Shown here: piece by piece, positions 1 to 64,000 of the stretch
How positions within the stretch are numbered: position 1 is the first letter of the stretch
Layout of the letters: each line of letters opens with the position of its first letter
Source: Nocardioides salarius
Lineage (GTDB): Bacteria; Actinomycetota; Actinomycetes; Propionibacteriales; Nocardioidaceae
NCBI RefSeq assembly: GCF_016907435.1
Contig: NZ_JAFBBZ010000001.1
Span: forward strand, 1,612,001 to 1,676,000
Length of the DNA: 64,000 nt
Reading direction: 5' to 3'
Program-made: the position numbers and the translations under genes
Notes under the pieces: model-generated
The model's database searches: none
The model's input: only the letters and a program-made list of their open reading frames with translations
Told to the model about the DNA's origin: nothing

Positions 1-333
1 GCGGGCGGGCTCCAGGACCGCCAGGCCGTGGCGGCCCGAGGTGTGCACGACCAGCTGGCCCTCGCGCAGCGCACCGGCGCCGGCGAGCGTGGTGACGACG
101 TTGTCGAGCATGTCGTCGGGCACCGTCAGCAGCAGCAGGTCGCACGCCCTGGCGACCGCGGTGGGCTTGTCGTTGGGGACGCCCGGCAGCAGCGCGGCGA
201 TGCGCCCCAGGGTGGCGTCGGAGGCGCCGGCCGCGGCGACGACCTCGTGGCCGGCGTCGCGCAGGCGGGCAGCGAGGACGGCGCCGACGCGTCCCGCGCC
301 GATCACCCCCACCCGCAGTGCGGGGAGAGACAT
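1..333 (-). CDS. Rossmann-fold / DUF2520 protein, 3' part outside window (partial)
   Basis: The reading frame starts at ATG 333 and runs off the left edge; about 111 N-terminal residues are visible. It opens with a nucleotide-binding Rossmann motif (VGVIGAGRVGAVLAARL) and continues with LLLTVPDDMLDNVV, the pattern of NADP-dependent 6-phosphogluconate-dehydrogenase-like proteins that carry a C-terminal DUF2520. In mycobacteria the homologue (Rv3603c) lies directly upstream of panC in the pantothenate operon, so panC would be expected just beyond the window edge (inference). AAAGG sits 7 nt before the ATG as a ribosome binding site. The precise reaction of this family is not established. Confidence 0.75.
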   Translation of the reverse strand, partial: MSLPALRVGVIGAGRVGAVLAARLRDAGHEVVAAAGASDATLGRIAALLPGVPNDKPTAVARACDLLLLTVPDDMLDNVVTTLAGAGALREGQLVVHTSGRHGLAVLEPAR

Positions 334-505
334 GTCAGAACCTTTCGTTCCAGTCCCTCCGACCACCCCCACGTCGGTGCAGCCGGGGCTGCGGGCGCGG
401 GGGCCGGGGTGGGTACCGGACGTCGTGTCCGTCAGATACCCCATGAACGGTACGCCGCTCGGGCAACACGCGTAACCCGCGACGGTGTGACCTGGCCCAC
501 CGCCG

Positions 506-568
506 CCGTTGGTCGAGCAGCGAGGGCCGAAGGCTCGAGCGACGCCGAGACCCCGCCACCACCCGGCG
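506..568 (+). repeat. Dispersed TTGGTCGAG repeat, copy A
   Basis: A 63-bp segment that recurs with only about three mismatches at 28700-28762. It starts CCGTTGGTCGAGCAGCGAGG and ends in ACCACCCGGCG. Shorter relatives lie at 3874-3912 and, inverted, at about 28775-28837. It is intergenic and GC-rich with local inverted repeats. Repeats starting TTGGTCGAG are common between genes in Nocardioides-like genomes (general recollection). Upstream of it, 334-505 shows no gene or motif I can support. Confidence 0.75.
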
Positions 569-575
569 TACGCCG

Positions 576-663
576 GTGCGAAGTTCAGGCCGGGTCAGTG
601 CGAAGTTCGGGCCGGGTCAGTGCGCAGTTCGGGCCGGGTCGGCGCGAAGTTCGGGCCGGGTCA
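576..663 (+). repeat. 22-bp tandem repeat array 1 (4 units)
   Basis: Four contiguous 22-bp units at 576-597, 598-619, 620-641 and 642-663, each close to GYGCGMAGTTC-RGGCCGGGTCR. The last three bases of the fourth unit (661-663, TCA on the plus strand) are the TGA stop codon of the minus-strand glycosyltransferase 661-1575, so the array begins exactly on that stop. No unique spacers separate the units. Confidence 0.9.
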
Positions 664-1575
664 GCCGACCTGAAGGGGGCGCGGGGCGCGGGGCAGCCAG
701 TCGCGGGTGACGTGGTCGACGACGTGCACGCCCTCGGGGGCGCGGATCTCGTGCACGCCCGGCGGCACGGTGCCCTCCTTGAGCGCGTGGAAGACCGCCC
801 ACTCGCGGCGCTTGCGGCGGTTGCGCCACGAGGTCGCGAACGACGCCGGGTCGGTCCAGTGCGCGAACTCGTCGCCGTGCAGGTCCTTGAGCTCCACGCA
901 CAGCCCGTGCGGCAGGCCCATGGTGCGGCAGTTGTCGGGCGTCGAGCGGATCTCCCACTCGAAGGCCTTGGTGAAGACGAAGTCGGGGCCCACCGGGTAG
1001 CCCCACTCCTCGGCGTTGCGCAGCCCCAGGTCGAGGTAGGCCAGCGACTCGTCCTCGAGGTAGAGCCCGTGGCGCGGCACCCGGATGATCGACTGCACGC
1101 CCCCGACCTGCCAGGTCAGGTCGGACATCGAGACCTCGCCCTCGGTGGTCAGCACCATGTCGCCGTCCCACTTCCAGGAGTAGCGGGTGCCGACCTGGGC
1201 GAAGCACCAGTTGTAGAAGTACGACAGCGAGTGCACCGACAGCTCGTGCACCGCGAGGTGCTCGGCGCCGGCGCGGGCCACCTCGAAGGGGTACGTCAGC
1301 TGGGTCAGCTTGTGGGACAGCCCGGCGTCGGCGGCCGCGCGGGCCGCCACCTCGGGGGTGCCGTCGGTGGAGCCGTTGTCGACCACGACCACGTGGTCGG
1401 TGGCGCGCAGCAGCGGCGGCAGCACGAACGGCAGCGCCATCGACTCGTCCTTGACCCGCAGCACCGCGGTGGCGCCGGGGCGCAGGCCACCCGGCCGGTT
1501 CCAGGGCCAGGTGATGTCGAAGTCGGTGTGGCCCTCGATGTTGCGCAGGCCCTCGGGGTTGCGGATCGCGTTCAC
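661..1575 (-). CDS. Glycosyltransferase family 2-like protein
   Basis: 304 residues from GTG 1575, which lies 7 bp after the stop of the sulfotransferase gene; the same frame stays open further upstream but there it only shadows that gene. The N-terminal half shows a GT-A pattern: AVLRVKDESMALPFVLPPLL, then VVVVDNGSTDGTPEVAARAA. A DGD motif (SWKWDGDMVL) fits the metal/nucleotide-sugar site. There is no membrane segment or signal peptide. It probably transfers a sugar to a cell-surface or secreted glycan, and being in one unit with a sulfotransferase suggests a sulfated product (inference). Acceptor and donor are unknown. Its stop codon lies inside the 22-bp repeat array. Confidence 0.75.
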   Translation of the reverse strand: MNAIRNPEGLRNIEGHTDFDITWPWNRPGGLRPGATAVLRVKDESMALPFVLPPLLRATDHVVVVDNGSTDGTPEVAARAAADAGLSHKLTQLTYPFEVARAGAEHLAVHELSVHSLSYFYNWCFAQVGTRYSWKWDGDMVLTTEGEVSMSDLTWQVGGVQSIIRVPRHGLYLEDESLAYLDLGLRNAEEWGYPVGPDFVFTKAFEWEIRSTPDNCRTMGLPHGLCVELKDLHGDEFAHWTDPASFATSWRNRRKRREWAVFHALKEGTVPPGVHEIRAPEGVHVVDHVTRDWLPRAPRPLQVG

Positions 1576-1582
1576 GACCGGC

Positions 1583-2698
1583 TCAGCGCTCGCGCCCGGC
1601 GGCCTTGCGCAGGCCGCGTCGTACGCTCGGCGGGATCGCGGCGCGCAGGCCGTGCGGGATCCGGTCGACGGCGGAGCCGGGGGCCGGGGCGGCGGGCCCA
1701 GGCGTGGGAGCCGCTGGGGCGGGGGCCTTGTCGCGTCCGCGCCGGGTCTTCTGCTCGGCCGCGACCACCGAGGAGCGCGAGATCGCCTCGGACTCCTCGT
1801 AGAGGTCGACGTAGGTCTCGCGCAGCTGGTCGAGCGCCTGGTGCACCTCGGGCTGGTCACCACCGGGCTCGGCGAGCTTGTTGAGCTCGTTCCAGGTCTC
1901 GGCGGTCAGCTCGTGCAGCCGCTTGGGCAGCCCCAGGTCGTCGAGCGAGCCGGAGACGCGGCGCAGGCCGGGGTCGACGAAGCGGTGCCCGTCGCGGATC
2001 CGCTCCGACTTGGCGTTGACGACGTGCTGCAGCCCGAGGGTCTCCCCCACGTGGCTGGTCGCCTTGACCCAGTCGTCGAGCAGGTCGCCGTAGCGCACGA
2101 AGACGCGGCCGCCGTCGGCGACCGACTCGCGGGTGGCGCGCTCGGTGTGCAGCAGCATGTTGAGCCACGACGCCGCCAGGTGCGCCGAGCCCAGCCGGTT
2201 GGCGTAGTACTTCTGCTTGCTGCCCACGACCTCCGAGGGCGGGCGCAGCATCGTGGCGAAGACGGGGGTCGCGCCGCAGCGGATCGAGGCGACGCGCCAC
2301 AGCGAGAGGAACCAGCTCAGCCGCGGGTCCTTGACGACCAGCTCGGGGTTGACCGCGAAGTGGCCCTCGAGCCACTCGGCGGTGGCGATCCGCTCGGGCT
2401 CGCGCGCCGAGACCCGGCCGGTCTCGAACCACGCGTCGGGGCGCGAGTCGCTGACCTGCACCACGGCCTCGCGCAGCAGCCGCGAGTGGTGCTCGACGGC
2501 CCAGGCGGGCTCGGCGAAGCCCTTGGGGTTGGTCTCGTCGGGCTCGACCTCGGGCTGCGGCACGTGCAGGCCCAGGATCTTCATCAGCCCCGCCATGGTG
2601 CTGGTGCCGGAGCGGCCTGCGCCCGCGACGAAGAGGACCTTGCGCGGGTAGCTGGACGGGTCCGGGTCGGCGGGCACGGCGAAGGGGTCGGCACTCAC
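1583..2698 (-). CDS. Sulfotransferase family protein
   Basis: 371 residues from GTG 2698. Near residues 18-34 it has a P-loop-like 5'-phosphosulfate-binding motif (VLFVAGAGRSGTSTMAGLM), the hallmark of PAPS-dependent sulfotransferases, followed by a KDPRLSWFLSLW segment of the kind that contacts the 3'-phosphate of PAPS. The Pro/Ala/Arg-rich C-terminus (after about residue 310) looks disordered. A TAGCAT hexamer ends 8 nt before the GTG and no Shine-Dalgarno is present, so a leaderless transcript is likely. It is cotranscribed with the downstream glycosyltransferase. The substrate is unknown; a glycan or glycolipid is a guess from context. Confidence 0.75.
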   Translation of the reverse strand: MSADPFAVPADPDPSSYPRKVLFVAGAGRSGTSTMAGLMKILGLHVPQPEVEPDETNPKGFAEPAWAVEHHSRLLREAVVQVSDSRPDAWFETGRVSAREPERIATAEWLEGHFAVNPELVVKDPRLSWFLSLWRVASIRCGATPVFATMLRPPSEVVGSKQKYYANRLGSAHLAASWLNMLLHTERATRESVADGGRVFVRYGDLLDDWVKATSHVGETLGLQHVVNAKSERIRDGHRFVDPGLRRVSGSLDDLGLPKRLHELTAETWNELNKLAEPGGDQPEVHQALDQLRETYVDLYEESEAISRSSVVAAEQKTRRGRDKAPAPAAPTPGPAAPAPGSAVDRIPHGLRAAIPPSVRRGLRKAAGRER

Positions 2699-2706
2699 GG
2701 GAGGCG

Positions 2707-2712
2707 ATGCTA
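2707..2712 (-). promoter_or_regulatory. -10 element, probable leaderless promoter
   Basis: TAGCAT on the minus strand, 8 nt before GTG 2698 of the sulfotransferase gene. It lies back to back with the TAGCGT at 2744-2749 that serves the divergent glycosyltransferase. Confidence 0.5.
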
Positions 2713-2743
2713 TCCCCGCCCGCGCCGCAGCGCCCGTCCTGGA

Positions 2744-2749
2744 TAGCGT
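2744..2749 (+). promoter_or_regulatory. -10 element, probable leaderless promoter
   Basis: TAGCGT followed by exactly 6 nt (GGGCCC) and then ATG 2756. There is no Shine-Dalgarno, so transcription probably starts at or next to the A of the start codon. Confidence 0.6.
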
Positions 2750-2755
2750 GGGCCC

Positions 2756-3862
2756 ATGAAGTTCGGGCGGCGCGCACCGCTGCTGAGCGTGGTCGTGCCC
2801 GTCTACGACGTGGCCGACTACCTGCCCGCCTGCCTCGAGAGCCTGCTCGCGCAGACCTACCGCCCGCTCGAGGTCGTGGTCGTCGACGACGGCTCCACCG
2901 ACGGCTCCGGCGCGATCGCCGACCAGTGGGCCGAGCGCCACGACGAGCTCCGGGTCGTGCACACCGACAACCACGGGCTCGGCGCCGCCCGCAACACCGG
3001 CGTCGCGCACGCCCGCGGCGAGCTGCTGGCCTTCGCCGACTCCGACGACGTCGTCCCACCCACGGCGTACGACGCCCTGGCGCGCGCCCTGCGCGGGCGC
3101 GGGGTCGACCTCGCGACCGGCTCGATCGTGCGGTGGGAGGGCGACGCGCTCGTCGAGCCGCCGTGGATGCGGCGGCTGCACCGCGAGCGGCGCACCGTCG
3201 CGATCGAGGAGCACCCCGAGGTGCTGGGCGACGTGTTCGCGTGGAACAAGCTGGTGCGGCGCTCCTTCTGGGACGACCAGGGGCTCTCGTGGCCCGAGGG
3301 CCTGCGCTACGAGGACCAGCCCACCACCACCCGCGCGTTCCTGGCCGCGCGCCGCTTCGCGGTGCTGCCGGAGGTCGTCTACCACTGGCGGATCCGCTCC
3401 GACGGCTCGTCGATCACCCAGCAGCGCTCCTCGGTCGAGGACCTGCGCGACCGGTGGGTGACCAAGCAGATGTCACTGGCCAGCGTGCGCGAGCACGGCT
3501 CCTCCGCGGTCACCGAGGTCTTCCTCGACCGGGTCCTGGCCGGCGACCTGCACCGCTACTTCACCGAGATCCCCGGCTGCGACGACGAGTGGTGGGCGCT
3601 GCTGCACGAGGGCGTCGCCTCGCTGTGGGGCGAGCGGTCGCTGGTGCACTCCGGGCTGACCCCCGTGCACCGGCTCACCGGCTGGCTGGTCGAGCAGGGC
3701 CGGCGCGCCGACGCCGCGGCCGTGATGACCTACGTGGCCCAGCACCCCGGGCCCGTCCCGCGCCGGGACACACCGGCGGGCGCGGTCATCGACGTACCCC
3801 TCGGGGACGACGCAGCGCCCGTGCCGCACGAGGCCGTGGCCCTGCGCGCGCACGAGCGCTGA
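2756..3862 (+). CDS. Glycosyltransferase family 2 (GT-A)
   Basis: 368 residues starting at ATG 2756, with no Shine-Dalgarno but a TANNNT -10 six bases upstream. It has a classic GT2 N-terminus: LLSVVVPVYDVADYLPACLE, then VVVVDDGSTDGSGAIADQWA around residues 42-60 and the metal-binding FADSDDVVPP near residue 95. The C-terminal third is all-alpha without obvious membrane segments, so the enzyme is cytoplasmic or peripheral. It probably extends a surface polysaccharide or teichoic-acid-like polymer; it resembles EpsH/WcaA-type transferases. It is divergent from the sulfotransferase/GT pair, which may act on the same product. Donor and acceptor are unknown. Confidence 0.85.
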   Translation: MKFGRRAPLLSVVVPVYDVADYLPACLESLLAQTYRPLEVVVVDDGSTDGSGAIADQWAERHDELRVVHTDNHGLGAARNTGVAHARGELLAFADSDDVVPPTAYDALARALRGRGVDLATGSIVRWEGDALVEPPWMRRLHRERRTVAIEEHPEVLGDVFAWNKLVRRSFWDDQGLSWPEGLRYEDQPTTTRAFLAARRFAVLPEVVYHWRIRSDGSSITQQRSSVEDLRDRWVTKQMSLASVREHGSSAVTEVFLDRVLAGDLHRYFTEIPGCDDEWWALLHEGVASLWGERSLVHSGLTPVHRLTGWLVEQGRRADAAAVMTYVAQHPGPVPRRDTPAGAVIDVPLGDDAAPVPHEAVALRAHER

Positions 3863-3873
3863 GTCGTCAACAC

Positions 3874-3912
3874 GTTGGTCGAGGAGGGACGAAGTCCCGT
3901 CTCGAGACCACC
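3874..3912. repeat. TTGGTCGAG repeat copy B / possible bidirectional terminator
   Basis: It reads GTTGGTCGAGGAGGGAC, then GAA, then GTCCCGTCTCGAGACCACC. The inner GGGAC/GTCCC arms and outer GGTC.GAG/CTCGAGACC arms can form a hairpin on either strand. It lies between the convergent ends of the glycosyltransferase (3862) and the osmoprotectant-binding protein gene (3919), a position that suits a terminator. Confidence 0.6.
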
Positions 3913-3918
3913 GTCAGG

Positions 3919-4860
3919 TCAGAGCAGCCCCTCGGACTCCAGGAAGTCGCGGGCCACGTCCTCGGGCTTCTCGCGGTCGACGGCCATCCGGCCGTTGAGC
4001 TCGGTGAGGGTGTCGGTGTCGAGGGCGGCCATCAGCTCCTCGAGGACGTCGGCGACGCCCTCGTTCTGCTCGAGGAAGTCCTCGGCGACGGCCGGCACCA
4101 GGTTCTGGGCGGGCTGGATCTCCTGGTCGTCGTCGAGGACGACGAGGCCCAGCGACTCCAGGGTGCCGTCGGTGGTCGAGGTCTGGCCCAGGTCGGACTC
4201 GCCGTCGAGGACCGACTGGTAGGTCTGGTCGCCGGCGTAGCCCAGCGGCAGCACCTTGGTGATGTCGATGCCGTACTCCTCGCGCAGCCCGGCCTCGCAG
4301 TCGAGGCGGCCCTCGCAGTCGGGGGCGGCGGCCAGCACGACCGACTCGCCCTCGAGGTCGGAGAGGACCTCCCAGCTCTCCTCCTCGGCGCGCTCGACGG
4401 TGACGAAGTAGGCGTTGGTGTCGGTGGCCTCCGAGAGCTCGAGCAGCTCGATGCCGGCCTCGTCGAGCAGGTCCTCGCCGGCCTCGGCGAGCTCCTCGCC
4501 GTCGCCGGCGGTCAGCTGCTCACCGCTGCCCTGGTCGGAGGTGGAGTTGAGGAAGTTGACGATGCCTCCGACGTACTCGGGCACCACGTCGACGTCACCG
4601 GGGAAGGTGGCCATGTAGGCGTCGCGGGAGTCGACGAGCTGCACGGTGGGCTCGTAGCCGGCGTCGGCGAGCAGCAGCTCGTACATCGAGGCCATCAGCG
4701 CGGCCTCGGGGAACGACTGGGAGGCGATCGTGACGGGCCCGCCGCCGGCCGCGGAGCCGGTGTCGTCGCCGGCGCTGCTGTCGAGGTCGTCGCCGGCGCA
4801 GGCGGCCAGGGTCAGGGCACCGGCGGAGAGCACCGCGGCCAGGGAACGTCGCACCATCAT
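3919..4860 (-). CDS. Osmoprotectant ABC transporter, substrate-binding lipoprotein
   Basis: 313 residues from ATG 4860 (a second in-frame ATG follows immediately), with AAGGTAGGA upstream as the ribosome binding site. The lipoprotein signal peptide has the lipobox LTLAAC. The mature part begins with an acidic, Gly/Ser-rich linker, then GPVTIASQSFPEAALMASMY and DVDVVPEYVGGIVNFL, characteristic of OpuAC/ProX/OsmF-type binding proteins for glycine betaine, choline or related quaternary amines. It is the last gene of the minus-strand permease unit, 73 bp after the second permease. The exact ligand cannot be read from the sequence. Confidence 0.88.
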   Translation of the reverse strand: MMVRRSLAAVLSAGALTLAACAGDDLDSSAGDDTGSAAGGGPVTIASQSFPEAALMASMYELLLADAGYEPTVQLVDSRDAYMATFPGDVDVVPEYVGGIVNFLNSTSDQGSGEQLTAGDGEELAEAGEDLLDEAGIELLELSEATDTNAYFVTVERAEEESWEVLSDLEGESVVLAAAPDCEGRLDCEAGLREEYGIDITKVLPLGYAGDQTYQSVLDGESDLGQTSTTDGTLESLGLVVLDDDQEIQPAQNLVPAVAEDFLEQNEGVADVLEELMAALDTDTLTELNGRMAVDREKPEDVARDFLESEGLL

Positions 4861-4933
4861 GTGGGGTCCTACCTTCTGTGTCCCGCGGGGCCGGGGCCCC
4901 GCGCGTGTCCGGTCAGCAGGCGGCGCCCACTGC

Positions 4934-5716
4934 TCAGCCGTCCTCGTGGCCGGCCTGTCCCAGCGTAGACACCTCCGCGGACACCTCCCCCTCACCCGTC
5001 CGGGCAGCCCGGCGCACCGGGTCGAGCGAGCGCTGCACCGCGGCGGCGAGCAGCTCGAGCACCAGCGCGACCGCGGCGACCACGATCGCCCCGGCGATGC
5101 CCTTGCCGTAGTCGGTGCGGAAGAAGCCGTCGGTGATCACCCGGCCCAGCCCGGGCCCGGCGACCAGCGCCGCGATGGTCGCGGTCGCCCAGACCTGCAC
5201 CAGCGCGAGGCGCACCCCCGACATCACCAGCGGCAGCGCCAGCGGCAGCTCGGCGCGCCGGAACTGCTGCCAGCCGCTCATCCCCATGCCCCGCGCCGAC
5301 TCGCGCACGTCGGGCGGCACCTCGCGGACCGCGACGTAGGCGTTGGTGATCAGCGGCGGCAGGGCGAAGAGCGCCAGCGCGACCAGGGTGGAGATGCCGG
5401 CGCGGCCGTAGGGGCCGACGTCGCCGGTGCCGGGGAACGCCCCGGCGGTCCAGCCCCAGGGGTCGCCGGCCACGAAGATCGCCAGCAGCGCGAAGGTCGG
5501 CACCGCCCGCCCGACGTTGGAGATGTTGATGGCCAGGAAGCCGCCGCGGCCCAGGTGGCCCAGCCACAGCGCGACCGGCAGCCCGACCACCATCGCGGCC
5601 AGCAGCGCGGTCAGGGTGACCAGCAGCTGCTGGACCAGCAGCTCGAGCATCCCGCCCGGCCCGGTCCAGCTGTCGGCGTCGCGCAGGTGGTCCAGCGCGT
5701 CCAGGAGCACGCCCAC
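4934..5716 (-). CDS. Osmoprotectant ABC transporter, permease 2
   Basis: 260 residues from GTG 5716, only 4 bp after the stop of the other permease gene. It is a BPD-type inner-membrane permease of the OpuCB/OpuCD (ProW/YehW) type with about six hydrophobic segments. The cytoplasmic coupling-helix (EAA) region lies near [20 protein letters not shown]. The acidic C-terminal tail (GEGEVSAEVSTLG) is unlike the other permease. It pairs with permease 5721-6419, ATPase 6423-7424 and the lipoprotein at 3919. No strong Shine-Dalgarno is visible, so translational coupling is likely. Confidence 0.88.
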   Translation of the reverse strand: MGVLLDALDHLRDADSWTGPGGMLELLVQQLLVTLTALLAAMVVGLPVALWLGHLGRGGFLAINISNVGRAVPTFALLAIFVAGDPWGWTAGAFPGTGDVGPYGRAGISTLVALALFALPPLITNAYVAVREVPPDVRESARGMGMSGWQQFRRAELPLALPLVMSGVRLALVQVWATATIAALVAGPGLGRVITDGFFRTDYGKGIAGAIVVAAVALVLELLAAAVQRSLDPVRRAARTGEGEVSAEVSTLGQAGHEDG

Positions 5717-5720
5717 GAGA

Positions 5721-6419
5721 TCAGCCCGCCGTCCGGGTCCAGGGCGTCAGCACCCGCTGCGCCAGCACGATCACGACGTCGAGGAGCACCGCCAGCACCA
5801 CGCACAGCACCGCGGCGGTCAGCAGCTGGGCGCGGAAGTTGCTCTGCACGCCCTCGGCGATCAGGTTGCCCAGCCCGCCGTAGGCCACCAGCGACCCGAC
5901 GGTCGTCAGCGCCACGGTCGAGACCGTGGCCACCCGCAGCCCCGCCATCACCACCGGCACCGCGAGCGGCAGCTCGACGCGCAGCAGCAGCCGGCCGTCG
6001 CCGTACCCCAGCCCGCGCGCCGACTCGCGCACGTCGTCGGGCACCGCCCGCAGCCCCTCGAGGATCGCGCGCACCAGGACCGTCAGGGCGTAGAGGCCCA
6101 GCCCGATCACCACCGTGGTCGCGCTCAGGCCGGTGAAGGGCACCAGCAGCGGGAAGAGCGCCAGTGACGGCACCGTGTAGAGGCCGGTGCTCACGCCCAG
6201 CACGGTGCTCTCCAGCCGCGGCAGCCGCCGCGCCAGCAGCGCGAGCGGGAAGGAGAGGGCCAGCCCGAAGAGCACCGAGGCGATCGTGATGGCGATGTGC
6301 TGGGTGGTCGCCTCGACGATCTCGGGGCGGTAGTCGACGACGTAGTCCCAGCACACCCACTCGTTGGTCAGGCGCCCGTAGCAGCTCGGACCGTCGTCGG
6401 CCTGCGCGAGTAGGGTCAC
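5721..6419 (-). CDS. Osmoprotectant ABC transporter, permease 1
   Basis: 232 residues from GTG 6419. It is a BPD-type membrane permease with about six hydrophobic segments. The EAA-like loop is [20 protein letters not shown], closely matching the partner permease. The N-terminus ([20 protein letters not shown]) is soluble and contains one Cys before the first membrane span (WVCW adds another). It is the first gene of the minus-strand unit permease-permease-binding protein. Its start codon is separated from that of the divergent ATPase by three bases, so promoter and coding sequences must overlap. There is no Shine-Dalgarno; a TAGCGT lies 7 nt upstream. Confidence 0.88.
6411..6416 (+). promoter_or_regulatory. 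-10 element for the osmoprotectant ATPase gene
   Basis: TAGGGT, then six bases (CACCGC), then ATG 6423. The hexamer lies inside the first codons of the divergent permease gene. Confidence 0.6.
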
Positions 6420-6422
6420 CGC

Positions 6423-7424
6423 ATGGACGCTACCGGGTCGTCAGCCGCGACCGTGATGATCCGGCTCTCGGGCGTGGGCAAGCGCTTCGACGACGGCACC
6501 GTCGCGGTGCACGACCTCGACCTCGAGGTGCTCGCCGGCGAGATGGTGGTGCTGGTCGGCCCGTCGGGCTGCGGCAAGTCGACCACGCTGAAGATGATCA
6601 ACCGTCTCGTCGAGCCGTCGTCGGGCACCATCGAGATCGACGGCCAGGACGTCACCACCGCCGACCCGGTCAGGCTGCGCCGCGGCATCGGCTACGTCAT
6701 CCAGCAGATCGGGCTCTTCCCCCACCAGCGCATCGTCACCAACGTGATGACCGTGCCGCTGCTGTACGGCGAGTCCAAGGCCCACGCGCGCAGCCGCGCC
6801 GTCGAGCTGCTCGAGCTGGTCGGCCTCGACCCCGAGCGGTACGCCGACCGGTTCCCCCACCAGCTCTCCGGCGGCCAGCGCCAGCGCGTCGGCGTGGCCC
6901 GGGCCCTGGCGGCCGACCCGCCGGTGCTGCTGATGGACGAGCCGTTCGGTGCCGTCGACCCGATCGTGCGGGTGCGCCTGCAGGAGGAGTTCCTGCGCCT
7001 GCAGCGCGAGCTGGGCAAGACCGTCGTGATGGTCACCCACGACATCGACGAGGCGGTGAAGATGGGCGACCGGGTGGCGGTCTTCGCCGAGGGCGGCCGG
7101 CTGGCGCAGTACGGCACCCCCGCCGAGCTGCTCGGCGAGCCCGCCGACGAGTTCGTCGCCGACTTCGTGGGCTCCGAGAAGAGCCTGCGGCGACTGAGCG
7201 TCGTACCCCTGCGGCGCGAGCACCTCGAGCCGCTCGACGGCGTACGGGCCGGCCAGCTCGGTGCCGCGATCGATCTCGACAGCACCCTCGAGGAGGCCCT
7301 GACCCACCTGCTGCGCGACGACCGCGGCATGGTCGGGGTCCGCGACGGCGCGCAGTTCGTCGGCGTGCTCACCCCCGACGGGGTGCACCGCGCCCTGCGC
7401 GCCTCGCTGGCCGAGCAGGCCTAG
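6423..7424 (+). CDS. Osmoprotectant ABC transporter, ATP-binding protein
   Basis: 333 residues from ATG 6423; an in-frame ATG at 6456 is an alternative, but the TAGGGT six bases before 6423 supports the first as a leaderless start. It has Walker [16 protein letters not shown]-loop [13 protein letters not shown] signature [15 protein letters not shown], Walker [15 protein letters not shown] and the H-loop [14 protein letters not shown]. The C-terminal roughly 70 residues ([20 protein letters not shown]...[13 protein letters not shown]) resemble a single CBS-type regulatory module, as in OpuCA/ProV, where CBS domains sense ionic strength. It energises the two divergent permeases. Confidence 0.9.
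6427..6432 (-). promoter_or_regulatory. -10 element for the osmoprotectant permease operon
   Basis: TAGCGT on the minus strand, 7 nt before GTG 6419. It lies within codons 2-4 of the plus-strand ATPase gene, so the two divergent promoters occupy each other's coding start. Confidence 0.55.
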
Positions 7425-7444
7425 CGACCCCCGGGGGGGCCGGC

Positions 7445-8581
7445 TCAGCCCTCGACCGGCACGTCGCGGTGCCAGGACTCCGTCACGTACTTCGTGCGCC
7501 AGCCCATCGAGGTGTAGAGCTCGTGGGCGTTGGTGGAGGAGTCCGCGTCGACCTCGAGGCCCACGCCGACCCGGCCGCGCCGCGCGGCGTCGCAGATGAT
7601 CGTGCGCAGCAGGCCCTTGGCCACGCCCCGCCCGCGGGCGGCCTCGATGACGCCGATGTAGGAGACGTAGGAGGAGTCGGGGCCGGTGGCGTTCTCCGAG
7701 ACGGTGCCGATCAGTGCGCCGACGGCCGGGTGCCGGCCCTCCTCGGAGGCCTCCAGGCCCTCGGGGACGTCCTCGACCATCTCGGCCAGCCACCAGTGGT
7801 TCCAGCGGTGCCCGGGGTCCTCGCGCAGCCGGTGCAGGAACTCGGCGTAGGACTCCTCGAAGTTGTTGAAGTGGTCGGTGAAGGACTGCTCGAGCACGTC
7901 GTGCACGGCGCGCAGGTCGGCCTCGTCGGGCAGGCCCTGGCCCTCGCGGTCGACGAGGCGGAAGCGCACGCCGCGCGCCTCCCACTCCTCGTTGTCGGGC
8001 ACCAGGTCGCGCTCCTCGGGGGCGACGGGGCGGTTCATCTGCCACCAGGTGCGCACCTTGCGGAAGCCGGCGCGGGTCAGCCAGTCGTACTGGCGCTCGT
8101 CGCCCTCGAAGGCGCCGGTGTCGATCTGCTGGGTCGGCAGGCCGCGGGCCTCGCCGACGGCGCGGGCCTGTGCGGCGGCCCACTCGAAGAGGGCGTCGGA
8201 GCACTTGCGCGCGATCGGCGGCGCCAGCTCGCGGCTGACGATGTGGGAGTAGAGCATCCGGCCGCCGGCGCGGTCGTGGACGCTGCCCCAGGCCTGGATG
8301 TGGCCCTCGGGGTCGCGGATCACCACGTTGGCGCGGGTGCGCAGGCCGTGCTCGGAGACCTCGACCAGCACGTCGTCGACACCGGCCCCGGCCCAGCCGC
8401 GCCCGTGGCGCTCGTGGGCGCGCAGCAGATGGGTCAGCCGGGCGACCTCGAAGCGGTCCTCGGCGTCGGGGGTGCCGACCTCCCAGCCCTCCGGCAGGGG
8501 CAGGTCGTCGAGGATCTCCCCCGGGTCGCTCTCGAAGCGGTTCTCGTCGGGCAGCGTCTCCTCGTCGTTCACGGGGGTCAT
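7445..8581 (-). CDS. Tandem GNAT-domain acetyltransferase
   Basis: 378 residues from ATG 8581; the frame stays open 66 bp further upstream but that stretch falls in a repeat. It contains two GNAT folds. The second is clear, with SYVSYIGVIEAARGRGVAKG (the V..xxRGxG acetyl-CoA pyrophosphate loop) and AHELYTSMGWRTKYVTESWH at the C-terminus. The first half carries LRTRANVVIRDPEGHIQAWG. The two-domain layout recalls mycothiol synthase MshD, but the sequence looks like a separate, uncharacterised actinobacterial group. It is convergent with the osmoprotectant ATPase, 20 bp apart. The substrate is unknown. Confidence 0.7.
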   Translation of the reverse strand: MTPVNDEETLPDENRFESDPGEILDDLPLPEGWEVGTPDAEDRFEVARLTHLLRAHERHGRGWAGAGVDDVLVEVSEHGLRTRANVVIRDPEGHIQAWGSVHDRAGGRMLYSHIVSRELAPPIARKCSDALFEWAAAQARAVGEARGLPTQQIDTGAFEGDERQYDWLTRAGFRKVRTWWQMNRPVAPEERDLVPDNEEWEARGVRFRLVDREGQGLPDEADLRAVHDVLEQSFTDHFNNFEESYAEFLHRLREDPGHRWNHWWLAEMVEDVPEGLEASEEGRHPAVGALIGTVSENATGPDSSYVSYIGVIEAARGRGVAKGLLRTIICDAARRGRVGVGLEVDADSSTNAHELYTSMGWRTKYVTESWHRDVPVEG

Positions 8582-8628
8582 GATGCCGTACGCCGCCTCG
8601 CCCGCTCGGGCCTGGTGGTGCCGGTCGC

Positions 8629-8680
8629 GGAACTGGCGCCGGCTCACGAGGAACTGGCGCCGGCTCGGCGGGTCGGGTCA
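8629..8680 (-). repeat. Diverged two-unit repeat adjoining a stop codon
   Basis: GGAACTGGCGCCGGCTC occurs at 8629-8645 and again at 8650-8666 (period 21). Read on the minus strand it follows TGACCCGACCC, whose TGA is the stop of the gene at 8678-9319. The layout (stop, CCCG, then GAGCCGGCGCCAGTTCC units) parallels the 22-bp arrays elsewhere (stop, CCCGG, ...GAACTTCC), so it looks like a degenerate relative. Confidence 0.6.
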
Positions 8681-9319
8681 GGCGCGGCGGCGGGCGCCGG
8701 CCTCGGCGGTGCGCCAGGCGGCGGTGACGGTCTCGATCTCGGCGCGCAGCACGTCGATCTCGGCCTCGAGCTCGGCGACACGCACGATGGCGTCGGCGGC
8801 GCGCTCCTCGGCCGACTCCAGGCTGCGGCTCAGCAGGCGGCCCTCCTTCTCGAGGTCGACGTTGCGGCGGTGGGCCACGTCGACCTGGCGGGCGCTGTCG
8901 GCGGCGCTGCGCTGGGTCTTGACCAGCTCGCTCTGCAGGTCGCCCAGGGCGCCCTCGCGCTCCTCGAGGCGGCTGGTCAGCTCGGCCACGCGGGCCGCGT
9001 GCTCGTCGGCGCGGGTCTCGGCCATCCGGCGGTAGGCCTGGGCCTGCTCGGCGCGGTCGCGGGCGGCGTCGCGGCGCGACTGCAGCAGCTCGGCGTGGGT
9101 GATGCGGGTGGCGGCGGCGCCGAGCACCACCGCGGCCAGGGCGGCGACGGTGACGAGCAGCGCCGAGCCGCTGGCGACCGCGCCCAGCACGAGCGCGGCC
9201 GAGAGGACCAGCAGCACCGTGGCGACGGTGAGGCGGGTCGAGCGCTGGCGACGCCGCGAGGCCCGCGTGGCGGATGTGACGGGCGTGGCCTGCGTGGCTC
9301 CAGCGACAGAAGAGGACAT
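8678..9319 (-). CDS. Membrane-anchored coiled-coil protein of unknown function
   Basis: 213 residues from ATG 9319. Two adjacent hydrophobic segments (about residues 30-75: LTVATVLLVLSAALVLGAVA and LLVTVAALAAVVLGAAA) form a membrane hairpin. They are followed by about 130 residues of heptad-rich, charged coiled coil (SRLEEREGALGDLQSELVKT and similar). No enzyme motif is visible. The cytoplasmic rod could scaffold or tether something at the membrane (inference). It follows DUF3180 in the folate operon direction, a slot where mycobacteria carry another small membrane protein (Rv3604c), but similarity is not evident. Confidence 0.7.
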   Translation of the reverse strand: MSSSVAGATQATPVTSATRASRRRQRSTRLTVATVLLVLSAALVLGAVASGSALLVTVAALAAVVLGAAATRITHAELLQSRRDAARDRAEQAQAYRRMAETRADEHAARVAELTSRLEEREGALGDLQSELVKTQRSAADSARQVDVAHRRNVDLEKEGRLLSRSLESAEERAADAIVRVAELEAEIDVLRAEIETVTAAWRTAEAGARRRA

Positions 9320-9325
9320 GGGCCC

Positions 9326-9331
9326 AGGCTA
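9326..9331 (-). promoter_or_regulatory. -10 element formed by the upstream stop codon
   Basis: TAGCCT on the minus strand, exactly 6 nt (GGGCCC) before ATG 9319. Its first three bases are the TAG stop codon of the DUF3180 gene, so the coiled-coil gene can be transcribed leaderless from within the operon. Confidence 0.6.
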
Positions 9332-9826
9332 GGCGTCCGCGTCGTCTCCCGGGACGCGACACGCGCGCTCGAGCAGCAGCCCGCACGCGACGACGCCCAC
9401 ACCGGCCAGCGCCGCGAGGCCCGACCAGAGCATCCGCTGGCCGGCCAGCTCGGCGTTGAGGCCCAGCCAGGACAGCGCGTAGCCGGCGTACCCCGCGCCG
9501 ACGAGGGCGCCGACGTACGCGCTGGCGCGGCCGAAGGCCAGCCGGTTCACCGCGCGGTGCGCCTCCATCGGCTCGTGGCGCACCTGCAGCGCGGCGTGGG
9601 TGTGCCGGGCGGTGACGCCGACGACGAGGGCGAGCAGGCCGAGCAGGACCGGCTGCACCCAGGTGACGACCGGCGCCGAGCCGAGCCAGGCGATCGTGAC
9701 GGGTCGCGCCAGCCAGCCGGCCACCAGGCCCACCACGATCGCGGCGGTCAGCGCCGCGGGCGAGGTGGGGCGCAGGCGTCCCCCGCCCGGCCCGTCGGGC
9801 TCACCCGGTCGGCCGGGGTCGCTCAC
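9329..9826 (-). CDS. DUF3180 membrane protein
   Basis: 165 residues from GTG 9826, overlapping the folK stop by four bases (GTGA). Four hydrophobic segments are visible (AALTAAIVVGLVAGWLARPV, VVTWVQPVLLGLLALVVGV, ASAYVGALVGAGYAGYALSW, LWSGLAALAGVGVVACGLLL). The family is found directly after folK in Actinobacteria (Rv3605c in M. tuberculosis), which this copy conserves. Its role is unknown. A conserved loop, RHTHAALQVRHEPMEAHRAV, lies between helices 2 and 3. Confidence 0.85.
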   Translation of the reverse strand: MSDPGRPGEPDGPGGGRLRPTSPAALTAAIVVGLVAGWLARPVTIAWLGSAPVVTWVQPVLLGLLALVVGVTARHTHAALQVRHEPMEAHRAVNRLAFGRASAYVGALVGAGYAGYALSWLGLNAELAGQRMLWSGLAALAGVGVVACGLLLERACRVPGDDADA

Positions 9827-10392
9827 TCGACCGCGAGCGTGAGGTCCTCGCGCAGCGTGACGCCCTCGATGCCGGTCTCGGCCAGCAGGTCGGCGATCGG
9901 GCCCCGGCCGGGCAGGGTCGCGTCGGGCTCGAGGTCGAACCACGGCTTGAGCACGAAGGCGCGCTCGGCGGCGCGGGGGTGGGGCAGGCGCAGGTGCGGC
10001 TCGTCGCTGCGGCGGTCACCGACCACGATCAGGTCGACGTCGAGGGTGCGCGGGGCGTTGGGCACCTCGCTGCGCTCGCGCTCGAAGGCGTCCTCGATGG
10101 CCAGGGCCCGGTCCATCAGGCGGTTGGCCGCCAGCGTGGTGTCGATGAGCACCACCGCGTTGAGGTAGGGGCGGGCGCCCTCAGGGGAGTCGACCGGCTC
10201 GGTCTCGTAGACCGGCGAGATGCCGGTGACCCACACGTCGGGGGTGTCGGCGATCGCGTTGACCGCGCCCTGGAGCATGGCCATCCGCTCGCCCAGGTTG
10301 GAGCCGACCGCCAGCACGGCGCGACGGATCGGACGCATCTCACCGGTGAGGGTGTCGGCGTTGATGATGTGCGGGTTGGGCGTCTCAGTCAC
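9823..10392 (-). CDS. folK: 2-amino-4-hydroxy-6-hydroxymethyldihydropteridine pyrophosphokinase
   Basis: 189 residues from GTG 10392, overlapping the folB stop (GTGA). HPPK transfers pyrophosphate from ATP to 6-hydroxymethyl-7,8-dihydropterin in folate synthesis. It has VGSNLGERMAML at the N-terminus, TEPVDSPEGARPYLNAVV, and the family signature PRTLDVDLIVVGD with the Mg-binding aspartates, then LPHPRAAERAFVLKPW. A roughly 20-residue extension precedes the fold. It is the last enzyme gene of the folE-folP-folB-folK set and is followed by DUF3180, as in mycobacteria. Confidence 0.95.
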   Translation of the reverse strand: MTETPNPHIINADTLTGEMRPIRRAVLAVGSNLGERMAMLQGAVNAIADTPDVWVTGISPVYETEPVDSPEGARPYLNAVVLIDTTLAANRLMDRALAIEDAFERERSEVPNAPRTLDVDLIVVGDRRSDEPHLRLPHPRAAERAFVLKPWFDLEPDATLPGRGPIADLLAETGIEGVTLREDLTLAVE

Positions 10393-10760
10393 GTCGAGTC
10401 CTCGCGTCTCCGGGTGATCGTCAGCGTGACGTCCGAGAAGGTCGCGCTGATGGGGGCGTGCGGCTTGTGGACCGTGATCCGGGCCCATTCAACACGGTCG
10501 TCCTGCAAGCAGACATCGGCGACCCGCTGGGCCAGCGTCTCGATCAGGTCGACCGGCTCGCGCTCCACCGCGGTCTTGACCGCGGTCACGAGACTTCCGT
10601 AGTCGACGGTGTCGCGCAAGTCGTCCGAGGCGGCGGCCGGGGCGGTGTCGACACCGAGCGCGAGGTCGAGCACGAAGGACTGCCCCTCGCGCTTCTCGTG
10701 CTCCAGGACGCCGTGGTGGGCGAAGCACTCGACGCCCAGGACGGCGATCTCGTCGGTCAT
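10389..10760 (-). CDS. folB: Dihydroneopterin aldolase
   Basis: 123 residues from ATG 10760, overlapping the folP stop (ATGA). It cleaves 7,8-dihydroneopterin to 6-hydroxymethyl-dihydropterin and glycolaldehyde. It shows the family pattern AVLGVECFAHHGVLEHEKRE, the DYGSLVTAV segment, ETLAQRVADVCL with the catalytic-site glutamate, and WARITVHKPHAPI. The length is normal for the octameric DHNA family. It lies in the middle of the folate operon and is translationally coupled to both neighbours. Confidence 0.95.
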   Translation of the reverse strand: MTDEIAVLGVECFAHHGVLEHEKREGQSFVLDLALGVDTAPAAASDDLRDTVDYGSLVTAVKTAVEREPVDLIETLAQRVADVCLQDDRVEWARITVHKPHAPISATFSDVTLTITRRREDST

Positions 10761-11629
10761 GGGCGGCCCTCCTCCGACGGCGTCTCGGTGCGTATCGCGG
10801 CCAGGGCGGCCAACGCGTCGCGAGCAGACCGTACGTCGTGCACCCGCACCCCCCACACCCCGGCCCGGGCCAGCTCGAGCACCACCGCCAGGTGGGCGGC
10901 CTCGCGCTCGCCGACCGGACGCGGCCCGGCGTCGTCGGCGAGCAGGGTGCCGAGGAAGGTCTTGCGGCTGGCTCCCACCAGCAGCCGGTGCCCCATCGCG
11001 AGCAGCGGGTCGAGGTCGCGCAGCAGCTCCCAGCTGTGGGCGGCGGTCTTGGCGAAGCCCAGGCCGGGGTCGAGCACGATCCGGTCGTCGGCCACGCCGG
11101 CCGCCCGGATCGCCTCGACGCGCTCCTCGAGCTCGCGGCAGACCGCGGCCACCACCCCGCCCGGGTCGTCGTAGACCGCGAAGTCGCGCATCCGGTCGCT
11201 GTGGGCGCGCCAGTGCATCGCCACGTACGTCGCACCCGCGTCGGCCACCACGTCCAGCACCGCCGGGTCGGCCAGCCCGCCGGAGACGTCGTTGACCGCG
11301 ACCGCACCGGCCTCCAGGGCCGCCTCGGCGACCTCGTGGCGCATCGTGTCGACCGAGACGAGCGCCCCCGCGCCCGCCAGCTCGCGGATCACCGGCACCA
11401 CGCGGGCCAGCTCCTCGGCGACCAGCGGCCGGGTCGCCCCGGGACGGGTGGACTCCCCGCCGATGTCGAGCAGGTCGGCGCCCTGCTCGAGCAGCGCCAG
11501 GCCGTGGGCGACCGCGTCGGCGGGGGCGGCGTACCGGCCGCCGTCGGAGAAGGAGTCGGGGGTGACGTTGACGACGCCCATCACGCGCGGGCGCCCCAGC
11601 GGCACGGCCAGCGCGGGGATCATCGACAC
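10757..11629 (-). CDS. folP: Dihydropteroate synthase
   Basis: 290 residues from GTG 11629 (GAGG lies about 10 nt upstream; ATG 11623 is an alternative). It condenses p-aminobenzoate with hydroxymethyl-dihydropterin pyrophosphate. Both signature motifs are present: GVVNVTPDSFSDGGRY near residue 18 and LLDIGGESTRPGATRPL near residue 55. The VGASRKTFLGTLLAD loop near residue 225 binds pterin and sulfa drugs. It starts 23 bp after the folE stop and its end overlaps folB. No second, non-catalytic folP is in the window. Confidence 0.96.
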   Translation of the reverse strand: MSMIPALAVPLGRPRVMGVVNVTPDSFSDGGRYAAPADAVAHGLALLEQGADLLDIGGESTRPGATRPLVAEELARVVPVIRELAGAGALVSVDTMRHEVAEAALEAGAVAVNDVSGGLADPAVLDVVADAGATYVAMHWRAHSDRMRDFAVYDDPGGVVAAVCRELEERVEAIRAAGVADDRIVLDPGLGFAKTAAHSWELLRDLDPLLAMGHRLLVGASRKTFLGTLLADDAGPRPVGEREAAHLAVVLELARAGVWGVRVHDVRSARDALAALAAIRTETPSEEGRP

Positions 11630-11652
11630 GTCGGGAACACCTCGGGGACGGC

Positions 11653-12276
11653 TCAGCGGCGGGTGGTGCCGTGGATGAGGGCCATCGCCTCGGCGCGGGT
11701 GGCCCGGTCGGTCAGCATCGTGCCCCGCACGGCCGAGGTCACGGTGCGCGCGCCGGCCTTGCGGACCCCGCGCATGGTCATGCACAGGTGCTCGGCCTCG
11801 ATGACCACGACGGCGCCGCGCGCCTCGAGGATCGTCATCAGCGCGTCGACCACCTGGGTGGTCAGCCGCTCCTGGACCTGGGGGCGCTGGGCGTAGACGT
11901 CGACGAGGCGGGCGAGCTTGGAGATGCCGGTGATCTTGCCGCTCTCGGCGGGGATGTAGCCCACGTGCGCCACCCCGGTGAAGGGCACCAGGTGGTGCTC
12001 GCACATCGACCACAGCTCGATGTCGCGCACCAGCACCATCTCGTCGTGGCCGAGGTCGAAGGTGGTGGTCAGGACGTCCTCGGCGCGCATCCGCAGCCCG
12101 GCGGTGACCTCGGCGTACGCCCGCGCCACGCGGGCCGGCGTCTCGAGCAGGCCCTCGCGGTCGGGGTCCTCCCCGATGGCCAGCAGCAGCTCGCGCACCG
12201 CGGCCTCGGCCCGCGCCTGGTCGAAGGCGGGCACGTCGGCCGGGTCGCGCTCGGCGAGCGTGATCGGGTCGGTCAC
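11653..12276 (-). CDS. folE: GTP cyclohydrolase I
   Basis: 207 residues from GTG 12276, overlapping the ftsH stop (GTGA). It converts GTP to 7,8-dihydroneopterin triphosphate, the first step of folate synthesis. The zinc/catalytic motif [20 protein letters not shown], the [20 protein letters not shown] segment (here [13 protein letters not shown]), and the C-terminal [16 protein letters not shown] with its zinc Cys are all present. The length is typical for a type IA enzyme. Coupling to ftsH is conserved with M. tuberculosis. Confidence 0.97.
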
Positions 12277-14324
12277 GGCCGCGACTGGCCGTCGCCGGGC
12301 GTGGGAGGGCCGCCGTGCACGTCGCCCCCGGAGCCCGGCGGCGTCACCACGGCGCCGGCACCGGCGTCGTCACCGGCGCGGTCGCTGCCGTTGGCGCGGG
12401 CCCGGTCGCGGATCTCCTGCGGGACCTCGACCGCGGGCACCTCGGAGGGCCGGCGGTGGGGCGACCCGGTCCAGGCCGGGCGCGCCTGGCGGCGGCGCAG
12501 CGGCTCGAAGACCTCGGCGATCTGCTCCTTGTCGAGCGTCTCCTTGTCGAGGAGCACCAGCACGAGCGAGTCGAGCACGTCGCGGTTCTCCTCCAGGATG
12601 TCGAAGGCCTCCTGGTGGGCGGCGGCCAGCAGGTTCCTGGTCTCCTGGTCGACCTTGGCGGCGACGTCCTCGGAGTAGTTGCGCTGGTGGCCCAGGTCGC
12701 GGCCCAGGAACGGCTCGGAGTTGGAGTCGCCCAGCTTGATCGCGCCCAGGGTCTCGGTCATGCCGTACTGGGTGACCATCGCGCGGGCCAGGTTGGTGGC
12801 CTTCTCGATGTCGTTGCCGGCGCCGGTGGTCGGGTCGTGGAAGATCAGCTCCTCGGCCGCCCGGCCGCCGAGCATGTAGGCCAGCTGGTCGAGCATCTGC
12901 GAGCGCGGCTGGGAGTACTTGTCCTCGTCGGGCAGCACCATCGTGTAGCCGAGCGCGCGTCCACGCGGCAGGATCGTGATCTTGTGGACCGGGTCGTTGC
13001 CCGGCAGCGCCGCCGCGACCAGGGCGTGGCCGCCCTCGTGGTAGGCGGTGATGAGCTTCTCCTTCTCGCTCATCAGGCGCGAGCTGCGCTGCGGGCCGGC
13101 GATCACGCGGTCGATGGCCTCGTCGAGCGAGATGTTGGTGATCTGCTTCTCGTCGTTGCGCGCGGTCAGCAGGGCGGCCTCGTTGAGCACGTTGGCCAGG
13201 TCGGCGCCGGTGAAGCCGGGCGTACGACGGGCGTAGGAGCGCAGGTCGATGTCGGGAGCCATCGGCTTGCCCTGCGAGTGCACCTCGAGGATCTTCTGGC
13301 GACCGTCGAGGTCGGGAGCGTCGACCCCGATCTGGCGGTCGAAGCGCCCGGGCCGCAGCAGGGCCGGGTCGAGGACGTCGGGACGGTTGGTGGCGGCGAT
13401 GAGGATGACCCCGCCGCGCACGTCGAAGCCGTCCATCTCGACCAGCAGCTGGTTGAGGGTCTGCTCGCGCTCGTCGTGGCCGCCGCCCATGCCGGCGCCG
13501 CGGTGCCGGCCCACGGCGTCGATCTCGTCGATGAAGACGATGGCCGGGGCGTTCTCCTTGGCCTGCTCGAAGAGGTCACGCACCCGCGAGGCGCCGACAC
13601 CGACGAACATCTCGACGAAGTCGGAGCCGGAGATGGAGTAGAAGGGCACGCCCGCCTCGCCGGCGACGGCGCGCGCGAGCAGGGTCTTGCCGGTGCCCGG
13701 GGGGCCGTAGAGCAGCACGCCCTTGGGGATCTTGGCGCCGACCGCCTGGAACTTGGCGGGCTCCTGGAGGAACTCCTTGATCTCGCCGAGCTCCTCGATC
13801 GCCTCGTTGGCCCCGGCGACGTCGGCGAAGGTCGAGGTGGGCATGTCCTTGGAGATCAGCTTGGCCTTGGACTTGCCGAACTGCATCACGCCGCGGCCGC
13901 CGCCGCCCTGCATGTTGTTGAGCAGCCACAGGAAGACGATGAAGATGATGATGAGCGGCAGGAACGAGAAGAGGAACGAGCTCAGCGCGCTCGGGCGCGA
14001 GATCTCGGTCTTGAGCTCCTCGATCTCGCCGTTGCTGACCTGCATGCTCGCCGCGTTGTAGAGGCGCGGCTGGGTGCCCTGCACCCAGTAGGAGAAGACC
14101 TCGGCCCCCTCCTCGCGCACGCCGTCGTCGAGGGTCGCGCGGATCTCCTGGTCGCCGTCGACGAAGGTCAGCTCCTCGACCTCGCCCGACTCGATGTAGG
14201 CGGCCATCTCGGAGGCGGGGATCTCGTCCCCGCCGCTGCTGGGGGCCAGGAACTGCAGGGCGAGCAGGACGCCGACCACGGCGACCACGATCCACAGCCA
14301 GGGACCCTTGACAAAGCGCTTCAC
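12273..14324 (-). CDS. ftsH: ATP-dependent zinc metalloprotease FtsH
   Basis: 683 residues from GTG 14324, with GAGAGAAG just upstream. It is a membrane-bound AAA+ protease that degrades misfolded and regulatory membrane and soluble proteins. It has an N-terminal membrane helix ([19 protein letters not shown]), an extracytoplasmic domain, a second helix ([20 protein letters not shown]), Walker [11 protein letters not shown], Walker [12 protein letters not shown], the second region of homology [20 protein letters not shown], the zinc motif [12 protein letters not shown] and an [11 protein letters not shown] segment. The Pro/Arg/Gly-rich tail after about residue 620 looks disordered. It is the first gene of the folate operon here. 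Confidence 0.97.
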
Positions 14325-14438
14325 GGACTTCTCTCGTCTCAGACGTCGAACGGACCGACGACGGTACATGCCCGCGTCAGGCTCATTCTCGCAGGCGACT
14401 GGTGATCGAGGGGGCCCGGGACGGCGCCCGGGTCGCGC

Positions 14439-14990
14439 TCAGGAGTAGACGTGCGGGGCGAGGGTGGCGATGTCGCGCAGGTTGCGGTACTTCTCGCGGT
14501 AGTCGAGGCCGTAGCCGACGACGAACTCGTTGGGGATGTCCCAGCCGACGTACTTGACGTCGACGGGCATCTGCAGCGCCTCGGGCTTGCGCAGCAGGGT
14601 GGCGATCTCGACGCTGGCCGGGTTGCGGCTGCTGAGGTTGGAGGTCAGCCACGACAGGGTCAGGCCGGTGTCGATGATCTCGTCGACGATCACCACGTGG
14701 CGCCCGGAGATGTCGGTGTCGAGGTCCTTGAGGATGCGCACCACGCCGCTGGACTTGGTGCCGGAGCCGTAGGAGCTCACCGCCATCCAGTCCATCTCGA
14801 GGTGGCGGGTGAAGGAGCGGGCCAGGTCGGCCATCACCATCACCGCACCGCGCAGGATGCCGACGATGAGGAGCTCCTCGCCCTCGTAGTCCTGCTCGAT
14901 CTGGGCGGCCATCTCCTTGAGCCGGTCCTGGATCTGTTCCTCGGTGAAGAGGACGTTGACGAGGTCGTGCTCCACGTGGGCAGAGTCCAT
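14439..14990 (-). CDS. hpt: Hypoxanthine phosphoribosyltransferase
   Basis: 183 residues from ATG 14990. It salvages hypoxanthine/guanine with PRPP to give IMP/GMP. The PRPP-binding signature VVIVDEIIDTGLTLSWL is near residue 100, the N-terminal IVGILRGAVMVMADLARSF supplies the pyrophosphate loop, and KYVGWDIPNEFVVGYGLDY supplies purine contacts. It lacks a Shine-Dalgarno, and TAGGCT sits six bases before the ATG, so it is probably leaderless. It sits between tilS and ftsH as in mycobacteria, but a frameshifted gene is inserted between it and tilS. Confidence 0.96.
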   Translation of the reverse strand: MDSAHVEHDLVNVLFTEEQIQDRLKEMAAQIEQDYEGEELLIVGILRGAVMVMADLARSFTRHLEMDWMAVSSYGSGTKSSGVVRILKDLDTDISGRHVVIVDEIIDTGLTLSWLTSNLSSRNPASVEIATLLRKPEALQMPVDVKYVGWDIPNEFVVGYGLDYREKYRNLRDIATLAPHVYS

Positions 14991-14996
14991 GGAGGC

Positions 14997-15002
14997 AGCC
15001 TA
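14997..15002 (-). promoter_or_regulatory. -10 element, probable leaderless promoter of hpt
   Basis: TAGGCT on the minus strand, then six bases (GCCTCC), then ATG 14990. Confidence 0.6.
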
Positions 15003-15028
15003 ATGGTGGGCGCGGACGCCGGGCCCGG

Positions 15029-15779
15029 CTACCCCTTCTTCCTCACCACGCGCAGGGTGAAGGTGCCCGAGGTGGCGCGGTGGGCGGCGTCGCCGGCGTA
15101 GTCGACGTCGACGTCGTAGCGGCCCGGGGTGCGCACCCGGCCCAGCTGGGCGACGAGGCGGCCGCGGTCGCGCCGGCGCAGCACCGTGGTCGCGGCGACA
15201 CCCCGCCCGGGTCCGTCGAGCGCCATCGAGACCAGCCCGGTGGGGATGCTCCCGCGCCTGCCCCCCCAGCTGGGCGACGAGCTCGACGCGGCGACCGGCC
15301 CGCACCGTCAGGCCCCCCTTGCCCGCCGTGGAGCTGAGGGTGACCGACGGGCGGGGCAGCGCGACCAGCTCGACCGGTGCGCCGAGGCCGGCGCGGTCGG
15401 CCCTGCCCTTGACGACGTCGACCCGGGTCGGCCGGTAGCCGGCGCGGGCCAGGACCACCGCGTAGGTGCCGGCCGGCACGTGCATGGCGAAGTAGCCGTG
15501 GTCGATCTCGTTGTCGGGGCTGGCGTAGCTGAGGTCGGTGGCCGCCACCGTCTCCTCGCGCTTGGTCACCCGCAGCGCGGTGACCTCGACGTCGTCGAGC
15601 GGCCTGGCCGTGCGCGAGTCGACGACCTGGCCGTGGATGATCGAGCGCCCGGTCTCCCCCACCGCCGGGGCGCGGGCGCCTGTGGGCCGCTCGGCGCCGG
15701 TCGCCTGGGCGAACGGCACCACCAGGGCGGCGGTGACGACGGCGGCGATGCCTGCGCGACGCAGGGTCGTGGTCTGCAT
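15029..15779 (-). pseudogene. Secreted carboxypeptidase-regulatory/Ig-like domain protein, frameshifted
   Basis: From ATG 15779 the frame gives a signal peptide (RRAGIAAVVTAALVVPFAQA), then a carboxypeptidase-D regulatory-like domain (IIHGQVVDSRTARPLDDVEV ... YFAMHVPAGTYAVVLARAGY). It then loses frame at a run of seven C (plus strand, 15261-15267). Deleting one base restores a continuous frame: QLGGRRGSIPTGLVSMALDG, then DVDVDYAGDAAHRATSGTFT, an Ig-like repeat ending at 15029 in RVVRKKG. The repaired protein would be 249 residues. Homopolymer sequencing error, true mutation and slippage-based phase variation all fit. The function is probably extracellular binding; it is unassigned. Confidence 0.7.
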
Positions 15780-15847
15780 GCGCCGAGTATGGGGCTGGGA
15801 CGGCGCGGGCGGAGCCGTTTCGGCCCTGTTCCCCCGCGAGCCGGCGC

Positions 15848-16828
15848 CTACCTGCTCGACTCCACCCGGAGCGCGCCCTCGCGCCGCACACCGCGCAGGT
15901 GACCGGGCAGGTCGACCCACTTCTGGCCCCGCCAGCGGGTGACGAGGGAGTCGAGGGCGAGCACGTGCTCGTGGAAGAGCTCGGCGGCGGGGGCACCGGC
16001 GGCCAGTGCGGCGAGGCGGAGCACCCGGCGGCGCAGGGCGTCGGGGACGCCCTCGAGGGCCTCGACGGGCAGGGCTCCGTCGGCGGTGACCAGGTCGGCG
16101 TACGTCGCCTCGGCGATGTCGTCGAGCAGGTCGGAGTCGGCGCGCAGCTGGTCGGCGGTGCGGGCGAGGGTGGCGGCGATGCCGGGGCCGAGCTGCTCCT
16201 CGAGCACCGGCAGCACGCTGCGCCGCACCCGGACCCGGGCGAAGCCGGGGTCGAGGTTGTGCGGGTCGTCCCAGGTCTCGATGCCCTCGACCTGGCAGGC
16301 GGTGACGGTGTCGTCGCGCGAGACGTCGAGCAGCGGGCGGCGGTAGCGGTCGAAGCGCCGACGCATCCCGGCCAGGCTGCGTCCGCCCGACCCGCGGGCC
16401 AGCCCCAGCAGCACCGTCTCGGCCTGGTCGTCACGGGTGTGGCCCAGCAGCACCGCCGCGGCCCCGACGTGGTCGGCGACCTGCTCGAGGACGGCGTACC
16501 TGGCCCGGCGGGCGGCCGCCTCGGGCCCGATGCCCGCGTCGGCGCCGACCTGCACCCGCGCGGTCAGGGTCTCGTCGGCGCCCATCGCGCCCATCTGCGC
16601 GACGACCCGCTCGGCGTGCTCGGCCGAGCCCTCCTGCAGGCCGTGGTCGACGGTGGCTCCGACCACCCGCCACCCCCCGGCGCGGGCCTCGTGCACGGTC
16701 GCGGCCAGCAGCGCCAGCGAGTCGGGCCCACCCGAGCAGGCCACGACCACCGTGTCGCCGGGGTCGAGGTCGTCGAGGTCGCGGCGCACCGCGACCCGCA
16801 CCGCCGCGACCGACGGGTGCAGCTTCAC
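15848..16828 (-). CDS. tilS: tRNA(Ile)-lysidine synthase
   Basis: 326 residues from GTG 16828, 7 bp after the stop of the DUF2342 gene. It modifies C34 of tRNA-Ile(CAU) to lysidine so that it reads AUA. The ATP pyrophosphatase P-loop VVVACSGGPDSLALLAAT lies near residue 28. It also has GATVDHGLQEGSAEHAERV, GHTRDDQAETVLLGLARGSG and RPLLDVSRDDT, all typical of TilS/MesJ. The length fits the short actinobacterial form lacking the large C-terminal domain. The order dacB-DUF2342-tilS-hpt matches M. tuberculosis. Confidence 0.95.
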   Translation of the reverse strand: MKLHPSVAAVRVAVRRDLDDLDPGDTVVVACSGGPDSLALLAATVHEARAGGWRVVGATVDHGLQEGSAEHAERVVAQMGAMGADETLTARVQVGADAGIGPEAAARRARYAVLEQVADHVGAAAVLLGHTRDDQAETVLLGLARGSGGRSLAGMRRRFDRYRRPLLDVSRDDTVTACQVEGIETWDDPHNLDPGFARVRVRRSVLPVLEEQLGPGIAATLARTADQLRADSDLLDDIAEATYADLVTADGALPVEALEGVPDALRRRVLRLAALAAGAPAAELFHEHVLALDSLVTRWRGQKWVDLPGHLRGVRREGALRVESSR

Positions 16829-16835
16829 GCCGGCC

Positions 16836-17888
16836 TCACAGGACGCGCGCGACCCAGGCCTGCGGGTCGTGGATCTCGGCCTTGCTGGGCAGGTGCTCCG
16901 GGCCGGCGAAGACGGCGTTGAACTCGCTCATCCCGACCTTGTCGACGACCGCCCGCACGAACGCCGCACCGTCGCGGTACTGCGCCATCTTGGCGTCGAG
17001 GCCCAGCAGCCGGCGCACCAGCCGGTCGAGGGTGCCGGCGCCCTTGCGGCGCTCGTCGAACTTCGAGCGGATCGCCTCGACCGAGCCGATCACCTCGGGC
17101 CCGACGCCGTCCATGACGACGTCGGCGTGACCCTCGAGCAGCGACATCACGCCGGTCGCCTGGTCCATCAGGTCGCGCTGCTCGGGGGTGCTGAACATCT
17201 CGACCAGGCTGCCGGACCCGCCTGGGCCGCCTGGGCCGCCCGCGCCGCTGATGGCGGCCTTGACCCGGGCGAACCCGTCCTCGAACAGGCTCGCACCGTC
17301 CATCGTCGCGCTGAGCTGCTCGACCAGCGAGAAGATGTGGTCGCGCATCCACGGCACCGCCGTGAACTGCACCCGGTGGGTCTCCTCGTGCAGGCACACC
17401 CACAGCCGGAAGTCGCTCGGGTCGACGCCGAGCTCGCGCTCGACCTGCACCACGTTGGGCGCGACCAGCAGCAGCCGGCCGGCGGGGTCGTGGAAGGGGT
17501 CGAACTGGCCCAGCACCTTGCCGGCCAGGAAGCCCAGCAGCCCGCCCACCTCGGCGCCGGTGATCCGCGAGCCCACCGCCAGCGAGACCCCGCTCGGCGG
17601 CTTCTTCTCCACCAGCTTGGCCACCATCGGCGCCAGCACGGTGCTGAAGGCGTCGGCGTTGGCCTGCACCCACCCGCCCCGGTCGACCACCAGCACCGGC
17701 GCGGTGTCGGCGTCGGCGTGCAGGCCGGTGAACTCGGCGACCAGCGGCGTCGAGCGGTGCGCCCCGGCGCGCAGCTCCTCCACGGCACGCGCGGCCTCGT
17801 CGCGCTCCACCACCGGGCCGTCGCCGGCCAGCTTGGTCCCGAGGCGGACGGCGAGGTCCCAGTCGATGATCTGCGGAGGGCTCGTCAT
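16836..17888 (-). CDS. DUF2342 zinc-metallopeptidase-like protein
   Basis: 350 residues from ATG 17888. An HExxH-type motif is visible at about residues 167-171 (LWVCLHEETHRVQFTAVPWM), with a downstream glutamate region (LLEGHADVVMDGVG) that could complete a metal site. Databases call this family zinc-dependent metalloprotease or F420-biosynthesis-associated protein; no reaction is firmly known. A short Gly/Pro repeat (GAGGPGGPGGSGS) interrupts the middle. There is no signal peptide, so it should be cytoplasmic. TAGGTT six bases before the ATG suggests a leaderless transcript starting just after the dacB stop. It is conserved between dacB and tilS in Actinobacteria. Confidence 0.85.
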   Translation of the reverse strand: MTSPPQIIDWDLAVRLGTKLAGDGPVVERDEAARAVEELRAGAHRSTPLVAEFTGLHADADTAPVLVVDRGGWVQANADAFSTVLAPMVAKLVEKKPPSGVSLAVGSRITGAEVGGLLGFLAGKVLGQFDPFHDPAGRLLLVAPNVVQVERELGVDPSDFRLWVCLHEETHRVQFTAVPWMRDHIFSLVEQLSATMDGASLFEDGFARVKAAISGAGGPGGPGGSGSLVEMFSTPEQRDLMDQATGVMSLLEGHADVVMDGVGPEVIGSVEAIRSKFDERRKGAGTLDRLVRRLLGLDAKMAQYRDGAAFVRAVVDKVGMSEFNAVFAGPEHLPSKAEIHDPQAWVARVL

Positions 17889-17894
17889 GCGTCG

Positions 17895-17900
17895 AACCTA
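17895..17900 (-). promoter_or_regulatory. -10 element, probable leaderless promoter of the DUF2342 gene
   Basis: TAGGTT on the minus strand, then six bases (CGACGC), then ATG 17888. It lies one base after the dacB TGA stop. Confidence 0.55.
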
Positions 17901-17901
17901 C

Positions 17902-19449
17902 TCACCCGCCGCCAGCGCCCGACCCACCCCGCGCGCACCGGCAGGCCCCCAGGGCGGCCGCGGCGCTGTCGAGCGCCGCCTGGGCGAACCCCTCGTCGGC
18001 CGCGCCGACCCGGTCGAGCATCAGCGCGAACACCAGGGGCACGCCGTCGCGGGTCACCACGGTGCCGGCCAGGCTGCTGACCCCGCTGAGCGTGCCGGTC
18101 TTGGCCCGCACCGCGCCGACCGCCGCGGGCGGGGCGTCGTCGAAGCGGAAGGTCAGCGACCCGCTGAAGCCGGCCACCGGCAGCCCGCCGAGCACCGCGC
18201 GCACCGGGTCGTCCTCGTCGGCGCCGACGACCGCCTGGAGCAGGCCGACCAGCGTGGCGGGCGAGACCAGGTTCTCGCGCGACAGCCCGCTGCCGTCGTA
18301 CAGGCGGCGCGGGGCGGGGACCCCGAGCCGCTCGAGGGTGCGCTCCACGCCGCGGACGCCGTCGACGAAGCTGCCGGCTCCGCCGGTGGCCAGGCCGACG
18401 TGGCGCAGCAGCACCTCGGTCGCCTCGTTGTCGCTGACCTGCAGCAGCCGGTCGACCACGTCGTCGACGGGTGCGCTCTCGACCACCGCGACCTCGTCGC
18501 CGCGCCCGCGCGCCGGCGACGGCGAGCCCTGCACGCGCACGCCGGCCTCGGCCAGCGCCGCGGCGAAGACCTGCGCAGCCACCGCCGCCGGGTCGTCGAC
18601 GCGACCGAAGCCCGTCTCGGGACGGCCCTGGTCGACCCACAGCGCGGTGATCGGCGCGATCACGTCGCCGCGGTAGGTTTCGGGCCAGCGCGGGTTGAAC
18701 GCCGGGCCCGAGAAGAGCGTGTCGTCGTAGCCGACCCGCACCCGGCGCACCCCCCGCTCGCCGAGCTGCTCGGCGCTGAGCCGGGCCAGGGTGGTGATGT
18801 CGGCGCGCGCCGGCACGCTGGTGGTGCCCGGCGCGTCGGGCTCGCGCATCAGGAAGGGGTCGCCGCCGCCGACGACGACCAGCCGGTTGCCGCGCAGCAC
18901 CGTGGTCGTGGCGAAGGTGGTGCCGGGCTCGATCGTCTCGAGCGCGGCCACCGAGGTGAGCAGCTTGGTGGTCGAGGCCGGCACCAGCGCCCCGCCCTCG
19001 GCGTACGCCGGCGCCCCGGTCGCCCCGGCCACCGCGACGCTGACCCGCCTGCCGAGCCGCTGCTCGCCCAGGCGCCGCTCGAGCACCCGGCGTACGGCGG
19101 TCGGGCTGGGCTCGCCGGCGGCCCCGGGATCGACCGGGTCGGCCACCGGGTCGGGGTCGGTCAGCGCGGGCAGGCTCAGCCCCGGGGGAGGCGGCACGGC
19201 GGCCGGGTCGGTGCGCGGGTCGGGCTCCTCCTCGCCCCCCAGCACCTGCTCGTAGAGGCTCTCGACGCGCTCGCGGGCCGGGTCGACGAGGTCGAGGCGC
19301 CAGGTGGCCGCGCCGGCCGCGAGCACCAGGACGAGCAGCAGCACCGCCCACGTCGAGGCGCGTCCGGCGTCGTCACGGCTCGTCGCCGAGGAGTGGCGTG
19401 GGTCACGTCGGACCACCTGGCGCACCTCCCCGTTCACGTTTCGGGCCAT
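17902..19449 (-). CDS. dacB: D-alanyl-D-alanine carboxypeptidase/endopeptidase (PBP4 type)
   Basis: 515 residues from ATG 19449; upstream in-frame ATGs exist but would enter the ppa promoter region. An N-terminal membrane anchor ([18 protein letters not shown]) is followed by an acidic, Pro-rich linker, then the PBP4/class C domain. The three active-site motifs are SxxK in [16 protein letters not shown], SxN in [14 protein letters not shown], and KTG in [27 protein letters not shown] is also typical of DacB. It trims or hydrolyses peptidoglycan cross-links outside the membrane. It is divergent from ppa, 91 bp apart, as in mycobacteria. Confidence 0.93.
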
Positions 19450-19540
19450 TGTGCGCGAGACTGTCGGCGGCTCCGCCACGGGGCCCGACATGACTTTTGA
19501 CGACCGGCCCTCGTGCCGGACCGACACGCGGAGGCAATAC

Positions 19541-20032
19541 GTGCTGGAGTTCGACGTACTGGTGGAGATCCCCAAGGGCGAGCGGAACAAGTACGAGGTC
19601 GACCACGAGTCCGGCCGGCTGCGCCTGGACCGGACGCTCTTCACCTCGACCCAGTACCCCGCCGACTACGGCTACATCGAGGAGACCCTCGGCCAGGACG
19701 GCGACCCCCTCGACGCCCTGGTGATCCTGCAGCAGCCCACCTTCCCGGGCTGCCTGATCAAGTGCCGCGCGATCGGCATGTTCCGGATGACCGACGAGGC
19801 CGGCGGCGACGACAAGGTCCTCTGCGTCCCGGCCGCCGACCCGCGCCTGGAGCACCTGCGCGACATCAGCCACGTCTCGAAGTTCGACCGCCTCGAGATC
19901 CAGCACTTCTTCGAGGTCTACAAGGACCTCGAGCCCGGCAAGTCCGTCGAGGGCGCCGAGTGGGTGGGCCGCACCGAGGCCGAGGCCGAGGTCGTCGCCT
20001 CCTTCGAGCGGGCCAAGAACAACGGCCACTGA
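19541..20032 (+). CDS. ppa: Inorganic pyrophosphatase (family I)
   Basis: 163 residues from GTG 19541, with GGAGG placed 6 nt upstream, which fixes this start over longer open frames. It hydrolyses PPi released by biosynthesis. The family signature [20 protein letters not shown] holds the catalytic aspartates; [20 protein letters not shown] and [13 protein letters not shown] supply the other active-site residues, and [14 protein letters not shown] completes it. The length fits the small hexameric bacterial enzyme. It is divergent from dacB and convergent with the acyl-CoA oxidase gene, with a large hairpin cluster after it. Confidence 0.96.
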
Positions 20033-20047
20033 GCCGCACCAGCCTGA

Positions 20048-20136
20048 AGGTTCATCGGGTCCCCGATGAACCTCGCGCCGCCTGACTGAACCTTCGGTCA
20101 GGCGGCGCGAGTCTTGTTGGGTCCCCGACAAAACTC
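20048..20136. repeat. Three stacked inverted repeats between convergent genes
   Basis: (1) 20048-20073: AGGTTCATCGGG, two bases, perfect 12-bp reverse complement. (2) 20072-20111: CTCGCGCCGCCTGAC, 10-nt loop, perfect 15-bp reverse complement. (3) 20109-20136: GAGTCTTGTTGGG, two bases, 13-nt arm pairing with one C-A mismatch and one G-U in the RNA. The arms share edges. The loop of hairpin 2 (TGAACCTT) is complementary to AAGGTTCA at the start of hairpin 1. Placed between the ppa and acyl-CoA oxidase stops, it probably terminates both transcripts. Confidence 0.8.
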
Positions 20137-20149
20137 CCGCGGGCGGGCC

Positions 20150-22198
20150 TCAGCCCAGGTCGCCCACCAGCGCAGGCGCGCGCAGCATCTCGGTGGGCAC
20201 CCCGAAGGCGTCGACGAGGTCGTTGGCGAGCGGGCGGACCTTGCGGCACAGCGAGGCCACCTCGCGGCTGATCGCCTTGGAGCGCTGCGCGGAGAGCCGG
20301 CCGTGCTCCATGAACCACGCCCGGTCGGCCTCGATCGCCGACAGCGCGTGGAGGTCGCAGAGCAGCATGAGGGCGACCTTCTGGTCGCCGTCGGGCAGCG
20401 AGCGGGTCTTGGCGACGAACGCCTCGAGCACCAGGCGCTCCATGTGGGCCGAGGCGGCGCCGATGACGTGGTCCTGCACCCGGGAGAAGACGGCGCCGGG
20501 GTGCATGCCCTGGTCGATGCCGCGCTTGAGCCGGCGCGCGGCGCCGCTGATCATGTGCTCCTCGCGGAAGCGCAGCATCGCGAGCTGGTAGTCGGGGTCG
20601 AGCAGCCCGGCCTCCTGGTCCCACTCGTCGCCGCCGGGCAGCAGGTCGCGCACCCGCTGCAGCAGCTGGTGCACCCGGGTCTTCTCCACGACCGTCTCGA
20701 CGGCGAGGCCGGCCACGAAGCGGGCCATGCCCAGCTGGTCCATGTCCTCGAACTCGCTGGCGTAGTCGGTCAGCAGGCCCTTGGCCACCAGCTGCAGCAG
20801 CACGTGGTTGTCGCCCTCGAAGGTGGTGAAGACGTCGGTGTCGGCCTTGAGCGCGGTGAAGCGGTTCTCGGCCAGGTAGCCGGCGCCGCCGCACGCCTCG
20901 CGGCACTCCTGGATGGTGCGGGTGGCGTGCCAGGTGCCGAGCGCCTTGGTACCGGCCGCGCGCGACTCGAGCTCGCGCTTGGTCTGCTCGTCGTCGACCT
21001 GGCCGGTCAGCACGTCGTGCAGCTGTCCGGAGAGCTCCTCCTGGGCGAAGTGCAGGGCGTAGGTGCGCGCCAGCAGCGGCAGCAGCCGGCGCTGGTGCAT
21101 CCCGTAGTCGAGCAGCAGCTCCTCCTGCTCGTCGTCGGTGGCCTCGAACTGGCGGCGCCGCAGGGCGTACTTGACCGCCACGGCGAGCGCGACCTTGCTG
21201 GCGCTGATGCCGGCCGCGCCGACGCTGACCCGGCCGGTGACCAGGGTGCCGAGCATCGTGAAGAAGCGCCGGTTGGGGTTCTCGATGGGGCTCTCGTAGA
21301 CGCCGGCCTCGGTGACGTCGGCGAAGCGGTTGAGCAGGCTCGCGCGGGGCACCCGCACGTGGTCGAACCACAGCCGGCCGTTGTCGACGCCGTTGAGGCC
21401 CATCTTCAGCCCGTCGTCCTCGATGCGCACCCCGGGCGCGGGCTGCCCGTCGACCCGGATCGGCACCACGAAGGCGTGCACGCCGCGTCCCTCGCCGCCC
21501 ACCTCGAGCTGGGCGAAGACGACGGCGACCTCGCCGTGCGCGGCGGCGTTGCCGATGTAGTCCTTGCCGGCGTCCTCGGTCGTGGTGGTGATGACGAACT
21601 CGCCGGTCTCGACGTCGTACGTCGCGACCGTGCCGAGCGCCTGCACGTTGGAGCCGTGCCCGGTCTCGGTCATCGCGAAGCAGCCGAGCAGCTCGCCGGT
21701 GACCACCCGGGGCAGGTACTCCCGGTGGTGCCGCTCGGTGCCGAGCTGCTGGATCGCCCCGCCGAACAGCCCGAACTGGACCCCCACCTTGACCAGCACC
21801 GACAGGTCGCCGAAGGCCAGGGTCTCGAAGGCCGCGATGGAGGCGCCGAGGTCGCCGCCGCCGCCGTACTCGGTGGGGAAGCCCATCCCGGTCTGGCCGG
21901 TCGCGGCCATCTCGACGACGAGGTCCCTGACCCGGTCGCGGTAGTCGTCGCGGCTCAGCGTCTCGGCGTCGGTGAGGATGTCGGCGCTCTCGACGAGGTT
22001 GCGCCGCACGAGGTCGCGCACCTCGGCGTAGCGGCCGTCGAGCAGCCGCTGCAGCGCCGCCACGTCGACGTCGGGCCGCACGTAGCCGTCGGCGCGGGTC
22101 TCCGCGCCCTCGGCGGCCCGGTCGGGCGCGGGGCCGGGCGGTGCCGGGACCTCCCTGGTCTCGGCGGGCGGGACGGGAGCAGGTGTCTCGGTCGACAT
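20150..22198 (-). CDS. Acyl-CoA oxidase / acyl-CoA dehydrogenase family flavoprotein
   Basis: 682 residues from ATG 22198. The length and fold match flavin-dependent acyl-CoA oxidases rather than the roughly 380-residue dehydrogenases. It has LLGCFAMTETGHGSNVQALG (flavin/substrate loop), ITTTTEDAGKDYIGNAAAHG, CREACGGAGYLAENRFTALK and DTDVFTTFEGDNHVLLQLVA near residue 450, which carries the catalytic glutamate of the family. It catalyses the first oxidation of beta-oxidation, passing electrons to O2 if a true oxidase. A Pro/Ala-rich 40-residue N-terminus precedes the domain. TAGCGT lies six bases before the ATG. Confidence 0.88.
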   Translation of the reverse strand: MSTETPAPVPPAETREVPAPPGPAPDRAAEGAETRADGYVRPDVDVAALQRLLDGRYAEVRDLVRRNLVESADILTDAETLSRDDYRDRVRDLVVEMAATGQTGMGFPTEYGGGGDLGASIAAFETLAFGDLSVLVKVGVQFGLFGGAIQQLGTERHHREYLPRVVTGELLGCFAMTETGHGSNVQALGTVATYDVETGEFVITTTTEDAGKDYIGNAAAHGEVAVVFAQLEVGGEGRGVHAFVVPIRVDGQPAPGVRIEDDGLKMGLNGVDNGRLWFDHVRVPRASLLNRFADVTEAGVYESPIENPNRRFFTMLGTLVTGRVSVGAAGISASKVALAVAVKYALRRRQFEATDDEQEELLLDYGMHQRRLLPLLARTYALHFAQEELSGQLHDVLTGQVDDEQTKRELESRAAGTKALGTWHATRTIQECREACGGAGYLAENRFTALKADTDVFTTFEGDNHVLLQLVAKGLLTDYASEFEDMDQLGMARFVAGLAVETVVEKTRVHQLLQRVRDLLPGGDEWDQEAGLLDPDYQLAMLRFREEHMISGAARRLKRGIDQGMHPGAVFSRVQDHVIGAASAHMERLVLEAFVAKTRSLPDGDQKVALMLLCDLHALSAIEADRAWFMEHGRLSAQRSKAISREVASLCRKVRPLANDLVDAFGVPTEMLRAPALVGDLG

Positions 22199-22204
22199 GG
22201 CCCC

Positions 22205-22210
22205 ACGCTA
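22205..22210 (-). promoter_or_regulatory. -10 element, probable leaderless promoter of the acyl-CoA oxidase gene
   Basis: TAGCGT on the minus strand, then GGGGCC, then ATG 22198. Confidence 0.6.
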
Positions 22211-22233
22211 CTGGGCGGGGAGGGGTGAGGGGG

Positions 22234-23280
22234 TCAGTCCTTGGAGACGGGGATCCTCGACGTCGTGGTCGTGGGGTGCGAGGCCAGCCCGCCGTGGTCG
22301 AACTTCTGGCCGGTGGCCAGGCCGCCGACGTAGAAGGCCACGAGCGCGATCATGATGCCGGCCAGGTCGTCGGCCACGTAGTGCCAGCCGAAGTAGAGGG
22401 TGGCCACGACGGTGATGGCGAAGTTGACCCAGAAGACGATCTTGAGCACCTTCGAGCGCAGCGTGTACTGCACCAGCAGCGCCACCAGCAGCGTGATCGC
22501 GGTGTGCAGGCTGGCGAACCCGGCGACCGACTGCACCTGGCCGGTCAGCCCGCCGAGGATCACGCCCTGCCGCGAGGAGACCAGCGAGTCCATCAGGTCG
22601 TTGGTGGGGGTCTGGGCCAGGTCGGCGTAGAGCGAGACGTACTCCAGGCCGGGGCCCAGCGTCGGCAGCGCGTAGTAGGAGAGGGTGCCGAGGCTCCAGG
22701 CGATGCACTGCGAGGTCACGAACCAGTAGCCGTAGGACATGTTGCGCGACCACACCAGCCAGGCCGTCAGCGCCAGCGGCACCAGCGGCAGGAACCACAG
22801 GTAGATGTAGGACAGCAGGTAGGCCACCACGTCGGTGCCCAGCAGCCCGTGCAGCACGATCGCCGGGTCGTTGCCGAAGAACAGCGCCCGGTCGAGCAGG
22901 TGCAGCTCGCGGTCGTACTTCGTCTCGATCATGAACGGCAGGAACGACTTGAGGTTGCGGTAGCAGACGTAGGTCACGTAGAAGCTGACGATGCCCAGCA
23001 CCACCAGCGTGAGCCGCTCCCGGTTCCAGTGCGAGCGCAGCCGCTCGCGCGCCACCTGCACCATCGCCACGGGGTGTCCCTTGCCGAACCACAGCGAGCG
23101 CGGCAGCAGGTCGAGCAGCAGCGCCCCGGTCAGCAGCAGCGGCAGCCGCAGCCACGACGGGCCCAGGAAGCTGCCCTCGGGGTCGACCAGCCGCTTGTCG
23201 AGGATCAGCGCGGTGATGATGGCCCACAGGCCCATGGCGAGGGCGGTGCCCACGAGGAGGGCATAGGCGCGGCGGTACAC
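22234..23280 (-). CDS. PAP2-superfamily membrane phosphatase (AUR1-like)
   Basis: 348 residues from GTG 23280. It has about eight hydrophobic segments. The C-terminal part carries the PAP2/AUR1-type motifs: a central SVAGFASLHTAITLLVALLV (SxxxH) and GWHYVADDLAGIMIALVAFY (the HxxxD motif). Such enzymes dephosphorylate or transfer head groups on lipid phosphates outside the membrane; inositol phosphorylceramide-synthase-like and undecaprenyl-PP phosphatase-like roles are both possible. TAGACT lies 8 nt before the GTG. It is downstream of the thi operon on the same strand but has its own promoter signal. Confidence 0.8.
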   Translation of the reverse strand: MYRRAYALLVGTALAMGLWAIITALILDKRLVDPEGSFLGPSWLRLPLLLTGALLLDLLPRSLWFGKGHPVAMVQVARERLRSHWNRERLTLVVLGIVSFYVTYVCYRNLKSFLPFMIETKYDRELHLLDRALFFGNDPAIVLHGLLGTDVVAYLLSYIYLWFLPLVPLALTAWLVWSRNMSYGYWFVTSQCIAWSLGTLSYYALPTLGPGLEYVSLYADLAQTPTNDLMDSLVSSRQGVILGGLTGQVQSVAGFASLHTAITLLVALLVQYTLRSKVLKIVFWVNFAITVVATLYFGWHYVADDLAGIMIALVAFYVGGLATGQKFDHGGLASHPTTTTSRIPVSKD

Positions 23281-23288
23281 GGGGTCGG

Positions 23289-23294
23289 AGTCTA
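23289..23294 (-). promoter_or_regulatory. -10 element, probable leaderless promoter of the PAP2 gene
   Basis: TAGACT on the minus strand, 8 nt before GTG 23280, in the 25-bp gap after the thiQ-like gene. Confidence 0.5.
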
Positions 23295-23305
23295 GTGAAC
23301 GGGGC

Positions 23306-24352
23306 TCACGCGCCGTCCGGCGCGCCGGGCAGCGCCTCGGGCAGCGCCTCGGGCAGCCCCTCGGGCAGCACCGCCGTGCGGGTCGCGTCGACCCGCAGCC
23401 GCACCCGGTCGCCGGGACCCAGGCGCCGGTCGAGACCGGCCACGGCGTCGCACTCGCCCACCTCGTCGACGTCGACGACCAGGCGCTGCAGCTCGGGCGT
23501 GGCGCGCAGCGAGCGCAGCGTCCCGGCCAGCCGCCCGTCGCCCGCCACCTGCAGCGCCGAGCGGCGTACGGCGACCGCGACGGCACGCTGCTCGTCACCG
23601 GGGCGCTGGTCGGCGGCCGCCAGCACCCGCCGGGCGGGCGCGCCCTCGAGCACGCGCGCGTAGCCCAGGAAGAGCGCGGTGGCGGTGTCGACCGGCGCGC
23701 GCCAGACCTCCTCGATGCCGCCCTCCTGCACCAGGTGGCCGGCGCGCATCACCGCGAGCCGGTCGGCGACGGTGAAGGCCTCGTCGTGGTCGTGGGTGAC
23801 CATCAGCGCGGTGGTGCCGGCGCGGCGCAGGATGTCGCGCAGGTCGCCGGCCAGCCGCTCGCGCAGCCCCGCGTCGAGGGCCGAGAGCGGCTCGTCGAGC
23901 AGCAGCAGCCGGGGCTGCACGGCCAGCGCCCGGGCCAGCGCGACCCGCTGCCGCTCGCCGCCCGAGAGGGTCGCGGGCAGCCGGTCGGCGTACCCCTCGA
24001 GCCCGACGAGCTCGAGCAGCTCCTCGACGCGCTGCGCGGCGCCCGGCGTGCGGCGCAGGCGCAGCGCGTAGCCCACGTTGCGCCCGACGCTGAGGTGGCC
24101 GAAGAGCTGGCCGTCCTGGAACATCAGCGCGAAGCCGCGCTTGTGGGTGGGCACCCGGGCCAGGTCGTGGCCGTCCCAACGGATCGACCCGCTGCTCGGC
24201 TCGAGCCCGGCGACCGCGCGCAGCAGGGTCGACTTGCCGCAGCCCGAGGGGCCCAGCACCGCCAGCACCTGACCGTCGGGCAGGTCGAGGGAGACCCCGC
24301 GCACCGCGGGCACCCCGTCGTAGGAGACGTCGACGTCGGTCAGGGACAGCAT
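23306..24352 (-). CDS. thiQ: Thiamine ABC transporter, ATP-binding protein
   Basis: 348 residues from ATG 24352, sharing one base with the permease stop (TGATG). It has Walker [19 protein letters not shown], signature TLSGGERQRVALARAL, Walker B RLLLLDEPLSALDAG and the H-loop MVTHDHDEAFTVAD. The roughly 110-residue C-terminal TOBE-like region ends in PEGLPEALPEALPGAPDGA, encoded by a 12-bp tandem repeat (cgggcagcgcct type, about 23323-23365). It powers thiamine/TPP import with ThiP and ThiB; the assignment to thiamine rests mainly on the upstream TPP riboswitch. Confidence 0.88.
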   Translation of the reverse strand: MLSLTDVDVSYDGVPAVRGVSLDLPDGQVLAVLGPSGCGKSTLLRAVAGLEPSSGSIRWDGHDLARVPTHKRGFALMFQDGQLFGHLSVGRNVGYALRLRRTPGAAQRVEELLELVGLEGYADRLPATLSGGERQRVALARALAVQPRLLLLDEPLSALDAGLRERLAGDLRDILRRAGTTALMVTHDHDEAFTVADRLAVMRAGHLVQEGGIEEVWRAPVDTATALFLGYARVLEGAPARRVLAAADQRPGDEQRAVAVAVRRSALQVAGDGRLAGTLRSLRATPELQRLVVDVDEVGECDAVAGLDRRLGPGDRVRLRVDATRTAVLPEGLPEALPEALPGAPDGA

Positions 24353-26010
24353 CAGAAGGCTCCTAGGGAGGGCACGCGCAGCCGCTCGACGGCGAGCACG
24401 ACGACCGCGGTGGTGGCGGCCAGCACCACCGAGGCGGCCAGGGCGGTGCCGTAGCTGAGCTCGCCGGGGCGGCCGATGAGCCGGAAGATCAGCACCGGCA
24501 GCGTGGGGTCGGAGGGGCGGGCCAGGAAGGAGGTGGCGCCGAACTCGCCCAGCGAGATCGCGAACGCGAAGCCGGAGGCGGCCAGCAGCGGGCGCCACAC
24601 CACCGGCAGGTCGGCGGTGGCCATGGCGCGCAGCGGGCCGGCGCCCAGGGAGGCCGCGGCCTGGCGCTGCCGGTCGTCGACGCCGGCCAGCACCGGCACC
24701 AGGGTGCGCACCACCAGCGGCATCGCCACCAGCGCCTGGGCCAGCGGCACCAGCACCGGCGACTCGCGCAGGTCGAGCGGCGGGGAGTCGAGGGTGATGA
24801 AGAAGCCGAAGCCCAGGGTCACCGCCGAGACGCCCAGCGGCAGCATGAAGAGCCCGTCGAGCACCGAGCGCACCCGGCGCTCGGAGCGGCTGCGCGAGCG
24901 GCGGGTCAGCACGACGGCGATCAGCCCGCCGAGCAGCAGCGCCATCCAGGTGGCGTCGACGGCGGTGCGCAGCGAGGTGACCAGGGCCCCGGTCACCGGC
25001 ACCGGGAGCGCCTGCAGCTCGGCGCCGCCGCCCAGGGCGCGGTAGTAGGCCAGCGACCACGCGCCGTCGACGCGCAGCGAGCCGACGACCAGGGTGGCGA
25101 CCGGGGCCGCGACCAGCACCAGCAGCAGCGCCGTCGCCACCAGCTGGGGCACGTCGCTGCGCCGGGGCCGGTGCGGCCGCGCGGTGCTGCGCGCCAGGGT
25201 CGGGTCGGGGACGGCGCGCAGGCGACCGGCCACGACCAGCAGCGCCACCACGGCGACCAGCTGCAGCACCGACAGCGCCGCGGCGGCCTGCAGGTCGAGC
25301 AGCTCGGTGGTGAGCAGGTAGATCTCGGTCTCCACCGAGGAGTAGCGCAGCCCGCCGAGGGTGAGCACGACGCCGAAGGCGGTGGCGCAGAAGAGGAAGA
25401 CGACGCTGGCCGAGGAGACCACCGCCGGGCGCAGCATCGGCCAGGTCACGGTGCGGAAGACCTGGGCCGGGGAGGCGCCCAGCGCGGCCGCGGCCTCCCC
25501 GGGCCGGGCGTCGAGGCCCTCCCAGGCGGCGCCGACGCCGCGGATCACCACGGCGACGTTGAAGAAGACGAGGCCTGCGACGATGCCGGCGGCGGTGCCG
25601 TCGAGGTCGACCCGGCCGCCGGTGAGGGCGACCACCGGGCCCGACTCCCCCAGCAGCTGGCGGAAGGCGACGCCGACCACCACGGTCGGCAGCACGAACG
25701 GCACCAGCAGCGCCGCCCGCACCGCGCGGCGACCCGGCCAGCGCAGCCGGTGCAGGGCGTACGCGGCGGGCAGCCCGAGGACCACCGCCAGCACGGTGGC
25801 CACCGCCGAGGACCACACCGTGAACCACAGCACCCGGCCGGTGCGGGCCCGGGTGAGCACCTCGAGCACCCCGCCGACGTCGAGGTCGCCGTCGGTGACG
25901 AAGCCGCGCGCGACCATGCCCGAGACGGGCAGCACGAAGAACACCCCGAGCACCGCCAGCGGCAGCCCGGCCAGCGCGACCAGGCCGAGCAGGCGGCGCG
26001 GGGTGGTCAT
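24352..26010 (-). CDS. thiP: Thiamine ABC transporter, fused permease
   Basis: 552 residues from ATG 26010, overlapping the thiB stop by one base (TGATG). It has about twelve membrane segments in two homologous halves. Each half has a BPD-type coupling loop, LDARPGEAAAALGASPAQVF in the first and DRQRQAAASLGAGPLRAM in the second. The duplicated architecture is that of ThiP and of FbpB/SfuB iron permeases; riboswitch context decides for thiamine. It is translated in a coupled thiB-thiP-thiQ operon. Confidence 0.9.
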   Translation of the reverse strand: MTTPRRLLGLVALAGLPLAVLGVFFVLPVSGMVARGFVTDGDLDVGGVLEVLTRARTGRVLWFTVWSSAVATVLAVVLGLPAAYALHRLRWPGRRAVRAALLVPFVLPTVVVGVAFRQLLGESGPVVALTGGRVDLDGTAAGIVAGLVFFNVAVVIRGVGAAWEGLDARPGEAAAALGASPAQVFRTVTWPMLRPAVVSSASVVFLFCATAFGVVLTLGGLRYSSVETEIYLLTTELLDLQAAAALSVLQLVAVVALLVVAGRLRAVPDPTLARSTARPHRPRRSDVPQLVATALLLVLVAAPVATLVVGSLRVDGAWSLAYYRALGGGAELQALPVPVTGALVTSLRTAVDATWMALLLGGLIAVVLTRRSRSRSERRVRSVLDGLFMLPLGVSAVTLGFGFFITLDSPPLDLRESPVLVPLAQALVAMPLVVRTLVPVLAGVDDRQRQAAASLGAGPLRAMATADLPVVWRPLLAASGFAFAISLGEFGATSFLARPSDPTLPVLIFRLIGRPGELSYGTALAASVVLAATTAVVVLAVERLRVPSLGAF

Positions 26011-27104
26011 CAGCGGCTGACCAGCTCGTTCCACTCCTGCAGCCACTCGTCGCGGTTCGCGTCGATCTCGTCGGGGTCCACCGACCAGGGGTCGGAGGGA
26101 CGCTCGGTGAGGTCGGCCCACTCCGCGGGCAGCTCGGTGCCCTCGACGGCCGGGTAGACGTACATCGACGAGGGCAGCGCCTCCTGCACCGCGGGCGAGA
26201 CCAGCCACTCGACGACCGCGCGGGCGCCCTCGGGGTTGTCGGCGCCGCGCAGCACGCCGGCGTACTCGACCTGCTCGTAGCAGGTGTCGAGCAGCGCCCG
26301 GGTCGTCGTGCCACCCTCGCCGTCGACGGTGAAGGCGGGCGAGGAGTCGTAGGAGGTCACGACCGGCCGGTCGCCCTTGCCGCCGCCCTGGGTGAAGTCG
26401 ACCTGGTAGGCGTCCTCCCAGCCCTTGACGACCTTGGCGTCGTTGTCGAGCAGGTCCTCCCAGTAGTCCTGCCAGTCGTCGCCGTACGCCGCGATCGTGG
26501 TGAGCAGGAACGCGAAGCCGGGCGAGCTGGTGGTGGCGCCGGGGGTGACGAAGAGGCCCTCGTAGGCCGGGTCGGTGAGGTCGTCGAGGGTCTCGGGCGC
26601 ATCGAGGTCGCGCTCGGCGAACCAGGTGGTGTCGACGTTGACGCACACGTTGCCGGTGTCGACGGCGACCAGGGCGCCCTCGTCGTCGCCGGGCAGCGCG
26701 TTCTCCTCGACCCCGGCGGGGGTCTCGAGGTCGGTCGGCTCGAAGACGTCGGCCTCGAGGGCGCGGGAGCCGAAGGTGTTGTCGACGCCGAAGGCGACGT
26801 CGCCGATCGGGCTGTCGGTGTTGAGCACCAGCTGGCTGGTCAGCGCGCCCGCGTCGCCGCCGGCGCGCTGCTCGAGGTCGTAGCCGCTCTCGCGCTCGAA
26901 GTCCGCCACGAGCTCCTCGGGCAGGTAGAAGCTGTCGTGGGTGACGAGCACGACGGTGCCGCCCGCCTCGTCACCGCCCCCGGCCGGGTCGGAGGCCGAC
27001 TCGTCGTCGCCCGTGCCGACCAGCGAGCAGCCGCTCACGGCCAGCGCCAGGACGGCGGCCACCGCGGTCCTCGTCGGGTGGATGTGCATGCGCATGCGTC
27101 GCAT
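26010..27104 (-). CDS. thiB: Thiamine ABC transporter, substrate-binding lipoprotein
   Basis: 364 residues from ATG 27104, with GGGAG placed 5 nt upstream; that same GGGAG is the last element of the TPP riboswitch. The lipoprotein signal has the lipobox LAVSGC. The mature protein starts after an acidic linker with TVVLVTHDSFYLPEELVADF. GDVAFGVDNTFGSRALEADV and TSSPGFAFLLTTIAAYGDDW are ThiB-like (tbpA/ThiB family) motifs that contact the thiamine phosphate. It binds thiamine, TMP or TPP outside the membrane and delivers it to ThiPQ. Confidence 0.93.
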   Translation of the reverse strand: MRRMRMHIHPTRTAVAAVLALAVSGCSLVGTGDDESASDPAGGGDEAGGTVVLVTHDSFYLPEELVADFERESGYDLEQRAGGDAGALTSQLVLNTDSPIGDVAFGVDNTFGSRALEADVFEPTDLETPAGVEENALPGDDEGALVAVDTGNVCVNVDTTWFAERDLDAPETLDDLTDPAYEGLFVTPGATTSSPGFAFLLTTIAAYGDDWQDYWEDLLDNDAKVVKGWEDAYQVDFTQGGGKGDRPVVTSYDSSPAFTVDGEGGTTTRALLDTCYEQVEYAGVLRGADNPEGARAVVEWLVSPAVQEALPSSMYVYPAVEGTELPAEWADLTERPSDPWSVDPDEIDANRDEWLQEWNELVSR

Positions 27105-27109
27105 CTGGA

Positions 27110-27204
27110 CTCCCTTCGCCGGTCTTAACCGGAGCAGGTTCGGAGGGTCTGCGGCGTGTCCGCACTCTCAGCACCACCCCGGCCGGGCCGGGCGGGTGCT
27201 CCCC
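27110..27204 (-). ncRNA. TPP riboswitch (thi box)
   Basis: On the minus strand it opens with GGGGAGCACC, followed by a variable GC-rich arm, then GGTGGTGCTGAGAGTGCGGA (the CUGAGA pyrimidine-sensor box), GACCCTCCGAACCTGCTCCGG (the CCGAACCUG box) and finally ACCGGCGAAGGGAG. This is the conserved thi-box order. The terminal GGGAG is also the Shine-Dalgarno of thiB, 5 nt before its ATG, so TPP binding should block ribosome access directly (translational control). No separate intrinsic terminator fits between aptamer and start. Confidence 0.95.
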
Positions 27205-27314
27205 TGTCTGTCGTCGTCGAGGGTATCCGGCGGTGTCGAGGGGCGTGGCCCCCGGTCGGCTGCCCGGTCGGCTCCGCCCGTGCAGGTGGGCGGGCGCATG
27301 GTGGGATGGGCGGC

Positions 27315-28244
27315 ATGCCGAGCCTGCGCCACGACCTGCTGGCCCTCGTCGTGCCGCGCCTGCGCGGCGCCGGCGCGGTCACCGACCCCGCCGCCGAGCG
27401 CGCCTCGGTGGAGTCCTCCCACGCCGGGCTCGACCGCCGGCTGCCGACCCGGTCGGTCCCGGCCTTCGGGCTGCGCTTCGAGCACGAGGTCGACGACTCC
27501 GCGGGCTTCCCCGTGCACGTGCTGACCCGGCGCGGCACCTCCCCGGCCCGCACCCTGGTCTGGCTGCACGGGGGCGGGTTCGTCTCGCCCCTCGACCCCG
27601 TGCACGTCCGGTACGCCGCCCGCCTGGCCGACGCGCTCGGCGTACGCGTGCTGCTGCCCGACTACCCGCTGGCCCCCGAGCACACCTGGCGCGACTCCCT
27701 CGATCCGCTGGCCGAGCTGGTGACGCGATGGGGCACCGGCCCCGGGCTCGGCGGGCTGCTGCTGGGCGGCGACTCCGCCGGCGGCGGGCTCGCCCTGGCG
27801 CTGGCCCAGGCGCTGCGCGAGCGGGGGCAGGTGCGCCCCGAGCGGTTGCTGCTGGTCTCGCCCTGGGTCGACCTGACCACCTCGAGCCCGGCCACCTCGT
27901 GGTTCGACCGGCGCGACCCGTGGCTGCACACCTCGTCGCTGCGGCTCTACGCGCGCTGGTGGGCCGGGGTGCCCGACGACGCGCCCGACGACCACGCCGA
28001 CCTGGCCCGCACCGAGGTCTCCCCCGCGCTCGGCGAGCTCGGCGACCTGCCGCCGACGCTGGTGCTGTGCGGCACCCGCGACCTGCTGGTGCCGGCCTGC
28101 CGACGCCTCGCCGACCGCGCCGCCGACGCCGGGTGGGACCTGACCTACGTCGAGGAGCCCGGCGCGATCCACGTCTACCCGCTGCTGCCGGGCATCCCCG
28201 AGGCCGCCCGCGCCTGGGCCACCACCCTGGAGTTCCTGCGATGA
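27315..28244 (+). CDS. Alpha/beta hydrolase (HSL-type esterase)
   Basis: 309 residues from ATG 27315; an in-frame ATG at 27306 is an alternative and neither has a strong ribosome site. The hormone-sensitive-lipase family oxyanion motif is clear (TLVWLHGGGFVSPLDPVHVR), with DYPLAPEHTWRDSL, the nucleophile elbow LLLGGDSAGGGLALALA, an Asp region in TLVLCGTRDLLVPACRRLAD, and a catalytic His in EEPGAIHVYPLLPGIPEA. It hydrolyses a small ester or lactone in the cytoplasm; the substrate is unknown. Its stop overlaps the next gene (ATGA). Confidence 0.85.
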   Translation: MPSLRHDLLALVVPRLRGAGAVTDPAAERASVESSHAGLDRRLPTRSVPAFGLRFEHEVDDSAGFPVHVLTRRGTSPARTLVWLHGGGFVSPLDPVHVRYAARLADALGVRVLLPDYPLAPEHTWRDSLDPLAELVTRWGTGPGLGGLLLGGDSAGGGLALALAQALRERGQVRPERLLLVSPWVDLTTSSPATSWFDRRDPWLHTSSLRLYARWWAGVPDDAPDDHADLARTEVSPALGELGDLPPTLVLCGTRDLLVPACRRLADRAADAGWDLTYVEEPGAIHVYPLLPGIPEAARAWATTLEFLR

Positions 28245-28681
28245 CCCTCGCCATCAGCGCCCAGCCCTTCGCCGCCCTCGACGCCGCGGCGGCGTACGAC
28301 GTGTGGCGGCTGCGCCAGCAGGTCTTCGTCGTCGAGCAGGAGTGCGCCTACCCCGACCTCGACGGCCGCGACCCCGAGCCCGGCACCCGCCACGTGCTGC
28401 TCACCGACGACGGCGAGCTGGTCGGCTACGCGCGGGTGCTCGACGACGCCACCACCTGGCGGGTCGGGCGGGTGCTGCTGGCCCCCGCCGCCCGTGGCCG
28501 CGGGCTCGCCGACCAGCTGGTGCGCACCGCCCTCGACGTCTGCCCCGACCGCGACGTCGTGCTCGACGCCCAGTCCCCGCTGACCGGCTGGTACGCCACC
28601 TTCGGCTTCATCCCCGACGGCCCGGAGTTCCTCGAGGACGGCATCCCGCACGTGCCGATGCGCCTCCCCCACGGCGCGTAG
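28241..28681 (+). CDS. ElaA-like GNAT N-acetyltransferase
   Basis: 146 residues from ATG 28241, overlapping the hydrolase stop by four bases. It matches the ElaA pattern: YDVWRLRQQVFVVEQECAYP, then DLDGRDPEPGTRHVLL, and the acetyl-CoA loop VGRVLLAPAARGRGLADQLV. The C-terminus (GWYATFGFIPDGPEFLEDGI) also fits. ElaA substrates are not established. Cotranscription with the esterase is likely; a functional link is not evident. Confidence 0.85.
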   Translation: MTLAISAQPFAALDAAAAYDVWRLRQQVFVVEQECAYPDLDGRDPEPGTRHVLLTDDGELVGYARVLDDATTWRVGRVLLAPAARGRGLADQLVRTALDVCPDRDVVLDAQSPLTGWYATFGFIPDGPEFLEDGIPHVPMRLPHGA

Positions 28682-28699
28682 CCCGCCGCCGGGGCACCG

Positions 28700-28837
28700 C
28701 CGTTGGTCGAGCAGCGAGGGCCGAAGGCTCGAGCGTCGACGAGACCCCGCAACCACCCGGCGTCCGGCGAGTGGGCCGCTCGCCGGGTCTCGGCGACGCT
28801 CCTCGCTGGCGCTCGTCACTGCTCGACCAACGGGTCA
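28700..28837. repeat. Pair of inverted TTGGTCGAG repeats (copies C and D)
   Basis: Copy C, 28700-28762, nearly equals copy A (506-568). Copy D reads on the minus strand from 28837: TGACCCGTTGGTCGAGCAG, then GAGCGTCGCCGAGACCCGGCG near 28790-28770. The outer CCGTTGGTCGAGCAG arms are inverted and about 120 bp apart, giving a MITE-like outline without any target duplication I can see. The TGA that begins copy D is the stop codon of the MBL gene. Confidence 0.75.
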
Positions 28838-29953
28838 GGTGGCGGTGAAGAGGACGCCCGCCTCGGTCTCCTCGCGGGCGACCCGGCCGCGGGCGTGCAG
28901 GAGCTCGAGGTGGGCCTTGGTCTCCATGGCGGCCATGCCCTGGCTGAAGACGTCGAGGCTGTCGTAGGCCTTCTCGTGGCGGGTCCAGCCGAGGTGGCCG
29001 GCGACGTCGTGGCTGGTCAGGGGTCCGCCCGCCAGGGCGGCGAGGCTCTGGTCGAGCCGGTCCTCGTGGAAGGCCAGCAGCTCGTCGACGCGGGCGTGGG
29101 TCGACGGCGAGACCGGGCCGTGGGCCGGCAGCACCCGCAGGTCGGGCAGCGAGCGCACCCGGGTCAGCGAGGCCATGAAGTGGCCCAGCGGCTGGTCCAT
29201 CGGGGGCACCGTGAAGCCGATCGACGGGGTGATCGTGGGCAGCACGTGGTCGCCGGCGAAGAGCAGGCCCGCGTCGGCCTCGGCGAAGACGTAGTGGCCG
29301 GGGGTGTGGCCCGGCGTGTGCACGGCGTCGAGCACCCGGGCGCCGACCGCGATGCGCTGGTCGCCGTCGAGCCAGGTGGTGGGGTACTGCCACTGCGTGA
29401 GGTCGGGGTCGTCCTCGCCGACACCGAGCCACACCTCGGCGACGTCGTGGGCGCCGGCCGAGCGCAGCACCGCCGCGAACGGGTTCTCGGTGAGGTCGCC
29501 GGCGTTGTTGAGCAGGTCGAGCGCGGGCTTCTCCTCGGCACCGAGCGCCACGTCGACGCCGAGCTCGCGGCCCAGCACGGTGGCCATCGTGAAGTGGTCG
29601 CGGTGCACGTGGGTGACCAGGAACCGCGTGATGTCGCCGAAGCCGGCCCCGATCCCCTTCAGGCACCGGTCGAGCAGCTCGCGCGCCTCGGGGATCGCCC
29701 AGCCGCCGTCGACCAGGGTCAGCCCGTCGTCGGTCTCGATCGTGTAGACGTTGATCGCCTTGAGCCCGTCCATCGGCAGCGGCAGCGGGATCCGGTGGAT
29801 GCCGGGCGCGACCTCCCAGGCCCCCTCGACGGTCCAGTGCTCGCCGGAGTCGGGAGAGACGGCGTACGCCGTGGGCGTGCCGCCGCGGGGCGGCTGGCCG
29901 GGCTGCTTGTCGGGCTGCTGGCCGGGCTGGGGAGAACTGGTTGACGCGGTCAC
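28835..29953 (-). CDS. MBL-fold metallo-hydrolase
   Basis: 372 residues from GTG 29953. It has the metallo-beta-lactamase motif FLVTHVHRDHFTMATVLGRE (HxHxDH), the second His in VHTPGHTPGHYVFAEADAG, and FAGDHVLPTITPSIGF with the bridging Asp, then a C-terminal winged-helix-like tail (TSHDVAGHLGWTRHEKAYDS), as in LACTB2-like hydrolases. A 30-residue low-complexity N-terminus (GQQPDKQPGQPPRGG) precedes the fold. Two zinc ions should be bound; the substrate may be a thioester or RNA. TAGGGT lies 7 nt before the GTG, so it is probably leaderless. Confidence 0.85.
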   Translation of the reverse strand: MTASTSSPQPGQQPDKQPGQPPRGGTPTAYAVSPDSGEHWTVEGAWEVAPGIHRIPLPLPMDGLKAINVYTIETDDGLTLVDGGWAIPEARELLDRCLKGIGAGFGDITRFLVTHVHRDHFTMATVLGRELGVDVALGAEEKPALDLLNNAGDLTENPFAAVLRSAGAHDVAEVWLGVGEDDPDLTQWQYPTTWLDGDQRIAVGARVLDAVHTPGHTPGHYVFAEADAGLLFAGDHVLPTITPSIGFTVPPMDQPLGHFMASLTRVRSLPDLRVLPAHGPVSPSTHARVDELLAFHEDRLDQSLAALAGGPLTSHDVAGHLGWTRHEKAYDSLDVFSQGMAAMETKAHLELLHARGRVAREETEAGVLFTAT

Positions 29954-29960
29954 CCGACCG

Positions 29961-29966
29961 ACCCTA
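29961..29966 (-). promoter_or_regulatory. -10 element, probable leaderless promoter of the MBL gene
   Basis: TAGGGT on the minus strand, then 7 nt, then GTG 29953. Confidence 0.55.
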
Positions 29967-29986
29967 GGCCCCGCCCCCGGGGCGGC

Positions 29987-30790
29987 TCACCCGAGGTCCG
30001 GCATGCCGAGGTCGAGGTTCGGCTGCTGGATGCCGCCGTCGACCTCGAGCACCTTGCCGGTGACGTACTGCCCGGCGCGCGAGGCCAGGTAGAGCACTGC
30101 CGCCGCGATGTCCTCGGCCTCGCCCACGCGCCCCAGCGGCGTCTTCGTCTCGAGCTGGTCCATCATCTCGGGCTGCCCGGCGACGAACTCGAGGGCGCTG
30201 GTCATCACCGAGCCGACGTAGATGCCGTTGACGCGGATGCGCGGTGCCAGGTCGGTGGCGGCCAGGCGGGCCCAGTGCGCGAGCGCGGCCTTGGCGGTGC
30301 CGTAGGCCAGGTAGCCGCGCCCGGAGGCGCGGCCCATCATCGAGGAGATGTTGACGATGGAGCGCTGCGCGTCGTCGGGGCCCTCCAGCATCAGCGGCAC
30401 CGCGGCGACACTCAGCGCGTGGGCGGTGGAGACGTTGAAGTGGAACGCCTCCTCCAGGTAGGCCACGTCGGTGTCGAGGAAGGCGTTGGGGATGGTGCCG
30501 CCGACGTTGTTGACGACCGTGTCGAGGCGCCCGAACCCGTCGTACGCCGCCTCCGCGAGCCCGGCGACCGCCCCGGTGTCGGAGAGGTCCGCGGGCACCA
30601 CGAGGGCGCGGCGGCCGGTGGCCCGCACCGCCTCGGCGACCCGCTCGAGCTGGGAGGCGGTGCGGGCGGAGAGCAGCACGTCGGCGCCGGCCTCGGCGAG
30701 GGCGACCGCGGTGGCGGCGCCGATGCCGCGCCCGGCGCCGGTGACCACCGCGACGTGGTCGGTGAGGGTGAAGCGCTCGAGGATGCCCAT
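29987..30790 (-). CDS. Short-chain dehydrogenase/reductase
   Basis: 267 residues from ATG 30790, sharing one base with the upstream stop (TGATG). Classical SDR features are the cofactor loop [25 protein letters not shown] for NNAG, the catalytic Ser in [13 protein letters not shown] and YxxxK in [20 protein letters not shown]. The C-terminus [17 protein letters not shown] is standard. The cofactor is probably NAD(H) or NADP(H). It sits behind a DapB-like dehydrogenase and a KstR-like operator, which suggests steroid or other lipid-ring catabolism (inference). Confidence 0.88.
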
Positions 30791-31887
30791 CAGCGCGCCA
30801 CCAGCCCACGCCCGGTCACCAGGGGCAGGTCGAGGGCGGTGACCAGGCCGGGAGCGGCGGCGCAGACGGCGGGCAGCGAGTTGACCAGTCGCTGGGCGGT
30901 GGTGATCATCCCCGACACGTTGTGGTCGCCGTGCTCGCCGTGGTGGGTCAGGTCGAGCTTCAGGACGGGCTCGCCGAGGATCTCGACGCGGTAGCAGCCG
31001 TCGTCCTCGGGCGGGGTCGGCCACTCGGGCACCTGGTCGGGGGCGGTGCGGGTGACGTGCTCGAGCACGACCCGCTCGACGCCGTCGACCTTGCCGACGA
31101 CGCGGAAGCGCACCGCGCCCATGGTGCCGGCGGCGACGTCGCCGCTGACGCTGGCTGTGTCGACCTCGGCGGCGCGCCGGTCGACCTCCTCGGTCAGCGG
31201 CTCGTCGAGGGTGACGTCGAGGCCGGCGGCGATCTGGCGCACCACGCTGCCCCAGGCCATCGAGAGGATGCCGGGCTGCCACAGCATCCCGACCTCCTCC
31301 ATCGGGCGGCCGAAGCCGAAGAGGTCGCCCATCACCACGGGCTGGTAGTAGGTGGAGTAGTCGGCGATCTCGCTGACCCGCACCAGGTCGATGCGCTGCG
31401 AGAGGCTGCTCAGCACGAGCGGCAGCACGTCGTTGGCGAAGCCGGGGTCGATGCCGTTGACGTAGAGGCTGGCGTCGCCGCGGCGCCCGGCCTCGGCGAT
31501 CCGCTCGATCATGTCGGGCGGCAGGATCTCGGCGGGCCACTGCAGCAGCACCGGCCCGGACGAGACCACGTCGAGGCCCTGCTCGAGCATCCACAGCAGG
31601 TCCTCGATGGCCTCGAAGGGCCGGTCGTCGGTCATCGCGGCGTGCACGACGGCGTCGGGCGCGAGCGCCACCAGCTCGTCGCGGTCGGTGGTGGCCCGCA
31701 CGCCCAGCTCGCGGCCGAGGCCGGCGAGCTCGCCGGCGTCGCGGCCGTGCTTGTCGGGGTTGGAGACCCAGACCCCCACCAGCTCGAGGTCGGGGTGGGC
31801 GTCGATACCGGCGATCGCGTGGCGACCGATGGTGCCGGTGGACCAGACGACGACGCGCAGGGGCTTCTCGGGGACGACCTGTGTCAT
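30790..31887 (-). CDS. DapB-like NAD(P)-dependent dehydrogenase family protein
   Basis: 365 residues from ATG 31887. The N-terminal Rossmann fold is [20 protein letters not shown], then [20 protein letters not shown] and [19 protein letters not shown]. The rest is an alpha/beta domain with [20 protein letters not shown]. Databases describe such proteins as dihydrodipicolinate-reductase-like or NAD(P)H-dependent amine dehydrogenase family; they are common in actinobacterial steroid/terpenoid gene sets. The reaction is unknown. TAGATT lies six bases before the ATG and overlaps a KstR-like operator, so repression by a TetR-type KstR is plausible. Confidence 0.75.
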
Positions 31888-31893
31888 GCCCGC

Positions 31894-31899
31894 AATCTA
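31894..31899 (-). promoter_or_regulatory. -10 element of the DapB-like/SDR operon
   Basis: TAGATT on the minus strand, then GCGGGC, then ATG 31887. It overlaps the operator 31898-31911 by two bases. Confidence 0.6.
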
Positions 31900-31911
31900 G
31901 AACACGTTCTA
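31898..31911. promoter_or_regulatory. KstR-like operator 1
   Basis: TAGAACACGTTCTA, a 14-bp inverted repeat matching the published KstR consensus TNNAACNNGTTNNA (cholesterol-catabolism repressor of mycobacteria and rhodococci). It abuts the -10 of the DapB-like/SDR operon and ends where the old-yellow-enzyme gene ends. Confidence 0.75.
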
Positions 31912-33141
31912 GATCTGCGGAAGGGTTTCGCGCCCTCCCGGGTCGGCGGCCCGGGCGGCGTCGCGCACCGGGCAGTGCGTGCCGGCGTAGATGGTGGGCA
32001 TGCACCGGTTGCAGTGGATGCAGGCACCCTCGCCGCTGCGACCGGCCGCGCGCTCGCGGGCCACCCGGTCGACCAGGCCCGGCTCGCGCAGCACCGCGCG
32101 GGCCAGGGCGACGTACTCGAACCCGTCGGCCATCGCCTGCTCCATCGTGTCGAGCCGGTTGATGCCGCCGAGCAGCATCAGCGGCAGGTCGACGGCCTCG
32201 CGCACCCGCAGTGCCTTGTCGCGGAAGTAGGCCTCCTCGAAGGGGTAGGACTTCAGGAACGACCGGCCCATCGGGGTGCGCATCCCCCAGCCGACCAGGC
32301 CGCCCATCGCGGCCGCGAACTCGCGGTGCGGGACGTCGCCGCGGAAGAGGTACATCGGGTTCATCAGCGACGAGCCGCCCGAGAGCTGCAGCGCGTCGAG
32401 GCACCCGTCGGCCTCGAGCAGCTGGGCGACCTCGACGGCCTCGTCGGTGCTCACGCCCCCGCGGAAGCCGTCGGAGAGCGAGAGCTTGGCGGTGACCGCG
32501 ACCGCGTCGCCGACCTCCTCGCGCACCGCGCGGGCGACCTGTCGGGCCAGGCGGGCGCGGTTCTCGAGCGAGCCGCCCCAGCGGTCGGTGCGGCGGTTGA
32601 GCCCCGGGGCCAGGAACGAGGAGACCAGGTAGGAGTGCGCCATGTGCAGCTCGAGGCAGTCGAAGCCGGCGCGGGCCAGCGTGCGCGCGGTCGCGACGTA
32701 CGCCCCGGTGACGCGGGTCAGGTCGGCCTCGGTGGCCGCCGCGACCAGCTGCATCGACAGCGGGCTGGGCATCCGGCTGGCCGCGATGGCGCGCACGCCG
32801 TTGGAGCGGCCGTTGGCGACCGGCCCGGCGTGCCCGACCTGGCCGGCCACGGCGGCGCCGGCGTCGTGGACGGCCTCGGCGAGACGGGCCAGCCCGGCCT
32901 CGGTGGCCGGCCCGACAACCACCTGCTCGCGGTGGGTGCGGCCCTCGGGGGCGACCGCGAGGTAGGCGAGCGTGGTCATCCCGATCCCCCCGCGCGCCAC
33001 CTCGAGGTGGTAGTCGACGAGCGCGTCGGTGACCTGCCCGTCGGGGGTGCGTCCCTCGAACGTCGCGGCCTTGACGATGCGGTTGCGCAGCCGCACGGGA
33101 CCCAGGCTCGCCGGAGCCAGCACGTCGGGGGTGGCGCTCAT
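31909..33141 (-). CDS. Old-yellow-enzyme family NADH:flavin oxidoreductase
   Basis: 410 residues from ATG 33141. It is a TIM-barrel FMN oxidoreductase: [20 protein letters not shown] at the N-terminus, GQVGHAGP, the substrate/flavin motif [20 protein letters not shown], then [20 protein letters not shown]. Near the C-terminus [17 protein letters not shown] could ligate an iron-sulfur cluster, as in 2,4-dienoyl-CoA reductase-type OYEs, but the protein lacks their second (pyridine-nucleotide) domain. It reduces an activated alkene, possibly in steroid breakdown given the KstR-like site upstream. Confidence 0.85.
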
Positions 33142-33147
33142 GGCGGC

Positions 33148-33153
33148 ATCGTA
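33148..33153 (-). promoter_or_regulatory. -10 element of the old-yellow-enzyme gene
   Basis: TACGAT on the minus strand, then GCCGCC, then ATG 33141; probably leaderless. Operator 33163-33176 lies 9 bases upstream. Confidence 0.55.
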
Positions 33154-33162
33154 GACCCTCGA

Positions 33163-33176
33163 TAGAACGCGTTCTA
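33163..33176. promoter_or_regulatory. KstR-like operator 2
   Basis: TAGAACGCGTTCTA, a perfect 14-bp palindrome fitting TNNAACNNGTTNNA, in the promoter region shared by the old-yellow-enzyme gene (minus) and the MarR gene (plus). Confidence 0.75.
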
Positions 33177-33215
33177 GTTCTGCCGCTGTCGGGGCTCCTG
33201 CCAGACTGCGGCCCC

Positions 33216-33713
33216 ATGAGCGAGCGCGACCCGATCCGCGAGGCCCACCGCCAGTGGGTCGCCCACGGCTGGCCCGAGGCCGCCGACGGGATGGCGCTGG
33301 TGACGTCGGTGGTGCGCGTCCAGCAGCTGCTGAGCGGACGCATCGAGGCGGTGCTGCGCCCGCTCGACCTGACCTTCGCGCGCTACGAGGTGCTGCGACT
33401 GCTGTCCTTTTCCTCGGCCGGGCGGCTGCCGATGATGCGGTTGGGCTCGCTGCTGCAGGTGCACCCCGCCTCGGTCACCAGCGCGGTCGACCGCCTCGAG
33501 CGCCAGGGCTTCGTACGCCGCGTGCGCGGCGACGGCGACCGGCGCGTGGTGCTCGCGGAGATCACCGACGCGGGACGCGAGGTCGTCGAGCGGGCGACCG
33601 AGGGGCTCAACACCGACGTCTTCGGCTCCCCCGGCATCGGGGCGGAGTCGACGGCCGAGCTGACCAGGCTCCTGGGCGAGCTGCGCGCCAGCGCGGGCGA
33701 CCGGGTCGACTGA
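33216..33713 (+). CDS. MarR-family transcriptional regulator
   Basis: 165 residues from ATG 33216. It is a winged-helix DNA-binding protein: [20 protein letters not shown], then recognition helix [20 protein letters not shown] and wing [20 protein letters not shown]. It acts as a dimer. It is divergent from the old-yellow-enzyme gene, sharing the region that holds KstR-like operator 2, and could regulate that gene or the following mutase gene. The ligand is unknown. A CAGACT hexamer lies 8 nt before the ATG. Confidence 0.9.
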
Positions 33714-33782
33714 TCCGTCCCCGACCGCGCAGACCGCCTCGACTACCGGCACGTAGGGGTTCCGGGTGCGACGGGCATCACT

Positions 33783-33812
33783 TATGCTGAGATAGTTGGA
33801 CGTCCAACTATC
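33783..33812. promoter_or_regulatory. Mutase promoter with 22-bp palindromic operator
   Basis: A TATGCT -10 hexamer (33783-33788) is followed at once by a perfect 22-bp palindrome, 33791-33812: GATAGTTGGAC and its exact reverse complement GTCCAACTATC. The palindrome covers the expected transcription start, a typical place for a TetR- or GntR-type repressor. It is 20 bp before the icmF ATG. A -35 is weak (TTCCGG at 33760-33765). The cognate repressor is not identifiable from the window. Confidence 0.75.
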
Positions 33813-33832
33813 TTCCCCGGAGCGAGCCCCGC

Positions 33833-36800
33833 ATGAGCGACCTGCACCAGCCCACCCACCCCGTCCGCCTCGTCACGGCCTCGAGCCTGTTCGACGGCCA
33901 CGACGCCTCGATCAACATCATGAGGCGGATCTTCCAGAGCCAGGGCTGCGAGGTGATCCACCTCGGGCACAACCGCTCCGTGGCCGAGGTCGTCGACGCC
34001 GCGCTCGAGGAGGACGTGCAGGGCGTCGCCGTGTCGTCGTACCAGGGCGGGCACATCGAGTACTTCGAGTACCTCGTGGAGTCGCTGCGCGAGCGCGGCG
34101 CCGGGCACGTCAAGGTCGTCGGCGGGGGCGGCGGCGTGATCGTGCGCGACGAGATCCAGCGCCTGCGCGACTCCGGGGTCACCATCTTCTCGCCCGAGGA
34201 CGGGCAGCGCATGGGCCTGGTCGGGATGATCAACAGCGTCGTCGCCGACTGCGACCACGACCTGTGGGAGGCCGGCTCGGTCACCGCCGAGCAGGTGCTC
34301 AGCGGCGACCGCTTCGCCGTGGCCCGCGCCATCACCGGGGCCGAGCTGGGCCGCCTCGGCGGCGAGCTCGAGACCATCCAGCAGGCCGCCGCGCGCAGCC
34401 ACGCCCCCGTGCTGGGCATCACCGGCACCGGTGGCTCGGGCAAGTCCTCGCTCACCGACGAGCTGGTGCGCCGCTTCCGCGTCGACCAGCAGGACAAGCT
34501 GCGCGTGGCCGTGATCGCCGTCGACCCGACCCGTCGCAAGGGTGGCGGGGCGCTGCTCGGCGACCGGATCCGGATGAACAGCCTCGACGGCGACCGGGTC
34601 TTCTTCCGCTCCCTGGCCACCCGCGGCGCCCACGAGCTGCCCGACCACCTGCCGCACGTCATCGACGTCGCCAAGGCCGCCGGCTTCGACCTCGTCATCG
34701 TCGAGACCCCCGGCATCGGCCAGGGCGACGCCGCGATCGTGCCGTTCGTCGACACCGCGATGTACGTGATGACGCCCGAGTTCGGCGCCGCCAGCCAGCT
34801 CGAGAAGATCGACATGCTCGACTTCGCCGACACCGTGGCCATCAACAAGTTCGAGCGCCGCGGCGCCAAGGACGCGCTGCGCGACGTCGGGCGCCAGCTG
34901 GTGCGCAACCGCGAGGCGTTCGGCCAGCAGCCCGACCAGATGCCGGTCTTCGGCACCAGCGCCGCCACCTTCAACGACGACGGCGTCACCGCGCTCTACC
35001 AGCACCTGCGCGGCATCCTGGCCGAGAAGGGCCTGCCCGCCCAGGAGGGCACCCTGGCCCCCGTCGAGGTCAAGCACTCCTCCGGCATCCGCGCCGTGGT
35101 GCCCCAGGAGCGCGTGCGCTACCTGGCCGAGATCACCGAGACCGTCCGCGGCTACCACCAGCGCACCGAGCAGCTCGTCGAGGCGGCCCGCCGGGTCCAG
35201 CGCCTCGAGGCCGTCACCGCCGAGCTCGAGGACCACGACGCCGGCGACGTGCCGGCCCTGCTCGAGAAGGCCCGGCGCCAGCTCGACCCCGAGGTCGCCG
35301 AGCAGCTCGAGGCCTGGCCCTCGGTCGTGGAGTCCTACTCCGGCGACGAGCAGGTCGTGGTGGTGCGCGACAAGGAGATCCACACCGCGCTGACCCGCGA
35401 GTCGCTCAGCGGCAACAAGATCCCCCGCGTCGCGCTGCCGTCGTACGACGACGCCGGCGAGCTGGTGCGCTTCTGGCGCCGCGAGAACCTGCCCGGGCTC
35501 TTCCCCTTCACCGCCGGCGTCTTCAAGTTCAAGCGCGACGGTGAGGACCCGGCGCGGATGTTCGCCGGCGAGGGCGACCCCGCGCGCACCAACCGCCGCT
35601 TCAAGATCCTCTCGGCCGACGGCGACGCCAAGCGGCTCTCGACCGCCTTCGACTCCGTGACCCTCTACGGCCGCGACCCCGACGAGCGCCCCGACATCTA
35701 CGGCAAGGTCGGCACCTCCGGCGTCTCGGTGGCCACGCTCGACGACATGAAGGTGCTCTACGACGGCTTCGACCTCGTCGCGCCGAGCACCTCGGTCTCG
35801 ATGACCATCAACGGCCCGGCGCCCACGGTGCTGGCCTTCTTCCTCAACACCGTCATCGACCAGCAGGTCGACGCCTTCCGCGAGCGCGAGGGCCGCGAGC
35901 CCGACGCCGACGAGACCGCGATGCTCGCCGCCCACGCCGTGGCCAGCGTGCGCGGCACGGTGCAGGCCGACATCCTCAAGGAGGACCAGGGCCAGAACAC
36001 CTGCCTGTTCTCCACCGAGTTCTCGCTGCGGATGATGGCCGACATCCAGGAGTGGTTCATCCAGAAGCAGGTGCGCAACTTCTACTCGGTCTCCATCTCC
36101 GGCTACCACATCGCCGAGGCCGGGGCGAACCCCATCAGCCAGCTCGCCTTCACCCTGGCCAACGGCTTCACCTACGTCGAGGCCTACCTCGCGCGGGGCA
36201 TGGACATCGACGACTTCGCGCCCAACCTGTCGTTCTTCTTCTCCAACGGCATGGATCCCGAGTACTCCGTCATCGGCCGCGTCGCGCGCCGGATCTGGGC
36301 GGTGGCGATGCGCGACAGGTACGGCGCCAGCGAGCGCTCGCAGAAGCTGAAGTACCACGTGCAGACGAGCGGTCGCTCCCTGCACGCGCAGGAGATGGAC
36401 TTCAACGACATCCGCACCACGCTGCAGGCGCTGATCGCGATCTACGACAACGCCAACTCGCTGCACACCAACGCCTACGACGAGGCGGTCACGACGCCGG
36501 GCGAGGAGTCGGTGCGCCGCGCGCTGGCCATCCAGCTCATCATCAACCGCGAGTGGGGCCTGGCGATGAACGAGAACCCGCTGCAGGGCTCGTTCATCAT
36601 CGACCAGCTCACCGACCTCGTCGAGGAGGCCGTGCTCGCCGAGTTCGACCGCATCAACGAGCGCGGCGGCGTGCTCGGCGCGATGGAGACCGGCTACCAG
36701 CGCGGGCGCATCCAGGACGAGTCGATGCTCTACGAGCACCGCAAGCACGACGGCTCGCTGCCGATCGTGGGCGTCAACACCTTCCTCAAGGAGGTCGGCG

Positions 36801-37054
36801 ACGACGCCACTCCCCAGCACGTCGAGCTGGCCCGCGCCACCGACGAGGAGAAGGAGTCGCAGCTGCGCCGGGTGCACGAGTTCCAGCGCGCCCACGAGGC
36901 CGAGGCCGCCGAGGCGCTGGCCCGCCTCAAGGCAGCGGCCACCTCCGGCGAGAACGTCTTCGCGGTCCTGATGGACGCCGCCCGCGTCTGCTCGCTGGGC
37001 CAGGTCACCGAGGCCTTCTTCGAGGTCGGCGGGGCCTACCGCCGCAACGTCTGA
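33833..37054 (+). CDS. icmF: Fused isobutyryl-CoA mutase with G-protein chaperone (IcmF)
   Basis: 1073 residues from ATG 33833 (GGAG about 10 nt upstream), the normal length for IcmF. Domain order: B12-binding (SSLFDGHDASINIMRRIFQS, lower-ligand His in DGHDAS near residue 22), MeaB-like GTPase with P-loop GITGTGGSGKSSLTDEL near residue 197 and NKFER near 342, then the acyl-CoA mutase barrel (LSFFFSNGMDPEYSVIGR, HVQTSGRSLHAQEMDFNDIR). With adenosylcobalamin it interconverts isobutyryl- and n-butyryl-CoA (or related branched acyl-CoAs). The palindromic operator upstream suggests repression. Its TGA stop is the first triplet of a 22-bp repeat array. Confidence 0.94.
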   Translation: MSDLHQPTHPVRLVTASSLFDGHDASINIMRRIFQSQGCEVIHLGHNRSVAEVVDAALEEDVQGVAVSSYQGGHIEYFEYLVESLRERGAGHVKVVGGGGGVIVRDEIQRLRDSGVTIFSPEDGQRMGLVGMINSVVADCDHDLWEAGSVTAEQVLSGDRFAVARAITGAELGRLGGELETIQQAAARSHAPVLGITGTGGSGKSSLTDELVRRFRVDQQDKLRVAVIAVDPTRRKGGGALLGDRIRMNSLDGDRVFFRSLATRGAHELPDHLPHVIDVAKAAGFDLVIVETPGIGQGDAAIVPFVDTAMYVMTPEFGAASQLEKIDMLDFADTVAINKFERRGAKDALRDVGRQLVRNREAFGQQPDQMPVFGTSAATFNDDGVTALYQHLRGILAEKGLPAQEGTLAPVEVKHSSGIRAVVPQERVRYLAEITETVRGYHQRTEQLVEAARRVQRLEAVTAELEDHDAGDVPALLEKARRQLDPEVAEQLEAWPSVVESYSGDEQVVVVRDKEIHTALTRESLSGNKIPRVALPSYDDAGELVRFWRRENLPGLFPFTAGVFKFKRDGEDPARMFAGEGDPARTNRRFKILSADGDAKRLSTAFDSVTLYGRDPDERPDIYGKVGTSGVSVATLDDMKVLYDGFDLVAPSTSVSMTINGPAPTVLAFFLNTVIDQQVDAFREREGREPDADETAMLAAHAVASVRGTVQADILKEDQGQNTCLFSTEFSLRMMADIQEWFIQKQVRNFYSVSISGYHIAEAGANPISQLAFTLANGFTYVEAYLARGMDIDDFAPNLSFFFSNGMDPEYSVIGRVARRIWAVAMRDRYGASERSQKLKYHVQTSGRSLHAQEMDFNDIRTTLQALIAIYDNANSLHTNAYDEAVTTPGEESVRRALAIQLIINREWGLAMNENPLQGSFIIDQLTDLVEEAVLAEFDRINERGGVLGAMETGYQRGRIQDESMLYEHRKHDGSLPIVGVNTFLKEVGDDATPQHVELARATDEEKESQLRRVHEFQRAHEAEAAEALARLKAAATSGENVFAVLMDAARVCSLGQVTEAFFEVGGAYRRNV

Positions 37055-37270
37055 CCCGGCCCATACTTCCCGCCGAGACGGCCCAAACTTCACCCTGACC
37101 CGGCCCATACTTCGCGTCGAGTCGGCCCGAACCTTCGGCCGGCCGGTTCGGGCCGGGTCGGTGGGAGATTCAGGCCGGGTCAGGGTGAGATCTGGGACGG
37201 GTCGGCGGGAGAATTGGGACGGGTCAGGGTGAGATCTGGGCCGGGTCGGCGGGAGATTTGGGACGGGTCG
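37052..37270. repeat. 22-bp tandem repeat array 2, two inverted halves
   Basis: Left half: four units read as TGACCCGGCCCATACTTC-like on the plus strand (37052-37073, 37074-37095, 37096-37117, 37118-37139). Right half: the same unit inverted, one partial unit then five full 22-bp units from 37161 to 37270. The halves meet at a CCGAACC/GGTTCGG inverted centre near 37128-37151. Right-half units alternate GGGTGAGATCTGGG and GCGGGAGAWTTGGG, so growth was by 44-bp dimers. The first triplet of the array is the icmF stop codon. Confidence 0.88.
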
Positions 37271-37285
37271 GGGAGGGTGGGGCAC

Positions 37286-38035
37286 ATGGACGACCTGGGG
37301 ACGACGTACGACGGCCCGCGCCCGGCGCGGCGGGTGGTCTCGCTGGTGCCGTCGCTGACCGAGGCGCTGGTCTCGGTCGAGCGCTCGGCGGTGGTGGGGG
37401 CGACCGACTGGTGCATCCGGCCCACCGACCTCGAGACCACGCGGGTGCGGGGCACCAAGAACCCCGACCTCGCCGCGGTCCGGGCGCTGGAGCCCGACGT
37501 GGTGGTGGCGAACAAGGAGGAGAACCGCGAGCTCGACGTGCGCCGGCTGCGGGACTCTGGGGTACGGGTCTGGGTCACCGACATCGAGACCGTGCCCGGC
37601 GCCGTGGCGTCGATGGAGCGGCTGCTCGACGGCATCGGCTGGCAGCGTCCCGACTGGCTGGCCCGGGCCCGCGAGCTGTGGTGCGGGCCGCTGCCCGAGG
37701 TGACCAGGCGGGTGGTGGTGCCGATCTGGCGCGACCCGTGGATGGTCGTCGGCCCGGCCACCTTCACCAGCGACCTGTGCCGCCGGCTGGGGTGGCAGAC
37801 GCTGCCGGACACCGGTGACGCCGCCGAGGGCCGCTACCCGTCGCTCGACGTGGCGCAGATCGACGCCCTCGGCGCCGACGCCGTGCTGCTGCCCGACGAG
37901 CCCTACGAGTTCACGGCCACCGACGGGCCCGAGGCGCTGCGCTCGCCCTGCGAGCTCGTCGACGGGCGGCTGCTGACCTGGTACGGGCCCTCGCTGCTCG
38001 ACGCGCGCACCTCGGTGGAGCGCCGCGGCGCCTGA
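37286..38035 (+). CDS. BtuF/TroA-like metal-receptor protein without signal peptide
   Basis: 249 residues from ATG 37286, with GGGAGGG upstream. It has the helical-backbone periplasmic-binding fold of cobalamin/haem/ferrisiderophore receptors: RRVVSLVPSLTEALVSVERS, VVGATDWCIRPTDLETTRVR, KNPDLAAVRALEPDVVVANK, then VPGAVASMERLLDGIG. No signal peptide or lipobox is present, so it is cytoplasmic, unlike BtuF. Cytosolic members are often annotated cobalamin-binding protein, and position after the B12-dependent mutase fits, but ligand binding is unproven. Its last 133 bp overlap the convergent acyltransferase gene. Confidence 0.75.
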   Translation: MDDLGTTYDGPRPARRVVSLVPSLTEALVSVERSAVVGATDWCIRPTDLETTRVRGTKNPDLAAVRALEPDVVVANKEENRELDVRRLRDSGVRVWVTDIETVPGAVASMERLLDGIGWQRPDWLARARELWCGPLPEVTRRVVVPIWRDPWMVVGPATFTSDLCRRLGWQTLPDTGDAAEGRYPSLDVAQIDALGADAVLLPDEPYEFTATDGPEALRSPCELVDGRLLTWYGPSLLDARTSVERRGA

Positions 38036-39102
38036 CGACGCGCCCGCGCGGGCCGCCCCGGCATCGTGAACAGCCAGGTCGCCCCGAGGCGCAGCAGCAC
38101 CCAGTGCGCGGCCAGCGAGACCAGCACCGCGACCGCGGTGACCACCAGCGGGTGCAGCACGCCGCGCACGACCGAGCCCTCCTCGAGGTCGACCAGCGGC
38201 GGCAGGTGCAGCAGGCTGGCCAGCACCACCGTGTGCAGCACGTAGATCGGCAGCGTGCGGCGACCGACCCAGCCCAGCAGCCGCGCCGGCGGTCCGCTGC
38301 GCGCCAGCACCGCGGCGACCCGCAGGCCCAGCGGCACGCCGACGACGCTGGCCACCAGCAGGTGCACGCTGATCGGCAGGGGCAGCCGCGCCAGCAGCAC
38401 CGCGAGCGCGACGTACGCCGCCGCCACCGGCAACAGCCCGCCCCACCGCCCGCGCGGTCCCTCGGCCAGGCGGCGCACCACCCGAGGCGCCAGCGCGCCC
38501 AGGGCGAAGTAGGTGAAGTGGAAGAGCACGGAGAAGCGGTTCCACTGCTCGATGCCCAGCTGGGAGGAGAGCGCCGAGACCAGGGCCGCGCCGCCGAGCA
38601 CCCAGCCGGCGGGCAGCCCGGCCAGCAGCTTGGCCAGCACGAAGTAGAGCGCCAGCGCGTAGAGGAACCACACGCCGGTCGAGGCCCAGACCAGGTCCTC
38701 GGCCAGCTCACCGAGGTCCTGGGTGCGGTTCATCGGCAGCAGCCGCTCGACCGAGAAGAACGCGCCGAGCAGCAGCAGCCACACGACGTAGGTGTAGTAC
38801 GGCGCCAGCGCGCGGCGGCGCACCTGCGCCCAGGGCCGGTGCACGGCGCGGGCGGCCACGTAGCCGCTGAGCACGAAGAACAGCGGCATCCGCACCGGCT
38901 TGAGGGCGCTGGTCACCGCGCCCCAGCCGGCCGCCACCGCGGCCAGCGGCTCGGGGGCGTCGAGGCCGAGGTTCTTGACGACCGCGTGGTGCAGCACCAC
39001 CAGCAGGATGGACAGCCCCTTGGCCACGTCGATCCACAGGACCCGGGAGGTGCCGGCACCGGCGACGACGGGTGCGGCGGAGGCGGGCAGGGGGGTGTGC
39101 AC
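37903..39102 (-). CDS. Acyltransferase-3 family membrane protein
   Basis: 399 residues from GTG 39102. It has about ten membrane segments. The family start WIDVAKGLSILLVVLHHAVV (usual RxxxxR/H motif region with conserved His pair), PLFFVLSGYVAARAVHRPWA and LPIYVLHTVVLASLLHL are typical of acyltransferase-3 proteins (OafA/NolL, DUF1624-like) that O-acylate sugars or lipids at the membrane. The last roughly 45 residues (ARRQAPRRSTEVRASSSEGP on) are low complexity and are antisense to the end of the BtuF-like gene, so the true biological end may be earlier in the family alignment. Confidence 0.78.
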   Translation of the reverse strand: MHTPLPASAAPVVAGAGTSRVLWIDVAKGLSILLVVLHHAVVKNLGLDAPEPLAAVAAGWGAVTSALKPVRMPLFFVLSGYVAARAVHRPWAQVRRRALAPYYTYVVWLLLLGAFFSVERLLPMNRTQDLGELAEDLVWASTGVWFLYALALYFVLAKLLAGLPAGWVLGGAALVSALSSQLGIEQWNRFSVLFHFTYFALGALAPRVVRRLAEGPRGRWGGLLPVAAAYVALAVLLARLPLPISVHLLVASVVGVPLGLRVAAVLARSGPPARLLGWVGRRTLPIYVLHTVVLASLLHLPPLVDLEEGSVVRGVLHPLVVTAVAVLVSLAAHWVLLRLGATWLFTMPGRPARARRQAPRRSTEVRASSSEGPYQVSSRPSTSSQGERSASGPSVAVNS

Positions 39103-39210
39103 GGCTCCGAGTGTCCGGCCCCGGCACGCGCGAGCGGCAATCACGACCCCCCGTCGTGACCGGCTTCACAGCCCCCGCTCAGCCCCGCCCAGCCCCCCTG
39201 TGGGCGCGGT

Positions 39211-40848
39211 TCAGCCCTCGTCGGACCGTGGCCGCACCAGCGCGGTGGCCGTGGGACGCCCGCGCAGCACGGTCGACCCGGCGTCCTCCCACCGGCCGGC
39301 CTCGTCGCCCGCCCCGGCCCGCTCGGCGGCCTGCACCGTCTCGCGGGTGCTGAGCACCCGCGGCCGCTCGGCCTTGGCGAGCTCGGTGAGCCGGGCCGCG
39401 GCGTTGACCGCGTCGCCGATCACCGTGTACTCGAGGCGGCTGCGCGTGCCGACGTTGCCGGCCACGGTCGGACCGGTGCACACGCCGATGCCGGCGGCGA
39501 CGTCGGGCCGCTCGGCGCGCAGCCGCTCGTCGATGCGGCGCGCGGCCGCCAGCGCCGCGGCGGCGTGGCCCGGCTGGTCGACCGGAGCGCCGAAGACCGC
39601 GAGGACCGCGTCGCCGATGAACTTGTTGACCAGGCCGCCGGCCCGGTCGACCTCGTCGACGACCACCTCGAAGAACGCGTTGAGGACCGCGACCACCTCG
39701 GCCGGCTCGCGCTCGGCGGCCATCGCCGTCGAGCCCACGAGGTCGACGAAGACCACGCTGACCTCGCGGGTCTCGCCGCCCAGCCGCACCTCGCCGCCGC
39801 TCGCGGCCCGGGCGACCTCCCGGCCCACGTGGCGACCGAACACGTCGCGCAGGTGCTCGCGCTCGCGCAGGCCCTCGGCCATCCGGTTGAACCCGGCCTG
39901 CAGCTCGCCGAGCTCGGTGGCGTCGTAGACCGCGACCCGCTGGTCGAGGTCGCCGCGCTCGACCTCCAGCAGCGCCAGGCGGACCGAGGTCAGGGGCGCC
40001 ACGACCGACCGGGCGTTGAGCACGGTGACCAGGAGCCCGACCACCAGCACCACTCCCCCGAGCACCAGCACCTCGACGGCCAGGCGGCGGGTGCTCACGG
40101 AGTCGCCGACCAGCACCAGCAGCGCCGCCAGCGACAGCCCGACGACCGGGGCCGCGGTGCCGAGCAGCCAGAACATCAGCATCCGCCCACCGACGCCCAG
40201 GCCGCGAGGGCGCCGCCCGTCCTCCCTGGCGGTGCCGCCGGCCAGGGCCCGGGCCGCGACCGGGCGCAGCGCGAACTCGGAGAACAGGTAGGCGACCGCG
40301 CAGGCGACGACGCCGCCGATGGCCACCGTCAGCCCGGTGCTGAGCGCGCGCTCGGGCTGCAGCCACAGCGCCAGGGCGACGAAGAGCGCGTCGGCGACCA
40401 GCCAGAGCACACCGGCCAGCACGGTGAGCCGCAGCGGCACCCGCAGCACCCGGCGCCGCTCCCGCGGGGTCGGGTCGGCGCCGCCGAGGGCCCACCGCAG
40501 GCTGCGCAGCGCGACCCGGGTGCCCCAGGCGGTGCCGACCACGAGCGCGACACCGACGTAGACCGGCACCGCGACCGCCAGGGCCAGCCAGGTCGCGCCC
40601 TCCGGCGCCGGGGCGGTGACCACGAAGAGCGAGAGCAGCAGCACGACACCGGCGCCGATGCCGTGGGTGAGCGTCAGCGCCAGGGTCAGGAGCACCTGCA
40701 CCCGCACCCGCAGCCGGCGCGTCGACTGCGTCTCGGTGCCGAGCAGCCACGAGCCGAACGGCGTACGCCGCGCGCGGGAGCGGCGTACGGACCGGTCTGC
40801 CGCGGCCGGGGCCGGGTCCTGGGGGAAGTCCTCCACGCCGCGCATCAT
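39211..40848 (-). CDS. Membrane class III adenylate/guanylate cyclase with HAMP domain
   Basis: 545 residues from ATG 40848 (ATG 40845 equally possible). An N-terminal cytoplasmic stretch is followed by about six membrane helices, a HAMP linker (RSVVAPLTSVRLALLEVERG ... ELGELQAGFNRMAEGLRERE) and the cyclase domain: VSVVFVDLVGSTAMAAEREP with the metal Asp, GGLVNKFIGDAVLAVFGAPV with substrate Lys and second Asp, and TRSRLEYTVIGDAVNAAARL. It makes cAMP (or cGMP) and resembles mycobacterial Rv3645/Rv1318c cyclases. It is divergent from the sigma-factor gene with 131 bp between. Confidence 0.88.
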   Translation of the reverse strand: MMRGVEDFPQDPAPAAADRSVRRSRARRTPFGSWLLGTETQSTRRLRVRVQVLLTLALTLTHGIGAGVVLLLSLFVVTAPAPEGATWLALAVAVPVYVGVALVVGTAWGTRVALRSLRWALGGADPTPRERRRVLRVPLRLTVLAGVLWLVADALFVALALWLQPERALSTGLTVAIGGVVACAVAYLFSEFALRPVAARALAGGTAREDGRRPRGLGVGGRMLMFWLLGTAAPVVGLSLAALLVLVGDSVSTRRLAVEVLVLGGVVLVVGLLVTVLNARSVVAPLTSVRLALLEVERGDLDQRVAVYDATELGELQAGFNRMAEGLREREHLRDVFGRHVGREVARAASGGEVRLGGETREVSVVFVDLVGSTAMAAEREPAEVVAVLNAFFEVVVDEVDRAGGLVNKFIGDAVLAVFGAPVDQPGHAAAALAAARRIDERLRAERPDVAAGIGVCTGPTVAGNVGTRSRLEYTVIGDAVNAAARLTELAKAERPRVLSTRETVQAAERAGAGDEAGRWEDAGSTVLRGRPTATALVRPRSDEG

Positions 40849-40979
40849 CGCGCACGCGCCCGAAGGGGTGAGGTTGTAGAAGGTTTGTGCAATGTTGTGT
40901 AGATTCTTGTTCAGGTCAGCGGACCTCCCCCGCAGGACACCGAGCAGCACATCGAGCAGGACACGGAAGGCAGCAGGAC

Positions 40980-41792
40980 ATGACCAGCACCCTCGCCGAG
41001 CGACGCACCACCTTCCGCGCCTCCGACGCCGAGCGCGCCGCGGCCACCACGAGCCTGCTGGCCCGCGCCGCGGCCACCACCGACGAGGCCGAGCGGCGCG
41101 CCTGCCACGACGAGGTCGTGCGGGTGAACATGCGCGTCGCCGAGGCGGTGGCGCGGCGCTACGCCCGGCGCGGCGTGCCGGTCGAGGACCTCACCCAGAT
41201 CGCGTACCTGGCGCTGGTGCGGGCCGTGCGCCGCTACGACGCCGCGCACGAGCGCGACCTGCTGGCCTACGCCGTGCCGACCATCGAGGGCGACATCCGC
41301 CGGCACTTCCGCGACCACGGCTGGACCATCCGGCCGCCGCGCGACGTGCAGCGCGCCCACACGCGCCTGGTGCGCACCGGCGCCAGCCTCGACCGCTACG
41401 ACACCGGCGCGCTCAACGACCTCGCCTCCCAGGTCGAGGAGCCGGTCGAGGTGGTGCGCGAGGCGCTGTCGGCCCGCACCTGCTTCTCGCTGCTCTCCCT
41501 CGACCAGCCCATCGGCTCGGGCGGCCCGGGCTCGGGCGACGGGGAGGGCCCCACCCCCGACGTCGCCGACGTGGCCGACCGCTCGCAGGAGCAGGCCGAG
41601 GCGCGGCTGCTGGTGCGCCCGCTCGTCGCGTCGTTGGGCGAGCGCGAGCAGCGGATCCTGCGCTGGCGCTTCGTCGAGGAGCTCTCGCAGCGCGAGATCG
41701 CCGAGCGGCTGGGCCTCTCGCAGATCCAGGTCTCGCGCCTGCTGCAGCGGGTGCTCACCCAGATGCGGGGCGCGCTCGCCGAGGCCGTCTGA
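40980..41792 (+). CDS. SigB/SigF-family sigma factor
   Basis: 270 residues from ATG 40980 (GGAAGGCAGCAGGA just upstream); the frame is open further upstream but that part is not sigma-like. Region 2: EVVRVNMRVAEAVARRYARR, EDLTQIAYLALVRAVRRYDA, AVPTIEGDIRRHFRDHGWTI. Region 4: SLGEREQRILRWRFVEELSQ then REIAERLGLSQIQVSRLLQR. These are the hallmarks of the stress/development SigB-SigF-SigG group. No anti-sigma or anti-anti-sigma gene is adjacent, unlike most members. TAGATT at 40900-40905 is a possible -10 with an 80-nt leader. The likely role is a stress or light regulon with the adjacent CarH-like gene (inference). Confidence 0.88.
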   Translation: MTSTLAERRTTFRASDAERAAATTSLLARAAATTDEAERRACHDEVVRVNMRVAEAVARRYARRGVPVEDLTQIAYLALVRAVRRYDAAHERDLLAYAVPTIEGDIRRHFRDHGWTIRPPRDVQRAHTRLVRTGASLDRYDTGALNDLASQVEEPVEVVREALSARTCFSLLSLDQPIGSGGPGSGDGEGPTPDVADVADRSQEQAEARLLVRPLVASLGEREQRILRWRFVEELSQREIAERLGLSQIQVSRLLQRVLTQMRGALAEAV

Positions 41793-41879
41793 GCCCTCGC
41801 GGACGCCGCGCGGCACCCTCCGGGAGATGCTGACGAGCCCCCGCACGCCGTGCAGGGTTCGTCTAAACTCCGGGGCACC

Positions 41880-42836
41880 ATGGCCTCCCGACCCGCACAG
41901 CGCTGGCGCATCGGCGTGCTGGCCTCGCGCGTCGGCGTCTCCGAGACACTGCTGCGCGCCTGGGAGCTGCGCTATGGGCTGCTGAGCCCCACCCGCAGCG
42001 ACGCCGGCTACCGCCTCTACGGCCCCGAGGACGAGCGCCGCGCCCGCGCCATGCAGGACGCCCGGCGCCGCGGCGTGCCCGCCGGCCAGGCCGCCGCCGA
42101 GGTGCTGGCCGCCGAGCGCTCCGGCAGCCTGCTGCCCGGGGCGCCCGCCCCGCGCTACGCCACCAGCGGCGCCCTCGACGTCTCCCGCACCCTCGACGAG
42201 CTGCGCGCGGCGATGGTCGCCTACGACGTCAGCTCGATGCACGCCGCGCTCGACCGCGTGCTCGCCGACGTGTCGGCCGAGACGGCCATCAAGGACGTGC
42301 TGCTGCCCTTCCTGGCCGGCGTGGGCGACGGGTGGGCCCGTGGCGACTTCGACGTGGCCGACGAGCACTTCGCCAGCGACCTGGTCAGGGCCAGGCTCGC
42401 GGCGCTCTCGATCGCGCCGGGCTCGCGCAGCGGCCCGCTGGCGCTGCTGGCCTGCCCGCCCCGCGAGCAGCACGACATCGCCCTCAAGGCATTCGAGGTG
42501 GTGCTGCTGCGCGCCGGCTGGCGCACCCGGTTCCTGGGCCCGCGCACCCCCGTGGCCTCCCTCGAGGTCGCCGTCGGGGTCATCGCGCCCGACCTGCTCG
42601 TCCTGGCCGGCACCGGTCCCGGCGCCTTCGACGTGGCCGACGCCGACCGCGCGAGCGTCGAGCGGCTCTCCGGGGCCACGCGCGTGGTGATCGCGGGCGC
42701 CGCCGCCGACGAGGGAGCCGCGCTGCGGTGGGGCGCCGAGGTGCTCGAGGGCGACCCCGTCACCGCTGCCCGCTCGCTGGTCGGCACCGGCCGCCGAGCG
42801 GCCCGGGAGGGCACCGAGGACGACGCGCGGCCCTGA
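41880..42836 (+). CDS. CarH/LitR-like MerR regulator with B12-binding domain
   Basis: 318 residues from ATG 41880; TAAACT ends 10 nt upstream and no ribosome site is visible. The N-terminal MerR wing-helix is WRIGVLASRVGVSETLLRAW ... YGLLSPTRSDAGYRLYG. The middle has a four-helix cobalamin-cap with W-x9-EH (GWARGDFDVADEHFASDL), the motif known from adenosylcobalamin photoreceptors CarH/LitR. The Rossmann B12 domain carries the lower-ligand His in PPREQHDIALKAF. Position W+1 is Ala, where Thermus CarH has a second cobalt-ligating His. It is probably a light-sensitive repressor; targets are unknown. It follows the sigma gene by 87 bp. Confidence 0.82.
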   Translation: MASRPAQRWRIGVLASRVGVSETLLRAWELRYGLLSPTRSDAGYRLYGPEDERRARAMQDARRRGVPAGQAAAEVLAAERSGSLLPGAPAPRYATSGALDVSRTLDELRAAMVAYDVSSMHAALDRVLADVSAETAIKDVLLPFLAGVGDGWARGDFDVADEHFASDLVRARLAALSIAPGSRSGPLALLACPPREQHDIALKAFEVVLLRAGWRTRFLGPRTPVASLEVAVGVIAPDLLVLAGTGPGAFDVADADRASVERLSGATRVVIAGAAADEGAALRWGAEVLEGDPVTAARSLVGTGRRAAREGTEDDARP

Positions 42837-43023
42837 GGCGGCAACGTGCCCATGCACGCCGGCTTCAAACCTCCGCCCACCCGGACGGGTGAAAAGACCG
42901 GCGAAGACGGTTGAACTCTGCACCAAGCGGACATCACTGATGTGTAGGCAGTCCGGCGCACGACGTCGCGGCGCCGCCCCAGACACAGCTCATCCGTCAC
43001 AGCCGAACCCAGAGGTGTTGAGA

Positions 43024-43716
43024 ATGACGCACGAGAACGCCGCCCCGCTGACCGTCACGATGGTCGACGACCACGACCTGGCCGTGGCCGGCCTGCAGAC
43101 GCTGCTGACGCCGTACGCCGACCGGGTGCGCCTGGTGGACATGCGCCAGGCCCTGGCGCACCCCGAGGACCTCGACGTGGTGCTCTACGAGCCCGTCGGC
43201 CAGTCCGCCTTCGGTGCCGCGATGCTGCGCGACCTGCAGCGCTCGGCCGACGCCCACCCGGTGGTGTTCAGCTGGGCCACCGGCGACCAGCTGCCGACGT
43301 CGACGGCCAACATGTACCTGCCCAAGACGCTGACCGCCGCGCAGCTCGTCGTGGCCCTCGAGGACCTGGTCTCCGGCCGTCGCGTCCCGGAGGCCCCGGC
43401 CCCGGAGAAGGCGCCGGTCGTGGAGGCCCCGGCCCCCGCCCCGCTGCGCCCCGAGGCGCCCGCCGGCAGCCGCCTGACCCCGCGCGAGCTGGAGATCCTG
43501 ACCCTGATCACCGCCGGCATGACCAACGGCGAGATCGTCGAGAAGCTCAACCTGAGCATCAACTCGATCAAGACCTACATCCGCCAGGCCTACCGCAAGA
43601 TCGACGTCGAGCGCCGCACCCAGGCCGTCGCCTGGGGCATGGCCAACAACCTCGCCGTCCAGGAGAGCGCCGAGGCGTCCGAGGCCGTCGAGGTCGAGGC
43701 GTCGATGGCGGGCTGA
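43024..43716 (+). CDS. LuxR-type response regulator with Glu at the phosphoacceptor site
   Basis: 230 residues from ATG 43024, with AGAGG about 9 nt upstream. The receiver-like domain starts TVTMVDDHDLAVAGLQTLLT (acidic pair present), but the acceptor position reads DVVLYEPV, with Glu56 instead of Asp; the conserved Lys is in MYLPKTL. A Pro/Ala linker (about 125-150) leads to a LuxR/FixJ helix-turn-helix: RLTPRELEILTLITAGMTNG, then VEKLNLSINSIKTYIRQAYR. It is probably a phosphorylation-independent DNA-binding activator. No histidine kinase is adjacent. A strong hairpin follows the gene. Confidence 0.85.
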   Translation: MTHENAAPLTVTMVDDHDLAVAGLQTLLTPYADRVRLVDMRQALAHPEDLDVVLYEPVGQSAFGAAMLRDLQRSADAHPVVFSWATGDQLPTSTANMYLPKTLTAAQLVVALEDLVSGRRVPEAPAPEKAPVVEAPAPAPLRPEAPAGSRLTPRELEILTLITAGMTNGEIVEKLNLSINSIKTYIRQAYRKIDVERRTQAVAWGMANNLAVQESAEASEAVEVEASMAG

Positions 43717-43750
43717 GCCAGCACCACAAGCACGACCAGCACGACCCGCA

Positions 43751-43798
43751 CGGGCGGGGGCGTCGGACCCACACGGTCCGGGAGGACGCCCCCGCCCG
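43751..43798 (+). terminator. Strong hairpin, probable terminator
   Basis: CGGGCGGGGGCGTC (43751-43764) and its perfect 14-bp complement GACGCCCCCGCCCG (43785-43798) enclose an inner CGGACC/GGTCCG stem. It is 35 bp after the stop of the LuxR-type gene and before the iron-box promoter. It has no U tract, as is common in high-GC actinobacteria. Confidence 0.75.
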
Positions 43799-43850
43799 CG
43801 GTGCGTCCGGGGTCTCGTCAACCGGCCTGGAATCGGCGGGCTCAGGGTGG

Positions 43851-43869
43851 GAAGGTTAGCCTCACCAAC
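43851..43869. promoter_or_regulatory. Iron box (IdeR/DmdR-type) upstream of the iron transporter
   Basis: GAAGGTTAGCCTCACCAAC, close to the actinobacterial iron-box pattern TTAGGTTAGSCTMACCTAA. It lies 50 bp before the GTG of the binding-protein gene. Iron-loaded DtxR-family repressor should shut the operon off when iron is plentiful. Confidence 0.75.
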
Positions 43870-43918
43870 ACCCGGACGTCCGTCCGCGGCCTTCCCCGCC
43901 CGCTCCAGGAGACATCGA

Positions 43919-44944
43919 GTGAAGCGCAGCGCCCGCCCCGCCCTCACCGCCGCGGCCACGTCGGCGGTCCTCGCCCTCACCGGCTGCTCCGCGCTGGGCG
44001 GCGGCGACGACGCGGACCTGCAGATCTACACCGCGCGCCACTACGACCTCGAGGAGGCCTTCGCCGACTTCACCGACGAGACCGGCATCAGCGTCGAGTT
44101 CCTCTCCGGTGACGACGCCGAGCTGCTCGAGCGGCTCAAGGCCGAGGGCGACTCCACCCCCGCCGACGTGTTCATGACCGTCGACGCCGGGATGCTGTGG
44201 AACGCCGCCGAGCAGGACGTGCTCGAGCCGATCGACTCGAGCGTGCTCGACCAGGCGGTGCCGGAGGACCTGCGCGACCCCGACGGGCAGTGGTACGGCC
44301 TGGCGATGCGCGCCCGCACGGTCGTCTACGACCCCGAGAGCGTCGACCCGGGCGACCTCGACGCCGTCGACACCTACGCCGCCCTCGGCGACCCGCAGTG
44401 GGCCGGGCGGGTCTGCATGCGCGACGAGACGGCGTCGTACACCCAGAGCCTGGTGGCCAGCCTGATCGACCTGCACGGGCGCGACGAGGCCCTCGCGATC
44501 GTCCAGGGCTGGGTCGCCAACGACGTGCAGATCATGAGCAACGACGTCGAGCTGCTCGAGGCCATCGACGCCGGCGGGTGCGACATCGGGATCAGCAACC
44601 ACTACTACCTGGCGCGGATGCTCGAGGAGGACCCCGACTTCGACGTCGAGCTCTACTGGGCCAGCCAGGACGGCGACGGCACCCACGTCAACATCTCCGG
44701 CGCCGGGCTGGTCGCGGGCACCGAGGCCCCCGAGGAGGCCCAGCAGCTCCTCGAGTGGCTGGCCACCGACGGCCAGAGCGCCTTCGTCGACGCCAACCAC
44801 GAGCTGCCCGTCAACCCCGAGGTCGACCCCGAGCCGCTCGCGGCGTCCTTCGGCGAGTTCGACCGGATGCCCGTCGACGCCCGCGCCTACGGGTCGCTGA
44901 ACTCCGAGGCCGTCGAGCTGCTCGACGAGGCCGGGTACCGCTGA
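43919..44944 (+). CDS. Iron(III) ABC transporter, substrate-binding lipoprotein
   Basis: 341 residues from GTG 43919, with CCAGGAG 7 nt upstream. The lipoprotein signal ends in LALTGC. The mature part begins ADLQIYTARHYDLEEAFADF, the YTxRH motif of FutA/AfuA/SfuA ferric-binding proteins, and later shows PADVFMTVDAGMLWNAAEQD, RARTVVYDPESVDPG and a tyrosine pair in DIGISNHYYLARML, which ligate Fe(III) in FutA/FbpA. It delivers iron to the next two gene products. It is the first gene of a tight three-gene operon behind an iron box. Confidence 0.92.
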   Translation: MKRSARPALTAAATSAVLALTGCSALGGGDDADLQIYTARHYDLEEAFADFTDETGISVEFLSGDDAELLERLKAEGDSTPADVFMTVDAGMLWNAAEQDVLEPIDSSVLDQAVPEDLRDPDGQWYGLAMRARTVVYDPESVDPGDLDAVDTYAALGDPQWAGRVCMRDETASYTQSLVASLIDLHGRDEALAIVQGWVANDVQIMSNDVELLEAIDAGGCDIGISNHYYLARMLEEDPDFDVELYWASQDGDGTHVNISGAGLVAGTEAPEEAQQLLEWLATDGQSAFVDANHELPVNPEVDPEPLAASFGEFDRMPVDARAYGSLNSEAVELLDEAGYR

Positions 44945-44945
44945 G

Positions 44946-46703
44946 GTGAGCAGCACCGCCCGGGGCGCGGGGCGACCCGGGTGGTCGCTGGCGGTCGTGC
45001 TGATCGCGCTGGTGGTGGCCAGCCCGGTGCTGGCCGTCGCCGCCTACGCCCTGGGCCAGGGCGGGCTGCGGATGCCCGGCGGGGTCGCGGAGATGGTGGC
45101 CACCACCCTGGCGCTGCTGCTGCTGGTCGCCGCGGGCACCGCGGTGCTCGGCACCGGGCTGGCGTGGCTGGTCACCGCCTACGAGTTCCCGCTGCGCTGG
45201 GTGCTGAGCTGGCTGCTGGTGCTGCCGCTGGCGATGCCGGCCTACATCCTGGGCTTCGTCTTCCTCTCCACCTTCGACTACGCCGGGCCCGTCCAGGGCG
45301 CGCTGCGCTCGGTGCTCGGCGACGACCTCGGCGCACTGCCGGTGCGCTCGCTCGGCGGCGCGGTCGTCGTGCTGGTGCTCACGCTCTACCCCTACGTCTA
45401 CCTGCTGACCCGGGCGGCGTTCCTCGAGCTCGCCCCGACGGCGTACGACGCCGCGCGCACGCTGGGCGCCTCGCGCGCCCGGGCGTTCCGCACCGTGCTG
45501 CTCCCGCTGGCGCGGCCCTCGCTCGCCGCGGGCCTGGCGCTGGTGACGATGGAGGTCCTCACCGACTTCGCGACGGTGCAGTACTTCAACGTGCGCACCG
45601 TCTCGGTGGGGGTCTACCTGACCTGGAAGGGCACCTACGACGTCGGCTCGGCCATCTCGCTGGCGGTGCTGGTGCTGGTCTTCGCCGTGGCCGTGCTGGC
45701 CGCCGAGCGGGCGCTGCGCGGCCGGGCGCGCTACCACCAGAAGGGCGGGCGCGGGCGCGGCCTCGAGCGGCGTCGCCTCACCGGCTGGCGCGCCGCCGCG
45801 GCCACCGCCGCCGGGCTCGGCGTGGTGGGCGCGGCCTTCGCGCTGCCGGTGCTGCGGCTGCTCACCTGGGCGGTCTCGGCGCTGCGCGACGACGCCGGCG
45901 CCGTCGTCGACGAGCGCTTCGTCGACAACCTGACCAGCTCGCTGGTGGTGGCCGCGATCGCCGCCGTGGTGTGCGTGCTGGTTTCGCTGACGATCTCGCA
46001 CTCGCTGCGCCTGGGCGGCGGGCCGCTGGTGCGCGGCGCCGCCCAGGTCACGACCTTCGGGTACGCCGTGCCCGGCGCGGTCGTCGGCATCGGCGTGCTG
46101 GCCGTCTTCGCCGGCGCCGACCGGGCCCTGGTCGCGCTGGGGGTCGAGGGCGGCACCGGGCTGCTGGCGACCGGCTCGGTCCTCGGCATCCTGGTCGCCT
46201 ACGTCGTGCGGTTCACCGCGCCGGCGTACCAGGCGGTCGAGGCGAGCTTCTCGCGCGTCTCCCCCAGCATCAGCGCCTCCGCGATGACCCTCGGCGCCGG
46301 CCCGGGCCGGCTGCTGCGCCAGGTGCACCTGCCGCTGGCCCGCCCCGGGGTGGCGGTGGCGGCGACGCTGGTGCTCATCGACGCGGTCAAGGAGCTGCCG
46401 CTGGTGCTGATGCTGCGCCCCTTCGGCTTCACGACCCTCTCGGTGTGGGTCTACGAGCTGGCCTCGGAGAACTTCTGGGAGCGCGCCGCGCTGCCGGCGC
46501 TGCTCATCGTCGCCGTGGCCGTGGTGCCGGTCGTGCTGACCTTCCGGGCCACCGGCACCCGCCGGCCCGACGCGGCCGCGCCCGGTGGCGCCGCGGCGCC
46601 CTCGGCCCTGTCGGGCTCGCTGCCGCCGGCACCCGGCCAGGTCAGCACCACCCTGACCCTCGACCAGGGCCGGTCGGGCACGCCAGGCAGGATGGAGCAA
46701 TGA
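44946..46703 (+). CDS. Iron ABC transporter, fused permease
   Basis: 585 residues from GTG 44946, one base after the binding-protein stop. It has about twelve membrane helices in two homologous halves, with coupling loops LAPTAYDAARTLGASRARAF and FSRVSPSISASAMTLGAGPG, as in SfuB/FbpB iron permeases. A basic, Gly/Arg-rich segment (HQKGGRGRGLERRR) joins the halves. The Pro/Ala-rich tail after about residue 540 looks disordered. Its end overlaps the ATPase start by four bases (ATGA). Confidence 0.92.
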   Translation: MSSTARGAGRPGWSLAVVLIALVVASPVLAVAAYALGQGGLRMPGGVAEMVATTLALLLLVAAGTAVLGTGLAWLVTAYEFPLRWVLSWLLVLPLAMPAYILGFVFLSTFDYAGPVQGALRSVLGDDLGALPVRSLGGAVVVLVLTLYPYVYLLTRAAFLELAPTAYDAARTLGASRARAFRTVLLPLARPSLAAGLALVTMEVLTDFATVQYFNVRTVSVGVYLTWKGTYDVGSAISLAVLVLVFAVAVLAAERALRGRARYHQKGGRGRGLERRRLTGWRAAAATAAGLGVVGAAFALPVLRLLTWAVSALRDDAGAVVDERFVDNLTSSLVVAAIAAVVCVLVSLTISHSLRLGGGPLVRGAAQVTTFGYAVPGAVVGIGVLAVFAGADRALVALGVEGGTGLLATGSVLGILVAYVVRFTAPAYQAVEASFSRVSPSISASAMTLGAGPGRLLRQVHLPLARPGVAVAATLVLIDAVKELPLVLMLRPFGFTTLSVWVYELASENFWERAALPALLIVAVAVVPVVLTFRATGTRRPDAAAPGGAAAPSALSGSLPPAPGQVSTTLTLDQGRSGTPGRMEQ

Positions 46704-47827
46704 CCAGCACCCGCAGCGGCGGCGCCACCCAGGCCACCACCGTCGGCTACGGGACCCCGGCGCTCGAGCTCGTCGGGGCGACCAAGAGCTACGGCTCGCA
46801 CCCCGCGGTGTGCGGCGTCGACCTGGCCGTCACCGCCGGCGAGGTGGTGACCGTGATCGGGCCCTCGGGCTGCGGCAAGTCGACGCTGCTGCGCCTGGCC
46901 GCGGGCCTGGAGCGGCCCGACAGCGGCGAGGTGCGGGTGGGGGGCCGCGTGGTGGCCGGCTCGACGTGGGTGCCGCCCGAGCGCCGCCGGGTGGGGATGG
47001 TCTTCCAGGACCACGCGCTCTTCCCCCACCTCGACGTCGCCCGCAACGTGGCCTTCGGCCTCGACACCCTGCCCCGCGCCGAGCGGGCCGGCCGGGTCGC
47101 CGAGGTGCTCGAGCTCGTCGGCCTGGGCCACCTGGGCCACCGGCACCCCCACGAGCTCTCCGGCGGCGAGCAGCAGCGGGTCGCGCTGGCCCGGGCGCTC
47201 GCGCCCCGGCCGACCGTCGTGCTCCTCGACGAGCCGTTCTCCTCCCTCGACGCCAACCTGCGCACCCAGGTCCGCACCCAGACCCTCGAGGCGCTGCACG
47301 AGACCGGCAGCGCCGCGCTGGTGGTCACCCACGACCAGACCGAGGCGCTCTCCCTCGGCGACCGGCTGGCGGTGCTCAAGGACGGACTGCTGCGCCAGGT
47401 CGGCACCCCCAGCGAGGTCTACGAGTCCCCCAGCAGCCGGTTCGTCGCTGCCTTCATGGGCGAGGCCGACTTCCTGCCCGCGCACGTGCACGACGCCCTG
47501 CTGACCTGCGAGATCGGCGTCGTGTCGACGGTGCCGGGCTGGGGCCGCACCGACCTCGACGTCGAGGTGATGCTGCGCCCCCACGAGGTCGCGCTGCGCG
47601 TCGACCGGGGATCGCGCCACCTGGTCGAGCGGGTGGAGTACCACGGCGCGTTCGTGCTGCACCACGTGCGGCTGGCCTCGGGCAGCACCGTGCGCTCCTG
47701 GCAGCAGCACGACGTGCAGCACGCGCCGGGCACCTCCGTCGCGGTCTCGGTCGTGCCGGGCTCGCGCCCGGTGCTGCTGGCCGGCGACGAGGCGCTCAGC
47801 GCCCCGCCCGCCACCGCCCGCCGCTGA
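46700..47827 (+). CDS. Iron ABC transporter, ATP-binding protein
   Basis: 375 residues from ATG 46700 (GGATGGAG just upstream). It has Walker [22 protein letters not shown]-loop VFQDHALFPH, signature ELSGGEQQRVALARAL, Walker B VVLLDEPFSSLDAN and H-loop VVTHDQTEALSLGD. The C-terminal TOBE-like part is about 120 residues (LDVEVMLRPHEVALRVDRGS), as in FbpC/SfuC. A 20-residue Thr/Gly-rich extension precedes the domain. Its TGA stop is the first triplet of repeat array 3. Confidence 0.92.
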   Translation: MTSTRSGGATQATTVGYGTPALELVGATKSYGSHPAVCGVDLAVTAGEVVTVIGPSGCGKSTLLRLAAGLERPDSGEVRVGGRVVAGSTWVPPERRRVGMVFQDHALFPHLDVARNVAFGLDTLPRAERAGRVAEVLELVGLGHLGHRHPHELSGGEQQRVALARALAPRPTVVLLDEPFSSLDANLRTQVRTQTLEALHETGSAALVVTHDQTEALSLGDRLAVLKDGLLRQVGTPSEVYESPSSRFVAAFMGEADFLPAHVHDALLTCEIGVVSTVPGWGRTDLDVEVMLRPHEVALRVDRGSRHLVERVEYHGAFVLHHVRLASGSTVRSWQQHDVQHAPGTSVAVSVVPGSRPVLLAGDEALSAPPATARR

Positions 47828-48175
47828 CCCGGCCCATGTCTCGCGCTGACCCGGCCTGGATCTCGCGTCGACCCGGCCCGAACCTCGTGTCCGCGCGACC
47901 AGGCACGCCGGGGTCGAGAGCCGGGGCACTGCCGAGGCGGCTCCTCGAGCGGGTGACCAGACTGCCGCGGAAGGTCGGCAGGAGGTCTGCGCCGGGTCGG
48001 GGCGAAGATCGGGCCGGGTCAGGGGGAAGTTCAGGCCGGGTCGGCGGGAGATCTGCGCCGGGTCAGGGGGAAGTTCAGGCCGGGTCGGCGGGAGATCTGC
48101 GCCGGGTCAGGGGGAAGTTCAGGCCGGGTCGGCGGGAGATCTGCGCCGGGTCGGGGGGAAGTTTGCGCCGGGTCG
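47825..48175. repeat. 22-bp tandem repeat array 3, two inverted halves
   Basis: Left: three units (47825-47846, 47847-47868, 47869-47890) starting TGACCCGGCC or CGACCCGGCC, the first triplet being the ATPase stop. A unique 87-bp segment follows. Right: nine inverted units from 47978 to 48175, each exactly 22 bp; units from 48022 alternate GGGGGAAGTTCAGG and GCGGGAGATCTGCG, forming three near-identical 44-bp dimers. The right-hand end lies inside the 3' end of the convergent NRPS-like gene, which reads through two and a half units. Confidence 0.92.
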
Positions 48176-50725
48176 GCGGGCGTGGCGGAGCCGGCGCTCG
48201 GCGCGGGTGGCGACCCGCCAGGCGAGCACGCCGACCACGAGGCTGAGCAGGGTGGCCAGGGCGGGGTAGTCGTCCTCGAGGTGCGGGTAGACCTGCCAGT
48301 GGGTCAGGTAGATGTAGAGGGAGCCGCCGGCCAGGCAGGCGACCAGGCGGGCCGCGGTGGCCGGCAGCCGGACCCGGCGCGACCAGGTCAGCACCAGCAG
48401 GCCAGCGACCACGACGGCGCTGCGGGCGTCGTCGGCGAAGAAGCCCGGCACCGTGAGCACGGCGAGCGCCGAGACGACCAGCCGGTGGCCGGTGGTGCGG
48501 GCGCGGGCGACGGCCCAGCCCAGGGTCAGCAACCAGGCCACGACCGGGGCGCGGTGGATGACGTCGCCGTCGGGCAGCGGCACCAGCTCGTAGCGGGCCA
48601 GCAGCGCCAGCAGGGTCAGGGCGACCGGGAACCAGAACGGCCAGCGCCGCTCGGTGCGGTCGAGCACCGGCACGGCGACCAGCGCGGCGACCCCGAGCAC
48701 CAGCAGCACCAGCGCCTCGACGAACCAGTGGTGCCAGGCGGGCTCGGTCCAGCCCGGGGGGCCCAGGAAGCCGTTGACCAGCAGCGCGGTCTGCCAGGGG
48801 TAGGCACCCAGCAGCAGCGCGGTGCCGCCGATCCACAGCACCGCCGGCACCACCACCCGCGCGGCGCCGGTGAGGAGCCGCCGCACCCGCTCGCGGCGGG
48901 TCACGTCGCCCAGGGCGAAGCGGGCCAGGTTGAAGCCGGCGAGCGCGAGCAGCAGGTGGGCCCCGCCGAGCAGGGTGAGCAGGTCGGCGTGGGTGCCGAC
49001 CACGGCCACGATCGCCACGGCGCGCAGCACCACGTTGGTCTCGACGGCGCGGCCGCGACGGGTCCGTGCCACACCGGCGCCCTCGAGCTCGCCGACGGTG
49101 CGCAGGTGCCAGTCGGGCGGCAGGTGGCCCAGCGCCTCCTCGAGGCGCACCGAGGTCTCGACGTAGGTCAGGGAGTCGCCGCCGAGGCCGGCGAACGTGT
49201 CGTCGTCACCGACCGGGCGGCCCAGCACCGCGGTGAGCACGTCGCGCACGGTCTCGGGCTGCGCCGGGCCGGACCGCTCGGGCGCGGGCCGCGCGAGGGC
49301 GGCCACCGCCCGGTGGTCGGGCTTGCCGTTGGCCACCCGGGGCAGCTGCGCCACCGCGTGCACCTGCACCGCCGCGGCCGGCAGCCCGGTGGCGGCGGTG
49401 ACCAGGCGGCGTACGCGGGCGAGCAGGCGGGTGGCCCCGCCGGTGGCCCGCGGCTCGACGGCCACGACCAGCTGCTCGGCGGCGCCGTCGACCGGCGGGG
49501 TGCTCGCGACCAGGGCGCGCACGCCGTCGTCGACCAGCGCGCGCTCGACGCGGTCGAGGTCGATGCGCAGCCCCATCACCTTGGCGGTGCGCGAGAGCCG
49601 GCCGACCACCTCCCACAGCCCGTCGTCGCCGCGGCGGGCCAGGTCGCCGGTGCGCAGCCGGTGCACCTCGCGGCCCCGGGCCAGGTCGCCGGGGCACTCC
49701 GCGTAGCCGAGCATCACGTTGGGGCCCTCGTAGACGAGCTCGCCGGTGCCCGCGGGCGAGCCGGGCACGTCGGCGAGCTCGAAGCGGCCGCCGGGCACGG
49801 GCAGCCCGATCGTGCCGGGCCGGGCGCCGGCGAGGTCGGGCGGCAGGTAGGCCATCCGCGCGGTCGCCTCGGTCTGGCCGTACATGACGAAGAGGTCGAA
49901 GCCGCGGCGCTGGCCCAGCTCGGCGTAGGCCCGCACCCGCTCGGGCGCCATCGCCCCGCCGGCCTGGGTGAGGTAGCGCAGGGTCGTGGGGGCCACCTCG
50001 TCGAGCCCGATCCGCTCGAGCAGCTCGAAGGTGTGCGGCACCCCGGCCAGCGAGGTGGCGCCGTGCTCGCGGGCGGCGGCCCAGAAGCACGGGTCGACGA
50101 CCGAGGCGTCGCTGAGCAGCACGCCGGCGCCGCGCAGCAGGTGGGTGTGCAGCACCGAGAGCCCGTAGCAGTAGTGCAGCGGCAGGCTCAGCGCCGCCAG
50201 GTCGTCGTCGCGCAGCGGGAGGTAGGCAGCGATCGACTCGGCGTTGGCCTGCAGGTTCTCGGCGCTCAGGCGCACCAGCCGGGGCGAGCCGGTGCTGCCC
50301 GAGGTCGAGAGCAGGGCGGCCAGCTCGGGGTGCAGGTCGTGGGCGCTGCCGGGGCGCTGCTCGTCGAGGGCGTCGCCGCGCGCCACCACGTCGGGGTCGT
50401 ACGCCGCCCGCGTCGCGGTCACCACGTCGGGCCGGGCCGCGTCGACGACGACCACCGGGTGCCCGCCCGCGAGGGCGGCCAGGTAGGTGGCGACCGAGTC
50501 GACGTCGGAGGCCATCTCGAGCAGCACCAGGCGGCGGACCGGCCCGAGGCGCTCGGCGCGCTCGGCGACGAGCGCGGCCAGGTCGGCGTACGAGACCACC
50601 CCCTCGTCGTGCACCAGGGCGCGGCGCCGCCCCCAGGCCGCGAGGTCGCGCGCGAACCCGACGCCCGGGGCGGGAGTCGTGGTGGGCGCCCCGGAGCGGT
50701 CCGGGAGGTGGGGGGCGATGCTCAC
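48119..50725 (-). CDS. NRPS-like protein: adenylation, carrier and membrane acyltransferase domains
   Basis: 868 residues from GTG 50725 (TACCCT six bases upstream). Residues about 15-480 are an AMP-forming adenylation domain: [48 protein letters not shown] and NGKPDHRA. About 490-560 is a carrier domain with the phosphopantetheine serine in FAGLGGDSLTYVETS. From about 570 the protein is membrane-embedded (roughly ten helices), resembling acyltransferase-3 proteins and carrying HWFVEALVLLVLGVAALVAV and YIYLTHWQVYPHL. It probably activates an acid, holds it as a thioester and transfers it across or at the membrane. An iron box suggests siderophore-related use. The last 19 residues come from the repeat array. 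Confidence 0.82.
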   Translation of the reverse strand: MSIAPHLPDRSGAPTTTPAPGVGFARDLAAWGRRRALVHDEGVVSYADLAALVAERAERLGPVRRLVLLEMASDVDSVATYLAALAGGHPVVVVDAARPDVVTATRAAYDPDVVARGDALDEQRPGSAHDLHPELAALLSTSGSTGSPRLVRLSAENLQANAESIAAYLPLRDDDLAALSLPLHYCYGLSVLHTHLLRGAGVLLSDASVVDPCFWAAAREHGATSLAGVPHTFELLERIGLDEVAPTTLRYLTQAGGAMAPERVRAYAELGQRRGFDLFVMYGQTEATARMAYLPPDLAGARPGTIGLPVPGGRFELADVPGSPAGTGELVYEGPNVMLGYAECPGDLARGREVHRLRTGDLARRGDDGLWEVVGRLSRTAKVMGLRIDLDRVERALVDDGVRALVASTPPVDGAAEQLVVAVEPRATGGATRLLARVRRLVTAATGLPAAAVQVHAVAQLPRVANGKPDHRAVAALARPAPERSGPAQPETVRDVLTAVLGRPVGDDDTFAGLGGDSLTYVETSVRLEEALGHLPPDWHLRTVGELEGAGVARTRRGRAVETNVVLRAVAIVAVVGTHADLLTLLGGAHLLLALAGFNLARFALGDVTRRERVRRLLTGAARVVVPAVLWIGGTALLLGAYPWQTALLVNGFLGPPGWTEPAWHHWFVEALVLLVLGVAALVAVPVLDRTERRWPFWFPVALTLLALLARYELVPLPDGDVIHRAPVVAWLLTLGWAVARARTTGHRLVVSALAVLTVPGFFADDARSAVVVAGLLVLTWSRRVRLPATAARLVACLAGGSLYIYLTHWQVYPHLEDDYPALATLLSLVVGVLAWRVATRAERRLRHARRPGANFPPTRRRSPADPA

Positions 50726-50731
50726 CCCCCG

Positions 50732-50754
50732 AGGGTAAGGCAAGGCTCACCTAT
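50732..50754. promoter_or_regulatory. Iron box overlapping the -10 of the NRPS-like gene
   Basis: TAAGGCAAGGCTCACCTAT at 50736-50754 fits the DmdR/IdeR iron-box pattern (TTAGGTTAGGCTCACCTAA). On the minus strand a TACCCT -10 (50737-50732) is followed by six bases and GTG 50725, so the box overlaps the hexamer and the repressor would block the polymerase directly. Confidence 0.78.
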
Positions 50755-50895
50755 GCACGAGTCGTGGTCCCGTCCACCGGACCCGTCTCCTCCGATCGGT
50801 CAGTTCCCAAGACGTCTCCTCAGGTTCGCCGGACACGCGGCGCGAGCCGGGTCCACGATGACCGGGGCGACCCGGGAGGGGCCGCCCACCACCCC

Positions 50896-50924
50896 GACGA
50901 CCTGACGACCTGACGACCTGACGA
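50896..50924 (+). repeat. 8-bp microsatellite in a 5' leader
   Basis: GACGACCT three times in tandem plus GACGA, ending at the GAGGGAG ribosome site of the next gene. The spacing from any upstream promoter would change by 8 bp per slip. Confidence 0.7.
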
Positions 50925-50936
50925 GGGAGCCTGCCC

Positions 50937-52109
50937 ATGAGTCTCGACCGCACCACCCCCCACCCCGGCGCCGACCGCGCGCTGCCGCGGCTGGGCGCGC
51001 GCGCCGCCACCGCCGCCACCGTGCTGGCGCTGACCGCCGGCACCCTGGGCGCCGGGAGCCTGGCCGCCGGCGCCGCGAACGCCGCACAGACCTCCCCCCG
51101 GGTCTCCGCCGCGGCCGTGACCGGCACCGGCCTCCACACCGGTGCCGTCGAGGAGCGCCGCGCCCGCACCTGCCAGGAGGCCAAGCAGGACCTGCGCAAG
51201 GCCAAGAAGTCGGTGAAGAAGGCCCGCAAGGCCAAGCACAACCGCGCCACCAAGGTGTCCCGGGCCAAGAAGCGGGTGGAGAAGCGCAAGAACCGGCGCG
51301 ACAAGCTGTGCGCGACCGGCGGTGGCACCACGACGCCCGGCCAGGTGCAGGACGAGGTCGACGAGTCGCGCGACGCGCTCGGCTCGCTGCCGCTGGGCCA
51401 GCTTGGCGCACTGCTGCCGGCCGAGCTCACCGGCCAGCTCGACACCGCCACCGCACAGCTGCAGGACCTGCTGGGCCAGCTCGAGGCCGGCATCCCCGGC
51501 GCCGACGCCGGTGAGCTGGCCGAGATCCTCGCGGCGCTGCAGGCGATGGACGTGCCCGGCCTGGTCGCGGCGGTCCAGTCCCTGCTGGGCGAGCTCACCG
51601 GTGGTGGGTTCGAGGGTGCCGACCCGGCCGCGGTCAGCACCGTCCTCACCACGCTGCTGGGCGGGCTGCCCGGCGGCACCGGCCTGCCGGGCGCCGACCT
51701 GGGCCAGGTCGCCGGCGCCCTCGCGGCGCTGCAGGGCGCCCTGGGCGCCTTCGACCCCGCAGCCGGGCCCGCCGGCCTGCTGGCGGCGGCCGAGGGCCTG
51801 GCCACCGCGCTGACCGGCCTGGCCGGCCAGCTCGACGGCGCCGACCTCGGCCCGCTGCTCGGGCTCTTCACCGAGCTGCAGGACCTCGGCGCGCTGTCCG
51901 GCGCCGACCCCACCGGCGTCTTCGCCCAGGTGCTCGAGGCACTGGTCGGCGAGCTCGGCTCGACCGGCTTCCTCGACCAGCTCGGCGGCGCGATCGACGC
52001 GGGCACGCTGGCACTGCTGCTGGGCTCGCTCGGCGACGTGCTGGGCGACCTGCTCGGCGGGCTGCTGGGCGGGCTGCCGGGCCTCCCGCTGCCCCGCGCG
52101 GCGGGCTGA
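50937..52109 (+). CDS. Secreted protein of unknown function with Cys-bounded basic segment
   Basis: 390 residues from ATG 50937, with GAGGGAG 7 nt upstream. It has a long signal peptide (ATAATVLALTAGTLGAGSLA ... NAAQ). Residues about 77-124 form a Lys/Arg-rich helix bounded by two cysteines (CQEAKQDLRKAKKSVKKARK ... KRKNRRDKLC). The remaining 260 residues are almost only Gly, Leu, Ala, Gln and Asp, in short repeats such as LLGQLEAGIPGADAGELAEI and LLGGLPGGTGLPGADL. No known domain is recognised. The basic part could bind DNA, teichoic acid or glycan; the acidic, Leu-rich tail may be a self-assembling repeat region (inference). Confidence 0.75.
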   Translation: MSLDRTTPHPGADRALPRLGARAATAATVLALTAGTLGAGSLAAGAANAAQTSPRVSAAAVTGTGLHTGAVEERRARTCQEAKQDLRKAKKSVKKARKAKHNRATKVSRAKKRVEKRKNRRDKLCATGGGTTTPGQVQDEVDESRDALGSLPLGQLGALLPAELTGQLDTATAQLQDLLGQLEAGIPGADAGELAEILAALQAMDVPGLVAAVQSLLGELTGGGFEGADPAAVSTVLTTLLGGLPGGTGLPGADLGQVAGALAALQGALGAFDPAAGPAGLLAAAEGLATALTGLAGQLDGADLGPLLGLFTELQDLGALSGADPTGVFAQVLEALVGELGSTGFLDQLGGAIDAGTLALLLGSLGDVLGDLLGGLLGGLPGLPLPRAAG

Positions 52110-52140
52110 GCCGGGCCGCGCGGCGGCGTACACGCTCGAG

Positions 52141-52230
52141 GAGCTTCATCGGCCGGCCGACGGACCTGGCGGGTGGCCGATGAAGCTTCATCGGCCACCC
52201 AGGAGTTTCATCGGCCGCCCGATGAAACTC
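52141..52230. repeat. Stacked TTCATCGG palindromes between convergent genes
   Basis: A perfect 30-bp palindrome without loop occupies 52171-52200 (GGGTGGCCGATGAAG and its reverse complement). A second inverted repeat, 52203-52230, has 12-bp arms GAGTTTCATCGG/CCGATGAAACTC around CCGC. An extra half-site, GAGCTTCATCGGCC, lies at 52141-52154. The TTCATCGG core is shared with 20048-20073. The location between the secreted-protein stop (52109) and ppsA stop (52244) suits a bidirectional terminator. Confidence 0.82.
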
Positions 52231-52243
52231 TCCCGGCCGCGCC

Positions 52244-54699
<2,456 letters not shown>

Positions 54700-54703
<4 letters not shown>

Positions 54704-55566
54704 GCGGGGTTCTCTTCCTGGGTGCGGCGGACGCGCTCGGCGGCCTTGGCTCGGGAGGTGCGGTTCTGCAGGATCAGCGCGCTGATCTCCTCGACCGACT
54801 TGGCCGAGGAGTCGACGACGGGCAGGCGGTAGGCCTCGAAGAGCTGCTTGGCGCGGCGCAGCTCCCACCGGCACTGCTCGGGCGAGGCGTAGCGCGAGCC
54901 GGGGCGGCGCTCGTTGCGCACCCGGCTGAGCCGGTCGACGTTGGTGGTGATGCCCCAGCACCGGTCGGCGTACGCCGCCACCGGGCCGGGCAGGTCGCTG
55001 CGCTCGAGGTCCTCGTCGACCAGGGGGTAGTTGGCCACGAAGAGCCCGTGCTGCAGGGCCAGGTACATGCTGGTGGGGGTCTTGCCGCAGCGCGAGGGCG
55101 CCAGCAGGATCACGTCGGCGCGGTCCATCGCACGCAGGCTCTGGCCGTCGTCGTGCTCGATGGTGAACTCCACCGCGGCCATCCGGCTGTTGTAGCGCTG
55201 GATGTCGCCGACGCCGTGCAGCCGGGCGGCCTCGCGGCGACCCGAGCGGCCCAGGATCGACTCGACGCGCTGCATGTGCATGCCGAAGAAGTCGATCAGC
55301 GGGGCCCGCGTGCGGTTGAGCTCCTCACGCACGCCGTCCTCGGCCGCGGTGGTGAAGACGAGCGGGGTGACGGCACCCTCCATCAGCTCGTCGAGCATCG
55401 CCACGACCTCGCGGGCGTGCTCGACGGTGGAGATGAACGGGATGGTGGTGCGCTCGAACTTGGCGTCGGGGAACTGGATGAGCAGCGCGTTGCCCATCGT
55501 CTCCGCGCTGATGCCGGTGGAGTCGGAGAGGAAGAAGACGGGCACCACCGGGTCGGAGTCGTCCAC
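54700..55566 (-). CDS. ppsR: PEP synthase regulatory protein (bifunctional kinase/pyrophosphorylase)
   Basis: 288 residues from GTG 55566, chosen because AGGAGG lies 6 nt upstream; the frame is open farther. It is a DUF299 family protein: [20 protein letters not shown] at the N-terminus, [16 protein letters not shown], and the P-loop [20 protein letters not shown] near residue 160, then [14 protein letters not shown]. Known members phosphorylate with ADP, and dephosphorylate with Pi, a Thr next to the active-site His of PPDK/PEP synthase. Overlap with ppsA supports that pairing here. Confidence 0.94.
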
Positions 55567-55723
55567 CGTCCACCTCCTCGCCAGGGACCGTGCCTGCGGA
55601 TGCCGGTCCTGTGCGGCACCGTAGCGCCTGGTCGCCACACTCGCGCGGGGCGCCGAGATGTGGTCGCCGAGAGTCACCCGTTGGAGGGGGGATCGAACGG
55701 CGGGGGGCGGGTAAAGGACGAGC

Positions 55724-56860
55724 GTGAGCATCTCCGTCGCCCCGGCCTCCGCGCAGGCCGGCCCCCGACCCCTGACGATCGCCTCGGTGCCCAGCGGTCA
55801 CGTCTACGTCCGTCACCTCGCGCCCGAGGGAGCGACGCACGAGGCCCGGGTACGACGCCTGCCCGACCCGCCGCCGCGGGTCGCCGACCCCGAGCCCGGC
55901 CAGTGGTGGCCGCCGGCGATGCTGGACCCGGCGTGGGTGCGGGCCCACGACTTCGACCTGCTGCACCTGCACTTCGGCTTCGACGCGCTGCGCCCCGAGG
56001 ACCTCGTCGCCTTCGCCGACGCCGTCCACGACACCGGCCGCGGCCTGGTGCAGACCGTCCACGACCTGCGCAACCCCCACCACGCCGACCGCGGCCTGCA
56101 CGACGAGCAGCTCGACGCGCTGGTGCCGCGCGCCGACGCGCTGCTGACGCTGACCCCCGGCGCGGCCGAGGAGATCCGCCGCCGCTGGGGCCGCGAGGCC
56201 ACCGTGGTGCCGCACCCGCACGTGGTCGACCTGCGCACGATGGCGGTGGCGGCCGACTGCCGCGCCCGGCGGCGCACCGGAGCGTTCCGGGTGGGGCTGC
56301 ACGTCAAGAGCCTGCGAGCCTCGATGGCACCGATGCGGCTGCTGCCCACGCTGGCCGAGACCGTGGCCGACCTGCCCGACGCGGTGCTGCAGGTCAACGC
56401 GCACCGCGACGTGATGGAGGGCGGCGCCCGCGAGGACGTCGAGCTGCGCGGCTGGCTGCGCCGCGCGGCCGAGGCCGGACGGGTCGACCTGCGCGTCCAC
56501 GACTTCCTGCCCGACGACGAGCTGTGGGCCTACCTGGGCTCGCTCGACCTGTCGGTGCTGCCCTACCGGTTCGGCACCCACTCGGGCTGGCTGGAGGCCT
56601 GCCGCGACCTGGGCACCACCGTGCTCGCGCCCACCTGCGGCTACTTCGCCGAGCAGGGCCCGGTGCTGGGCTACGAGCACGACGAGGACCACGTCGACCT
56701 CGACTCGCTGGCCTCGGCGGTGCGGCGCGCACACGCCGAGCGCCCGCGCTGGGGGGCCGGCATCGACGAGCGCCGCGCCCAGCGGCGCGAGGTGGCGCGG
56801 GCGCACGAGCGGGTCTACGCCGACGTGGCCCGGGCCCACGGCCGCCCGGTGGAGCGGTGA
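55724..56860 (+). CDS. Glycosyltransferase (GT-B like), first gene of a four-GT operon
   Basis: 378 residues from GTG 55724, with AAAGGA 6 nt upstream. No signal peptide. The N-terminal half has DLLHLHFGFDALRPEDLVAF and LVQTVHDLRNPHHADRGLHD, then a donor-side half with FRVGLHVKSLRASMAPMRLL, VHDFLPDDELWAYLGSLDLS and LSVLPYRFGTHSGWLEACRD, which follow the GT4-like GT-B layout (E/D-x-sugar region, here replaced by GTHSGWLEA). The acceptor is unknown. It overlaps the next gene by GTGA. Confidence 0.72.
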   Translation: MSISVAPASAQAGPRPLTIASVPSGHVYVRHLAPEGATHEARVRRLPDPPPRVADPEPGQWWPPAMLDPAWVRAHDFDLLHLHFGFDALRPEDLVAFADAVHDTGRGLVQTVHDLRNPHHADRGLHDEQLDALVPRADALLTLTPGAAEEIRRRWGREATVVPHPHVVDLRTMAVAADCRARRRTGAFRVGLHVKSLRASMAPMRLLPTLAETVADLPDAVLQVNAHRDVMEGGAREDVELRGWLRRAAEAGRVDLRVHDFLPDDELWAYLGSLDLSVLPYRFGTHSGWLEACRDLGTTVLAPTCGYFAEQGPVLGYEHDEDHVDLDSLASAVRRAHAERPRWGAGIDERRAQRREVARAHERVYADVARAHGRPVER

Positions 56861-57948
56861 GCCGCCCGACCACGGGGCCGCTGCGCGTGTGCCTGGTGGC
56901 CTCCTCGCAGCACCCGATCCGCGAGCCGTTCGCCGGCGGTCTCGAGTCGCAGACCCACTACCTGGCCCGCGAGCTGCGGCGCCGCGGCCACCTGGTCTCG
57001 CTGTACGCCGCCCCCGGCTCCGACCCGGCGCTGCAGGCGCGCGAGCTGACCCTCGACCGGTTCCGGCCCAGCGCCGCCGCCAGCCGCGACGTCAACGCGC
57101 CCCCGGCGCGGTGGATGACCGAGCACCACGCCTACCTCTCCCTGATGCTCGACCTGGCCGGCGCGGGCGGCGACGAGGTCGACGTGGTGCACAACAACTC
57201 GCTGCACCACCTGCCGGTGGCGATGGCCCGCACGCTCACGGTGCCGGTCGTGACCACCCTGCACACCCCGCCCCTGCCCTGGCTCGAGTCGGCCTTCCAC
57301 CTCAGCCCGGACACCCCGGCCGTCGCGGTCTCCGAGACCTGCCGGCGGATGTGGGCCCCGCGGGTGCGCGCCTCGGTGGTGCGCAACGGCGTCGACACCG
57401 AGCGCTGGCGGCCCGGCCCCGGCGGTGGCGCGGCGGTCTGGTCGGGCCGGATGACGGCCGAGAAGGCGCCGCACGACGCGATCCTGGCCTGCCGCCGCGC
57501 GGGGGTGCCGCTGCGGCTGGTCGGGCCGGTCAGCGACCCGGCGTACTACGACGCGATGGTGCGCCCGCTGCTGGGCGGCGACGTCGAGCACCTGGGCCAC
57601 CTCCCCCACGACGAGCTCGTCGAGGTGGTCGGCGCGGCCTCGGTCGCGCTGGTCACCCCCCGCTGGGAGGAGCCGTACGGCCTGGTCGCGGCCGAGGCCA
57701 TGGCCTGCGGCACGCCCGTCGCGGCCTACGACCGGGGCGCGGTCGCCGAGGTGGTCACGCCCGCCGCCGGGGTGGTGGTGGCGGCCGACGACGTCGACGC
57801 GCTGGCGGCCGCCCTGCCGCGCGCGGCGGCGCTGCCCCGCGACCAGGTGCGGGCCACGGCGGTGCGGGACTGCTCGCTGCAGCGGATGGTCGACGAGTAC
57901 GAGGCGCTCTACGTCTCCCTGGCCGCCGCCGGCCGACCCGCCGCATGA
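56857..57948 (+). CDS. Glycosyltransferase family 4
   Basis: 363 residues from GTG 56857. Clear GT4 features are FAGGLESQTHYLARELRRRG near the N-terminus, VDVVHNNSLHHLPVAMARTL, the linker VVRNGVDTERWRPGPGG, and the donor motif TPRWEEPYGLVAAEAMACGT (E-x7-E) near residue 270, then GRMTAEKAPHDAILACRR. It is a retaining transferase using a nucleotide-activated sugar. It is cytoplasmic and translationally coupled on both sides (GTGA, ATGA), so it probably works with the other three transferases on one glycan or glycoconjugate. Confidence 0.88.
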   Translation: MSRPTTGPLRVCLVASSQHPIREPFAGGLESQTHYLARELRRRGHLVSLYAAPGSDPALQARELTLDRFRPSAAASRDVNAPPARWMTEHHAYLSLMLDLAGAGGDEVDVVHNNSLHHLPVAMARTLTVPVVTTLHTPPLPWLESAFHLSPDTPAVAVSETCRRMWAPRVRASVVRNGVDTERWRPGPGGGAAVWSGRMTAEKAPHDAILACRRAGVPLRLVGPVSDPAYYDAMVRPLLGGDVEHLGHLPHDELVEVVGAASVALVTPRWEEPYGLVAAEAMACGTPVAAYDRGAVAEVVTPAAGVVVAADDVDALAAALPRAAALPRDQVRATAVRDCSLQRMVDEYEALYVSLAAAGRPAA

Positions 57949-58997
57949 GCACCGGACCCCTCGCGGTCGCGGCCCCCTCGACCGTCGGCTGCTACGTGCA
58001 CCACCACGGCAGCGGCCACCTGCACCGCGCCGGGGCGCTGGCCCGTGAGGTGGCCGGGCGCGGGGTCTCGGTGACCGGCCTGTCCTCGCTGCCCCGCCCG
58101 GACGACTGGAGCGGTGAGTGGGTGGACCTGCCCCGAGACGACCCAGCGGAGCCCGGCTGCCCCGACCCCGCCGCCGCCGACCCGCTCGCCGGCGGCCGGC
58201 TGCACTGGGCGCCGCGACACCACGCGGGCCTGCTGGAGAGGCACGCCGCCGTCGCGGCCTGGCTGGCGCGCACCCGCCCCGCCGCGGTCGTCGTCGACGT
58301 GTCGGTCGAGGTGGCCCTGCTGGTCCGGCTGCACGGCGTGCCGGTGGTCTCGGTGGTGCTGCCGGGGGTGCGCGACGACGCGGCCCACCGGCTGGGCCAC
58401 GACGTCTGCGACGAGCTCGTCGGGCTCTGGCCCGCCGAGGCGACCGCGACGCTGCTGGGGGTCGCGCCCGAGGTGGCCGGCCGAGTGCGGGCCCTGGGCG
58501 GGCTGTCCCGGTTCGAGGTCGAGGCGCCTCCCGGGCGACGGCGCCCCGGGCCGCCGCGGGTGCTGGTGCTCGGCGGTCGCGGCGGCGACGCCTGGGCCGA
58601 GGGCGAGCTCGAGGCGGCGACGGCCGCCGCCGGGTCGTGGGACTGGCAGGTGCTGGGCGGCACCGGCGGCTCCTGGGTCGCCGACCCGCGCGAGGCGATC
58701 CGCGACGCCGACGTGGTGCTGACCCACGCGGGCCAGAACGCGCTCGCCGAGGTGGCCGCGCTGCGCCGCCCGGCCGTGGTCGTGCCGGCCGAGCGGCCCC
58801 ACGACGAGCAGCGGTGCACCGGCCGGGTGCTCGCCGCGGGCCCGTGGCCCGCCGTGGTCGTGCCGTCGCTGGCGGCCGCGCGCTGGCCCGACGTGCTCGA
58901 CGAGGCGCGGGCCCTCGACGGCTCGGCCTGGGCGGGCTGGGTCGACGGGCACGCCGCGGCGCGCTTCGCCGACGTCGTGGAGCAGGTGGCCCGATGA
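57945..58997 (+). CDS. Glycosyltransferase, GT28/MGT-like
   Basis: 350 residues from ATG 57945. The N-terminus CYVHHHGSGHLHRAGALARE is the GxGH-type acceptor-side motif of GT28/MurG- and MGT-like enzymes. The C-terminal half carries VLVLGGRGGDAWAEGELEAA and the donor loop DADVVLTHAGQNALAEVAAL, the HAGxN-E pattern that binds UDP-sugars, then VVVPAERPHDEQRCTGRVLA. Such proteins are common in actinobacterial surface-glycan clusters. The exact sugar is unknown. It is coupled to neighbours by ATGA overlaps. Confidence 0.82.
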   Translation: MSTGPLAVAAPSTVGCYVHHHGSGHLHRAGALAREVAGRGVSVTGLSSLPRPDDWSGEWVDLPRDDPAEPGCPDPAAADPLAGGRLHWAPRHHAGLLERHAAVAAWLARTRPAAVVVDVSVEVALLVRLHGVPVVSVVLPGVRDDAAHRLGHDVCDELVGLWPAEATATLLGVAPEVAGRVRALGGLSRFEVEAPPGRRRPGPPRVLVLGGRGGDAWAEGELEAATAAAGSWDWQVLGGTGGSWVADPREAIRDADVVLTHAGQNALAEVAALRRPAVVVPAERPHDEQRCTGRVLAAGPWPAVVVPSLAAARWPDVLDEARALDGSAWAGWVDGHAAARFADVVEQVAR

Positions 58998-59806
58998 CGG
59001 GCACCGCGGTGGTCACGATCGCGCACGGGCGCCACGAGCACCTGGCCCGCCAGCGCGCGTCGCTCGCGCTCGGCGACCGGCTGCCCGACCTCACCGTCGT
59101 GGTCGCCATGGACGACGACCCGCCCGTGGCCGACCTGCCCGGGGCCCCGACCCGGGTCCTGCACCTGCCGCCCGACCCCCGGGGGCTCCCCCTGGCCCGG
59201 GCCCGCAACGCCGGGGTGGCCGAGGCGGTGCGCCTCGGGGCCGACGCGCTGGTGCTGCTCGACGTCGACCTGCTCGCCGGGCCCGGCCTCCTCGCGGCGT
59301 ACGCCGACGTGGTGGCCCGCGAGCCGGACGGGCTGTGGTCGGGGCCGGTCACCTACCTGCCGCCGGCGCCGCCGGCCGGCTACGACCTCGAGACCCTGGA
59401 GCGTCTCGACGACCCGCACCCGGCCCGGCCCGCACCGGCGCCGGGCGAGGTGGTGCACGACGCCTCCCCCGACCTGTTCTGGTCGCTCTCCTTCGCCACC
59501 TCGGCGGCGACCTGGGAGCGGATCGGGGGCTTCTGCGAGGACTACGTCGGCTACGGCGGCGAGGACACCGACTTCGCCCGGCTCGCGGTGGCCCGCGGCG
59601 TGCCGCTGGGCTGGGTGGGCTCGGCCCGGGGCTTCCACCAGCACCACCCGACCCAGCACCCGCCGCGCCAGCACCTCGACGACGTGCTGCGCAACGGGGC
59701 GCTCTTCCACCAACGGTGGGGCTGGTGGCCGATGACGGGCTGGCTGGAGGCCTTCGAGGCCGAGGGGCTGGTCGTGCGGGCCGGTGACGGGTGGGCGCGG
59801 GCCTGA
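58994..59806 (+). CDS. Glycosyltransferase, GT-A (GT2/GT27-like)
   Basis: 270 residues from ATG 58994. It has a GT-A fold with DPRGLPLARARNAGVAEAVR, a DxD-type metal site in ADALVLLDVDLLAGPGLLAA and a C-terminal galactosyltransferase-like motif, RIGGFCEDYVGYGGEDTDFA (the G-W/Y-GGED catalytic region), with a His-rich loop SARGFHQHHPTQHPPRQH that may hold metal. It is the last gene of the four-transferase operon and convergent with the kinase gene, 23 bp apart. Confidence 0.83.
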   Translation: MTGTAVVTIAHGRHEHLARQRASLALGDRLPDLTVVVAMDDDPPVADLPGAPTRVLHLPPDPRGLPLARARNAGVAEAVRLGADALVLLDVDLLAGPGLLAAYADVVAREPDGLWSGPVTYLPPAPPAGYDLETLERLDDPHPARPAPAPGEVVHDASPDLFWSLSFATSAATWERIGGFCEDYVGYGGEDTDFARLAVARGVPLGWVGSARGFHQHHPTQHPPRQHLDDVLRNGALFHQRWGWWPMTGWLEAFEAEGLVVRAGDGWARA

Positions 59807-59829
59807 GCCCAGGCGGGCGGGGGCGGGGG

Positions 59830-60690
59830 TCAGCGCCGCCGGCGCGCCAGCACCCGCTCGAGCAGCCGCGCCACGTCGGCGGCCAGCGGACGGTCGGCGG
59901 GGTCCTTGGCGAGCATCCGCTGCACCACCTCGCCCAGCCGCCGGTCGACGCTCGGCGGCAGGTCGGGGGCGGGGTCGTTGAGGTGCGCCAGCGCCGAGGC
60001 CACCGGCGAGTCGCGCTGGAAGGGCTTGACGCCGGTCAGGCACTGGAAGGCCACCACGCCCAGCGAGTAGACGTCGGAGGCCGCGGTCGCGCGCCGGCCC
60101 GAGACCTGCTCGGGCGAGATGTACTCCATCGTGCCGAGCACCTCGCCGGTGCTGGTCAGCGGCTCGACGTCGTCGCCGGTGGCGATCCCGAAGTCGACGA
60201 GCACCGGCTGGCCGGACTCCCCGACCACGATGTTGGCGGGCTTGATGTCGCGGTGCACCACCCCGGCGGCGTGCACCGCGCTGAGCGCGGAGGCCAGCTG
60301 GGCCACGAGGCCGGCGACCTCGAGCGGGGGCAGCGGGCCGCGCTCGGTGACCAGCTCGCCGAGGGTGTCGCCGGTGACCAGGCGCATCGCGAGGTAGGGC
60401 TGGACGGCGATCCCGTCGTCGTCCTCGCCCACGTCGTAGACCTGGGGCAGCCCGGGGTGCGAGAGCTGGCGCAGGGTGCGCGCCTCGGCCTCGAAGCGGT
60501 GCCGCGCGGTGTCGTCGTCGGCGCGCTGGGCGTGCAGCCGCTTGAGCGCGACCAGGCGCTCGTCGACGAGGTCCTGGGCGGCGTAGACGCTGCCCATCGC
60601 GCCGCTGCCGATCAGCTCGACCAGCTCGTAGCGCCCACCGACCACCAGCGACGTCGCCGCAGGGGTCTCGGGGGAACGGTGCGTGGTCAT
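59830..60690 (-). CDS. Soluble Ser/Thr protein kinase (PknB-type catalytic domain)
   Basis: 286 residues from ATG 60690. It holds a complete Hanks-type kinase domain: glycine loop YELVELIGSGAMGSVYAAQD, Lys in RLVALKRLHAQ, catalytic loop AGVVHRDIKPANIVVGESG, DFG in PVLVDFGIATGDDVEPLTST and APE-like MEYISPEQVSGRRATAASDV. The chain ends with the kinase domain (LLERVLARRRR), without transmembrane helix or PASTA repeats, so it is cytosolic. Adjacent glycosyltransferases are possible substrates but nothing in the sequence shows it. Confidence 0.9.
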   Translation of the reverse strand: MTTHRSPETPAATSLVVGGRYELVELIGSGAMGSVYAAQDLVDERLVALKRLHAQRADDDTARHRFEAEARTLRQLSHPGLPQVYDVGEDDDGIAVQPYLAMRLVTGDTLGELVTERGPLPPLEVAGLVAQLASALSAVHAAGVVHRDIKPANIVVGESGQPVLVDFGIATGDDVEPLTSTGEVLGTMEYISPEQVSGRRATAASDVYSLGVVAFQCLTGVKPFQRDSPVASALAHLNDPAPDLPPSVDRRLGEVVQRMLAKDPADRPLAADVARLLERVLARRRR

Positions 60691-60786
60691 CGTCGTGATG
60701 ATCGCACCGACCACCCCACCCCTGACCACCTCCCCGCCCATAGAGGTGAGAGGCTCGACGGTCGAGCAGTCACTTCCGCACCACCC

Positions 60787-60814
60787 ACCGGTCGGTCCTG
60801 CACCACCGACCGGT
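60787..60814. promoter_or_regulatory. Inverted-repeat operator upstream of the TetR gene
   Basis: ACCGGTCGGT (60787-60796), 8 nt, then its perfect reverse complement ACCGACCGGT (60805-60814), ending 23 bp before the ATG of the TetR gene. It probably serves as the autoregulatory operator; a similar site would be expected before the paa operon outside the window. Confidence 0.7.
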
Positions 60815-60837
60815 CACGTCCGTGCCATCCTGGCCCC

Positions 60838-61482
60838 ATGGCCGACCCCGCCGCCCCGGCCCGCCGCGGGCGCCCCGGCCACGACCGGTCCGACGTGCTG
60901 CGCGAGGCGGTGGCGCTGTTCAACCGGCAGGGCTACGACGCGACCAGCATGGGCGACCTGGCGCGCGAGCTGGGGCTGACGAAGTCGGCGATCTACCACC
61001 ACGTGACGAGCAAGGAACAGCTGCTCGAGATGGCGCTCGACGCCGCGCTGGCCGAGCTCAGCGAGGCGGTCGAGGCCGCCACCACCCCGTCGTACGCCGC
61101 CCCCGCGGGCCGGCCGCCCGCCTCGGCCTACGAGCGGCTGCGGGCGCTCGTCGCGCGCAGCGTGGAGGTGCTGGTGGCCCACCAGCCGGAGGTGACGCTG
61201 CTGCTGCGGGTGCGCGGCAACAGCCCGGTCGAGGTGGCGGCGCTGGAGCGGCGGCGCTGGATCGACGCGCGCCTGGCCGACCTGGTGCGGGCCGCGGCGG
61301 AGGAGGGCTCGCTGCGCGACGACGTCGACCCCGACCTGGTCAGCCGGTTGCTCTTCGGCATGGTCAACTCGCTGGTCGAGTGGCATCGACCCGGCGGCGA
61401 CGTCGACGCGGGCGTGCTCGCGCACGCGGTGACCACCCTGGCCTTCGACGGCCTGCGCGCGGCACAGCCCGACCCCGCCTGA
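60838..61482 (+). CDS. TetR-family regulator, probable paa repressor
   Basis: 214 residues from ATG 60838 (CATCCT six bases upstream may be a degenerate leaderless -10). The N-terminal helix-turn-helix is ALFNRQGYDATSMGDLAREL followed by LTKSAIYHHVTSKEQLLEMA. The C-terminal ligand domain is all-alpha (VTLLLRVRGNSPVEVAALER ... RLLFGMVNSLVEWHRPGGDV). It is convergent with the end of the paa operon, 35 bp apart, the usual place of PaaR-type TetR repressors that respond to phenylacetyl-CoA in actinobacteria (inference from context). Confidence 0.85.
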   Translation: MADPAAPARRGRPGHDRSDVLREAVALFNRQGYDATSMGDLARELGLTKSAIYHHVTSKEQLLEMALDAALAELSEAVEAATTPSYAAPAGRPPASAYERLRALVARSVEVLVAHQPEVTLLLRVRGNSPVEVAALERRRWIDARLADLVRAAAEEGSLRDDVDPDLVSRLLFGMVNSLVEWHRPGGDVDAGVLAHAVTTLAFDGLRAAQPDPA

Positions 61483-61517
61483 ACCCGCCTGGACCGCGGT
61501 CCGGCGGCCGGGACCGC

Positions 61518-62621
61518 TCAGGCGTCGAAGTCGACGGTGACCGCGTCGGTGAGCGGGCGCGCCTGGCAGGTCAGCACGAAGCCGGCCTCGACCTCGGCGG
61601 GCTCGAGGGCGTAGTTGCGCGCCATCTCGACCTCGCCCTCGCGCACCAGCGCCCGGCAGGTGCCGCACACCCCGCCGCGGCAGGCGAAGGGCAGGTCGGC
61701 CCGGGTCTCCTGGGCCGAGTCGAGCAGCGGCCGGTCGCGCGCGACGGTCGCGGTCGAGCTGAGCCCGTCGAGCACCACCGTCGCCTCGCTGGTCGCCCGG
61801 CCCGACCCGGCGCCGGGGGCGGCTGCGGCACGCACCAGCTCGGGCGGCGGCTCGTCGACGAAGAACAGCTCGGCGTGCACCTGCCCGGGCTCCAGGCCCA
61901 GCCGCCCGAGCACGCTGCGGGCGTCCTGCACCATCCGGTGCGGCCCGCAGAGCCAGGCGTGGTCCACGTCATCGACGGGCGCCAGGCTGGTCAGCACCCG
62001 CTCGAGCCGCGCGGCGTCGAGGCGGCCCGAGAGCAGCTCGACGTCGCGCGGCTCGCGGCTGAGCACGTACACGACCTGCAGCCGGGCGGGGTGGGCGTTC
62101 TTGAGATCGGCGACCTCCTCGGCGAACATCACCGAGGCGGTGGTCCGGTTGCCGTAGAGCAGCGTGACCCGGGCGTCGGGGTGGGCGAGCAGGCTGGCGG
62201 CGATCGAGAGCACCGGGGTGATGCCCGACCCGGCCGCCACGCACAGGTGCCGCCCGCCCGCGGCGAGCACCTCGGGGGTGGCGCGGAACCCGCCGGGGGC
62301 CAGCTGGACCTCGACGTCGTCGCCGGGGCGCACCTCGCGCACCAACCACGACGAGACGGCGCCTCCGGGGATCTCGCGGACGCCGATGCGTGGCGCCGCG
62401 CCCACCGGGGAGCAGATCGAGTAGGAGCGGCGGTGCTCGACGCCGTCGACGACGCGGCGCACGGTCAGCGACTGACCGGCGTCGAAGGCCAGCTGCTCGC
62501 GCAGCTCGTCGGGCACCTCGAAGGTGATCGCGGCGGCGTCGTCGGTCAGCGCGTCGGCCGCGGCCACGCGCAGGGCGTGGAAGGTGCGGCTGCGGGGGCG
62601 CTCGACGGCGGGTGCGCTCAT
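61518..62621 (-). CDS. paaE: Phenylacetyl-CoA 1,2-epoxidase reductase subunit
   Basis: 367 residues from ATG 62621, 1 bp after the paaD stop. It has a ferredoxin-NADP reductase-like part: FAD motif HRRSYSICSPVGAAPRIGVR, VAAGSGITPVLSIAASLLAH, LLYGNRTTASVMFAEEVADL and HAWLCGPHRMVQDARSVL. A C-terminal plant-type 2Fe-2S domain carries the ligands in LPFACRGGVCGTCRALV and LTCQARPLTD. It passes electrons from NADPH to the PaaAC di-iron oxygenase that epoxidises phenylacetyl-CoA. It is the last gene of the operon. Confidence 0.95.
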   Translation of the reverse strand: MSAPAVERPRSRTFHALRVAAADALTDDAAAITFEVPDELREQLAFDAGQSLTVRRVVDGVEHRRSYSICSPVGAAPRIGVREIPGGAVSSWLVREVRPGDDVEVQLAPGGFRATPEVLAAGGRHLCVAAGSGITPVLSIAASLLAHPDARVTLLYGNRTTASVMFAEEVADLKNAHPARLQVVYVLSREPRDVELLSGRLDAARLERVLTSLAPVDDVDHAWLCGPHRMVQDARSVLGRLGLEPGQVHAELFFVDEPPPELVRAAAAPGAGSGRATSEATVVLDGLSSTATVARDRPLLDSAQETRADLPFACRGGVCGTCRALVREGEVEMARNYALEPAEVEAGFVLTCQARPLTDAVTVDFDA

Positions 62622-62622
62622 C

Positions 62623-63165
62623 TCAGATCTCCTTGACGTGCTCGAACGGCTCGCCGCACGCGGTGCAGCGGTAGAGCGCGGTGCAGGCGGTCGGGCCGTA
62701 CTCCGAGGTCAGCTCGGGCCCGCCCGAGCCGCAGCGCGGGCAGTCCAGCCGGCGCCGGGTGACGCCCAGGCTCAGCGGCACCGGGCCGGCCGGGCGCGGC
62801 GCGGCCGTGCCCGGCGGGGAGATGCGGTGCTCGCGCAGCGCGGCACGCCCACGCGGGGTGATCCAGTCGCTGGTCCACGGCGGGCTGAGCCGCACCTGCA
62901 CCCGCACCTCGTCGAAGCCGGCCTCGGTGAGGGCCCGCACCAGGTCGTCGCGCATCGTGGCCATCGCCGGGCAGCCGGAGTACGTCGGCGTCAGCGCCAC
63001 CGTCACCGCGGTGCCGCAGGGGTGGTCGGCGACGGTGACCTCGCGCAGCACCCCGAGGTCGAGCAGCGTCAGCATCGGCATCTCGGGGTCGGTGACGCCT
63101 GCGGCGACCGCCTCGGCATCGGCGACGCCCGGGCCGCGCGTGCGCTCGGCCGTGCTCATGCTCAC
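62623..63165 (-). CDS. paaD: Phenylacetate pathway protein PaaD (iron-sulfur assembly-like)
   Basis: 180 residues from GTG 63165, which overlaps the paaC stop as GTGA; ATG 63159 is an alternative. The N-terminal MIP18/DUF59 domain is VTDPEMPMLTLLDLGVLREV and LTPTYSGCPAMATMRDDLVR. A C-terminal zinc ribbon has two CxxC pairs, LDCPRCGSGGPELTSEYGPT and ALYRCTACGEPFEHVKEI. PaaD is thought to help mature the metal centres of the epoxidase complex. It lies between paaC and paaE as in most paa operons. Confidence 0.95.
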   Translation of the reverse strand: MSMSTAERTRGPGVADAEAVAAGVTDPEMPMLTLLDLGVLREVTVADHPCGTAVTVALTPTYSGCPAMATMRDDLVRALTEAGFDEVRVQVRLSPPWTSDWITPRGRAALREHRISPPGTAAPRPAGPVPLSLGVTRRRLDCPRCGSGGPELTSEYGPTACTALYRCTACGEPFEHVKEI

Positions 63166-63971
63166 CACCGCCCCAGCGGGTGCGCGCGGGCCACGACCTG
63201 CATCTCGGCCAGCATCCGGCCCAGCGCCTCGGTGTGCATGCCGTCGCGTCCGGTGCGTCCCCGCACCCCGGCCCGGGGGGCGACGTCGGGCCACGAGCAC
63301 CGCGCCTCCGCGAGCACCTGCGCCAGCACCCCCTCGACCTCCTCGGCCGTGGCGGCGGGGTCGACGCCCGCGCCGGCCTGCGCCAGACGCGTGGCGACCG
63401 GGTGGGCGTCGAGCTGCTCGGGGTGCCAGGGCGCCAGCTCGTCGAGGGCGGCCAGCAGCCGGCGCCGCGACTCCTCGGTGCCGCGGGCCAGGGTCACCAC
63501 CCAGCGGGCGGCGTAGTCGCGGTGGTAGGTGACCTCGGTGGCGCCCTTGGCGCCGATCGCCGCCAGCACCGGGTCGCGGGTGCCGGCCAGCCGGTGCAGC
63601 AGCGCCAGCCGGGCGGTGGAGAAGAGCAGCAGCCGCACCACCAGGTGCGCGAAGTCGCCGTGCTCGAGCTCGACCAGCCGGGTGCAGCGCAGCTCGCCGG
63701 CCTCGCGGAAGAAGGCGAGCCGGTCCTCGTCGGGGGCGGGCGAGCCCTCGGCGAGCACCGGCACCACGGCGGGGTCGGCGGCCGCGGCGCGGGCCAGCAG
63801 CAGCCGGGCCTGGCCGAGCAGGTCGAGCGCGATGTTGGCGACCGCGATGTCGTCCTCGAGGTCGGGCGCGCGGCTGCACCACTGCGAGAGCCGGTGCGAG
63901 AGCACCAGCGCGTCGTCGCCGAGCCCCAGGCAGTACGCCGCCAGGTCGGCGCCGTCGACCCCCTCGGGCAT
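63162..63971 (-). CDS. paaC: Phenylacetyl-CoA 1,2-epoxidase subunit PaaC (5' end uncertain)
   Basis: 269 residues from ATG 63971; the frame stays open to the window edge at 64000, so the start may lie outside, though E. coli PaaC begins at about this point. It is a ferritin-like four-helix subunit: LAAYCLGLGDDALVLSHRLS, DIAVANIALDLLGQARLLLA, KGATEVTYHRDYAARWVVTL and GMHTEALGRMLAEMQVVARA match the family closely. It is the structural partner of catalytic PaaA in the di-iron epoxidase. paaB and paaA should lie beyond the right edge. Confidence 0.93.
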   Translation of the reverse strand: MPEGVDGADLAAYCLGLGDDALVLSHRLSQWCSRAPDLEDDIAVANIALDLLGQARLLLARAAAADPAVVPVLAEGSPAPDEDRLAFFREAGELRCTRLVELEHGDFAHLVVRLLLFSTARLALLHRLAGTRDPVLAAIGAKGATEVTYHRDYAARWVVTLARGTEESRRRLLAALDELAPWHPEQLDAHPVATRLAQAGAGVDPAATAEEVEGVLAQVLAEARCSWPDVAPRAGVRGRTGRDGMHTEALGRMLAEMQVVARAHPLGRW

Positions 63972-64000
63972 CGTCGTGTCGACACCGGCCAGGGGGTCCT

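Follow-up and report, generated by a model that had tools for sequence, protein, structure and literature searches.

The locus analyzed here raises the question which signal is read, and which output is controlled, by a CarH/LitR-like MerR regulator with a cobalamin-binding domain that is encoded next to a SigB/SigF-like sigma factor. It is situated in a window of 64,000 nucleotides of Nocardioides salarius, i.e., positions 1612001-1676000 of a 4.47-Mb single-contig genome. An earlier reading of this DNA (the original prediction) had proposed a possible B12-based light switch acting with the sigma factor. We consider it fairly probable that an AdoCbl-dependent and probably light-released MerR repressor gates the SigB/SigF-like sigma factor together with an atypical response regulator. 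Beyond the original prediction, the locus contains a third gene and repeats at the sigma promoter (Table 1), and the histidine that the MerR protein lacks is absent in other family members too.

Table 1. Features of the locus and its surroundings; positions refer to the window.
Feature	Position	Strand	Remarks
SigB/SigF/SigG-like sigma factor, 270 aa	40980..41792	+	Sigma70_r2, Sigma70_r4; TIGR02980 E 5.8e-56, under cut-off
MerR regulator of CarH/LitR-like type, 318 aa, with cobalamin-binding domain	41880..42836	+	W152, E162, H163, H198; Ala153 at the place of TtCarH His132
NarL/LuxR-type response regulator, 230 aa	43024..43716	+	Completes the trio; phospho-Asp replaced by Glu (alignment reading)
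HAMP-cyclase gene, divergent from the sigma gene	39211..40809	-	Matched adjoining the trio in 10/13 genomes
Candidate MerR operator at the sigma promoter	40874..40917	+	11-bp units TTGTAGAAGGT, TTGTGCAATGT, TGTGTAGATTC, TTGTTCAGGTC; CarH-operator core
Putative -10 of the sigma gene, TAGATT	40900..40905	+	Within the repeats; read by eye
Second candidate MerR operator (weak), at the merR promoter	41848..41869	+	CCGTGCAGGGT, TCGTCTAAACT; related pair in 9/13 genomes, looser pattern
Putative -10 of merR, TAAACT	41864-41869	+	In the second unit; sequence reading
Box before the sigma operator, like a BldM half-site	40858..40871	+	GCCCGAAGGGGTGA; 11/14 letters of the BldM group I site
Palindrome preceding the regulator gene	42877..42892	+	CCACCCGGACGGGTGA; agrees with the BldM group I site (PMC4125116) in 13/14 letters
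Putative regulator promoter, GTTGAA-N12-CGGACA	42910..42933	+	Alternative-sigma-like; 12/13 genomes, looser pattern from these sites
IcmF (fused isobutyryl-CoA mutase)	33833-37054	+	AdoCbl enzyme
TroA-like helical-backbone receptor protein	37214-38035	+	Follows IcmF
TPP riboswitch	27094-27215	-	No other Rfam match of the window reaches the gathering score

Conservation of the Gene Trio

The closest named relative of the MerR gene was found in Nocardioides cremeus (89% identical), a species that likewise has the trio (L033), and 18 of the 215 genomes of the genus contain a match at an E-value of 1e-36 or better. All genomes with a match of about 1e-100 or better, thirteen including the one analyzed here, keep the order and the strand of the sigma, MerR and regulator genes (13/13), and for this reason the pairing of sigma factor and MerR regulator is regarded as more than chance. 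The five more distant matches and L037 (L numbers denote loci and stretches examined) encode the MerR protein with no sigma gene in the stretch examined. As read from these sequences, the conserved trio of sigma factor, MerR protein and NarL-type regulator is new. The genes flanking it vary among the thirteen loci, as judged by five genes that were searched for (the cyclase, an acyltransferase, the TroA-like protein and two ABC genes), and in L104 and L105 the trio is kept without any of the five. In two of the thirteen relatives, L101 and L108, both single-contig assemblies, the sigma gene is distributed over two frames, which may be due either to sequencing error or to decay. A gene of about 100 aa lies between the sigma and MerR genes in L034 (4477-4785, reverse strand), adjoining the repeats of the MerR promoter, and by eye a small opposite-strand gene is present at this place also in L035 and L036; in N. 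salarius the gap comprises 87 bases.

Fold and Cobalamin-Domain Motifs of the MerR Protein

The MerR protein contains a MerR-type DNA-binding domain (Pfam MerR_1, E 5.6e-10; MerR, E 1.1e-8) and the four-helix B12 cap (PF02607, B12-binding_2, E 5.1e-14), and the Rossmann part scores under the Pfam cut-off (PF02310, B12-binding, 14.8 vs. 32.1). The complete domain of cap and Rossmann fold was assigned by PF02607 together with the fit of a model to the cobalamin domain of Thermus thermophilus CarH (TtCarH). This AlphaFold model, built from 17 sequences (mean pLDDT 86), has TtCarH as its best match in Foldseek and fits the TtCarH domain (5c8a_C) with Z 23.6 and 1.7 Å over 195 residues, compared to Z 20.8-22.4 for photocobilins and CtMerR and 18.1 or less for other corrinoid proteins. 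A sequence search against solved structures likewise returned TtLitR/CarH first (E 2.6e-22) and CtMerR lower (2.7e-16).

W-x9-EH, an EQH ligand and an Ala replacing the second His after the Trp had been predicted, and all of them can be read in the protein: G-D-G-W152-A153-RGDFDVAD-E162-H163 followed by E196-Q-H198. W152, E162 and H163 form the W-x9-EH motif of the adenosyl pocket, E-x-H is present as well, and Trp152, Glu162, His163, Glu196 and His198 are invariant in 17/17 aligned sequences, own protein included. The classic motif D/ExHx2G/P-SxT/V-GG is kept in part, with E-x-H followed by Ala, A-x-T and AG. The SignatureFinder set is incomplete too, GxxW, EH and GxxxP being present and the Gly of GxxH being Arg. 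The best named model is the CarH equivalog of NCBIfam, NF052513, with 108.1 bits under a cut-off of 400. Because neither the curated cut-off is reached nor the full classic motif present, the protein is named CarH-like here and kept out of CarH proper. Other MerR/B12 matches in the genome were rejected as orthologues (29-38% identity). The same genome encodes one more protein whose MerR domain is CarH-like (L149, 5988-6881, reverse strand), with a TGTnnA pair of 12-bp spacing upstream.

The Missing Histidine and the Nature of the Signal

Ala153 of the MerR protein aligns with His132 of TtCarH, which becomes a cobalt ligand after light. The TtCarH variant H132A was described to stay mostly tetrameric in light, and an earlier report of disassembly is mentioned in the same paper (2023, PMC10442372). 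CtMerR has an Arg at this place and was reported to change from tetramer to monomer upon illumination (2024, PMC11796333). In all of the 19 Nocardioides-type sequences, own protein included, the residue is Ala, Glu, Gln or Ser, and among 23 distinct sequences with the longer motif, an unfair sample seeded by the own MerR and mostly from Nocardioides, only TtCarH has the His. Three plasmid-borne Streptomyces relatives have Glu, one of which adjoins an ECF-like sigma gene. The original prediction placed too much weight on the Ala: as CtMerR is reported to switch in light with no His and as the His is missing in 19/19 sequences, Ala153 neither proves nor disproves light sensing, and its use as a disproof was rejected. 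The more worrying departure, judged by the residues, is the relaxed tail-binding part of the domain, with Ser222 to Ala, GG to AG, Gly180 to Ala and Gly174 to Arg.

Light is the presumed signal, and two other signals have to be weighed against it. One explanation, which we regard as unlikely although it deserves attention, is that the AdoCbl-loaded MerR protein represses the sigma gene as a sensor of the coenzyme-B12 level (or of corrinoid or redox state), so that loss of B12 and not light would lead to derepression. The behavior of TtCarH H132A would suit a protein of this type, and IcmF and the TroA-like protein are encoded just upstream. However, the TroA-like and ABC-transporter genes were unmatched near the trio in L104, L105, L107 and L108, CtMerR, with no His at this place, was reported to be switched by light (PMC11796333), and the invariant W-x9-EH was described to contact the adenosyl group and to be incomplete in the B12-independent CarA (PMC9304148). 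The TPP riboswitch of Table 1 is an observation apart from this.

Improbable is a CarA-like, cobalamin-independent repressor that would receive its signal from a protein partner, e.g., the cyclase pathway or an antirepressor. Such a reading could draw on the relaxed tail-binding motif and the sub-threshold Pfam B12-binding score, but none of the 17 sequences departs from E-x-H or W-x9-EH, CarA is described as having no such Trp (PMC9304148), and the cyclase gene was unmatched adjoining the trio in L102, L104 and L105.

As to the targets of a light signal, the original prediction had noted no carotenoid gene near the locus, in agreement with the finding that the only phytoene-synthase-type match (PF00494) of the genome lies at 779444, about 870 kb away. 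This carotenoid stretch (L148) was found by reading to contain crtI-, crtB- and crtE-like genes. A pair of operator units could be identified neither in the gap before the crtE-like gene of L148, nor around the crtB-like gene, nor in the 3.6-kb stretch around the one photolyase-type match of the genome. A carotenoid switch was rejected, and no classical light-response target was found at the crtB-like and photolyase stretches.

Candidate Operators at the Sigma and merR Promoters

CarH operators were described as tandem 11-bp repeats of nAnnTnnACAn, i.e., nTGTnnAnnTn on the other strand (PMC9304148, PMC8156234). The TnnACA core in 11-bp register is also found at the sigma promoter, where units 1, 2 and 4 have TGTnnA in register and the core of unit 3 is one base off. 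TGTNNA-N5-TGTNNA occurs a single time in the 64-kb window, at 40875. In 11 of the 13 loci it is located in the stretch of about 250 nt that precedes the approximate start of the sigma gene, and the remaining two, L107 and L108, have the core pair at 10-bp spacing. In 3715 control windows the pattern was found 14 times, all 14 hits representing three sites in the gap between the MerR and regulator genes of L106, L107 and L108, which are thus the genomes (3/13) with a core pair at that place; in L107 and L108 a small gene may be present in this gap, which measures 467-468 nt. For the longer pattern TGTNNAN5TGTNNAN4TGTNNA, a search of the 4.47-Mb genome gave a single match, also when one mismatch was allowed, and none in the control, its spacing being taken from these loci so that only the TGTnnA core is independent.

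Shuffle tests were scored with the full Thermus consensus. Four units upstream of the own sigma gene reach 14/20, a value obtained by 0/150 shuffles, and p is 0.027 for two units and 0.053 for three; the TtCarH promoter as control reaches 15/15 for three units. Two units upstream of sigma gave p 0.033 or less in 8/13 genomes, with L083, L084 and L085 missed as the stretch left the site out and L087 and L088 having 10-bp spacing. In the trio genomes, none of the merR promoters reached p 0.05 with two units (0/13; own p 0.30), and a weaker YGTnnA-like pair is present in 9/13 by a looser pattern. The few low shuffle values at regulator promoters (own p 0.020, other strand) were not read as operators, L106 excepted. 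Similar repeats were found upstream of MerR genes that have no sigma gene (two units at p 0.02 or less in 4/5 genomes, L089-L092 and not L037), and this occurrence links the motif to the MerR proteins of this family and not to the sigma gene. That the repeats belong to another protein, e.g., of BldC type, and that the MerR protein does not control sigma is highly improbable, since, although BldC likewise binds direct repeats and the MerR operator is here predicted from sequence, the BldC consensus AATTxxxx(C) with 9-bp sites does not resemble TGTnnA per 11 bp (PMC5859096), and since the repeats also stand before those sigma-less MerR genes. In L110 and L111, where sigma is absent, the repeats upstream of MerR adjoin a divergent gene that, from the reading of its start, resembles one for a membrane protein of DUF378 type, and on a Caballeronia plasmid (L098, 3394-3648) a MerR gene is located near an annotated DUF378 gene.

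The operator of the sigma promoter was not among the repeats reported by Tandem Repeats Finder. The pattern GTNNAANGTNYGTNNAANGT, drawn from the sites and therefore partly circular, has one genome match at 0-1 mismatch, and at up to two mismatches 11 matches were found vs. 9 in the control, so that no regulon was derived from it. Three YGTNNA in exact 11-bp register have one genome match, at 1247378 and distinct from the sigma site, and none in the control. The CarH-type repeats at the sigma promoter, which overlap the putative -10, are new, and control of sigma by a MerR operator is predicted with good support from the sequence. The original prediction stands in part: its assignment to the B12 photoreceptors by homology is supported, and so is the partnership with the sigma factor, for which the conserved CarH-type repeats now provide DNA evidence, with light itself staying the presumed signal.

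The Sigma Factor and the Atypical Response Regulator

The models that fit the sigma factor best are SigB/SigF/SigG (TIGR02980) and SigF, in line with the predicted SigB/SigF-type partner, the score of 189.7 bits being under the TIGR02980 cut-off of 234.35. The statement that no anti-sigma gene adjoins the sigma gene was confirmed for the RsbW type: the genome has 31 HATPase_c_2 matches, none of which is within the 64-kb window, and the nearest is located at genome position 1685693, about 31 kb beyond the MerR gene.

In the receiver domain of the regulator, which scores under the cut-off of Pfam Response_reg, the acidic pair and the lysine are kept, and by alignment reading a Glu takes the place of the phospho-Asp in 13/13 genomes. 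Therefore, control of the regulator looks transcriptional; judged from these residues, control by phosphorylation seems unlikely, and among the neighboring genes scanned no kinase gene was found. The protein has the features of an atypical regulator, i.e., a NarL-type orphan with impaired receiver as in BldM/WhiI. With 11 or more of 14 letters, the published BldM site is present before the regulator gene in 10/13 genomes, before the sigma gene in 4/13 and in 23 of 1446 control windows. A GCCCGAAGGGGTGA-like box precedes the sigma operator in 12/13 genomes when the search pattern is derived from the sites themselves. With one mismatch allowed at most, the BldM-like MCCCGNANGGGTGA has 67 genome matches vs. 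20 control matches, a count that may hold matches on both strands, the pattern being nearly palindromic, and perhaps terminators; no regulon is claimed from it. Two similar genes with the word PYVGRRRA, at about 3530 of L139 and 3204 of L141 (genome 3506029 and 3186703), have a BldM-like box near the likely start.

A sequence of the form [AG]TTGAA-N10-13-GGA before the regulator gene in 12/13 genomes resembles an alternative-sigma promoter. TTGAA-N11,13-CGGAYA was found twice in the genome, once at this promoter, and once in the control, which does not indicate a wider sigma regulon.

Proposed Mechanism

The sequence contains the gene trio, the B12-type fold, the adenosyl-pocket and axial-ligand residues and the operator-like repeats at the sigma promoter, and from these we infer the following light-released circuit. 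In the dark and with coenzyme B12 bound, the CarH-like repressor would cover the sigma promoter by sitting on its tandem 11-bp repeats, and perhaps also its own promoter. Light would break the Co-C bond, upon which the oligomer would dissociate or, having no His132 ligand, loosen. The freed promoter would then allow production of the SigB/SigF-like sigma factor, which, or in some relatives the same operator, would direct transcription of the adjacent pseudo-receiver regulator, and this regulator may feed back through the BldM-like boxes. In favor of the circuit, AdoCbl supply is indicated by a cob(I)alamin adenosyltransferase gene in the genome and by the AdoCbl enzyme IcmF. The sign of control could differ, because Streptomyces LitR was described as promoting litS transcription in light (PMC12705666). 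A more far-reaching reading, tentative and with a chance clearly short of even, is that the system is related to the developmental sigma(WhiG)-WhiI/BldM module and gated by light: B12 photolysis with no bis-His ligation would free a group-3 sigma factor that has no adjoining RsbW-type partner, this would lead to a phosphorylation-independent regulator with feedback at BldM sites, and green or blue light would commit Nocardioides to a stress or developmental programme.

Relation to Known Systems and Biological Meaning

With CarH/LitR of T. thermophilus (class I LitR) the system has in common the MerR domain, the B12 fold, W-x9-EH, E-x-H and the tandem 11-bp TGTnnA repeats. It differs in the Ala for His132, in the relaxed tail motif and in a sequence identity of 31% over the B12 domain; in addition, Thermus carH adjoins a phytoene/squalene synthase gene, phr and ldrP, whereas the MerR gene studied here adjoins a sigma gene. 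CtMerR of Chloracidobacterium (8JBS/8JBT) is also a B12 MerR protein with no His132 (Arg there, Ala here), with 28% identity over 210 residues.

Streptomyces LitR-LitS is likewise a B12-binding MerR protein acting through a sigma factor, and the logic of photoreceptor, sigma amplifier and regulon, proposed for the system described here, would be shared (PMC12705666). LitS, however, is an ECF sigma factor, as named in the title of a 2005 paper, that serves the crtE promoter, and the sigma factor of the trio is SigB/SigF-like; the cited part of the LitR-LitS description names no pseudo-receiver regulator (PMC12705666), whereas the trio has one, and no carotenoid target was found for it. Streptomyces sigma(WhiG)-WhiI/BldM shares the step from a developmental sigma factor to an orphan atypical response regulator and the BldM-type palindrome (PMC4125116). 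The likeness to WhiI/BldM is taken from published descriptions, in which the WhiI pocket has no Lys and one Asp is missing, compared to Glu for Asp here, and in which the module has no B12 regulator, in contrast to the B12-type MerR protein of the trio (PMC4125116). In Bacillus and Listeria, light reaches a SigB-type sigma factor via the LOV receptors YtvA and Lmo0799 and the stressosome (PMC8508746, PMC12627116). This flavin-receptor route was described to run via RsbT-RsbW at the protein level, whereas the circuit proposed here would act by repression of the sigma gene. In a literature search that covered its sources in part, no report of a B12-MerR protein controlling a SigB/SigF-type sigma factor was found.

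The rarity of the operator in the genome makes the circuit easy to test, and a natural family with no His at the 132 place (19/19) is suited to test the disputed need for bis-His ligation. If the proposed circuit holds true, CarH/LitR control would no longer be confined to pigment genes but would include a stress-type sigma factor together with an atypical response regulator, B12-dependent repression of a sigma gene would constitute a further light route to SigB-type sigma factors, and light could switch on a whole gene programme.
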